Positions 1 through 39,050 of a stretch of DNA of 39,050 nucleotides are shown piece by piece. The position numbers and the translations under genes are program-made. Under the pieces are notes generated by a model. It was not told the DNA's origin. It saw only the letters and a list, made by a program, of their open reading frames with translations, and made no database searches. The stretch covers positions 1 through 39,050 of the forward strand of contig JAADIA010000092.1 in NCBI GenBank assembly GCA_013151555.1, given 5' to 3'. Numbering within the stretch: position 1 is the first letter of the stretch; each line of letters starts with the position of its first letter. This DNA comes from Nitrospirota bacterium (GTDB taxonomy: Bacteria > NPL-UPA2 > JAADIA01).

Positions 1-55
1 TTTTGCTTCCTCCTCCAGTTAGCATCAACTATCATATGAGGATACAAAGAGTTAA

Positions 56-739
56 TTATTTTTCAGCTTCAACATAAAGACTCATTTCCGGAAAAACATC
101 CAACGTATCCAAGTCAGGTACTTTTCCTTGCCGAAAAGATTTTCTTTCGATTTTTTTAAATCGTGCTGATTCCAACAAAGTTTTCAAGGACGCATAATCA
201 TACATCCAAAAATGCGGTCTAATAAAAAAACACCTTAGTTTAGCTAATCCGGAAACCCGTTCCTTATAAAACTGAGGATAAAAATTATCCACCAAAATAT
301 CCGCTAAGATAACTTTTTCGGTTTTGTCTTTATTCATAAGATGCTGTATTTTTCTAAAATAATCTATATCCTTTTCTAGATATTTTTTAACCAAAAGCTC
401 TAAATCCGGGACAGCTATTCTTATTATCCCCCCAGTTTTTAGTATCCTATAACAATCTTTGATTATTTTTTCAGCTTCAAATTTCTTAAAATGTTCCAAA
501 AAATGAGAAGAATATATATAATCTATAGAATCTGGCTCAAAAGGCAATCTTTTTCTACAGTTATGTAATTTCAGATTCTTCGGCCATTTAACGTTGTATC
601 CTTTGGGGAATAATTTCAGTCTTAACAACATTTTTTCAAACAAGGGAAACTTATGCAAAATAGCGAGGATTCCCCAATCTACATTGGTCCAATCTTCTTT
701 CCCAATAGGACCACAGCCTAAATTTATTTTCTTTTCCAT
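56..739 (-). CDS. Class I SAM-dependent methyltransferase
   Basis: This 227-residue protein is a Rossmann-fold methyltransferase of the Methyltransf_11 type. The N-terminal glycine-rich SAM-binding motif LGCG is at about residues 7-10, and the acidic end of the next strand is NVDW. The segment YIYSSHFLEHF (about 75-85) followed by a YRILKTGG motif is typical of the post-motif region of this family. The substrate cannot be read from the sequence. It is the last gene of the leftward glycan cluster, 18 bp after a B12-radical SAM gene, so modification of a sugar or lipid-linked intermediate is the likely role (inference). The start ATG follows a purine-rich Shine-Dalgarno stretch AAAGGAGAGG at a suitable distance. 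The protein looks full length for this family. Confidence 0.75.
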   Translation of the reverse strand: MEKKINLGCGPIGKEDWTNVDWGILAILHKFPLFEKMLLRLKLFPKGYNVKWPKNLKLHNCRKRLPFEPDSIDYIYSSHFLEHFKKFEAEKIIKDCYRILKTGGIIRIAVPDLELLVKKYLEKDIDYFRKIQHLMNKDKTEKVILADILVDNFYPQFYKERVSGLAKLRCFFIRPHFWMYDYASLKTLLESARFKKIERKSFRQGKVPDLDTLDVFPEMSLYVEAEK

Positions 740-757
740 ATATTGATGCCTCTCCTT

Positions 758-2302
758 TTAGATGCGAATTAACTTTCTAAATTTAACAAAAAGCCAATAA
801 TCTACAGGGAAGATAAATATTCTATATTTTAATCTTATCCTCACGATAAGATTCCCCAAGTTAAAGCTCCACTTAAAAAGCAACCGAAAAAAGATATTAT
901 TAATGTCTTGCATAATCCAATCTCTTGCATCCAAATCCATCATCCCGTAGATATATTGTTCTAACATTGTAATTAACTTTAGCTGTTTATAGGTAATCCA
1001 TTTTTGCTTGCATCCTGTATCTTGGAAAATATCTTCAGGACTGTATAATAATTCACTCCAACCTCTTAAAGCTTTCGGCTCATTAAAGCCATATTCTACA
1101 GCCTTACGATATAGTTCACTGCCCGGCAAAGGAGTATAAGCATATATCATGAACCTGTTTTTATTTGTAATAGTTAACAGTTTGTCAATTTGCGATAAAA
1201 TACTTTTTATTTCTTGATTGACTTTCTGCTCATTATGTTTGGGATCGTTTGACCAGGGGATCCCACTCATGTAAGAGAATAAGATCTTAATATTATATTT
1301 TTTACATAATTCAGTAAATCTATATATATCCTCAATCTTTGCATCTTTTTTTATTAAATTTAAAACTTCCTGCTCCCCGGACTCCGAACCGGTCAGAATC
1401 ATCTTAAGCCCGGCTTTCTCCATCAATTCCCACACACCTTCTTCATATTTTACCAATTGCGGAATACGTCCATTCACATTGCCCCACTTAATTTTTATAT
1501 TTCTTTTGATTAAGCCATTACATATGTCTACAACTCTTTTTTTATCTACAAAAAAATTACTATCATACACCGCAATAGCATCTATGCTATATCTTTTATA
1601 TAAGTATTCCCACTCATCAACAACACGTTCTGCTGATAAACTAACCCATTTTCGTCTGTTTACTACCGGTTCGATACAAAACGAACAGCGAAAAGGACAA
1701 CCATAGCTACTGATATATTGCAGCGTTCTATTGCCGTATTCCGTCTTGTTAAGACATTTTTCCACATCTATAATATCGTAAGGCACCGGGGGAAAACTGT
1801 TCATATCTTCAATCAAAAATTCATCATTCAGCACTACCTGACCATTCTTTTTAAAAGATACCCCCGGCATTGTTTCCAAACTGTTCAAACCGCCATCGCC
1901 CAACCTTTTTACCAACTCATAGAATTTCCTCTCTCCCTGGCCGGCAATAACAATATCAACATTAGGGTCTTGCAGAGTCGATTCAGGCATGATAGACGGA
2001 TGCCAACCTCCCCAGACAATAGGCAATCCCGGATATCTCTGCCTGACCAAGGAAGCAACTTTTAACCCTTCGGTAATCTGACTTCCCGTCATAGCCGTTA
2101 TCCCCAGGCATACACTGTCTTCACACTGTTTTAAAGTTTCCTCTATATAGTCATCATCATAAAGAGAATCGGAAATGATTTTCACCTCAAAACCATCCCG
2201 GACCAAGAAAGAAGATAGATGGAGCAAGGCTAAGGGAGCGATCTTAACCCTTTTCCCAAAAGAGCTCGCTCTGCCATGAAATAAAACAACCTTATTTTTC
2301 AT
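758..2302 (-). CDS. B12-binding domain radical SAM protein
   Basis: This 514-residue protein has a cobalamin-binding-like N-terminal half (about residues 1-160, with an IVWGGWHPSIMP segment and an IAGQGE segment) followed by a radical SAM core. The cluster motif GCPFRCSFC gives C202, C206 and C209, the canonical Cx3Cx2C spacing. The segment TGSESG (about 300) and the later YTPLPGSELY are also typical of the BchE-like B12-radical SAM superfamily. Known members perform methylations or C-C bond chemistry on unactivated carbons; the substrate here is unknown. It lies between a CDP-glucose dehydratase gene and a methyltransferase in the glycan cluster, which suggests modification of a sugar or lipid carrier (inference). 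The start ATG is preceded on the coding strand by an A7G7 tract that also supplies the Shine-Dalgarno-like purines. Confidence 0.85.
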   Translation of the reverse strand: MKNKVVLFHGRASSFGKRVKIAPLALLHLSSFLVRDGFEVKIISDSLYDDDYIEETLKQCEDSVCLGITAMTGSQITEGLKVASLVRQRYPGLPIVWGGWHPSIMPESTLQDPNVDIVIAGQGERKFYELVKRLGDGGLNSLETMPGVSFKKNGQVVLNDEFLIEDMNSFPPVPYDIIDVEKCLNKTEYGNRTLQYISSYGCPFRCSFCIEPVVNRRKWVSLSAERVVDEWEYLYKRYSIDAIAVYDSNFFVDKKRVVDICNGLIKRNIKIKWGNVNGRIPQLVKYEEGVWELMEKAGLKMILTGSESGEQEVLNLIKKDAKIEDIYRFTELCKKYNIKILFSYMSGIPWSNDPKHNEQKVNQEIKSILSQIDKLLTITNKNRFMIYAYTPLPGSELYRKAVEYGFNEPKALRGWSELLYSPEDIFQDTGCKQKWITYKQLKLITMLEQYIYGMMDLDARDWIMQDINNIFFRLLFKWSFNLGNLIVRIRLKYRIFIFPVDYWLFVKFRKLIRI

Positions 2303-2311
2303 CCTACCACT

Positions 2312-2325
2312 CCCCCCCTTTTTTT
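2312..2325 (-). repeat. A7G7 homopolymer tract upstream of a start codon
   Basis: On the minus strand seven A's are followed directly by seven G's. The tract ends 9 bases before the ATG of the radical SAM gene at 2302, inside its ribosome-binding region. The same tract recurs at 23734-23748, 23791-23804 and 30911-30924. Length change by slippage could alter translation initiation (inference). Confidence 0.7.
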
Positions 2326-2336
2326 CTCACACATAT

Positions 2337-3308
2337 CTACACGCGCAGGTAGTTTCTATACCACGCTATAGTCTGTTTAAGGCCCTCTTCCAGGGTATAT
2401 CGAGGAACCCATTCCAACCTTTCCTTAGCTTTATCTATGGCTAAATATTGCCTGTCAATCTCATTTTTGGCTTGTCCTAATATTTCCGGCTCTACATCCG
2501 GCCTTCCACATAATCGCGCAATTGTCTTGAATAAATCAAGAACACTTATCGGCCTTCCCGTACCAAAGTTAAAGGCCCCGCCCTTAACATCTTCTTTTTC
2601 AATTTGTCCGGCAAGCGTTATATAGCCATCCACAGCATCTTCCACATACATATAATCCCTTTCGGGGGTACCGTCACTACGTATTACGAATTTTTTTTCC
2701 TGCAAAATACAACGCATCGCATCCGGGATGATTCTACTAAAATTCAGGTCTCCGCCACCATAAGTATTTGCATTTCTCGTTACGGCAACAGGTAAACCGT
2801 AAGACACAAAATAGCTTCTGGCAAGAATATCGGCACAGGCCTTGGACGCATCATACGGATATAATCCAAGCAAGGGGCTTTCTTCGGTATAAGGCAATTC
2901 CTTTTGCCCGCCATAGGCTTTATCGCTGGAAGCCACGACAACTCTTTCGATTGTCTCCGTATTTCTACACGCTTCTAAAAATTTCCAGGTTCCTTCAATA
3001 TTAGATGCAAATGTTGAAAGCGGACTCCGGGTGGCAATCTGGACTAATGCTTGCGCCGCCAAATGAAAACAAGAATCTATGGAGTATTCATTTAAAACCC
3101 GTTCCAGTAAAGCCTGGTCCCTCAAATCTCCCTGAACCTGGATAATTTTTCCTTCCAGATTAAATAATTTGTAAGCGGCTTCTCCCTTTATATCCCTTAT
3201 CAGGATGACAACATTCGCCTTCTTTTCCACAAATCTCTTTGCCAACCAAGCTCCGATAAAACCGTCCGCCCCCGTTATAAATATATTTTTTCCTTCCCAG
3301 TTCAGCAT
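2337..3308 (-). CDS. rfbG: CDP-glucose 4,6-dehydratase-like SDR
   Basis: This 323-residue protein is an extended short-chain dehydrogenase. The NAD-binding motif GADGFIG is at about residues 14-20, the catalytic serine region is ASSDKAYG, and YDASK supplies the Tyr-Lys pair. The later segments NANTYGGGDLNFSRIIP and RSDGTPERDYMYV closely follow the CDP-glucose 4,6-dehydratase (RfbG) family. That family converts CDP-D-glucose to CDP-4-keto-6-deoxyglucose. Immediately upstream (6 bp) lies a nucleotidyltransferase of the matching RfbF type, which strengthens the call. GDP-mannose 4,6-dehydratase is the main alternative. At 323 residues it is somewhat shorter than typical RfbG (about 360). The C-terminal half of the CDP-dideoxyhexose pathway (RfbH) is not seen in this window. 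Confidence 0.75.
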   Translation of the reverse strand: MLNWEGKNIFITGADGFIGAWLAKRFVEKKANVVILIRDIKGEAAYKLFNLEGKIIQVQGDLRDQALLERVLNEYSIDSCFHLAAQALVQIATRSPLSTFASNIEGTWKFLEACRNTETIERVVVASSDKAYGGQKELPYTEESPLLGLYPYDASKACADILARSYFVSYGLPVAVTRNANTYGGGDLNFSRIIPDAMRCILQEKKFVIRSDGTPERDYMYVEDAVDGYITLAGQIEKEDVKGGAFNFGTGRPISVLDLFKTIARLCGRPDVEPEILGQAKNEIDRQYLAIDKAKERLEWVPRYTLEEGLKQTIAWYRNYLRV

Positions 3309-3314
3309 CTTGTC

Positions 3315-4022
3315 TCACTCCCATATTTTCCAAAAGGCTTTCCCTTTGTTCCAGAGTATGTTTAACCTGATATTATCTTTTAATGTATTCATACTCTTCC
3401 ATTCCCGCTTGTGTTTATATGCACATATTTGTTTTAATTCAACTAATTTTTCAAAAATTTCTTTTTCCAGCTCTCCCAACGTCAGGCAATCGAATATTTT
3501 CTTATCCATGACCATGAAACCTCCGTTCATCCATTCATCCAAAAGAGGTTTCTCCTTAAACTCTGTTATTATATTTTTTTCATCTATGGTTACCAAGCCA
3601 AAATGGGAGATCATTCTTACTATGGTTATTGTTGCCGTAAGACCCATGCGCTTATGGAATTTTAAAAGGTCAGGCAAGTTTATGTTTGCAACATCATCTC
3701 CATAAGCAAGAAAAAAGCTGTCTCCCTTAATTAAGTCCTTTATCTGCTGTATCCTTTCGGACTTAGTGCTTTCCAACCCGGTATCAACAAACTGAATCTG
3801 CCAGCCCTCATCATTATTGTTTTCAAAATATTCCTTTATCTTTTCTCCCTTGTAACCCAAACAAAGGATGAAATGATTAAACCCTTGAGAGGCATATATC
3901 TTCATAACATGCCATAAGATAGGTCTATCACCTACCCTGATCAACGGTTTCGGTATCTCTTCCGTTATCCGTCCTATTCTTTCCCCTTTTCCGCCACATA
4001 GAATAACGACCGGTATATCCAT
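3315..4022 (-). CDS. rfbF: Glucose-1-phosphate cytidylyltransferase-like nucleotidyltransferase
   Basis: This 235-residue protein is a sugar-nucleotide pyrophosphorylase. The N-terminal signature VILCGGKGERIG is present, followed by the IPKPLIRVGDRPILWHVMK segment and CLGYKGEKIKEYF; the latter two are close to RfbF, which makes CDP-glucose from CTP and glucose-1-phosphate. The metal-binding aspartate is in AYGDDV. The gene is paired with the RfbG-like dehydratase, so together they would provide CDP-4-keto-6-deoxyglucose. It is about 20 residues shorter than typical RfbF, and a UTP or dTTP preference cannot be excluded from sequence reading alone. Confidence 0.72.
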   Translation of the reverse strand: MDIPVVILCGGKGERIGRITEEIPKPLIRVGDRPILWHVMKIYASQGFNHFILCLGYKGEKIKEYFENNNDEGWQIQFVDTGLESTKSERIQQIKDLIKGDSFFLAYGDDVANINLPDLLKFHKRMGLTATITIVRMISHFGLVTIDEKNIITEFKEKPLLDEWMNGGFMVMDKKIFDCLTLGELEKEIFEKLVELKQICAYKHKREWKSMNTLKDNIRLNILWNKGKAFWKIWE

Positions 4023-4059
4023 TTTTTCTCTCTTCAGGTGGACTACTCACTGTTCCGGG

Positions 4060-6075
4060 TCAGGAACAATAACTCTCAGCAATAATTTCAGCGTTCTTTT
4101 CACCGAAATACTTTTCGGCATAAGGACGACAATTGACTGTCAATTGAGATAAGACATCCGGATGACAATAAAAATATTCGACCTCTCTTTTTATATTCTC
4201 CGTCGTAGGGGCGATAACTCTTCCGACCGATACATCAAGGATATCCGGTATCGCGCCCTTATCAGCGCCGATCACCGGGGTGCCGCATGATAAAGCCTCG
4301 ATAATCACTTTACCGAAAGCCTCTTCGTATTGTGAGGGGATTACCAGAATATCGGCGGCCTGATAATAAGGAATTAATTGACGCCCGCGGAGCCCCTTCA
4401 CTAAAACAATATTTTCGGACTGAGCTGCGGCTGTTTCTATAACATTAAGCAACGGACCATCATCACCAATAAAGACAAAGTTTATTTTTTTATTCACCTG
4501 TCCGGCAACTTCAATTAATATCTCCACTCCCTTCATTTTAATTAAGCGACCAATGAAAAGAACAATGAATTTTCCTCTTAAACCTACGCTTTCTTTGCTC
4601 TCCTTCTTATCCCCGGGTTTGTATATTTCCTGGTTCACCCAGAGATAATAGGTATTCATTTTATGTTCCGGCAAACCAACATAGATTAACTCTTGTTTTG
4701 AAAAATCAGCCAAAGGCAGAATTTTGTCAAATCCAGACAACACCCAACCAACCATCTTTGCAAACAAATCTCTTTGTTGTAAGTTATAAACAGCGCAAGT
4801 GCTCATTACCGACCTTTTCTTAAAAAACTTTGCCAGAAATTTGGCGATAAAAGCAGCACTTAAACCTTGAGCGTGGATAACCTTAATTTTTCTATGATTT
4901 CTAACCAGGAAGAAAAAAATATAAACAAGAAGAAAAGGGGTTAAATAAAGAAATTCCAATAAGGGATAAGGTTCCAATTTATGAAACAAATTGCAACCGA
5001 ACCAAGACACTCTCCGGATTTCCAAATTTTCCTCTTTTTCATATTTTTTACCCTTTACCTTGGTCGTAAGGGGCTGATATGTGAGAACATATACCATATA
5101 GCCATGATTTCTCAAATACTCACAGAGGTCGTCAAGATAAGTTTCTACTCCTCCGATGTTCGGCCTGAAAAAGGGGGAGATTATCAATATGCCGTTTTTG
5201 TCTATTGTCCTCTCCGCTCCTTTTTTATTTAAAACATACCTTACCCCCACCCTAAACCTTAAAAAAAGCATTCCTAAAGCCAATAACGGATGTCTTAAAA
5301 GCCTTTTCCCTTTTCCCTCCTCACAAAACACAGCAAACAATCTGTACCAAACGCCTAATTGTTTTTTTATAACGGCATCGTCTTTGCCCCACTTTGTTAT
5401 ATATTTATCAAAGGATTGAGAATAATAATTTTTTTTATCTAAATATTTTTTGAGATTAAAGTCCTCCTCATTATGATAAATCGGTGAATTTACAATATCT
5501 ACCTTGCCGACCCTCCTAATTCTTCTATCAAAGTCCCAATCTTCGGGACCGGTTAGATTCTCGTCAAAACCTCCAAGCTCTAAAAATTTATCCCGGCGAA
5601 CAAACCTTACACAATCTATTACCGTTGCATTATAGAAACCTCTTTCAAAATCCCGGACCTTTACCCAGAAACCTTTACCAACAATTCTCTCCGGGATATA
5701 TAAGGCAACATTGCCCTCATTCTCGCATTTTTCTATCCCCTCTTTTATCACGTCTTCGGATAAAATCATATCTGCGTCCAGATATAAAAGATATTTCCCG
5801 GTTGCCTGTTTTACTCCGAAATTTCTTTGGGCAGAACGTTCAGGTCCAAAATTGTAAACCTTATCCGTATAGCGCGAAGCAATCTCTTTGGTTCTATCCG
5901 TAGAATCATTATCCACAGAGATTATCTCAATGTTATCCCGGGGATAAGTCTGCCTTTTTATGCTCTCGAGGCAATTGGCGATGTTGTGTTCTTCGTTCTT
6001 GGTAGTTATGATGATACTAATTATCGGCCCTGGGGCTGTTTCTCCCGGTCCGCCCATATCTTTTTGTCTTCCCAT
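4060..6075 (-). CDS. GT2-GT4 fusion glycosyltransferase
   Basis: This 671-residue protein joins two glycosyltransferases. Residues about 17-230 form a GT-A domain of family GT2, with ISIIITTKNEEHN at the start, VDNDSTD, the metal-binding LDADM (99-103) and the GPEDWDFDRRI acceptor-side motif. Residues about 294-671 form a GT-B domain of family GT4, starting with the SPFFRPNIGGVETY loop and ending with the EEAFGKVIIEALSCGTP donor-binding motif. A strongly hydrophobic stretch around residues 365-385 suggests membrane association of the GT4 half. One polypeptide could thus add two successive sugars to a lipid-linked glycan (inference). It is in the middle of the minus-strand glycan operon. No frameshift is evident at the junction. 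Confidence 0.88.
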   Translation of the reverse strand: MGRQKDMGGPGETAPGPIISIIITTKNEEHNIANCLESIKRQTYPRDNIEIISVDNDSTDRTKEIASRYTDKVYNFGPERSAQRNFGVKQATGKYLLYLDADMILSEDVIKEGIEKCENEGNVALYIPERIVGKGFWVKVRDFERGFYNATVIDCVRFVRRDKFLELGGFDENLTGPEDWDFDRRIRRVGKVDIVNSPIYHNEEDFNLKKYLDKKNYYSQSFDKYITKWGKDDAVIKKQLGVWYRLFAVFCEEGKGKRLLRHPLLALGMLFLRFRVGVRYVLNKKGAERTIDKNGILIISPFFRPNIGGVETYLDDLCEYLRNHGYMVYVLTYQPLTTKVKGKKYEKEENLEIRRVSWFGCNLFHKLEPYPLLEFLYLTPFLLVYIFFFLVRNHRKIKVIHAQGLSAAFIAKFLAKFFKKRSVMSTCAVYNLQQRDLFAKMVGWVLSGFDKILPLADFSKQELIYVGLPEHKMNTYYLWVNQEIYKPGDKKESKESVGLRGKFIVLFIGRLIKMKGVEILIEVAGQVNKKINFVFIGDDGPLLNVIETAAAQSENIVLVKGLRGRQLIPYYQAADILVIPSQYEEAFGKVIIEALSCGTPVIGADKGAIPDILDVSVGRVIAPTTENIKREVEYFYCHPDVLSQLTVNCRPYAEKYFGEKNAEIIAESYCS

Positions 6076-6111
6076 TTTGAAAATAACCCCTTGAAACCCT
6101 TCCTAAACATC

Positions 6112-7680
6112 TCATTTGCTGCGGCTATGGTTAAAATCGAATAGATGCCCGATGATCTTTGCCCCTGCCCGGACGAAATATTTAATATCGTCCATATCTT
6201 TAACCGAACCTAATCTTCTCCATACAAATTCGGGATTAAAGGCAACTCCATATATTCCCTGAACTAATTTTGCCACCCTTTCATCCTCCATGGGGATTTT
6301 CATCACCGGCTCTTTCATATCATAGCGGTCCCAATCAAGCGTCTTAAGCAAGCCTTTTTCTTTGCATTCCTCAAATAGCGGGGTGCCGGGATAGGGCACA
6401 ACCATGGTTGCCTGAACGGTATGGGCATAGCCTTTTCTCAAAAGGTACCGACCTAATTTAAGCGTCCTCAGGGCATCTTCATAACTTTCCCAGGGATAGC
6501 CGAACATTATGGTTATATGGGGATACAGCCCTGCTTTCCTTGCCGACTTACATGATTCAATGATTACTTCTGCTTTTAGCCCTTTGTCTATCCTGTTGAG
6601 GGTAGCCTGGTTCGCTGATTCCAAACCAAAAAGCAAGAGTCGGAAGTTCGCCTGTTTCATTAACTTGTACTCTTCAAAGTCACAGGCCCCAAAGCGCATA
6701 TTACAATCCAGGAAGACCCTCCTGTTGTAACCTCTTTCCATCATCCCCCGGCAAAATTTTCTCAGCCACTCGCCGCCGGGAAAAGTGCCCGTATCATCCA
6801 TGATCTCTTTTACCTGGTGCCTCTCGAGAAGCATTCCTATCTCATCGAGAACTTTTTCAGGTTTCCTCACCCGGAAACTGGGGTAGAGCGTCGTCCAGGA
6901 ACAGAAGGAACATTTATGATACCAGCAGTCCCGGCCCGCCATAATATAAGTTCCGGGGAGGCTTTTATAATTCCCGTTATGGGTGGAATACAGGTGCCAT
7001 TTTGTTAATTCCCGGTCGATAAAAGGAGAACTGTCCAGATCATGATTAAGCTGGAATTTGCCCGTATCTTTAATCCGGCCGTTATCGCGGAAGTAAATAC
7101 CGGGTTCTAATTTAGTTGAAAGTTGAAAGTTTCCGCCTGTGGCGGATCCACCCTTGGCGGAGAAAGTTGAAAGTTTTTCCAACCTCTTTTGTTTCCTAAG
7201 ACAGTTGCATAATTTTAATAATAAAAAATCATAGTCTCCGCCAGTGAGGACAAAATCCACCGGGGAATGATGGAAGCTTTCTTCGGGAAGAGCTGTAACA
7301 TGGTCACCCATTAAAACAGTTGAAAGTCGAAAGTTTCCGCCTGCGGCGGATCCGCCTTTGGCGGAGAAAGTCGAAAGTTCTTTTAAATCGTTGATGATTT
7401 TCCAGTGACGTTTGACAACGGGGGTCTTTGTCTCCAAAGCGATCAGGTCCGGTTTCTCTCTCTTTATAAACTCGAGGAATTGAGAATAGCTCCAGCCTTC
7501 GGCGATGCAATCGTTCCAGATAACTTCATGGCCGTCCCGCTTGAGAAGCGTTGCTGCCGAAGCCGGCACCACGGGATAGATATAAGTAGGTTTTTTAAAG
7601 ACCTGGTACTGCCGGTTCTGGCTGAGGAGAGGTGTGCCCTCAAGGCCTTCAAGAGGTGGATAGGAGATTATTATTTTCAT
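6112..7680 (-). CDS. B12-binding domain radical SAM protein with two repeat insertions
   Basis: This 522-residue BchE-like protein has an N-terminal B12-binding-like domain (about 1-160) and a radical SAM core. The cluster cysteines lie in DCWYHKCSFC (C252, C257, C260), a Cx4Cx2C spacing rather than the usual Cx3Cx2C; related B12-radical SAM subfamilies are known to carry CW-type motifs like this, but I cannot check it. Two 20-residue near-identical blocks, about 102-121 and 170-189 (each starting LSTFSAKGGSA and ending NF-R/Q-LST), are encoded by copies of a palindromic element and interrupt the B12-domain/linker region. The reading frame is kept through both. The gene sits between the GT2-GT4 fusion and an SDR epimerase in the glycan cluster. 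Substrate unknown. Confidence 0.85.
   Translation of the reverse strand: MKIIISYPPLEGLEGTPLLSQNRQYQVFKKPTYIYPVVPASAATLLKRDGHEVIWNDCIAEGWSYSQFLEFIKREKPDLIALETKTPVVKRHWKIINDLKELSTFSAKGGSAAGGNFRLSTVLMGDHVTALPEESFHHSPVDFVLTGGDYDFLLLKLCNCLRKQKRLEKLSTFSAKGGSATGGNFQLSTKLEPGIYFRDNGRIKDTGKFQLNHDLDSSPFIDRELTKWHLYSTHNGNYKSLPGTYIMAGRDCWYHKCSFCSWTTLYPSFRVRKPEKVLDEIGMLLERHQVKEIMDDTGTFPGGEWLRKFCRGMMERGYNRRVFLDCNMRFGACDFEEYKLMKQANFRLLLFGLESANQATLNRIDKGLKAEVIIESCKSARKAGLYPHITIMFGYPWESYEDALRTLKLGRYLLRKGYAHTVQATMVVPYPGTPLFEECKEKGLLKTLDWDRYDMKEPVMKIPMEDERVAKLVQGIYGVAFNPEFVWRRLGSVKDMDDIKYFVRAGAKIIGHLFDFNHSRSK
7118..7175 (-). repeat. Double-hairpin element, copy 1, inside a coding sequence
   Basis: A 30-bp core (7132-7161) is flanked by identical 14-bp direct repeats GAAAGTTGAAAGTT (7118-7131 and 7162-7175). 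Read on the minus strand the core is two adjacent TCCGCC/GGCGGA-type hairpins with 3-nt loops; one arm has mutated (ccaccc), so pairing is imperfect in this copy. It encodes the second 20-residue block of the radical SAM protein. Confidence 0.88.
7322..7379 (-). repeat. Double-hairpin element, copy 2, inside a coding sequence
   Basis: The same architecture as the copy at 7118-7175: direct repeats GAAAGTCGAAAGTT at 7322-7335 and 7366-7379 flank a 30-bp core at 7336-7365. The minus-strand core reads TCCGCC-AAA-GGCGGA then TCCGCC-GCA-GGCGGA, both perfect 6-3-6 hairpins. Both flanking repeats carry the same T-to-C difference relative to copy 1. It encodes the first 20-residue block of the radical SAM protein in the same frame. 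Confidence 0.9.
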
Positions 7681-7689
7681 TTTCCTGCC

Positions 7690-8724
7690 TTAAAAAATCC
7701 TTTTATTATCCCGCACCCATTCGACCAATCTTTTCACCCCTTCCCGGGGCGATATTTTCGGGGCCCAGCCTAATCTTTCCCGGACCTTGCTTATCTCGGA
7801 GATATAGACTTTTTGATCGCTGGGCCGCCAGTCCCGGAAAACAAGCTTACTCCTTTTGCCCGTTTCTTTCTCCAGGACTTCCAGGAATTCCAGCAGGGAA
7901 AGAGTATTCTCGGGACCGCCGCCGATATTGAATACGGCATGTTTGGAATCGCTTTTTATAAACTTATCATAAGCCTCAATTAAATCCTCTGCATAAAGAA
8001 GGTCTCTTACCTGCTTTCCATTGCCATATATCGTTATGGGTTTACCGGTTAAGGCCGCAATTATAAACCAGGCCACCCAACCCTGGTCCTCAAAACCAAA
8101 TTGTCTTGTTCCATAAATACAACTCATTCTGAAAACGGCCGTCTTCATACCATAAATATAAGCATACTCCTGGGTATAGAGATCCCCCACATACTTGCTT
8201 GCCCCGTAGGGGGTATGTCCACAGCGATCTATGGGCATTTCCTCTGAAATTCCCTCTCTATCCTTATAGCTATAGCGTGTTTCCAATTCCTTTAAGGAAA
8301 TTTCATCTACGTTCTCTCCATAAACTTTATTGGTGGAACAATAAATAAAAGTTGCCCGGGGGCAGATTTTTCGGACGCCTTCTAAAACAGTTAAGGTTCC
8401 CAGGGCATTAATACTAAAATCTTCTTTAGGCTTTCTCACCGAAGGGGGAACTCCCGGCTGACCGGCAGCATGGATAACGACATCCACCCCTTCTCCAAGA
8501 GCGCTTAAAACATCTTTCTCTTCCCGGACATCTCCTTTCATTCTCTCGATATTCTTATATTCTGCCAAATAGTGCCAGTTATATTCCACGCTCTTCTCGT
8601 CATAGCCAAACAACTGAGAGCGCCTTAAATTATCTAACACAATAACCTTATCGCCCTTCCTGGCATAATATTCGGCCGCGTGACTTCCCACCAGACCCGC
8701 TCCTCCGGTAACCAAGACCCTCAT
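7690..8724 (-). CDS. CDP-paratose/tyvelose 2-epimerase-like SDR
   Basis: This 344-residue extended SDR begins with the NAD-binding motif VTGGAGLVGSH (about 4-14). Several segments closely follow the CDP-tyvelose 2-epimerase (RfbE) family: CSTNKVYGE, LETRYSY, HTPYGASKYVGDLY with the catalytic Tyr-Lys, RQFGFEDQGWVAWF and ITIYGNGKQVRDLLYAED. RfbE interconverts CDP-paratose and CDP-tyvelose at C2. RfbF- and RfbG-like genes in the same operon fit a CDP-sugar route, but the RfbH and RfbS steps are not seen here, so the real substrate may be a different nucleotide sugar. Its stop lies 10 bp before the following radical SAM gene, and its start overlaps the preceding GT2 gene by 4 bp (ATGA type), so it is translationally coupled. 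Confidence 0.72.
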   Translation of the reverse strand: MRVLVTGGAGLVGSHAAEYYARKGDKVIVLDNLRRSQLFGYDEKSVEYNWHYLAEYKNIERMKGDVREEKDVLSALGEGVDVVIHAAGQPGVPPSVRKPKEDFSINALGTLTVLEGVRKICPRATFIYCSTNKVYGENVDEISLKELETRYSYKDREGISEEMPIDRCGHTPYGASKYVGDLYTQEYAYIYGMKTAVFRMSCIYGTRQFGFEDQGWVAWFIIAALTGKPITIYGNGKQVRDLLYAEDLIEAYDKFIKSDSKHAVFNIGGGPENTLSLLEFLEVLEKETGKRSKLVFRDWRPSDQKVYISEISKVRERLGWAPKISPREGVKRLVEWVRDNKRIF

Positions 8725-9731
8725 CGTTCCTCCTGAAGTTTGCGGGAGAAGAGCCCTTTGATGAACCAGATTCCATAAGATAGGTGGGTGAGGACTATTC
8801 CAAGGAAGACCAGGAAAACCTTTTTAGGGGACCGGTGTTTTAATCCCGTAAGCAGCGCCAGGGCAAGATAGATAACCAAACAAATTGCCCATAAGGAAAA
8901 GAAGAGCGGATGAATAAAGCCCAAGGTCCAGCCAAAGAGAAGACCAATGGTTAAAACAGAAGGAAGAAAATAAGAGAATCTTAAAGACGTTTGCGGGAAT
9001 CTTTTAGCAAAGTAGCCCCGGTGTAAAGCATAGTTAGTTACCTGCTTCAGGTGAGGAAGAAATAATCTGCGGCGGTGGTGATAGATGAGGACATTGGGGT
9101 CATATATTATCTTCCGGCCCAATCTCTTGGTGATATCCAGACAAACAGCGGTATCCTCCCCCGGCCAGAACTTGGTCTGGAACCCTCCCAATTCTTCCAT
9201 AATGGATTTGCGGACGATGAAGTTGCAAGAAGGAAAATCATCAACCAGCCGCTCTTGTGCCGGCGTATACCGGTAACGACAAGTCCCTCCTCCCAGGAGG
9301 GAGGAAAAGACAGCTCCACTGGCTTTCTGTCTTAAATCATCGCTTTCCGGAGTTACTGCCGGCCCCCCTACCGCGGCGATATCCTCATTCTTAAAATGTT
9401 CCAAGCTATTTTTTAACCAATCCTCAGCTGGATAAGTGTCATCATCCAAGAAGGCTAAAATCTCTCCCCCGGCTTCCTCCATACCTCTGTTTCGCTTCTC
9501 GGCCGGACCCATGCTTCCGGTAGGAATTATTCGCAACTTTTTTTTGCTTGACTTTCTTGTCGGATTTAAAGAATTCGCCGGGTTTGTTGCGTCCGGCAGG
9601 ACTAAGATTTCCAAATTAGGATAGTCCAATTTCAAGCAGCTCTCCAGGCAAACATCAAGCATTTCATTAAACCTCTTCACGGGAACAATAATGGAGATTA
9701 AAGGATAATTTGTTGTTTCAAATCTTGTCAT
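8721..9731 (-). CDS. GT2 family glycosyltransferase with C-terminal membrane segments
   Basis: This 336-residue protein starts with a GT-A fold: SIIVPVKRFNEML near residue 14, the metal-binding FLDDDTYPAEDW and the acceptor-side GEDTAVCLDITKRLG. After about residue 245 come two to three hydrophobic segments, indicating attachment to the inner membrane. This layout is common among inverting transferases that work on polyprenyl-linked intermediates or membrane glycans. The gene overlaps the upstream GT2 gene by 14 bp and the downstream SDR gene by 4 bp, so it belongs to one operon. The donor and acceptor cannot be deduced. Confidence 0.82.
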   Translation of the reverse strand: MTRFETTNYPLISIIVPVKRFNEMLDVCLESCLKLDYPNLEILVLPDATNPANSLNPTRKSSKKKLRIIPTGSMGPAEKRNRGMEEAGGEILAFLDDDTYPAEDWLKNSLEHFKNEDIAAVGGPAVTPESDDLRQKASGAVFSSLLGGGTCRYRYTPAQERLVDDFPSCNFIVRKSIMEELGGFQTKFWPGEDTAVCLDITKRLGRKIIYDPNVLIYHHRRRLFLPHLKQVTNYALHRGYFAKRFPQTSLRFSYFLPSVLTIGLLFGWTLGFIHPLFFSLWAICLVIYLALALLTGLKHRSPKKVFLVFLGIVLTHLSYGIWFIKGLFSRKLQEER

Positions 9732-10461
9732 AGTATCTCAAGATATACATGCGGTAGAAAATAGCCATGGTATCCCACCAGGTGTTGAAGATGGCGCTCC
9801 ATCCGATTCTTCTCCAGCAGCGTTTCTTAAAATCCAGGGTTATCGGGATCTCGACAATTCGGTATCCCATATGGTGAGCATTGGCAAGGAGTTCCAGGTC
9901 AAAGGCAAACCTCTTGCAGAGCACCTTGGGGAAAACCTTCTTCAAGACTTCATATTTAAAGAGCTTTATCCCTGTCTGAGTATCCCGAACAGGCAGGTTG
10001 AACATTATCCGGGTCAGGAAATGGTACCCGAAACTGACCACACGTCGTTGCCAGGGGTAATCCACCTTAGAGCGAGGATGGCGCTTGGAACCGATGACGA
10101 TATCGGCCCGATTCTCTCTAAGAGCATGAAAAAGGGTTCGAATCTGCTCGGGGTGAAGGTCCAGGTCCGCATCGAGGAAGGCAACAATATCCCCTTCCAC
10201 ATAGCGAAAGGCCTTCTTCATCGCACGCCCCTTGCCGTAGTTGACCATATTTCGTTTGATATGAATATTGGAAAAATTAGCGGCGAATTTCCTGGCTTCC
10301 CTCAAGGTATTATCGGTACTGCCGTCATCGAGAACGATGATTTCGTAATCACAGCCGAACCCATCCAGAGCCTCCATTGTCTCCCTCAGGTTGGAGACAA
10401 TGTGATGGTCCTCATTATGAGCAGGCATTATTACCGATATTTTGCCGTTGTATCCCTGCAT
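9718..10461 (-). CDS. DPM1-like GT2 glycosyltransferase (polyprenyl-phosphate sugar synthase type)
   Basis: This 247-residue protein has the compact form of dolichyl/polyprenyl-phosphate glycosyltransferases. Seen are IMPAHNEDHHI at the start, VLDDGSTDNT, the conserved NYGKGRAMKKAF segment, FLDADLDLHPEQI with the metal-binding Asp pair, and DTQTGIKLFKYEVL. It lacks obvious membrane segments. Members make polyprenyl-phosphate-linked monosaccharides for use by GT-C enzymes on the outer face of the membrane. A GT39-type GT-C enzyme is encoded at 29274-30908 and could use such a donor (inference). It follows the flippase gene and overlaps the next GT2 gene. Confidence 0.82.
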   Translation of the reverse strand: MQGYNGKISVIMPAHNEDHHIVSNLRETMEALDGFGCDYEIIVLDDGSTDNTLREARKFAANFSNIHIKRNMVNYGKGRAMKKAFRYVEGDIVAFLDADLDLHPEQIRTLFHALRENRADIVIGSKRHPRSKVDYPWQRRVVSFGYHFLTRIMFNLPVRDTQTGIKLFKYEVLKKVFPKVLCKRFAFDLELLANAHHMGYRIVEIPITLDFKKRCWRRIGWSAIFNTWWDTMAIFYRMYILRYYDKI

Positions 10462-10516
10462 ATTCTCCCACCTTTAATGAACCTGCTTCAAATAATGTCG
10501 CGGATAGTTGCCAAGA

Positions 10517-11767
10517 TCAACAACTTCTCTTTTCCTTGCTTTTTCTGCTCCAGCCAAAGGCGGAAACAAGAATAAAAATAAATGTGCCGCTGATTCCCAG
10601 AACGAGGATAACCTGAGGCAAGGTAGCATGAAACCTGCTGAGCAGAATTATATGAAGCATTACCCCTCCCCCTAATCCGTAGATAAATTTCATCCGATGC
10701 ACCGCTAAGTTATAATAGACCAAAATCGTTGTCAGAGCAAGGGGAATGAGGGCAAAGCCAAATACCTTAAGAAGCGGTGGCACGGTAGCTGCATAGGCCG
10801 GACGGAAGATATTTATAATCAGTTTCGGGAAAAGGAAAAAGAAGAGAGCTGCGCCGAAACAGAGTAAAAGAGAATAAATCAAGCTTTGTTTGAGGAGGGG
10901 AAAAGAATCTCCCCCCCGGGTTTTTTCCTCTGAGACCTTGGGAAACATAACCGCAGAGACCGCTGCCGGCAGATAGACTATCGTTCTCCCCAGGACGGAG
11001 GCCGTGGAATAGTCTGCCGCCAATGTTTTGCTGAAGAAATGTTTTACAAGCACAATATCCACAAATTGGAGGAGGGCAAGGAAGAAGAGCGCCCCGAGTA
11101 CCGGAAGGCTATATCTATACATCTCCATAAAATCTATTTTCTCCCGGGGGGCGTCCTGCCCGAAAAGAAATTTCAAAGAGAACAGAGCTAACCCCAGGGA
11201 CACCACCGCTGCGATAATTGAGCTTCCCATGGCTCCCGCAACCCGAAATCCGAAGAAAACCAGAATAATACCGGCAATCAGCCGGGCAGAAACAGAGGCA
11301 ATCCCATTCACTGCCCAGGGAACGAACTTCTGCAATCCCTGGAGAGTTCCGAAAGCCACCGGGGCAAGAAAAGCCATTCCTAAAGCTATCCCGGTAATAA
11401 TTATCGGACCCTGGGAATCAATTTTTAAGAACCTGGTAAGGAACCGGCTGGCCACCATGAAGATAATGAGCAGCACACCTCCGAGGAGGCTTACCTTGCC
11501 CAGGGACTGGAGAAAAAGAGAGGCGATTTTCTTCTGGTCCCCATTAGCTCTATAATGGGAGACCTGTTTGGCAATAACCGTCTGGATGGTAACTCCGGGA
11601 ACAGAGATGATCACAAAGAGCGCCAGGAGGCTGGAAAAGGCGGCAAAGTCCCCCGGCTGGAGACCTCTATTCATAAATATCTGAAACAAAAAGTTCCCCA
11701 ACCCACCAACAATCCCGGCGAAGAACATTATGTTGGCTTGTTTTATCAGACCATCGCTGGATTTCAT
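10517..11767 (-). CDS. Wzx-like lipid-linked oligosaccharide flippase (MOP superfamily)
   Basis: This roughly 416-residue protein is almost wholly hydrophobic with about 12 predicted membrane segments, beginning with a QANIMFFAGIVGGLGN helix. Helices rich in Gly/Phe, the GDFAAFSSLLALF segment and the overall size match polysaccharide transport proteins of the Wzx/MurJ-type MOP superfamily. Such proteins move undecaprenyl-linked repeat units across the inner membrane. It lies between GT2 genes in the glycan cluster, supporting that role. I chose the ATG at 11767, preceded by AGGA; an in-frame GTG 33 bp upstream is possible. Confidence 0.82.
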   Translation of the reverse strand: MKSSDGLIKQANIMFFAGIVGGLGNFLFQIFMNRGLQPGDFAAFSSLLALFVIISVPGVTIQTVIAKQVSHYRANGDQKKIASLFLQSLGKVSLLGGVLLIIFMVASRFLTRFLKIDSQGPIIITGIALGMAFLAPVAFGTLQGLQKFVPWAVNGIASVSARLIAGIILVFFGFRVAGAMGSSIIAAVVSLGLALFSLKFLFGQDAPREKIDFMEMYRYSLPVLGALFFLALLQFVDIVLVKHFFSKTLAADYSTASVLGRTIVYLPAAVSAVMFPKVSEEKTRGGDSFPLLKQSLIYSLLLCFGAALFFFLFPKLIINIFRPAYAATVPPLLKVFGFALIPLALTTILVYYNLAVHRMKFIYGLGGGVMLHIILLSRFHATLPQVILVLGISGTFIFILVSAFGWSRKSKEKRSC

Positions 11768-11800
11768 TAGATATCCTAACAAAAAAAACCTTATAATCAC

Positions 11801-11939
11801 AGATTACCCACCCTCTTGAGGCAGGCAGGGATTATCACGAGATTAGAATTTAAGTTTTTTAAATTGGAAAAATTTTTAGATATTAGTTCTTTTTCTGAGT
11901 AAATCTTAGGGGTTATACTTTCCTGCCGTTATTGCAGTT
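11801..11939. other. AT-rich spacer within the glycan operon
   Basis: 139 bp between two cluster genes. It contains a short TTTAAGTTTTTTAAATT stretch and AT-rich sequence. I see no clear promoter or terminator on the minus strand. Confidence 0.4.
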
Positions 11940-12644
11940 TTAATCTCTAAGTTTCAATTTGAGCAAGCAACGCAACGCCGCTAAGCCGTCTTTCCAGCTT
12001 ATTTTCTTACCCTCATGGTAACCCCTGCCCCGGTAGGAAACAGGAACTTCCAGGATATTATATCCCTTTTTCAAGGCTTTGGCAGTGACCTCCGGTTCGA
12101 ACTCGAAGGAAACGGCTTCAAGCTCCAGGGAAAGAAGGATCTCTCTCCTGAAGACCTTGTAGCAGGTTTCCATATCGGTCAGCTTGCTTCCATACAAAAG
12201 ATTGGTCATAAAAGTCAAAAACCTGTTCCCCCAATGATGACAGGAAACCGGGAATTTATTATTGCCCAGGAAACGCGAACCGTAGACGATATCCGTTTTC
12301 CCTTCCGCAATCGGTTCTATAAGTTTATAATACTCCTGAGGGCTATACTCCAGGTCGGCATCCTGTATTATCACCAAATCTCCCCGGGCTTCTCTCAACC
12401 CGGTTTTTATCGCCTCTCCCTTACCCTTATTGTGAGCATGGTAAGTTATTTTTATCTCTTTGTCTAAAAGCTTAAGCCAATCCCGGGTCCCATCGGTGGA
12501 GCAATCATCTACGATGATTATCTCCTTATCTATATCAACGGCCCTTACCTGCCGCAATATCTCGCTGATGGTATCCCGCTCATTATAAACCGGCATAATA
12601 ACGGATATTTTTAACCCAAAAACCTTCCTCTCTCTTGGCAACAA
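11940..12644 (-). CDS. GT2 family glycosyltransferase (DPM-like), first gene of glycan cluster
   Basis: This 234-residue protein is a compact GT2 enzyme. It shows ISVIMPVYNERDTI near the start, IIVDDCSTDGT, the NKGKGEAIKTGL segment, the metal-binding IIQDADLEYSPQEY and FLGNNKFP. The spacing resembles polyprenyl-phosphate mannosyl/glucosyl transferases. There is no ATG at the expected place: the frame opens with TTG codons at 12644 and 12641, so the start is a TTG or the protein is slightly shorter. A promoter about 115 bp upstream would drive this gene and probably the genes behind it. Confidence 0.8.
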   Translation of the reverse strand: MLPRERKVFGLKISVIMPVYNERDTISEILRQVRAVDIDKEIIIVDDCSTDGTRDWLKLLDKEIKITYHAHNKGKGEAIKTGLREARGDLVIIQDADLEYSPQEYYKLIEPIAEGKTDIVYGSRFLGNNKFPVSCHHWGNRFLTFMTNLLYGSKLTDMETCYKVFRREILLSLELEAVSFEFEPEVTAKALKKGYNILEVPVSYRGRGYHEGKKISWKDGLAALRCLLKLKLRD

Positions 12645-12756
12645 AGCCCCCCGGTCATGATGACGCCTTCACCTTTAGCCTTCAACAAGGAAACCCTTTT
12701 GGCTACCATCACCCCCATGGTCCCAGGATGATGAGACCCTTCCTTATCTGTAAAAA
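12645..12756 (-). other. Hairpin-rich 5' leader in front of the glycan cluster
   Basis: The roughly 105-nt transcribed leader, read on the minus strand, contains several pairable segments: GGTC/GACC, AGCC/GGCT enclosing AAGG-GTTT-CCTT, and TGATG/CATCA. No known riboswitch consensus that I can recall fits (fluoride, c-di-GMP, Moco and TPP were considered). It may be a regulatory leader or only coincidental pairing. Confidence 0.35.
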
Positions 12757-12784
12757 ATTATAGCATACTTCCTCTCTCCGTCAA
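12757..12784 (-). promoter_or_regulatory. Sigma70-type promoter for the glycan cluster
   Basis: On the minus strand TTGACG (12779-12784) and TATAAT (12757-12762) are separated by 16 bp. The predicted transcription start near 12750 leaves a leader of about 105 nt before the first GT2 gene. Confidence 0.6.
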
Positions 12785-12942
12785 CTGTTTAATGTTTTGT
12801 GCAAAACCATTGCAGCCTCATCCGGCATTTCGAACATAGTTATTCCTCTCCTCCCGGATAAAACCGGACCTTGCGTCCTCCGGCCGGGCGAACAAGAAAA
12901 GAGTCCTGCCCGCCAGAGACAGGAATAAATCTTTTTTTCTTA

Positions 12943-12971
12943 TTGTTGTCGGACAAACGGCATGATATTAT
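12943..12971 (+). promoter_or_regulatory. Possible promoter of rnz
   Basis: TTGTTG (12943-12948) and TATTAT (12966-12971) are 17 bp apart. The TATTAT box ends 22 bp before the rnz start, leaving a very short leader that still contains the ribosome-binding site AGGAGGAG. Confidence 0.45.
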
Positions 12972-12993
12972 ATGGCATAGGAGGAGCAAGAAG

Positions 12994-13902
12994 ATGAAAG
13001 TAATTACTCTGGGGACAAGTGGAGCCGTTCCCACCCTGAAGAGAAGTTTGCCCGCAGCCGCCTTACAAAGAGAAGGAGAAATTTTCCTCTTTGATTGCGG
13101 TGAAGGGACCCAGATGCAGTTGATGAAAGCGAAGCTGTCCATATATAAAGTGGAGAAAATATTCATCTCCCATCTTCATGGCGACCATGTGGTAGGATTG
13201 CCGGGCTTGCTGATGTCTTTGGGGCAGACGCCCCGGGAGAAGCCTCTCTTCATCTACGGACCGAGGGGGATCAAGGATTATGTCCTGGCCAACAAGAAGC
13301 ACCTCAATTTTCATTGTGAATACGAACTGTTGCTCAGGGAAGTAAAGGAGGGGATAATCTCCGAGGAAGATAAATATCGGTTCGAAGCCGTGGCGCTCGA
13401 TCATAACCACCTCAGCCTGGGATATGCCTTGATAGAGAAAGAACGTCCGGGAAAATTCTCGGTGGAGAAAGCTAAATCCCTGGGTCTTGAAGAAGGCCCC
13501 CTGTTCGGGAAGCTCCAGAGAGGCGAGGACATTAAATTGGAGAACGGAAAGGTTATCCATCCCCGGGATGTCCTGGGAAAACCGCGACGGGGAAGGAAAG
13601 TAATCTACGCCACCGACACCCGTCCCTGCCCGGGAGTAGCTAAGTTAAGCCAAGGGGCCGATGTTCTGATTCACGACGGGATGTTCAGCCAACAAGAGGA
13701 GAAAGAAGCTCGAGAAAGGGGGCACTCTACAGTGACTCAGGTCGCCCGGATGGCTAAGGATGCCGGAGTAAACAGGTTGATTCTAACGCATATCAGCTCT
13801 CGCTATCCCGATGACAACCTTTTGTTGAAAGAAGCAAGAACAATTTTTCCTTCAGCCATCATCGGCCGGGACCTGATGGAGATAGAGGTTCCTTTACCTT
13901 AA
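12994..13902 (+). CDS. rnz: Ribonuclease Z (tRNA 3' endonuclease)
   Basis: This 302-residue protein belongs to the metallo-beta-lactamase superfamily. It opens with ITLGTSGAVPT, has the zinc-binding signature FISHLHGDHVVGLPG (about 58-72) and later ATDTRPC and LTHISSRY, all in the RNase Z order. RNase Z removes the 3' trailer from tRNA precursors. The ATG at 12994 is preceded by AGGAGGAG at ideal spacing; an upstream in-frame extension from 12871 exists but lacks family similarity. The length is normal for bacterial RNase Z of about 300 residues. It is the first plus-strand gene after the divergent glycan cluster. Confidence 0.92.
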   Translation: MKVITLGTSGAVPTLKRSLPAAALQREGEIFLFDCGEGTQMQLMKAKLSIYKVEKIFISHLHGDHVVGLPGLLMSLGQTPREKPLFIYGPRGIKDYVLANKKHLNFHCEYELLLREVKEGIISEEDKYRFEAVALDHNHLSLGYALIEKERPGKFSVEKAKSLGLEEGPLFGKLQRGEDIKLENGKVIHPRDVLGKPRRGRKVIYATDTRPCPGVAKLSQGADVLIHDGMFSQQEEKEARERGHSTVTQVARMAKDAGVNRLILTHISSRYPDDNLLLKEARTIFPSAIIGRDLMEIEVPLP

Positions 13903-13931
13903 TAACTTTCCCCTAACGCCCTCCCTCTCCG

Positions 13932-13960
13932 GATTGACAACCGTTATAGCCGGTGGTAAA
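13932..13960 (+). promoter_or_regulatory. Sigma70-type promoter of the ABC exporter operon
   Basis: TTGACA (13932-13937) and TAAAAT (13955-13960) are separated by 17 bp. They lie about 100 bp upstream of the ATPase gene start. Confidence 0.6.
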
Positions 13961-14061
13961 ATGCAAGCACGGGACGCGGTAAGGAAGAAAAGAATCTTTT
14001 AAACCTTTTTCCTGGAATTTCAGGCATGTTTTCTGACAGAAGAGTTATTCCGGAGGCCAAG

Positions 14062-14940
14062 ATGACGGAAAAACCAGCCGTAGTAGAGACAAAGAATTTG
14101 ACTAAGGCATATACAGATTTCTGGGGGCGTCCCCGGGTAATGGCTCTCTGTGGCCTGGATCTCATTATTCGCCAGGGGGAAATCTTTGGGCTCCTGGGCC
14201 CTAATGGTTCCGGGAAGACAACGACGATCAAGTTACTCTTGGGGCTTCTTTTTCCCACTGCCGGGAAGGCCTGGATTCTGGGAAAGCCGACCGGAAGTGT
14301 TGCTATCTATCAGCGCATCGGTTTTCTGCCCGAGGAATCCTACTTCTACCGGTTCCTTAATGCGGAAGAGACGCTTTTCTTCTATGGCCAGCTATTCGGG
14401 CTCCGGGGAAAGGTGCTCAGAAAAAAGACGGATGAACTTATCGAGTTAGTCGGTCTTAAAGAAGCCCGGAAGAGACGCTTGAAAGAATATTCAAAAGGCA
14501 TGGCCAGAAGGATTGGCCTGGCCCAAGCGCTGATCAATGACCCGGAGCTCATCTTTCTCGATGAACCCACCAGCGGTCTGGACCCTATTGGCTCACGAGA
14601 GATGAAAGACCTTATTCTGGAATTGCGCCGGAGGGGAAAGACGGTCATCCTCTCTTCCCATTTTCTGGCCGATGTGGAAGATGTCTGCGATAGAATAGCT
14701 ATCCTCCATAGAGGCAAGCTGATCAAAAGCGGAGAGGTTAAGGACCTTCTTACAGTTAAAGAGATTACTCAGCTTGAGATTAAAAATCTTTCCCAAGATG
14801 GGCTGAAGGAAATACAGGCAGTCATAAGTAAAGTCAAAGGGGAATTAAGCAGCATAAAACACCCCACGGAGACCCTGGAGTCTCTTTTCCTGAAGACCAT
14901 CGAGGAACATAGCCATGTCGAAGATACTAACGGTAGCTAA
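14062..14940 (+). CDS. ABC transporter ATP-binding protein (ABC-2 exporter type)
   Basis: About 292 residues. The Walker A motif [10 protein letters not shown], the Q-loop region FLPEESYFY, the signature [15 protein letters not shown], Walker [14 protein letters not shown] and the H-loop SSHF are all intact. The C-terminal 70 residues are a variable extension typical of DrrA/NatA/GldA-like exporters. The start at 14062 has GGAGG 5 bp upstream; an in-frame ATG at 14026 is less well supported. It overlaps the following permease gene by 26 bp, so the two are translationally coupled. The substrate is unknown. Confidence 0.9.
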
Positions 14941-16216
14941 GCTTGTCCTTCAAGAGTCCTTGAGAAAGAAAATCCTCTTCGTCCTGGGGCTATTCTTCCT
15001 TATTCTCCTGGTCTCTTCCCCGTTTTTAGATACGGTCCGCCAGGAAGATAAAGTCAAATTAGTGGAAAGAATCTCCTTTAGCTCCCTCGCTTTTTTTGGG
15101 ATTTTAGCAGCTATCTTTCTGCCTGCAGCCTCCCTCCCCGGAGAGATAGAAGAAAAGCTGATTCAGGCAATTATGACCAAACCTATCGGCAGGCTTAATT
15201 TTCTTTTGGGGAAGATCCTTGGTTTTGTCTTGATAATCGGTTTTCTGTTCATCTTGATGGGGACTCTGAGCTGGGCTCTCATCCAGATTACCGCTAAAGG
15301 AACGGAACTCTCCGCCAAGAGGTCATTTTCTGCTCAGCACCTGACTTTTATAGGAGGAGATTCGGACAAAATTAAGCCTTTGGAGAAAACCGTGCAGGAA
15401 GGAAAAATCGCCTGGTTGGTGGGAACGCAGGATATAAAAGCAGTCTGGTCCTGGGAAAAACTGAATAGGTCCTTAACCAAAGGGGAAGCTACCTTTCGGG
15501 TGATAAACACTCTCCCTGCCGGGGGTGCCGAGAGCACAAAACTGGAGATAAGAGGATTTTCCCTCCAAAAGATGATCCAAGACCAGAGAATAGTAGTCAA
15601 GAGCGATAAGCCCATTAATTTCGCAATAGATATTAAGGACATCAATCCCAAAGACTTAGCAGAATCTCGCGGAGAGTTTCAGATTGAGGTCCAGCGTCTC
15701 GATAAGGATTATGCTATCGGCTTAAAGAAGGATGCTGTGAAAATTCTTGCTTCCCCGGGAAGCTTCAATCTCAACTTTCTGAAAGGGATCCTTCTCCTCT
15801 TCTTCGAGGTAATTCTCATGGTGGTAATTACCGTGGCCGGCTCTACTTTCTTGTCTTCGGCAGTAACCATCTCTTTGTCTCTCTTTATCTACCTATCCGG
15901 ACATATGATAGAATTTTTAAAGACCGTGCTTAGAACCATGACAACTACCGGAATTATGTCCGTCCCGTATAGTCAGAACCCTTTAGTGGAAACAGTAGAA
16001 AAACATTCCTCCCGGTTGATGGAAGTTTTCACCTTCTTCCTCCACTGGTTTACTACCTTATTCCCTAACTTGAAAAGGTTTGAAGTCTCTTCCTCCATTG
16101 TCGCGGGAATAGACGTCCCCTCTTCTTTGTTAACGAGTTCCTTTATCTATATGTCCGTTTATGCCTTCATTGCTCTTATTGTTGCCTACTTATTCTTCCG
16201 GCGTAAGGAGTTTTAA
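14915..16216 (+). CDS. ABC-2 type permease with large extracytoplasmic insert
   Basis: This 433-residue protein has an N-terminal membrane segment (about 20-40), a pair around 55-75 and 100-130, a long hydrophilic region (about 135-285) and three to four more membrane segments near the C terminus. The sequence [20 protein letters not shown] matches the gate-helix region found in ABC-2 permeases (the equivalent in the second permease of this operon is KELEKQTASTILTKPLSR). It is coupled to the ATPase gene and shares its stop/start with the next gene. It likely forms an exporter with the second permease. The large insert suggests an extracytoplasmic binding or sensing role (inference). Confidence 0.78.
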
Positions 16217-17004
16217 TGTCTCGGTTAAAAAAGTATATTCCATTCATAGCCTTCATCCTTGTTCTTTTTATGTTACTCTTGCCTCTCCAGGGCAGAATAA
16301 ACAGATTGCGGGTAGAAAAAGAACTGGTGGAGACAGACATCTTTGAAACAACTACTCCCAGCGATATCTGGGGCACCCTGCTCTTAGCCGGTTTTCGGGG
16401 CGTAGCCGTAGATATGCTCTGGGTACAGGCAATAAATCTTCAACAGGAAGGCAAGTTTTTTGAACTTCTTACTCTTTACCAACTAATCCTCGATCTCCAG
16501 CCTCATTTTGTAAATATCTGGGCCTATAGTGCCTGGAATATGGCCTATAACATCTCCAATGATATGGAAACGAAGGAGCAGAAATGGCAATGGATTCAAA
16601 AGGGTCTGGCTCTTCTCAGGAAAGGTATTAAAAGAAACCCGAAAAGCTATATTCTTTACTTCGAGTTAGGGTGGTTCTATTTTCATAAAGTTGAAGCCGA
16701 CCCTTACTATGGGGAACAATTAAAGAAAGAAGGAAAGAATAATTATTTCTTAGCTCTTTATTGGTTTAAGCAAGCCTCCAAGATAGAACCCCATCCTTCT
16801 TATGTAGAGAGGATCATTGCTCATACCTGGGAGAAGTTAGCCGCTCGGGCAGAAAGAGAAGGAAATATCGAGAAACGGGACGAGTACAGGATTGAGGCTC
16901 TCCGGCAGTGGAAAAAGAATGTCAAAAAATATCCTCATGATAAGGTATCCCGGAGTGCTTATATCTACTGGAAAAAGATTCTGGGGAAGGAAAATAACTC
17001 ATGA
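16216..17004 (+). CDS. TPR-like membrane-anchored protein of the ABC operon
   Basis: This 262-residue protein has one N-terminal membrane anchor (about residues 7-24) with a short positively charged N terminus. The rest is helical and repeats the pattern of tetratricopeptide segments, for example FFELLTLYQLILDLQPHFVN and LLRKGIKRNPKSYILYFELG. I do not recognise a named family. The gene begins on the last base of the upstream permease stop codon and overlaps the second permease gene by 4 bp, so it is part of a four-gene exporter operon. It may be a scaffold for the transporter or its substrate (inference). Confidence 0.65.
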   Translation: MSRLKKYIPFIAFILVLFMLLLPLQGRINRLRVEKELVETDIFETTTPSDIWGTLLLAGFRGVAVDMLWVQAINLQQEGKFFELLTLYQLILDLQPHFVNIWAYSAWNMAYNISNDMETKEQKWQWIQKGLALLRKGIKRNPKSYILYFELGWFYFHKVEADPYYGEQLKKEGKNNYFLALYWFKQASKIEPHPSYVERIIAHTWEKLAARAEREGNIEKRDEYRIEALRQWKKNVKKYPHDKVSRSAYIYWKKILGKENNS

Positions 17005-17762
17005 AGCTTTTAGCTTTAACTAAAAATGCCTATAAGGAATCTGTCCGGCAGCCTATCTTTTCCCTGCTCCTTATAATCAGCGCTTTCCTTATCTACGTCT
17101 CACCCTTCCTGGCCTTCTTCACCTTTGGTGAAGAGGCAAAGATGATCAAGGACATGGGTTTAGCTACAATAACCGTCTGCGGGATTCTCCTGGCTCTCTT
17201 CGGGTCTTCTACGGTCATCGCCAAGGAATTGGAGAAACAAACTGCATCAACTATCCTCACCAAGCCCCTCAGCCGCAGTCAATTTATTTTGGGTAAATTC
17301 CTGGGAATTATCGGCAGCGTCCTTTTAGCTATCCTTGTTCTTGCCTTGATCTTCTTTCTTACTCTCTATCAAATGGAAAAGAAGATGGATTTTTCCATCT
17401 TCCCGGCGATTTTCCTGATCTACTTTCAGGTGGTAGTAATAACGGCTATTTCAGTAGGAATATCTACCCGTACAGGGATGGTGCCTAATATAATCCTCTC
17501 TTCCTTCATCTTTATTCTCGGACACTTATCTAATTATCTCGTCAATTTTCTGGAAGGAAAAAGTTTCCTCATAAGCCTGGGAGGTAAGATTGCTTACCTG
17601 GTCATCCCAAATCTGGAGAACTTTAACGTTTCCGGAGCCATTGCCGTAGGAACCCCCGTACCTCTGGACTATCTCCTGTATGCCGCTTCCTACGGAGTTA
17701 TTTATACCGTCATTGCTCTTCTGGGAGCGATAGTTCTTTTCCAGGGCAAGGAGATCAGATAA
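17001..17762 (+). CDS. ABC-2 type permease
   Basis: This 253-residue protein has about six membrane segments and the internal KELEKQTASTILTKPLSR segment typical of ABC-2 permeases. It resembles the gliding/NosY-like class of compact permeases. It is the last gene of the exporter operon and overlaps the TPR-like gene by 4 bp. With the permease at 14915-16216 it would give a heterodimeric channel energised by the upstream ATPase. Confidence 0.82.
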   Translation: MKLLALTKNAYKESVRQPIFSLLLIISAFLIYVSPFLAFFTFGEEAKMIKDMGLATITVCGILLALFGSSTVIAKELEKQTASTILTKPLSRSQFILGKFLGIIGSVLLAILVLALIFFLTLYQMEKKMDFSIFPAIFLIYFQVVVITAISVGISTRTGMVPNIILSSFIFILGHLSNYLVNFLEGKSFLISLGGKIAYLVIPNLENFNVSGAIAVGTPVPLDYLLYAASYGVIYTVIALLGAIVLFQGKEIR

Positions 17763-17870
17763 GTTTCTTCTCTCTTAACTGCAATCAAGATATGCACCTT
17801 TATAATTTATCCAATCCTTCTTCGTCACAAGGCTAAGACATTTCTAATCTGCGGCAATCTCCGGCGGGAA

Positions 17871-17887
17871 TGAGGTTCTCAACCTCA
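17871..17887. repeat. Single 7-3-7 palindrome in a convergent spacer
   Basis: TGAGGTT-CTC-AACCTCA is a perfect hairpin with a 3-nt loop, lying between the convergent permease and dciA genes. It has no adjacent T-run, so it is not a classical intrinsic terminator. The arm and loop size match the larger hairpins in the array at 37679-37860. Confidence 0.6.
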
Positions 17888-17920
17888 GAGGGGAAAGTAA
17901 AAAAGAGGTAAGGTTTGTTT

Positions 17921-18223
17921 TTATCCAACTTTGCCTATACGAAAGAAAACTTCTTTTATAACCTTACCTCCCAGAAGTTCATTAAGGGCCGTTTTTATCT
18001 TCTCCTTATGGAACAAGGTTAACTCCTCAACCCAGGGAGAACTATCTACGTTTACCAATAACTTTCCTCGAGAAGTCAAGGAATGGGGACAGGAATGTCC
18101 GGCTATTTTTTTTCCTACCCTCTCTTCCCAAAATTCACAGATTTTCCCATATTCTCGTTTTTGGGCTAAATCCAAATCCTCCAGCACTTTATTCATAATA
18201 GATTTAATGTGTACGTACTGCAT
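17921..18223 (-). CDS. dciA: DUF721 / DciA-like helicase-operator protein
   Basis: This 100-residue protein matches the DUF721 family: a basic N-terminal helix, the WEERVGKKIAGHSCP segment, the LLVNVDSSPWVEELTL core and a C-terminal IKTALNELLG helix. DciA proteins load or operate the DnaB replicative helicase in bacteria lacking DnaC/DnaI. The gene starts 2 bp after the dnaN stop codon, so the two are probably cotranscribed, which supports the replication role. In many genomes recF lies between dnaN and this gene; here it is missing. Confidence 0.82.
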   Translation of the reverse strand: MQYVHIKSIMNKVLEDLDLAQKREYGKICEFWEERVGKKIAGHSCPHSLTSRGKLLVNVDSSPWVEELTLFHKEKIKTALNELLGGKVIKEVFFRIGKVG

Positions 18224-18225
18224 GG

Positions 18226-19344
18226 CTACAATTTCATCGGCATAATTACATAGAGATATTTTTCCTCGCTGGATCTCTTTTTATCAGCAATAACCGGTCT
18301 TATCAAACCCGGGCTTAAGGAATCTATTAACTCTAAACAAACTTCCTCCTCTTCCTCGTTTTTTAAGAAGGCAAGCATATAAGCAGGATTGAAGGCTACA
18401 CTTATTTCTTCCCCTTCATAATCCAAGTCTAACTCCTCCCGAGCTTCTCCCACTTCCGAGGCTGCCGTTGCTAACAAAATCCTATTTTTACAAATATCCA
18501 ATCTGACAGAGCTGGACTTCTCACTGGTCAGAACGGAGACCCTCTTTAAAGCCAATAAAAAAGGCTCTCTTTTTAAGATTACCTTTTCCTTACACTTCTT
18601 AGGGATAACTTTCTGATAATCGGGGAAATGTCCTTCAATAAGACGGGAAACAAGCATAATATCATCTAAATGAAAAGCTATTTGATTCTCTCCCAGAATA
18701 ATATCTACATCCCCTTTGCCTTCATCCAGAATACGAGATAACTCATTAGAAGCTTTAGTGGGAACAATAACTTCTCCTTCTACGTCTTTAGGTATCTGTA
18801 CTTTTCTCTCAATATAAGCTAACCTTCTTCCATCTGTGGAAACCAATTTCAGCTTATTTTCCTTAATCACAAACAAAATTCCGTTCAGGGCATACCTGGC
18901 TTCATCATGAGAAACAGCAAAAGAAGTCCTTTTCAGCATATTTTTTAATATATCCTGCCTTAAGGTAAAACTTTTTTCTTTTTTCAATTGAGGTAGCTCA
19001 GGAAAATCTTCTTTTTCCAAACCGGAAATCTTAAAGACTCCTTTCCGACATTCAAGGGTAATCATTTTATCCTTTACGGTAAGATTGACTTCTGCTTCAG
19101 GCAATTCCCGAACAATATCTCCTATTTTTCGAGCTGGAACAGTTATTCCCCCGGTCTCCACAACCTTTGCGGGAATAAGGCATTCTATTCCCGTTTCTAA
19201 ATCAGTGGAAGATAAACATAGTCGGTCTCCTCTTGTTTCCAGAAGTATATGGGAGAGAATAGGTAAAGTAGTTTTACCTGAGACTATATTCTGGACGACT
19301 TGAATTCCTTTAGATATATCGGACTTTGAACAGACTATTCTCAT
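18226..19344 (-). CDS. dnaN: DNA polymerase III beta subunit (sliding clamp)
   Basis: This 372-residue protein has the three-domain clamp length. Characteristic segments include VSGKTTLPILSHILLE near the N terminus, DEARYALNGILF in the middle, VSTDGRRLAYIE, and the C-terminal YVIMPMKL, which matches the conserved clamp C terminus (MPM-R/K-L). The clamp tethers polymerase III to DNA and is the landing site for other replication factors. It is on the same strand as dnaA but is separated from it by a metallophosphoesterase gene and a DnaA-box-bearing spacer. dciA follows directly. Confidence 0.96.
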   Translation of the reverse strand: MRIVCSKSDISKGIQVVQNIVSGKTTLPILSHILLETRGDRLCLSSTDLETGIECLIPAKVVETGGITVPARKIGDIVRELPEAEVNLTVKDKMITLECRKGVFKISGLEKEDFPELPQLKKEKSFTLRQDILKNMLKRTSFAVSHDEARYALNGILFVIKENKLKLVSTDGRRLAYIERKVQIPKDVEGEVIVPTKASNELSRILDEGKGDVDIILGENQIAFHLDDIMLVSRLIEGHFPDYQKVIPKKCKEKVILKREPFLLALKRVSVLTSEKSSSVRLDICKNRILLATAASEVGEAREELDLDYEGEEISVAFNPAYMLAFLKNEEEEEVCLELIDSLSPGLIRPVIADKKRSSEEKYLYVIMPMKL

Positions 19345-19508
19345 ATTACTCTCTCCTTCTTTCTATTATTATTTATCCTTTATATATCTAAAAACTAAGG
19401 ATAATAATAATAAGGTCTGTTGATATGTTAGTAAACTGATTTCTCTCGTTTAAATAGTTAAGTTAAGAGTGGTAATAACCTCTTAATAAAGTTGCTTTCT
19501 TATTAACT

Positions 19509-19517
19509 TTATCCCCA
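19509..19517 (+). promoter_or_regulatory. DnaA-box-like site
   Basis: TTATCCCCA, one mismatch to the consensus TTATCCACA. Confidence 0.5.
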
Positions 19518-19546
19518 AACAGAATTTTTCCCCCAAAAAACCCTTT

Positions 19547-19555
19547 TTATCTACA
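19547..19555 (+). promoter_or_regulatory. DnaA-box-like site
   Basis: TTATCTACA, one mismatch to the consensus TTATCCACA, in the same orientation as the site at 19509. Confidence 0.5.
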
Positions 19556-19610
19556 GGCTATCAACAAAAAATACAAAACTTATAATAGACCGGTTAGCAA
19601 GATATTTTCT

Positions 19611-21815
19611 TTATTTTAAAATCAGCACTCCAAAACGGGAAGGAGTGTGAAATCCTCCAAAAGTAGGGGACCAGAGGGTTTTCTCACGCGGGTTCTGAGC
19701 TCGCGTGCGGGCAAGCTCGAGCCCCATCTTCATCCCTGTTTTCGGGGACGTTATCCCAATTGTTTTCCACGGTATAGCGACTTCCAGGGTCCAAGCCCCG
19801 GCCTCACGGCCGGCCTGCGCCAGGTAAGTACCATTCCAGCTTCTATCCTGCCCCCAGCCATCGTAAATTACCGCATCGGCATTGATGGCGAGATGATAAT
19901 AGGTCTTCTTGTCAAGATTGGTATCCAGAAAAATCTCAATGGAGTCATCACGCCAGATAGGGCCGTCACGTTCTTTCACTTCTGTCACCAGACCGGGTAA
20001 ATTCGGTTCGAGGCAGCGGAAGGAGAGGTAAAGGTTCTTATTATCATAGACCAACCGGACCTCAGTGGGGTAATTTGTGCTCCCATTGGCGTTAGGTAAG
20101 AGGAAGTTCGCTACGACAGAGCTCTTTTTCCATGCCGGGTCATTAAGCTTTCCATCCAGCTTCGGACCGGCCTGCACTCGGATGGCTTCAGCAACCCGGG
20201 TTACCTGAGAAAAATATTTTTTGGCCTCAATGGGAAGGCGGGCGGAAGATTGGAGTATCTTTTTACCTTCCATCAAGACGACAGAGTCCATTTTAGGCAA
20301 GGGGAAGATTTCTTCGGGAGTGCCGGTGAAAGAGACTTTGAAGGTTACCTTTTTCTTTTCCCCCGGAGCCAGGGTAACGGTCTGCGATGCCGGAGATATC
20401 GCCCAACGGCTGCCCCGGGGAAAGCGCCACGATAAAACTTCTGCTATCGGCCATGCGGAAGTATTCTTCTGGGGTATCTGCAGGAGGGCGGATACTTTCG
20501 GTCCGGCAACAATCTTTTTGGCACCGTTTATACTTAAAGCTTGCTTCAGGGCCGTCTTGACCTTGGTATACGGCCACTGATCGATGATTACTGCCGCTCT
20601 CCTCTCTTTCCAGAGGGTTCGGCCTCCCACGGAGAGGTTCCATATTCCTACCGGTAAAGGATTTAGGGCTTCTATATTGGTTAGAGAGCTGCCCGGCGGG
20701 GTCGGCAGCACCAGCCGCTGTTTCTGGCCCGGCTCCACGGAAATTTCTACCCTGGTCTCAGGCACCTGCCAGGGAGAACCGGGAGGGATCTCCCATACCA
20801 GGGAACCACTTATCTTTTCCTGGAAAGGATTGGCAATGACTATCTCCAACTGTTGGGGAAGCCGGGTGGCTCCTTTTTCCAGACGCAGGCGGAGCGGTTG
20901 CAAGGGGGATAATAAGGCTCTCACCTTTTTCAGAAGGGCCTCATTGACGATCTCTTCATTTTCGATGTACCCCGTCCGCACTACGGCCGTGGAAATCTTA
21001 TCTCCTCGCACTGTTATCATAAGATAATGAAAAAAACTGCCGGTAAACTCGGACTCGCTCATCCCGGCTCCCCCGCCTCCGCTTACCAGGTAACGGACGC
21101 CGTCCCGCGTCGGATCCTTGGTATATAAATGCGCATGGCCGGCAAATACGGTATCCACCCCATACTTTGCCAGGAGTGGATGCACCTCTTTCAGCCAGTT
21201 AGAGCGGCTGTTGCTCCATAAAGGTTTATGCAGGAACACAAAGGTCTTCTTGGCCCCCTGGTGACGCACGAGGTCCTTCTTCAACCAGGCCAGTTGCTTA
21301 CCGGTAATACTCTTGTTGTTTCTCTGTTCCCAGGGGTAGTCGCTGTCGAGGATGATGAAATGGTATCCCTTATAGTCAAAAGAGTAAAACTGGGGAAAAC
21401 GGTCCCCGTAACGTTCCAGATAGACCTGCTGCATGGTAGCATTGCTTACATCGTGATTGCCGAGGACAAGGAAATAAGGAACCTTGAACTTGGCGACGGC
21501 AGCATCAAAACCGTCCCACATCCTGGAAATCAAATTCTTGTCAGCAGTATAACCCCAGACGAGATCGCCAAGGATAACCACAAAATCAGGGTCCAGAAGG
21601 TTGATTTCATTGATGGCCCGGTAGAAAATCGGCGGTTGGGTGACTTTATCTCCCCGACCTCCCGGGCGGTTATCTCCGATGACTACGAAAGTAAAGGCCT
21701 CATCACGTGCCGGCACATTAATAATGTTGGCGGGGGAGGGCGGAGAAAAGCCGCTTAACAGAAAGATAAAGGCTATCCCCAGTACTATCTCCCGGGCAAT
21801 CCGGAATTTCTGCAT
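19611..21815 (-). CDS. Secreted metallophosphoesterase with C-terminal CBM9-like domain
   Basis: This 734-residue protein begins with a signal peptide (basic start, hydrophobic stretch about 9-24). A calcineurin-like phosphoesterase domain follows: VVIGDNRPGG (about 44-53), VVILGDLVWGY, LVLGNHD and the metal-binding FAGHAHLY. The middle (about 300-530) holds beta-rich Ig-like segments. The C-terminal 190 residues start at KLDGKLNDPAWKKSS and contain WRDDSIEIFLDTN and WTLEVAIPW, typical of the carbohydrate-binding family 9-like domain. It would hydrolyse phosphoesters outside the cytoplasm, perhaps on glycans or cell wall (inference). Its place between dnaA and dnaN is unusual. The start ATG follows a GGGAGGAGA ribosome-binding site. 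Confidence 0.85.
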   Translation of the reverse strand: MQKFRIAREIVLGIAFIFLLSGFSPPSPANIINVPARDEAFTFVVIGDNRPGGRGDKVTQPPIFYRAINEINLLDPDFVVILGDLVWGYTADKNLISRMWDGFDAAVAKFKVPYFLVLGNHDVSNATMQQVYLERYGDRFPQFYSFDYKGYHFIILDSDYPWEQRNNKSITGKQLAWLKKDLVRHQGAKKTFVFLHKPLWSNSRSNWLKEVHPLLAKYGVDTVFAGHAHLYTKDPTRDGVRYLVSGGGGAGMSESEFTGSFFHYLMITVRGDKISTAVVRTGYIENEEIVNEALLKKVRALLSPLQPLRLRLEKGATRLPQQLEIVIANPFQEKISGSLVWEIPPGSPWQVPETRVEISVEPGQKQRLVLPTPPGSSLTNIEALNPLPVGIWNLSVGGRTLWKERRAAVIIDQWPYTKVKTALKQALSINGAKKIVAGPKVSALLQIPQKNTSAWPIAEVLSWRFPRGSRWAISPASQTVTLAPGEKKKVTFKVSFTGTPEEIFPLPKMDSVVLMEGKKILQSSARLPIEAKKYFSQVTRVAEAIRVQAGPKLDGKLNDPAWKKSSVVANFLLPNANGSTNYPTEVRLVYDNKNLYLSFRCLEPNLPGLVTEVKERDGPIWRDDSIEIFLDTNLDKKTYYHLAINADAVIYDGWGQDRSWNGTYLAQAGREAGAWTLEVAIPWKTIGITSPKTGMKMGLELARTRAQNPREKTLWSPTFGGFHTPSRFGVLILK

Positions 21816-21869
21816 TATCTCTCCTCCCAGAATCCCCCTTTTTTGCTTGGGGATTAAGTTATCCCTCTC

Positions 21870-21893
21870 GGCCCGGCTTCGCGAGCCGGGGCC
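21870..21893. repeat. GC-rich palindrome between dnaA and the phosphoesterase gene
   Basis: The core is CCCGGCT-TCGCG-AGCCGGG at 21872-21890. It is not followed by a T-run on the minus strand, so it is more likely a REP-type palindrome or a weak, Rho-associated structure than an intrinsic terminator. Confidence 0.55.
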
Positions 21894-21912
21894 TCTTGCA
21901 AGGGAGAGCCCT

Positions 21913-23250
21913 TTATTGGCCTATTTTTTTCTTGATCTGGTTAATGGCTCGCACCAAGCTGGCATCCTCTTTTAAGTTGTTTTCTATCTTTTCACAAGCG
22001 TACATTACGGTGGTGTGGTCACGACCTCCAAAAGCTTCTCCTATCTCGGGCAGGGAGTTATCGGTCAATTCGCGGGCGAGGAACATCGCTATTTGGCGGG
22101 GGAAAGCGACCATCTTGCTTCTTTTTTTAGCCTGCATATCGGAAGGTCTCAACCCGTAGAAATCAGCGACTTCCTTCTGAATTAACTCGATGGACATCCT
22201 GGTTTGTCTTTCTCTTTCCGGGACAATATCTTTGAGAACTTCCCGGGCAAGACTTAAAGTTATCTGCGTCCCGGTGAGAGAAGCATGGGCAACCACCCGG
22301 ATGAGGGCGCCTTCCAGCTCCCGGATGTTGGCTTGTATCCTGTCGGCAATAAAGAAAGCCACTTCCTCGGGGAGGTTGACTTCCTTGTTTTTTAAAATAG
22401 CAACCCGGGTTTCTAACGTGGGAGGTTGAATATCAACTACCAGGCCCCATTCGAAACGGGAGACCAATCTCTCTTGCAAAGTTGGGATCTCTTTAGGGGC
22501 GCGATCGCTGGAAATAACAATCTGTTTGTGAGTGTCATGTAAGGCATTGAAGGTATGGAAAAATTGCTCCTGGGTGGTTTCTTTTCCGGCGAGGAATTGA
22601 ATGTCATCGACAAGAAGGATATCTACAGTCCGATACCGATTACGGAAACTTTCTGTGGTTTGTTTTCGAATAGAATCAATCCAGTGGTTCACGAAAGTTT
22701 CCGTTGAGATGTAAGAAATTTTGGCTTCGGGCCTTTTTCCTCTCAGGAAATGGCCGATAGCTTGCATCAGGTGGGTCTTGCCCAATCCCACCCCTCCGTA
22801 AACGAAGAGAGGATTATAAGCCTTGGCAGGAGACTCCGCCACCGCCAGGGAGGCGGCGTGGGCGATATGGTTGCTTTCTCCGACGACGAAATTGTCAAAG
22901 GTGTACCTGGAGTTTAAATATATTTCATTAGGGGAAAGACTCTGGGGCTTGGCCGGCCTCTCCCGGAAGGACTCGGCGGGAGAAGGAGCAATGGAGAAAG
23001 TTACTTTTACCTCCGCGTTAGCCAAGGAGGACAAAGTATCGGTAATCAAGGCTAAGTAATGTTCCTTGAGCCAGTCCCGGAAAAACTTGCTGGGGACTTC
23101 TAACAAGAGAATCCCATCTGTGAAGGAGTTAAAATTAACCCTTCGAAACCAAGTGTCAAAGACCTGCTTGTTGAGCTTCTTTTCTATAATCCTCAAAGCC
23201 TCATCCCAAAGCTTTGCGCTTTGTAAATTAGAAGAAATGTGCTCTAACAT
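21913..23250 (-). CDS. dnaA: Chromosomal replication initiator DnaA
   Basis: 445 residues. The N-terminal helical domain interacts with helicase ([22 protein letters not shown]). The AAA+ domain shows Walker [10 protein letters not shown], Walker [14 protein letters not shown] and the sensor region [10 protein letters not shown]. The C-terminal DNA-binding domain has the signature [19 protein letters not shown] take the ATG at 23250, which has GAGGAGG 8 bp upstream; an extension to 23295 is possible but unlike the family. DnaA binds DnaA boxes and melts the origin. Boxes are seen directly upstream (TTATCCACA at 23288) and in the dnaN spacer. Confidence 0.97.
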
Positions 23251-23287
23251 GCAATAACCTCCTCGTTTCTTCCCCCTTTTCCTCAAC

Positions 23288-23296
23288 TTATCCACA
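23288..23296 (+). promoter_or_regulatory. DnaA box (perfect)
   Basis: TTATCCACA, an exact match to the DnaA-box consensus, 38 bp upstream of the dnaA start. It may serve both autoregulation and initiation. Confidence 0.75.
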
Positions 23297-23498
23297 GGAA
23301 GTTCAGTTGGAAAGGAGCGGGGGATTATCTTTGGTCAAGAAAAGCCTGAAAAAGGGAAAAAAGGCAAGTCTTTTAAAAGCTGGATTTATATCCCTTAACA
23401 GTGGCAGCGAAGACGATTACCCGACTTAAGCTCTTTTATGATAAGTGGATAGCATTATAATAAGCAATAAGGCTTAAGCCTATGCCCGGTCTTCCAAG

Positions 23499-23519
23499 GG
23501 AAGGAAAACATTTCCTTCC
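23499..23519. repeat. Perfect 9-3-9 palindrome in the candidate origin
   Basis: GGAAGGAAA-ACA-TTTCCTTCC is a perfect inverted repeat with a 3-nt loop; a G-T wobble extends it by one pair. No T-run follows. The 3-nt loop is shared with the other palindromes of this window. Confidence 0.7.
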
Positions 23520-23584
23520 TCGACAAGCCGGCCTTAGGGTAAAATGGATCCCGATAAACTTATTTTGTCGCTGAGAAAGAGCGC

Positions 23585-23593
23585 TTATCCCCA
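23585..23593 (+). promoter_or_regulatory. DnaA-box-like site
   Basis: TTATCCCCA, one mismatch to the consensus; same sequence as the site at 19509-19517. Confidence 0.5.
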
Positions 23594-23733
23594 TTTTTTA
23601 CACAAAAACTGAAGAGTTAGTTTGCGGGCTTTCTTTCCTGCCCTTAAATTTTAGCAAGGGAGCTCCTTTTTGGCAAGAAAAAAAACAAGGCAACCCTGCT
23701 TTTATTAAGCGACAGGAACAAGAAGAAAGTTAT

Positions 23734-23748
23734 AAAAAAAGGGGGGGG
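23734..23748 (+). repeat. A7G8 homopolymer tract
   Basis: Seven A's followed by eight G's in the candidate origin; one G longer than the three A7G7 copies in the window. Confidence 0.7.
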
Positions 23749-23790
23749 AAGCTCAAGGGAAGAGAAAAGGTGCTCATTGTGAGATAAAAT

Positions 23791-23804
23791 AAAAAAAGGG
23801 GGGG
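23791..23804 (+). repeat. A7G7 homopolymer tract
   Basis: Seven A's followed by seven G's, 43 bp downstream of the A7G8 tract and in the same orientation. Confidence 0.7.
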
Positions 23805-23870
23805 AGAGAAAAACTGAGAGGATTGAAAAAGCTTGAGATGGGGTAGTAAGGAGATGTCTTCCCCGGGAAA

Positions 23871-23957
23871 AGCGCTAGGCGTTGCATGGCCGGTCAAGGA
23901 AACCAACAGGCCCGGGAGGGGGGGTGCTCTCCCCGCCGACCATGCGACCTACGCCCG
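23871..23957. other. GC-rich segment with long-range pairing; possible structured RNA
   Basis: GGCGT (23878-23882), GCATGG (23884-23889) and CGG (23891-23893) pair in order with ACGCC (23951-23955), CCATGC (23940-23945) and CCG (23936-23938). An inner hairpin GGGAG/CTCCC lies at 23914-23933. I could not assign it to a known RNA family on either strand. Confidence 0.4.
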
Positions 23958-24018
23958 TAATAGGGACCAGTTATCCTCTTTGTCTTTGCCTTCTCCGGTT
24001 CTCCGGCAACCCCACAAA

Positions 24019-24933
24019 TTAATGTTGAATCCGGTTCTCTATCTTTTTCACTTCCCCTTTTATTTTCTTTCCTGTCTTAGAAGTGTCATTCTTAAGCCTT
24101 CTTTTTATCGTCTCGCTCTTTTGGGCAATGCGGCGCTTTGCCTCTTGGAAGCGTTCTGAAAGAGCTTTTTTCCTGATAGATCCGGCTTGCTTCCGGAAGG
24201 CCTTTGTCTGCCCATATCCCAAGAGCTTATTGAGTTCTAACTGCGCTTTTGCGTCTTTGATAAGCTCCAGCGCTCTCTTCGGATTTTTCTTCAAAACACC
24301 ATTTGCTTGATCCAAAAGAGCTTCTGCCATTACCGCCGGCAGCGGGATAACTTCCGTTTCGGTAATGAGTGAACCAACAGCATCCAACAGAGTTTGCCCG
24401 GCTTTTGCTTCTTTCCCCTTCTTGAGAGAAAGAACGGCGTTGTCGATGTAATCCTTGTAGGTGACGAGAGGGATATTTTCCACGCTCACGTCAATCTCAC
24501 TAACTAAAGGAAGCAGCAATTCCCTGGCCATCTGCGGGTCGTTTGTGTTTAGAGCTTCTTTAGCCCCCCTTATTAGTTCTTTTGCTTTTGCCGGTGTTTC
24601 AACCCCAACGGCCATGTCTATATATACATTCACCGGCAACAAATCTTTCCCTTTTTTTGTTACTGCATTAAGATTCTTTGCCGCTTCAAGCAAAGTGCTT
24701 TTAGCTTCGTCGGCCTTTTTATTCCTTAATAGAGATAAGGCTTTATAGGTTAATCTGACTCCTGCCGCCGCCTCTTTAGATACCCCTTTTTGCGCTTTTG
24801 CCAGAGCCTCTTTTGCACTCTTATTAGCCGCTTTTTGTTTGATCCCGGTAGTATCCGCAGCGAATGCAAAGAAGGATGATAACAAGGCTGAACTTATTAA
24901 TAAACCCAAAAATATTCTTTTTAGCGATTTCAT
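24019..24933 (-). CDS. YfdX-like periplasmic protein
   Basis: This 304-residue protein has a signal peptide (about 1-26, ending in FAFAA) and a helical body. Segments such as LLPVNVYIDMAVGVE, ARELLLPLVSEIDVSVENIPL and YIDNAVLSLKKGKEAKAGQTLLDAV follow the YfdX domain, where a helical repeat is preceded by a conserved (L/I)PVN-type strand. YfdX proteins are acid/stress-linked periplasmic proteins in enterics. The last 60 residues are a Lys/Arg-rich extension not typical of YfdX. The start ATG is preceded by GGAGGG. A receiver protein and a two-component pair are encoded just upstream, so regulated expression is plausible. Confidence 0.62.
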   Translation of the reverse strand: MKSLKRIFLGLLISSALLSSFFAFAADTTGIKQKAANKSAKEALAKAQKGVSKEAAAGVRLTYKALSLLRNKKADEAKSTLLEAAKNLNAVTKKGKDLLPVNVYIDMAVGVETPAKAKELIRGAKEALNTNDPQMARELLLPLVSEIDVSVENIPLVTYKDYIDNAVLSLKKGKEAKAGQTLLDAVGSLITETEVIPLPAVMAEALLDQANGVLKKNPKRALELIKDAKAQLELNKLLGYGQTKAFRKQAGSIRKKALSERFQEAKRRIAQKSETIKRRLKNDTSKTGKKIKGEVKKIENRIQH

Positions 24934-25149
24934 CTCTTATCCCTCCGCAATCTTGAAGTGGTTCTCCTCTGCTTCGGTCTTGTTTTTTGCCCTCTTAATC
25001 TTTCCGGGCCCAATTTACACTAACTACAGCTATGTCCATATGTTAGGGTCCTCTACACTGCAAATGCAGGCAATAATTATCCATCTTCCTTCCCTTCCCC
25101 TGCGAACAAAACAGCTCTCTCGTCTCCAACTAAACAGATGCCGATATCT

Positions 25150-25554
25150 TTACCCCTCCATAATGGGAGAATCTGCGCCACCCGGTTCTTTTGCCTGCGG
25201 TTCCTTATCCAGGACAGCTTTTACCTTCTTTAGCAATTCGCGCAACCCTTGAGACTTGTCGTAATAGCCTGCCGCCCCTTCAACAATCTCTTTCTGGTCC
25301 TCAAGAGGATAAACACTACAAACGATGACCTTTACTTTTTTGTGAAATAAATTCATGACTTCATGTAATTCGCTTCCGTCCACCCCGGGCATGTTGATAT
25401 CAAGCAGCATAATGTCTACCTTTTCCCTGAGCAAAATCTCATTTGCATCTGTTGCTTTAGAGGTGGCAATGACCCGGAACCCTTCTTTGGAAAAGAGCTG
25501 AGTATAAAGACTTCTTATCCTCTTTTCATCATCGACAATTAAAATTGTTTTCAT
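25150..25554 (-). CDS. Stand-alone response regulator receiver protein
   Basis: This 134-residue protein is a single CheY-like receiver domain. The acidic pocket is VDDE at the N terminus, the phospho-acceptor Asp is in IMLLDINMPGVDG (about residue 54) and the conserved Ser/Lys positions appear in VIVCSVYP and YYDKS. There is no output domain, so it must act through partners. The start has an excellent AAGGAGGTGA ribosome-binding site. It lies 107 bp from a histidine kinase gene, from which it could receive phosphate. Confidence 0.85.
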   Translation of the reverse strand: MKTILIVDDEKRIRSLYTQLFSKEGFRVIATSKATDANEILLREKVDIMLLDINMPGVDGSELHEVMNLFHKKVKVIVCSVYPLEDQKEIVEGAAGYYDKSQGLRELLKKVKAVLDKEPQAKEPGGADSPIMEG

Positions 25555-25660
25555 GGCTCACCTCCTTAGGATTGTTGTTTTCTTACTGTCTTTATATCAC
25601 TATGAAGATAAGCGGAAGGTTAAAACAAGATTAAAATTTTCTTATTTGGGGGAGCTTGGG

Positions 25661-27127
25661 TTAAGCTAAGGGCAGGATAACGGTGAAAGTCGTACCTTCA
25701 TGCAACCGGCTTTTGACTTTAATATCACCCTTATGGGCTTTGGCGATGGAAAGAGCGATACTTAAACCTAATCCGGTTCCGGGCTCAGCTGTTTGTTCAT
25801 CTTTACGGACCCGAAAAAATTTATTAAATATTTTAGATAAGTCCGCGCTGGAAACACCTTCTCCCGTATCGGAAATATCAACATAAGCCTTTGAATCTTT
25901 TACTCTTATTGAAATACCGATTTCTCCTTTTCGCGGGGTGAATTTGACGGCATTGGTAATTAAGTTTAAAAACAGGCGGCGCAGGTGGACTCTGTCGCCA
26001 TTTACAAAAATATTCTTTTTGGGAGCATCCAATTTCACTTCAATATTTTTCGATGAGGCGAACACTTGGCTGTGTTCGTAAATTTCCTCAAGGAATTGAA
26101 TGAGCTTAAATTTCTCAAACTTGAAGACATCCGGCTTATAGTCGAATCTGGCCAGAAGAAGAATGTCCTTAATAACTCTAATTGTCCGGTCGGTTTCCTC
26201 CAGACACTTCTCCAGGACATTTTTATATTCTTCGGGGTTTTCATCGCCCTCTAAGACCAGTTCAATTTCTCCTTTAATGATCGCCAGCGGTGTTTTTAGC
26301 TCATGGGCTACATGAGAACTAAATTCACTAATATGGTTGAAGGACTGCTCTAAACGGTAAATCATGCCATTAAAAGAATGCACCAGATGTTTCATCTCCG
26401 CATCTACCTGCTGTTCCCCGATCCTTGCAGTTAAATCTTTGTGAGTAATGTTGTCGGCTAAATTCGCCACAGCCAGGACTGGTTTAAGGGCATCACGGGC
26501 AAATATACTCCCGATAAAACTTGTTAAAACAAGAACAACAATTACGGACGCAATAATAAAAACTAAAATCTTGTTTAATATTTTCAGAACCGGTTCTAAC
26601 GGTGTGCCGACTTCTATAACCAACTGCGAACGGTGATAGGAAACCGGTAAGGCGATTGCTCTCAGCTTGAATTTGTCGTTGAGCAAGGATTTATAGGAAA
26701 CCTCCCGGGAAAAAGAAGGGAACTGTTTCCGGAACAAAGAGTTTATCTTTTGCGTAAAATTATTTGAGACCAAAAGAGCGTGGCCCTGAGTGTTTGCCAC
26801 GCTGATATAATCATTTTTGAGGTTCAGGGTTTTAATTTCTGATTTCCATAAATCATCAATAACTACGCTCTGATTCTTGCTTATCCCCTTATTGCTCAAC
26901 ATCTGCAGGATCCGGGCAAGGGGGTACCCCTCACTGTGTTGGATCTGCTCATATGCGGATAAAATACCGGCAATCTCTTCGGCTTTGATTTTTAAATCTT
27001 CATCCAAATCATGATAAAGAATGTTGCGAGCGCCAAAATAAATAACCGAACTGAAAACAGTCAGGATTACGGCTAAAATCACCGAATATAAAACGCTCGC
27101 TTTGAAGCGGATAGAATTAAATTGCAC
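25661..27127 (-). CDS. Sensor histidine kinase (HAMP-HisKA-HATPase)
   Basis: This 488-residue protein has membrane segment 1 at about 12-33, an extracytoplasmic sensor region (34-186), membrane segment 2 at 187-207, a HAMP linker, and the kinase core. The phospho-acceptor is H275 in AHELKTPLAIIKGE. The N box NLITNAVKFTP, G1 ISDTGEGV and G2 GTGLGLSI are intact. It starts with GTG, one base after the regulator stop codon (TGA-T-GTG), preceded by AAGGA within the upstream gene. The pair is co-translated. The stimulus is unknown; the layout resembles heavy-metal and envelope-stress kinases such as CusS. Confidence 0.9.
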   Translation of the reverse strand: MQFNSIRFKASVLYSVILAVILTVFSSVIYFGARNILYHDLDEDLKIKAEEIAGILSAYEQIQHSEGYPLARILQMLSNKGISKNQSVVIDDLWKSEIKTLNLKNDYISVANTQGHALLVSNNFTQKINSLFRKQFPSFSREVSYKSLLNDKFKLRAIALPVSYHRSQLVIEVGTPLEPVLKILNKILVFIIASVIVVLVLTSFIGSIFARDALKPVLAVANLADNITHKDLTARIGEQQVDAEMKHLVHSFNGMIYRLEQSFNHISEFSSHVAHELKTPLAIIKGEIELVLEGDENPEEYKNVLEKCLEETDRTIRVIKDILLLARFDYKPDVFKFEKFKLIQFLEEIYEHSQVFASSKNIEVKLDAPKKNIFVNGDRVHLRRLFLNLITNAVKFTPRKGEIGISIRVKDSKAYVDISDTGEGVSSADLSKIFNKFFRVRKDEQTAEPGTGLGLSIALSIAKAHKGDIKVKSRLHEGTTFTVILPLA

Positions 27128-27128
27128 A

Positions 27129-27800
27129 TCATCCTTCTTTTAGCATATAGCCTGTTCCGCGCAGGGAATGGATAAGCTTTTTATCAAATCCGGCATCGAC
27201 CTTTTTGCGCAGGTAGTTAATGTACACATTAATGACGTTGGAAAAGCTGTCAAAATCATAATTCCAGACATGTTCGGAGATCATTGTCCGGGTAACAACC
27301 TGGTCGGCATTAAGCATTAAATACTCAAGAAGGGCATATTCCGTACCGGTGAGTTCAATTTCCCTGCCGGCACGCCTTGCTTTATGGGTCAGTTGGTCCA
27401 ACTCTAAATCCGCTACTCTAAGCTTGGTAGTCTTAACATTATTCTTCCTGCGTATCAAAGCCCTGACTCGGGCCAAAAACTCTCCAAAAGCAAACGGTTT
27501 GGTCAAATAATCATCTGCGCCGGAATCCAAACCAGATATCTTGTCTTCAACTTCATCCCTTGCCGTGAGCATTAAAACCGGCACGTTCACTTTCTTTTTT
27601 CTCAGTTGTCGGCAGATAACAATACCGTTTTCGCCCGGCAACATGATATCCAGCACAATCAGGTCATAAGGATTGCTCTCGGCCATAAAAAGCCCTTCTT
27701 CCCCGTCATAGGAGACATCTACCGCGTACCCCTTTTCCTTAAGCCCTCTTTTAATAAAACTTGCCACTTTCTTTTCGTCTTCGACCAGTAAGATTCTCAT
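27129..27800 (-). CDS. OmpR/PhoB-family response regulator
   Basis: About 223 residues. An N-terminal receiver (LLVEDE, phospho-acceptor in LIVLDIMLPGENG, Thr in LMLTARDE, Lys in YLTKPF) is joined to a winged-helix DNA-binding domain (LTGTEYALLEYLMLN, VINVYINYLRKKVD, LRGTGYML). It belongs with the kinase encoded directly after it. I chose the ATG at 27800, where the receiver begins (MRILLVEDE); an extension to 27833 would add 11 residues. Confidence 0.9.
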   Translation of the reverse strand: MRILLVEDEKKVASFIKRGLKEKGYAVDVSYDGEEGLFMAESNPYDLIVLDIMLPGENGIVICRQLRKKKVNVPVLMLTARDEVEDKISGLDSGADDYLTKPFAFGEFLARVRALIRRKNNVKTTKLRVADLELDQLTHKARRAGREIELTGTEYALLEYLMLNADQVVTRTMISEHVWNYDFDSFSNVINVYINYLRKKVDAGFDKKLIHSLRGTGYMLKEG

Positions 27801-27885
27801 CTTCTTTTCCCTGCTCCCAAGAAAAATTCGCAATCCCGAGAGTAAATACCCTTTTTATACTCATCGGTAATTGTCCGAAACGCCC

Positions 27886-29268
27886 CTAATCCAATTGATT
27901 CCGACCTGCGGTCAGGTTAATCACCCTCCAGGAACTCCAGCGGTCAATTTGAGCCCCGGACAAACCGGACCTGAGCGAAGAGAGAATAAAATCCGGGTTG
28001 CCCAAGAGCGCTAAAGGAATACGAAAACTCACCCCATTCGGTTTGAAGGCGAAAGCAATTCCCGTCCTTCTGATTAACCGGCCCTGATTATAAACGTACC
28101 CTTTGTTGGAACGAAAACCTATCTTAATTTTTGGCATATCCTTAAACGCTTTTTCTTTCTGATAACCGAATAAGTAAAGGGTTTCCCTGATAGTGCCGGT
28201 CTTTGACCGGCGCTTTACAAAACGGATCTCAACCGTCAACCGGCTGTCTTCGGAGCGGAAAGAGATATTTTTTATCTTTCCTTCTCCTTTGAGGGAGTAG
28301 TTAAGTCCCACCCCTAAAGGGATTGCCTTAAAATCTTCAGAAAAAATTTCGTTGGAGCGAACAAAGGAAAGAAGATAATCCCGGCTATATCTTATCTGGC
28401 TTTGGAACTTCATTACCGCCAGCCTTTTTTTCTCTATCTGAGCAGGGTTGAGGGGGAAGGAAAACCAGCTTAAATTCAGAGCACCTAATTTTTCCGGGGG
28501 AAAAAGCCTCTTGTCAGGATGAAAACCCCGGGGACTCGGCCAGCGGCGATAGTGGACCAGATAAAGATAAATTTCCGGTTTTGGGATTTCTTTCCCCAGG
28601 TCCCATAAAGCAACCTTAAGGAATAGATACATGCCGATATGGTCACCATGCTGGTCCAAAGGATGAGAACAAAATATCTTAGTCGGCCGAAACTCTCTAA
28701 GAACATTCTCTATCTCATTTAATATCGCCTCACCCGTATAGGGGCTATTTGGGATAACCCCTTCTCCCTCTGCCGCTTGATAAAGTCCGGTCAGAGAGTC
28801 TTGATATTCGTTGCCCCGACCCCAGTGTTCAACAAAGATAGGCATAATGCCTGAATCCGGATAATCTAAAAAGATAAGCCGGGTTTCGTCTATTCCTAAA
28901 GTACCCAGGGCCTCGATCGATTCCTGTTTTCTCACCTGGCCCAATTTAATAAAGGCCTGCTGTTTATCCTTAAAGAAAAGTCTTTTCTTGTAAGTTACCA
29001 AAGAGATAGGATTATGCTCCCCTTCGGTTAGATAGAGGACCTTTATTTTAGCCCCGGTCTTTGTCGCCTCCTGGATAATCCCGCCACAGCCGATTACCTC
29101 GTCATCGGGATGAGGGGCAAGGATGAGTATCCGGTCATTTTTGGTGAGGGAAAGATTGGTAAGGGAATTCTCCGTCCCGGCTGCGGAAATATTGGTAAGC
29201 AGGCCCCAGAAAGATAATAAGGACAACAATGAGCTTAAAGCATGGCGCTTTTGAATAAACCGGTTCAT
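27886..29268 (-). CDS. PIG-L/LmbE-family deacetylase with beta-rich C-terminal domain
   Basis: About 460 residues, probably with an N-terminal signal sequence. The deacetylase motif ILAPHPDDEVIGCGG is near residue 50 and the second zinc ligand region is CSHPLDQHGDHIG. Family members remove N-acetyl groups from GlcNAc-containing glycolipids or small molecules. After about residue 300 a beta-rich domain ends with FRIPLALLGNP, resembling CBM9/DOMON-like modules. The preceding GT39 gene's TGA overlaps an in-frame TTG (29277); I prefer the ATG at 29268. Cotranscription with GT39 suggests lipid or envelope glycan editing outside the cytoplasm (inference). Confidence 0.82.
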   Translation of the reverse strand: MNRFIQKRHALSSLLSLLSFWGLLTNISAAGTENSLTNLSLTKNDRILILAPHPDDEVIGCGGIIQEATKTGAKIKVLYLTEGEHNPISLVTYKKRLFFKDKQQAFIKLGQVRKQESIEALGTLGIDETRLIFLDYPDSGIMPIFVEHWGRGNEYQDSLTGLYQAAEGEGVIPNSPYTGEAILNEIENVLREFRPTKIFCSHPLDQHGDHIGMYLFLKVALWDLGKEIPKPEIYLYLVHYRRWPSPRGFHPDKRLFPPEKLGALNLSWFSFPLNPAQIEKKRLAVMKFQSQIRYSRDYLLSFVRSNEIFSEDFKAIPLGVGLNYSLKGEGKIKNISFRSEDSRLTVEIRFVKRRSKTGTIRETLYLFGYQKEKAFKDMPKIKIGFRSNKGYVYNQGRLIRRTGIAFAFKPNGVSFRIPLALLGNPDFILSSLRSGLSGAQIDRWSSWRVINLTAGRNQLD

Positions 29269-29273
29269 AATTA

Positions 29274-30908
29274 TCAAGGCAGAGGTTTACTTGTTATAAC
29301 GACCCGGTCTCTATTCTTGTATACCACAGAGTTCTCCCGTTTCCCTTGGGTGAGCCGGTTAATGCGTCTTAAATCCGATTCCTCAACTACACAAACGATA
29401 TCTTCTTTGCTTAAAAAGAATTTTTTTATTTCTGCATCCGTGCTTAAAACATTCAGAGGATGGGGGGTATAAAACGGCTGCTTGTCATCAGCAATTACCA
29501 CTACCGGACGATTGGTATAGTAGTGTACCCCCCGCACAAACATCTTACTCCCAAGAATCTCCTTTTTAACGGATTTATCTTCAGGTATTTGAGATAATAA
29601 CAGCTTATCTGAAAAGGCTCCTTCCAGTTGGGGCATAAGATAACCGAAAATCAAGATCATTACAATAGATACAGAAGCAACGTTTACGATAACGGCTTCT
29701 TTAACTTTCTTGCCGGATAGTAAAAACGGCGAGCAGGAGATCGCGATAGCGAGGACAAGTTCAATTCCCAAAGATACCGGGAACAAGCCGGGGAATTTTT
29801 CTTTAATCCAGAACAACGAAACCCCAAAGGCTCCCAGGAAAACCAGGGTGAGCAGGATAGAGCTCAGGAAAGCCGGGCTGAATTTCTTCTTAGCCTTGGA
29901 ATCGGATTCTACGTCTACTAACGCTTTGGCAAATAATAAGCACAGGGCCGGGAATAACGGCAAGATGTAGCTTATCAGTTTTGACTGGGCGAAGGAGAAA
30001 AATAAGAGCGTAAACCAGAACCAAATATGCAAGAATAGTTTTGGGTGAGATAAAGACCATTTCTTCCTGGAAAACATGAAGGGCAACAAATTGCTCCAGG
30101 GGAATAGGCCCAGGAAAATAACTGCCGGGTAGAAATACCAGGTGTTATTAGACCGGTGCTCAGCGGTAATAAAGTAACGCTGAACATTCTCATGGAAAAA
30201 GAAACTGTAAAGGAAACCCTTCCCGAACTTTAATGATATAAAACCATACCAGGGTAAAGTAACGACAAAAAACAACAACCAACCCTGCCAGCATAAAAGG
30301 AACCTTCGCCATAAAGCCCCCTCTTTTTGGATAATAAAGAAAAGGGAAAAGACCGAGAAAGGGATTATTATTCCGATGGGACCCTTGGTTAATACGGCCA
30401 AACCGGTGAAAAGATATGCAAGGATATAGGAATTGGTCTTATTTTTAGTATGACCTAAATAAAAGAAAATCATACTTAAGAGAATAAAAACCGTTAAGAC
30501 AACATCCGTCAGCACAATCCGGGAAAGGCTGAGGTAAAGGAAGCCGGTAGCTAAGATTAAGGCCGCATACAGGCCGACCTTACGGGTAAACATTAATTTG
30601 CCCAGGAGAAAGGTAAAGACAACGCCTAAAGCTCCGAACAGGGCCGGAAACAATCTTGCCGCCCATTCCGTGATGCCGAATAATTTAAAAGAAAAAATAA
30701 GCAGCCAATAAAATAAGATGGGTTTCTCAAATTGAGGATACCCGAACATAACCGGAGTCAAGAAGTTATGCCCCTGCAGCATCTCCTTTGCCGTCTGGGC
30801 ATAGAAGGTTTCATCCGGGTCGGTAAGACCAATACTGCCCATTCGATACGAATAGATTAAGAACGAAAAAACAATGAGGAACAAGATAATAGGAGTGTTT
30901 TTATGCAC
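29274..30908 (-). CDS. GT39/ArnT-like polyprenyl-phosphate-dependent glycosyltransferase
   Basis: This 544-residue protein has about 12 membrane segments in the N-terminal 410 residues and a soluble C-terminal domain (about 430-544). The first loop contains GLTDPDETFYAQTAKEML with the catalytic acidic pair, and EWAARLFPALFG follows, as in ArnT and other GT-C enzymes of families 39/83. Such enzymes transfer a sugar from a polyprenyl-phosphate donor to lipid A, lipids or proteins on the periplasmic face. The DPM-like GT2 enzymes in the glycan cluster could make the donor. The start is GTG at 30908, just 2 bases after an A7G7 tract. Confidence 0.88.
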   Translation of the reverse strand: MHKNTPIILFLIVFSFLIYSYRMGSIGLTDPDETFYAQTAKEMLQGHNFLTPVMFGYPQFEKPILFYWLLIFSFKLFGITEWAARLFPALFGALGVVFTFLLGKLMFTRKVGLYAALILATGFLYLSLSRIVLTDVVLTVFILLSMIFFYLGHTKNKTNSYILAYLFTGLAVLTKGPIGIIIPFSVFSLFFIIQKEGALWRRFLLCWQGWLLFFVVTLPWYGFISLKFGKGFLYSFFFHENVQRYFITAEHRSNNTWYFYPAVIFLGLFPWSNLLPFMFSRKKWSLSHPKLFLHIWFWFTLLFFSFAQSKLISYILPLFPALCLLFAKALVDVESDSKAKKKFSPAFLSSILLTLVFLGAFGVSLFWIKEKFPGLFPVSLGIELVLAIAISCSPFLLSGKKVKEAVIVNVASVSIVMILIFGYLMPQLEGAFSDKLLLSQIPEDKSVKKEILGSKMFVRGVHYYTNRPVVVIADDKQPFYTPHPLNVLSTDAEIKKFFLSKEDIVCVVEESDLRRINRLTQGKRENSVVYKNRDRVVITSKPLP

Positions 30909-30910
30909 AA

Positions 30911-30924
30911 CCCCCCCTTTTTTT
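30911..30924 (-). repeat. A7G7 homopolymer tract abutting the GT39 start codon
   Basis: Seven A's then seven G's on the coding strand, separated from the GTG start by two T's. The G-run is the only Shine-Dalgarno-like sequence near the start. Confidence 0.7.
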
Positions 30925-31083
30925 ATTCTTTCCTTCTGGGTATCTCCCTCCGGCCCATCCGCTCGGTTCCAATTTTAGGAGGGGGATGAATTAGATGAGC
31001 TGGTTATATACTACCAAGCGAAGAGGTTGCTGTCAAAGAAAAAGGGGGAAGCGATCCGAGAGAGCATCTTCAGAGAAAAATCC

Positions 31084-31767
31084 CTATACCACAAACTTAT
31101 AACCCACGCCTCTAACGGTGATAATGTAGGAAGATGCCGACCGCAACTTCTGGCGCAGCCTCCGTATGTGAACATCAACAGTCCGGTCGATTACGAGTTT
31201 TTCCTCACCCCAGACTTTATTCAGAAGCTGCGCCCGGGTAAAGACTCTGCCTGGATTAGAAGCCAGGCACTTTAAGAGATTAAATTCCGTAGAGGTAAGT
31301 TCGAGAGGTTTCCCCTTCAGAACAACCTCATGTTTTGTGGAATCAATCCCCAACGCCCCGACTTTAATGACCTTTCTTTCCTCAACCCTTGCAGATAAGC
31401 GCCGGAGCACCGTTCTTACTCTGGCGAGCAATTCCCGCACCTTGAAAGGCTTGGTCACATAATCATCCGCCCCCAACTCCAAACCGGCAACGATATCCGC
31501 TTCCTCTCCCTTGGCCGTGAGCATAATAATAGGAATCCCGGAAGTGCGGGGGTCCCTCTTCAGAATCCGGCAGACCTCTAACCCGTCTATCCCGGGCAAC
31601 ATGATATCCAGAAGAATCAGCTGGGGCAAGTCCCCCCGAAGGCGCTTGAGAACCTCTTCACCATCATAAGCAGTAATTACCCGATACCCTTCTTTCCCCA
31701 GGTTATATTCAATCAGTTCCCCGATATCCTTTTCATCATCAACAACCAAAATCTTCTCTCTCGCCAT
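31084..31767 (-). CDS. Orphan PhoB/OmpR-family response regulator
   Basis: About 227 residues. The receiver has VVDDEKDIGELIEYNL, the phospho-acceptor in LILLDIMLPGIDG, LTAKGEE and YVTKPF; the winged helix has LTSTEFNLLKCLA, VDVHIRRLRQKL and VRGVGYKFV, closest in feel to PhoB/PhoP. No kinase gene adjoins it, and none is seen within the island except the unrelated pair at 25661-27800. The ATG at 31767 follows GGAGGAAG, which decides it against an ATG-like start 33 bp upstream. Confidence 0.88.
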   Translation of the reverse strand: MAREKILVVDDEKDIGELIEYNLGKEGYRVITAYDGEEVLKRLRGDLPQLILLDIMLPGIDGLEVCRILKRDPRTSGIPIIMLTAKGEEADIVAGLELGADDYVTKPFKVRELLARVRTVLRRLSARVEERKVIKVGALGIDSTKHEVVLKGKPLELTSTEFNLLKCLASNPGRVFTRAQLLNKVWGEEKLVIDRTVDVHIRRLRQKLRSASSYIITVRGVGYKFVV

Positions 31768-31857
31768 TTTCTTCCTCCCAGATATTATCAGGAAAGGCAA
31801 TCCTCTCTGTCTATCTGATTGCGGCAGGCATTACCCGCCCCTAAAAACGGTATTTTT

Positions 31858-32952
31858 TCAGGCAAAGCACCTCTTCCGGAAATAAAAGGCTAAATTAACC
31901 AGGGATATTAATACCGGCACTTCTACTAAAGGGCCGATAACCGCAGCAAAAGCAGCCCCTGAATTGATGCCAAATACCGCCACGCTAACGGCTATAGCCA
32001 ATTCAAAATTATTGCTTGCGGCAGTAAAAGATAAAGAGACCGTCTTTTTGTAATTCGCGCCGACCTTTTTGCTAAGAAAAAAAGATATTATAAACATCAC
32101 CACAAAATAAATCAAAAGCGGGATGGCTATCCGAAGAGCATCGCCGGGTAGCTTGACAATATATTCGCCTTTTAAAGAGAACATAACTATAATTGTAAAC
32201 AGCAGGGCAATTAACGTTACCGGGCTTATCCTGGGGATAAATTTTGTTTGATACCAGACCTTCCCTTTGATTTTAAGGAGCGAAAACCTGGTGAGCATTC
32301 CGGCGATAAAGGGAACCCCCAGATATACAAACACACTTTTAGCAATTTGACCCATGGTAACTTTAACGACTGCTCCCTTAAGTCCAAACCAGCCAGGTAG
32401 TACGGTAATAAAAATCCAGGCATATATAGAATAAAGGAAGACCTGAAAAATAGAATTAAAAGCCACCAAACCCGCACAATATTCGGCATCACCTTCGGCA
32501 AGTTCATTCCATACTATGACCATTGCAATACATCTGGCAAGTCCGATCATGATTAATCCGGCCATGTATTGCGGATAATTTCTTAAAAAAATAATAGCCA
32601 GGAAAAACATCAGAACCGGACCGATTATCCAGTTTTGCACCAGGGAAAGCGCGAGCACTTTCTTATCACGAAAAACATCGCCAAGCTCTTCGTATTTGAC
32701 TTTTGCTAAAGGTGGATACATCATCAGGATTAGCCCGACGGCTATGGGAATATTGGTTGTCCCCACCTGGAATTTATTCCAAAAATCGACAATCCCGGGG
32801 ATAAAATATCCCGAACCAATGCCGATAAACATAGCAATAAAAATCCATAAGGTAAGATAGCGGTCTAAAAAGGATAACTTTCTCACGGTGCCATTAGGCC
32901 TTTCCTCCTCTGTTGCCCTGAGCCCGAGGAAGTTCCTCACGCGGGATATCAA
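31858..32952 (-). CDS. acr3: Arsenite efflux transporter ACR3
   Basis: This 364-residue protein has about ten membrane segments and the ACR3 hallmark [13 protein letters not shown] near the N terminus. The arsenite-binding cysteine is in [13 protein letters not shown], and [17 protein letters not shown] is also conserved. ACR3 exports As(III), driven by proton motive force. The start is uncertain: TTG 32952, preceded by GAGGA, overlaps arsR by 59 bp. A GTG at 32886 would begin just before the conserved region but has a poorly spaced site. It is cotranscribed with arsR. Confidence 0.92.
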
Positions 32953-33268
32953 GGCATTTCCTCATGTTGGATATATCCTCTTTAAAGGAACGATCCTTTT
33001 TAAAGCAGCTCTTCAATATCCGGTGGACAGACTTCTCCAGTTCGTTCTCCGGACAGGCTAAAGAGTAGAAAATCCACAACCCTTCCCGTCTATCATGAAC
33101 CAACCCCGCATTTCTTAAAACCGTAAGGTGGCGGGATACCCTGGCTTGACTTAAGCCTAAGGCAGCTTCAAGTTGGCAGACGCAGAGTTCTCTTTCTGAA
33201 AGAAGCACCAGAATCCTCAGCCTCGTTTCATCAGAAAGGGCCTTGAAAATAGTCAGTTCCTTCTTCAT
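32894..33268 (-). CDS. arsR: ArsR-family arsenic-responsive repressor
   Basis: This 124-residue winged-helix protein shows [14 protein letters not shown] at the N terminus. The metalloid-binding [22 protein letters not shown] gives Cys-Val-Cys in helix 3 as in classic ArsR. It would repress its own operon until arsenite binds. A strong promoter with a repeat-containing start region lies directly upstream. The C-terminal 25 residues are charged and overlap the transporter gene. Confidence 0.92.
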
Positions 33269-33280
33269 TGCCGGGCCTCG

Positions 33281-33294
33281 ATATTCTTATATTC
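33281..33294 (-). promoter_or_regulatory. Possible ArsR operator
   Basis: On the minus strand GAATAT is repeated directly as GAATAT-AA-GAATAT, within an AT-rich imperfect palindrome just downstream of the predicted arsR transcription start. This is a suitable place for a repressor site. Confidence 0.4.
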
Positions 33295-33306
33295 GATTAC
33301 AGGCAT

Positions 33307-33335
33307 ATAATACCTGAAAAGAAAATTCCTGTCAA
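33307..33335 (-). promoter_or_regulatory. arsR-acr3 promoter
   Basis: On the minus strand TTGACA (33330-33335) and TATTAT (33307-33312) are separated by 17 bp, an almost perfect sigma70-type promoter about 40 bp from the arsR start. Confidence 0.75.
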
Positions 33336-33395
33336 GAACAAATTTTAAAAAAGGAGGACGTTTCTAAAAAGTCTTGACCCGGCAAATTAAACTTA

Positions 33396-33424
33396 TTGAC
33401 ATTTGTTCCTTGCCCTATTATAAT
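33396..33424 (+). promoter_or_regulatory. rpmH operon promoter (consensus)
   Basis: TTGACA (33396-33401) and TATAAT (33419-33424) with a 17-bp spacer form an exact sigma70 consensus promoter, 31 bp before the rpmH start. It is expected to be strong. Confidence 0.85.
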
Positions 33425-33455
33425 GCTCTGTCAGCTTCAAGGAGGAGGAATACGC

Positions 33456-33590
33456 ATGAAAAGGACTTATCAACCATCTAACCGTCGGCGTAAACATCGG
33501 CATGGTTTTCTCGGACGAATGAAGAGGAGGGCGGGGCAGCTGATCTTCAACCGTCGACGGAGAAAAGGGCGAAAAAGGTTATCTGTCTGA
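33456..33590 (+). CDS. rpmH: 50S ribosomal protein L34
   Basis: 44 residues, beginning [19 protein letters not shown] and ending in the basic KGRKRLSV, which is L34 over its whole length. The ATG at 33456 has GGAGGAGG upstream. L34 binds 23S rRNA in the large subunit. It heads the classical rpmH-rnpA-yidD-yidC-mnmE-rsmG order. Its usual divergent neighbour dnaA is here about 10 kb away. Confidence 0.97.
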
Positions 33591-33631
33591 ATCCTGGCAA
33601 AGGAGGAAGACCGGGAAGAAAAGGCAAAAGC

Positions 33632-34063
33632 ATGGAGAGCAGCTTTTCCTTTAAAAAAGCGGAGCGGCTCCGGAGAAAAGTTGATTTTGAGAGAATTTTT
33701 TCTCAGGGAAGAAGGTTTAGGGAGAGCCACTTCCGCTTTTATGTTCTTGACCGCACCCTCAAATCTTTGCCCTGTCCCGGCAAGAGAACCGGCCCGGCCC
33801 GGATAATAGCCGGGGCCGGAGAGAAAGAAAATAGAATTGGCTTCATCGTCGGCAAGAGAGCGGTGGATAAGGCGGCGGTGAGGAGAAATCGGGTGAGACG
33901 GCATTTAAAGGAAGCCTACCGGTTGAATAAGAGCAGGCTGAAGGCCGGGAGAGACTTGGTGGTGGTAGCTGAAAAAGGAGCCGTCGGACTAAGTTTCCCT
34001 GAGGTGCAGAGAGAACTTCTTCAGCTGTTCGGGAAAGCAGGGTTAATTCTTGAAGATGAGTAA
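33632..34063 (+). CDS. rnpA: Ribonuclease P protein component, with an internal insertion
   Basis: 143 residues. [19 protein letters not shown] at the N terminus and the RNR signature [18 protein letters not shown] identify the protein subunit of RNase P, which matures tRNA 5' ends. Typical length is 110-125; here about 20 extra residues (after YVLDRT, before ENRIGF) lie between two core strands and are rich in Gly, Pro and Arg. The DNA for this insert contains a strong GC palindrome (33789-33819), suggesting insertion of a palindromic element. The core appears intact. Confidence 0.94.
33789..33819 (+). repeat. GC-rich palindrome inside the rnpA insertion
   Basis: The CCGGCCC-type left arm and the GGGGCCGG right arm pair around a loop containing GATAATAG. 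It coincides with the extra segment of RnpA. Confidence 0.55.
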
Positions 34064-34265
34064 GGTCATTATTTTTCTTATTTCTTGTTACCAGAAATGT
34101 ATTTCCCCTCTAAAGCCGCAGAGTTGCCGCTTTTATCCTACCTGCTCGGCATATGCCCGGGAAGCCATCCAGAAGCAGGGACTTAAGAGGGGCGGATGGC
34201 TGGCCATAAAGAGAGTTTTTCGTTGTCATCCCCTTAACCCCGGCGGATATGACCCGGTAAAGTAA
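34056..34265 (+). CDS. yidD: Membrane protein insertion efficiency factor YidD
   Basis: 69 residues, containing the family core [16 protein letters not shown] with conserved cysteines and ending in [12 protein letters not shown]. YidD is a small membrane-associated helper of YidC. The ATG at 34056 overlaps the end of rnpA; a TTG two codons earlier is also possible. It lies 22 bp before yidC. Confidence 0.93.
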
Positions 34266-34287
34266 AGGAAACGGAGAAGAGATTTTT

Positions 34288-36141
34288 ATGGAGAAGAGAG
34301 TCTTTATTTTCATTGCTATTTCCCTGTCGATCCTCTTTGCTTATAATAAATATTTTGCCCCCAAAATTCCCGAGAAACTACCGGAGCAAATCAGCCGGCC
34401 GGCGGTTACTTCCGGGACGCTGAAACCGGAACCCTCCAGCTTGAAGGCTGCCCCGGAGGGAGTGCTTGCCGAACCGGAGCAAAAAGTTGAGAAAATAGAG
34501 GGGAAAGATGTCGTTGTAGAGACTGATTTATACCGAATCGTTCTGACCACCAGCGGGGCCAGGATCAAGAGCTTTCGGTTGAAGAAATACAAGGAAGCGA
34601 AAGTCAAAAAGGAAGTTCTTGAAAAGAATCTGGCCCGGATAGAAGCTTCTTTGAGAAGAGAGCAAAAGCCCGGGGAGAGAAAGAAGTTAACCAGAGAAAG
34701 AGACCGGCTGCAGTATTTGATAAAGAGGAAACCCGTTCCCGGAGAAGGTGTGGAATTAGTGCCTTTCGACGGCGATTTTTACGGGCATTATCCCCTCACC
34801 CTGTCTCTTCCCGCCCTTGATAAGAAAGGGAGATTGAACGCCGCCCTTTACGGAGTGAACCGGGAGAGTTTGAAGCTGGGAGAAGGGCGGGATACAGGGT
34901 CAATAGAGTTCCGTTACCTGACGCCGGAAGGAATCGAAATAATAAAGAAGCTCCGTTTTTCTCTCGGGTCCTATCTCATCGGGGTAGAGATTAGCGTTCG
35001 GAATAATTCCTCCCGGGCGATAAACGAAGAGAACTTCCTGGTTTCTTATGGGCCGGGTATCGGATTGCTTAAGAAAACGCAGGTGAGGAGCCGGCAGGTC
35101 TCTCCCTTTGCTACCTGGGTAAATGGGAAAGTGCTAAGAGACATAGCCGGGAGAGAGATCGGAAAAGGGTTTATCAAGAAAACGACAATGAAGTGGGGCC
35201 AATTCCTGATTCATCCCGGTCCGGTGGGTTGGACGGCTTTGCGGAATGCTTATTTTGTCGTAGCTCTTATCCCCAAAGAGACCGCCGGAGCGCAGCTTTT
35301 AGATAATGAGGATGAAACGCGGAAGATAGCTCTTAAAATGCCTCCCTTCTCCCTTGCCCCGGGACAGGATATCAGCGAAAAGCTTTCTCTGTACCTGGGT
35401 CCTCAGGATATGGCTGTTCTTCGTAAGAGCGGTTCCCACCTGGAGGCGATAATTGACTTTGGCTTCTGGTCCTGGATAGCCAAGCCTATTTACGCCCTTT
35501 TGAAGATATTTGATAAGTGGCTCGGCAATTACGGTTTAAGCATAATATTGCTCTCTTTCGTAATTAAGCTGGTTTTTTATCCCTTTACCCACAAGAGTTT
35601 TGAGGCGATGAAAAATATGCAGGAGGGCATGAAAGCGATCCAGCCGGAGATGGAAGCGCTCAAGGAGAAACATAAGGATAATCCCCAAAAGCTGAATAAG
35701 GCTACCATGGCCTTATACAAGAAGCGGGGCGTGAACCCCCTGGGCGGGTGTAAGGGCGGTTGTCTTCCGATGCTTTTCCAGACGCCCGTATTCTTTGCCC
35801 TTTATGCCGTCCTTTATAATACCATTGAATTAAGACAGGCTCCTTTCATTCATGGGTGGATAAACGACCTCTCTGCTCCAGACCCTTACTTTATTCTTCC
35901 TGTTCTCATGGGAGGAACCATGTACCTTCAGCAGAAGTTGACCGGCATGGGTGGGTCCGGCGGTGCCCAGCCGGATCAGGCCAAGATGATGAGCATTATG
36001 ATGCCGGCGGTGCTCACCTTTATCTTCTTCCGGCTCCCGGCGGGGGTAGTTCTCTACTGGCTCTGCTTCAATGTCTTTACCAGCCTCCAGCAATTGTTGA
36101 TAAAGAAGAAGTCGGAAGCCAAAGCAAAAGCGAAAGCCTGA
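34288..36141 (+). CDS. yidC: Membrane protein insertase YidC
   Basis: This 617-residue protein has the Gram-negative layout. An N-terminal membrane segment (about 4-20) is followed by a large periplasmic domain (about 60-390) and then the conserved insertase core of five membrane segments, starting near FGFWSWIAKPIYALLKIF, with NYGLSIILLSFVIKLVFYP and GCLPMLFQTPVFFALY. It inserts and folds inner-membrane proteins with or without SecYEG. The large periplasmic domain supports a diderm cell. The GGAGAAGAG upstream fits as ribosome-binding site. A jag/khpB gene, often next, is absent. Confidence 0.96.
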   Translation: MEKRVFIFIAISLSILFAYNKYFAPKIPEKLPEQISRPAVTSGTLKPEPSSLKAAPEGVLAEPEQKVEKIEGKDVVVETDLYRIVLTTSGARIKSFRLKKYKEAKVKKEVLEKNLARIEASLRREQKPGERKKLTRERDRLQYLIKRKPVPGEGVELVPFDGDFYGHYPLTLSLPALDKKGRLNAALYGVNRESLKLGEGRDTGSIEFRYLTPEGIEIIKKLRFSLGSYLIGVEISVRNNSSRAINEENFLVSYGPGIGLLKKTQVRSRQVSPFATWVNGKVLRDIAGREIGKGFIKKTTMKWGQFLIHPGPVGWTALRNAYFVVALIPKETAGAQLLDNEDETRKIALKMPPFSLAPGQDISEKLSLYLGPQDMAVLRKSGSHLEAIIDFGFWSWIAKPIYALLKIFDKWLGNYGLSIILLSFVIKLVFYPFTHKSFEAMKNMQEGMKAIQPEMEALKEKHKDNPQKLNKATMALYKKRGVNPLGGCKGGCLPMLFQTPVFFALYAVLYNTIELRQAPFIHGWINDLSAPDPYFILPVLMGGTMYLQQKLTGMGGSGGAQPDQAKMMSIMMPAVLTFIFFRLPAGVVLYWLCFNVFTSLQQLLIKKKSEAKAKAKA

Positions 36142-36278
36142 CCTGTTCCCGCTGATGGAACTAATGCAAAGACCAAAGGCCGAACCCTAACAACCTTTCC
36201 CGTTTAGTTATATTGGATATTGATGTTTGGAATTTATGTGATGTTTGGTGCTTGATTATTGGTTGTTACTCTTTTTAA
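36142..36278. other. yidC-mnmE spacer with degenerate TTTGG/ATTGG repeats
   Basis: Between about 36211 and 36265 the plus strand is made of short degenerate units such as ATTGGATATTG, GATGTTTGGAATTT and GATGTTTGGTGCTTG. Such T/G-biased patches differ from the surrounding coding DNA. No promoter or terminator is evident. Confidence 0.45.
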
Positions 36279-36290
36279 GTGGTTGAAAGA

Positions 36291-37676
36291 ATGCCCTCTT
36301 GCAAGGAAGATACCATTGCCGCTATCTCTACCCCTTTAGGAGAAGGAGGGATCGGTATTGTCCGCCTCAGCGGGCCGGATTCTTTAGCCCTCGCCGACCG
36401 GATTTTTCGGAATAAAGATGGCAAACACCCCTCCCGGATGCCTTCCCACTCTCTCCATTACGGGCACATAATAGCTAACGGGAAACTCCTGGATGAGGTG
36501 CTTCTCACCGTTATGCGCGCTCCCCGCACCTATACCCGGGAGGATATCGTGGAGATCAACTGTCACGGAGGGATCGTCCCGTTGAGGAACGTCCTGGAGT
36601 TAACCCTTAAAGAAGGTGCCCGCTTAGCGGAACCGGGGGAATTTACCCGGAGAGCTTTCCTGAATGGAAGGATTGATTTAGCCCAGGCAGAAGCGGTTGT
36701 GGAGACGATTAAGGCCAAGACCGACTTAAGCCTTCGGGCGGCAATGTCCCAACTAAAAGGAAATTTATCAGCGCAAGTGGAGGGGATGAAAGACTGTTTG
36801 CTAAAACTGATAGCAAATGTGGAGGCATTTATAGATTTTGCCGGGGAGGGCGGAGGGGCGTTCCGGGAAAAGGATTTAAGCAAAGAAGTGGAAAAGTTAA
36901 GGGTTGAGCTGGCCGAGCTGCTGGCTTCGGCCGAGCAGGGACGGGTATTACGGGAGGGAATCAAGACCGTTATTACCGGGCGGCCGAATGTGGGGAAATC
37001 CAGCCTCTGGAATGCGCTCCTGGGAGAGGAGCGAGCCATTGTCACGGCTCTTCCCGGGACCACCCGGGATGCCCTTGAAGAAATGGTGAATGTCCGGGGG
37101 GTTCCTCTCCGCTTGGTAGATACGGCCGGGATAAGGCGGGCTCGGGGAAGGATAGAAAGAGAAAGCGTAGTTAGAAGTCATCGCTCTCTTCAAGAGGCAG
37201 ATCTTGCCCTGATCGTTTTGGACGGGTCTGCCCCCTTGGCTGAGGAGGATAAAGAGATCGGGGAAGAGTTAAAGGGGAAGGAAACTATCGTCGTTATTAA
37301 TAAGATAGACCTCCGCCAGGGCCTAAAGACCGGGGACGTGAAGAAAACCTGGCCCGGCAAAAAGATAGTCCGGGTTTCCGCCACTCAAAGGGTCGGCCTG
37401 CCGGAGCTAAAAAAAGCTCTGGCCGATATTGTCTGGCGGGGAGCCGTTCCGGCTCCGGAAACGATATTGGTGACCAATGCCAGGCATAAAGAGGCTTTAG
37501 CGAAAGCCGGAGAGCGGTTGGGGGAAGTGAGCGTCGGTCTCAATCGTCAACTTCCGCCCGAGTTTATAGTAAGCGACCTCCGCTCGGCCCTGAACTCTTT
37601 GGGGGAGATTGGAGGAGAAACGGCCACGGAAGAGATCCTCGACCGGATATTTTCCCAGTTCTGTATCGGCAAGTAG
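36291..37676 (+). CDS. mnmE: tRNA modification GTPase MnmE (TrmE)
   Basis: About 461 residues. The N-terminal formyl-THF-binding domain starts DTIAAISTPLGEGGIGIVRLSG-like, the helical domain follows, and the inserted G domain has GRPNVGKSSLWNALLG, the TTRD switch, DTAG and NKID. The C terminus is FCIGK with the conserved cysteine. With MnmG it modifies the wobble uridine of some tRNAs. I chose ATG 36291; an in-frame GTG 12 bp upstream is possible, and neither has a strong ribosome-binding site. The stop codon lies only 2 bp before the palindrome array. Confidence 0.96.
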   Translation: MPSCKEDTIAAISTPLGEGGIGIVRLSGPDSLALADRIFRNKDGKHPSRMPSHSLHYGHIIANGKLLDEVLLTVMRAPRTYTREDIVEINCHGGIVPLRNVLELTLKEGARLAEPGEFTRRAFLNGRIDLAQAEAVVETIKAKTDLSLRAAMSQLKGNLSAQVEGMKDCLLKLIANVEAFIDFAGEGGGAFREKDLSKEVEKLRVELAELLASAEQGRVLREGIKTVITGRPNVGKSSLWNALLGEERAIVTALPGTTRDALEEMVNVRGVPLRLVDTAGIRRARGRIERESVVRSHRSLQEADLALIVLDGSAPLAEEDKEIGEELKGKETIVVINKIDLRQGLKTGDVKKTWPGKKIVRVSATQRVGLPELKKALADIVWRGAVPAPETILVTNARHKEALAKAGERLGEVSVGLNRQLPPEFIVSDLRSALNSLGEIGGETATEEILDRIFSQFCIGK

Positions 37677-37678
37677 TA

Positions 37679-37860
37679 ATAGTCACTGCGTGATGGGAAC
37701 AAATAGTCACTGCGTGACGGGATAGTTCGCCGGTGGCGAACGGGGATAGTCAGCTGACGCTGACGGAAAACGCTCTTCCCGCCCGCAGGGCTAATCCCGT
37801 CCGCCGTCGGCGGACTAAACCGTGAACGGAGGGAACTATTCCGTGAGCGAAGCGAACTAT
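37679..37860. repeat. Convergent 4+4 array of small hairpin units (REP-like)
   Basis: Eight units share a 5' foot ATAGT (or TTAGT/TTAG) and a 3' foot ACGG(G)A around variable short inverted repeats, mostly with 3-nt loops. Plus-strand units start at 37679, 37703, 37722 and 37746: TCAC-TGC-GTGA, GTCAC-TGC-GTGAC, GTTCGCC-GGT-GGCGAAC and GTCAGC-TGAC-GCTGAC. Minus-strand units lie at 37777-37795, 37795-37818 (GTCCGCC-GTC-GGCGGAC), 37820-37840 and 37841-37860; the last two contain G-A-rich imperfect arms. The array occupies the whole mnmE-rsmG spacer and runs into rsmG. It resembles BIME-type REP clusters. Confidence 0.8.
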
Positions 37861-38604
37861 TCTTTAAGGAAATTGCTCCGGGAGGGGGCGGCATCGGTGG
37901 GCGCTCCTTTGGAGGCGGAGCAGGTGGAAAAATTCCTTCTCTATCTGGAAGCGGTTAGGGAAGGGAATAAGAAGGCGAACCTTACCTCGACCAGCAACCG
38001 GCGGGAGTTGATCTTGAAGCATTTTATTGACTCCCTCAGCTGTGTTCCTCTGCTTCCTCTGAATCCGGACATTTCTCTCCTCGACGTGGGAAGCGGGGCC
38101 GGATTTCCCGGCCTGGTCCTGAAAATATACCGTCCGGATGTTCATCTGGCTCTGTTGGAGGCCTCCGGGAAAAAATGTGCTTTTCTTGCTTCTCTGATAG
38201 AGAAGCTGAAGCTAAGCGAAACGGAGTTGTTGAGAGACCGGGCGGAAATGTATGGACAGGAGGTCCGGCACCGGGAGCATTATCAGGTAGTCGTCTCCCG
38301 GGCGGTAGCCCCCTTAAAGGTCCTGGTCGAATACTGCCTTCCATTTGTAAAGAAGGGAGGTCTCTTTATCGCTCAGAAAGGCCCGAAAGGATACGACGAG
38401 CTCCAGGAAGCCGCTGGCGCGATAAGCCTCCTGGGCGGCAAAGTCTCCGGAATCCGGGAAATAACCCTCCCCGCCGGAAACGAGAACCGCCTGTTAATTT
38501 CTCTTACCAAAAACAGCTCCACCCCCTCCAAGTATCCCCGCCGACCCGGCATCCCCAGGAAAAGACCCTTATTAAGAAGGCCGGGGTCAAATCTTTCATC
38601 TTGA
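37843..38604 (+). CDS. rsmG: 16S rRNA (guanine-N7) methyltransferase RsmG
   Basis: About 253 residues. NKKANLTSTSNRRELILKHFIDSL, followed by the SAM-binding LLDVGSGAGFPGLVLKIY and VVSRAVAPLKVLVEYCLPF, identify RsmG (GidB), which methylates G527 of 16S rRNA. I place the start at GTG 37843 because GGAGGG (37828-37833) is 9 bp upstream; GTG 37822 is in frame but has no such site. Both candidate starts, and the first six or so codons, lie inside palindrome-array units. The C terminus is basic and overlaps the convergent transposase gene by 9 bp. Confidence 0.92.
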   Translation: MSEANYSLRKLLREGAASVGAPLEAEQVEKFLLYLEAVREGNKKANLTSTSNRRELILKHFIDSLSCVPLLPLNPDISLLDVGSGAGFPGLVLKIYRPDVHLALLEASGKKCAFLASLIEKLKLSETELLRDRAEMYGQEVRHREHYQVVVSRAVAPLKVLVEYCLPFVKKGGLFIAQKGPKGYDELQEAAGAISLLGGKVSGIREITLPAGNENRLLISLTKNSSTPSKYPRRPGIPRKRPLLRRPGSNLSS

Positions 38605-39050
38605 TAATCTCTGTTCAATCCTTTGCATGAGGAGGGAAAGATTTCTCTCTTCAGCAACTTTTTGCTTTAATTTTTTCCTTCCCTGACTCACCGTGCTATA
38701 ATCTACGCCCATTAGTTTTCCTATCTCTATTCCTTTAAGCCCTCCCACCCGATACAACAACTCCATCGCAACCTGCCTTATTATCCCTTTTTCTGCTCTG
38801 ATCTCACTAAGCGTCTTCCCCGTTTCTTCCCTTATCGCGTTTAGTATAGCGTCTTTTGCCTTGTAGCTCAGGATCCTCTTAACAGCTGGAACCTCTCGCG
38901 TTTCCCGGCCAGACAATTTCTCTTTTACCCAGCCTATGAATTCATCGCTACCCAGAACACTTCCCCCGACAATTCTTTCTCCAATGTCTATCTCATTAGA
39001 GATGTCCCCGCATATATTTGTCCAGTATGCTTTCCTTCCCTGCTCGGTAT
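38596..39050 (-). CDS. REP-associated tyrosine transposase (Y1/IS200-like), C-terminal part
   Basis: An open frame continues off the right edge, so the 5' part, including the expected HUH/Y1 catalytic domain, is not in the window. The visible roughly 150 residues include GGSVLGSDEFIGWVKEKL and TREVPAVKRIL, a pattern found after the catalytic domain of RAYT proteins. A C-terminal helix-turn-helix follows (GLKGIEIGKLMGVDYSTVSQ), similar to the DnaA-like domain many of them carry. No start codon need lie inside the window; a TTG at 38916 is only an internal codon. RAYTs mobilise or maintain REP palindromes, and a palindrome array lies about 740 bp away. Confidence 0.75.
   Translation of the reverse strand, partial: TEQGRKAYWTNICGDISNEIDIGERIVGGSVLGSDEFIGWVKEKLSGRETREVPAVKRILSYKAKDAILNAIREETGKTLSEIRAEKGIIRQVAMELLYRVGGLKGIEIGKLMGVDYSTVSQGRKKLKQKVAEERNLSLLMQRIEQRLSR

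Follow-up and report, generated by a model that had tools for sequence, protein, structure and literature searches.

Hairpin arrays in a Nitrospirota bacterium: a probable low-copy family of composite palindromic repeats beside a separate Y1 transposase

BIMEs and REPINs, described from Enterobacteria, Pseudomonas and Stenotrophomonas, resemble the arrays studied here in several respects. They consist of short intergenic palindromes in opposite orientations with a short unpaired foot, their arms show paired changes, and their opposed palindromes form a larger fold, as the facing groups of hairpins can do here in computed DNA folds. Hybrid BIMEs also combine several REP types in one cluster, as our arrays do (PMC2817692). 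There are clear differences, however. In our arrays, units facing the same way are grouped and the groups converge, instead of alternating. Arm types differ within a single array, in contrast to the conserved sequence of REPs. Furthermore, there are eight copies only with almost no solitary units, and we found neither a GTAG foot nor a partner transposase flanked by units.

In BOX elements of Streptococcus pneumoniae (boxA-boxB-boxC), the ends are constant whereas the modules inside vary. Our arrays share with them a composite build, strong secondary structure and a position between genes, a likeness that is structural and by description. They differ in that each module of our arrays is a small hairpin of its own, and the inner part combines several kinds of module rather than repeating a single one. 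BOX elements are likely parasitic and co-transcribed (PMC3049150).

CGTC-tagged REPs offer a third comparison. Read on the other strand, many array units start with CGTC and carry a short tail at the other end, and for CGTC-tagged REPs a dedicated transposase is likewise not known (PMC3733652). Yet, the stems of the arrays are shorter (4-7 bp versus 8-9 bp), as are the loops (3-4 nt versus 4-5 nt; PMC3733652). Moreover, the base at position 4 of the tag is variable in the arrays (CGTC, CGTT and CGTG, with CCGC in one type) and is paired, whereas the tag of these REPs is invariant and unpaired.

Array structure and copies in the genome

The window, i.e., the whole stretch of 39,050 nt analysed here, contains an array of eight small hairpin units, four in each orientation, which face a 12-bp centre (37767-37778) within 182 bp in total (Table 1). 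Reading of the sequence and a script-based parse thus bore out the preliminary description on this point. Five of the eight stems are perfect (4, 5, 6, 7 and 7 bp), while those of units 1, 7 and 8 are imperfect. The shared feet of the units had been given as ATAGT and ACGG. The feet are indeed kept, but the 5' foot is either ATAG or TTAG, and the pair is better written as [AT]TAG(T) on the 5' side and (A)CGG, usually ACGG, on the 3' side. The array is genuine and beyond chance. Its 200 bp contain 4 perfect units with a stem of at least 5 bp. In 5000 first-order simulations of this stretch, the mean was 0.0006 and the maximum 1; for the entire window, 4 units compare with a mean of 0.15.

Table 1. 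Features of the array and its surroundings, in window coordinates.
Feature	Position	Strand	Sequence or remark
mnmE (trmE)	36279..37676	+	TrmE_N and MnmE_helical matches; stop codon ends 2 nt before array
Convergent hairpin array, whole element	37679..37860	.	CAC end left, TTCGC end right
Unit 1, CAC type	37679..37696	+	ATAGTCACTGCGTGATGG; imperfect, outer A-C pair weakened to A-T/G-U
Unit 2, CAC type	37703..37720	+	ATAGTCAC-TGC-GTGACGG
Unit 3, TTCGCC type	37722..37743	+	ATAGTTCGCC-GGT-GGCGAACGG
Central block (CAGC unit, centre, GCCC unit)	37744..37799	-	inverted relative to other arrays
Unit 4, CAGC type	37746..37766	+	ATAGTCAGC-TGAC-GCTGACGG
Unit 5, GCCC type	37779..37794	-	TTAGCCC-TGC-GGGCGG
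Unit 6, CCGCC type	37797..37818	-	TTAGTCCGCC-GAC-GGCGGACGG
Unit 7, degenerate TTCGC type	37820..37839	-	ATAGTTCCCTCCGTTCACGG
Unit 8, TTCGC type	37841..37860	-	ATAGTTCGCTTCGCTCACGG = ATAGTTCGC-TTC-GCTCACGG; two stem mismatches
rsmG (gidB)	37843..38604	+	GidB match 5.6e-49
Transposase terminal inverted repeat, 22 nt	38583..38604	+	GGGGTCAAATCTTTCATCTTGA; partner GGGGTCAAATCTTTACTATTGA, C42:25221-25242, upstream of N-terminus
Y1/HUH transposase, C-terminal half, TIRYT kind	38596..39050	-	protein 38599-39048; cut by contig end

The 1.81-Mb assembly contains eight related arrays, on contigs C49, C54, C60, C62 (two arrays, C62a and C62b), C78, C80 and C98 (the window). This count is based on a loose and then a stricter pattern search of the whole assembly, a covariance model built on one half of the array element, and inspection of the contigs. 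The loose pattern gave many chance matches, yet clusters were visible, and the stricter one singled these out clearly. The covariance model returned the eight arrays at E 1e-27 to 1e-20, followed by five opposite halves and then a drop to E 0.0015; all 13 matches with E <1e-8 were in this genome. In the window array, it matched 37698-37770 (E 1e-20) and 37775-37865 (E 1.5e-15).

For counting units, we searched the whole genome with the patterns and the model, and used sequence stretches totalling 215 kb. A relaxed rule gave 39 units in the genome, almost none of them solitary, and one perfect unit was found outside the arrays in 215 kb. Similarly, seven stem types (CAC, TTCGCC, CCGAC, CAGC, CGC, GCCC and TTCGC) were confined to arrays in the 215-kb sample. 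Our searches are therefore in agreement with the earlier view of a multicopy, palindromic, REP-like family in which arms vary while feet are kept. A scarcity of further units would have counted against the preliminary description, and this applies only by half: units do occur elsewhere in the genome, but nearly all of them lie inside the eight arrays. This makes the family unlike classical REPs, which occur between genes in high copy, including single units and dimers.

Searches beyond this genome gave little. With the covariance model, we detected no related array in eight further genomes from this phylum, the nearest of which belong only to the same order, nor in about 230 wider genomes. The covariance-model matches that we read outside this genome consisted of the CCGCC palindrome alone, in unrelated settings. 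The CAC unit had one match among 84,980 species, a lone hairpin (L058) at a near-chance rate, and no match in viral contigs. A 14-base core matched one other genome among 290, and a search of plasmids with the C78 array gave no match. As a separate observation, repeated pattern matches at the start of a contig (G000:C21:1-481) marked a unit that recurs about every 114 bp.

Read in one orientation, the arrays have a common order. A TTCGC hairpin (GTTCGC-TNC-GCTCAC, with two mismatches) is followed by a CCGCC or TTCGCC hairpin, a CAGC hairpin and sometimes a second TTCGC hairpin. After the centre, GGGAAAGATTTTCC, come a GCCC hairpin, a TTCGCC and/or a CCGCC or CCGAC hairpin, and finally a CAC hairpin (GTCAC-TTC-GTGAC). 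Both end hairpin types are constant among the arrays, with diverged versions in C62b and C80, while the inner modules are variable and were lost, gained, swapped or inverted from array to array. Pairwise array scores were mostly much higher in one orientation. When the central block of the window array was flipped, its score improved against every other array (e.g., 32 against 13.5 for C80). The sequence between the hairpins is also common to the arrays (for instance, GGGAAAGATTTTCCGCCCGAAGGGCTAA), which indicates that the arrays are copies of one element.

At equivalent places, the arms differ on both sides jointly, with four pairs in which both sides had changed, and 98.4% of the cells were paired. 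The covariation score was 0.199, compared with 0.088 after shuffling (0 of 500 shuffles reached 0.199) and at most 0.076 in slid controls. Hence, the arms change together and pairing is kept. Several causes could lie behind these paired changes: selection acting on RNA or on single-stranded DNA, template-directed correction of quasi-palindromes, or the exchange of entire modules. In computed DNA folds of the array, either the two halves were paired as one long stem or the units folded one by one.

Arrays at gene junctions

Array neighbours were named by profile matches. One array each lies at the junctions mnmE/rsmG, nrnA/truB, Yip1 gene/tmk, dnaK/dnaJ, purB (divergent)/leuD and PilZ gene/lptF. 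On contig C62, the order is a TPP-enzyme gene, an array, a four-helix-bundle gene, a second array and the 5' half of a tRNA with a group I intron. The intron (L039:1797-2012; Rfam RF00028) appears to interrupt the tRNA gene, whose 5' end adjoins C62a; ARAGORN did not call this interrupted tRNA. The four-helix-bundle gene (23S rRNA IVP/Avd-like; L039:2283-2708) has an array on either side, both pointing the same way, and its likely GTG start is within a hairpin unit.

Array ends coincide with or lie inside stop or start codons at nrnA-truB, mnmE-rsmG, the TPP-enzyme and four-helix-bundle genes, dnaJ and tmk. For instance, the nrnA stop codon is the TGA within a CAC hairpin, and the stop codon of the TPP-enzyme gene is the TAG of a unit foot. 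In the window, unit 8 supplies the first codons of rsmG, with a likely start at the GTG at 37843, and GGAGGG on the plus strand of unit 7 is a possible ribosome-binding site. The last codons and the stop of rsmG lie within the inverted repeat of the transposase. The TTCGC end points toward the downstream gene in seven of the eight arrays, C80 being the exception (two-sided sign test, about 0.07). It lies within 4 nt of a start codon, or overlaps it, in five arrays, and in C62a it is a few bases from the tRNA half. These sites fit insertion into tight gene junctions, with harmful insertions purged by selection.

An alternative explanation might be that the arrays are RNA elements selected by the host, in which intercistronic trains of hairpins set the relative expression of operon genes, either as a barrier to RNases or through translation control. 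Most sites are indeed between co-directional genes, and the polarity of the arrays, their proximity to start codons and the paired arm changes would all be in line with such a role. Yet, no theme unites the genes that follow the arrays (rsmG, truB, tmk, leuD, dnaJ, a tRNA and the four-helix-bundle gene), and module content varies by site. A related array is absent from the examined genomes of the same order or phylum, Rfam models gave no match within 36200-39050 up to E = 1, and the near-perfect DNA palindromes suit either strand equally. We consider this explanation unlikely.

Two more specific ideas were abandoned. Control of the CsrA type through the GGA loop of the TTCGC hairpin was dropped, as GGA loops were present in three arrays only. 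A link to four-helix-bundle genes was rejected as well, since one such gene lies between the C62 arrays while the other four are at sites without a model match.

The neighbouring transposase

About 740 bp from the array, with rsmG in between, lies the C-terminal half of a transposase, at the distance previously reported. Its assignment to the Y1 type, including the HUH motif, was confirmed in contig C42, which ends in the N-terminal half (Y1_Tnp match, E 4e-11; HFH motif). The halves on C42 and C98 correspond to opposite ends of full-length homologues, which are 316-319 aa long. In these homologues the catalytic tyrosine lies within YIHLNPV or YLHLNPV; that of the window copy falls in the C42-C98 assembly gap. 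Inward from its transposase half, C42 carries a LAGLIDADG gene and then parA, and joining the two contig ends gives the order rsmG-transposase-LAGLIDADG-parA. rsmG and parA form a usual neighbourhood. The LAGLIDADG endonuclease gene (L044:7702-8127, contig C42) sits between parA and the transposase, beside the presumed join with the window.

The preliminary description interpreted the locus as a candidate REP/RAYT-like system, in which the units would be mobilised by the adjacent Y1 transposase through recognition of their ATAG foot. Besides the proximity of the enzyme, this is suggested by the short single-stranded foot next to the hairpin in every unit, as in REPs. With eight arrays in 1.81 Mb, we estimate a chance of about 1% that one lies less than 1 kb from a given gene, although this pair was chosen for its adjacency. 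The transposase, however, is bounded by GGGGTCAAATCTT inverted repeats of its own and not by array units, the nearest of which lies beyond rsmG, and its 22-nt repeats are unrelated to the units. This contrasts with a REPtron, where the transposase is directly flanked by its cognate REPs; the Y1/HUH domain of REPtrons is present here, in the C42 half and the full-length homologues. Four homologues elsewhere have perfect repeats of 24-27 nt, mostly of the GGGGTCAGGTCTT type or similar. The only other Y1 transposase of this genome (L043:6192-6931, contig C1; 223 aa, TIRYT type) likewise has 26-nt terminal inverted repeats, AAAGGGGACAGGCTACTTTAATTCTT, which are 88% complementary and contain GGGGACAGGC. 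The ATAGT hairpins had nothing in common with the inverted repeats of either Y1 gene, and no such repeat was found inside the array units. Moreover, seven of the eight arrays are on contigs without a Y1 gene, and the foot is neither GTAG nor GTGG. Because both Y1 genes have inverted repeats of their own, we rejected the RAYT partnership as the main reading and regard it as quite improbable.

The transposase itself resembles the TIRYT or TnpAREP subclass 2.1 enzymes. It combines a Y1/HUH domain with a putative DnaA-like C-terminal helix-turn-helix, albeit with weak similarity (Bac_DnaA_C, E 0.0012, below the curated cut-off), and each of its ends carries a GGGG[AT][CG]A inverted repeat without directly flanking REP units. 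REPs are likewise lacking near the published enzymes of subclass 2.1 that have a DnaA-like tail (PMC6006769). TIRYT repeats carry the motif GGGGWSAS (PMC3733652); GGGGTCAA, found on both sides of the transposase, agrees with it in 7 of 8 letters and differs in the last base, and the homologues have GGGGTCAG. A further difference is that the gene here is split by an assembly gap. Judged from its sequence, the window transposase is a separate element bounded by terminal inverted repeats (TIRYT), and probably not the partner of the array. It is conceivable at most that a Y1 enzyme acts on the arrays in trans. Integron attC sites, which also have variable arms and fixed feet, were dropped by inspection; cassettes are absent and the arrays are far too small.

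Stem palindromes and the origin of the arrays

One stem led beyond the arrays. The core of the CCGCC stem, TCCGCC-N3/4-GGCGGA, occurs 33 times in this genome, versus once for the reversed control. Multiple copies of the 15-bp palindrome TCCGCCTNAGGCGGA occur in scattered and only distantly related genomes (G080 with 71, G123 with 27 and G093 with 20; also G158, G184 and others), while most genomes lack it or nearly so. Copies lie between genes, apparently in frame within protein-coding sequence, inside a 16S rRNA gene (L065) and inside a glycine riboswitch (L062). Among the papers searched for four versions of the palindrome, a single one, on an unrelated subject, prints any of them. It is conceivable, but rather doubtful, that the arrays are scaffolds of hairpins with fixed feet that exchange palindromic stems, and that the TCCGCCTNAGGCGGA stem comes from a very short palindrome spreading independently across distant bacteria, also into riboswitch, rRNA and coding hairpins. 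If true, a cellular process that swaps or rewrites arms while keeping the feet would account for the arrays as well as for the copies scattered elsewhere.

Elsewhere in the window, two 65-nt palindromic repeats (7114-7178 and 7318-7382), 91% alike, lie in frame in a radical-SAM-like gene (6112-7680, minus strand), to which they add the peptide KLSTFSAKGGSA(A/T)GGNF(R/Q)LST twice.

Chance palindromes or ordinary transcription terminators are a very remote explanation: intergenic hairpins are often terminators and a T-rich stretch follows the CAC end at some sites, but the unit count is far above the shuffled expectation, eight copies have a common order, most units are followed by GGG and not by a T run, and arrays lie within operons such as dnaK-dnaJ.

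In our view, the array probably belongs to a family of composite palindromic repeats that is specific to this genome and low in copy number. Its members are about 110-250 bp in length and of the general BIME/REPIN or BOX kind, and the neighbouring transposase is a separate element. The family resembles genomic parasites of a generally familiar type that multiply by being copied; we infer its mobility from the order common to the arrays and from their positions at gene junctions. The whole array, rather than a single hairpin, would be copied, probably via a single-stranded intermediate folded through its facing hairpins and complementary feet. As a non-autonomous repeat, it would be served in trans by some enzyme. 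The copies may have been remodelled later by slippage, by recombination between feet in inverted orientation and by template-directed correction of their arms. Because most arrays sit between co-directional genes, they are probably transcribed, and effects on messenger stability and downstream translation are likely as a by-product. Alternatively, the arm changes could reflect selection on RNA. The common orientation toward the downstream gene would, if upheld, be unusual for a plain parasite.

Our results also warn against pairing a nearby Y1 transposase with nearby hairpins; the transposase's own inverted repeats should be considered first. If the composite repeat family is interpreted correctly, a little-sampled bacterial phylum shows that small palindromic repeats can take the form of ordered elements with several hairpins, low in copy number and copied as a unit, without an adjacent RAYT. 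This would widen the range of REP-like repeats, and the eight natural variants of the array would provide material for how arms change while feet stay fixed.
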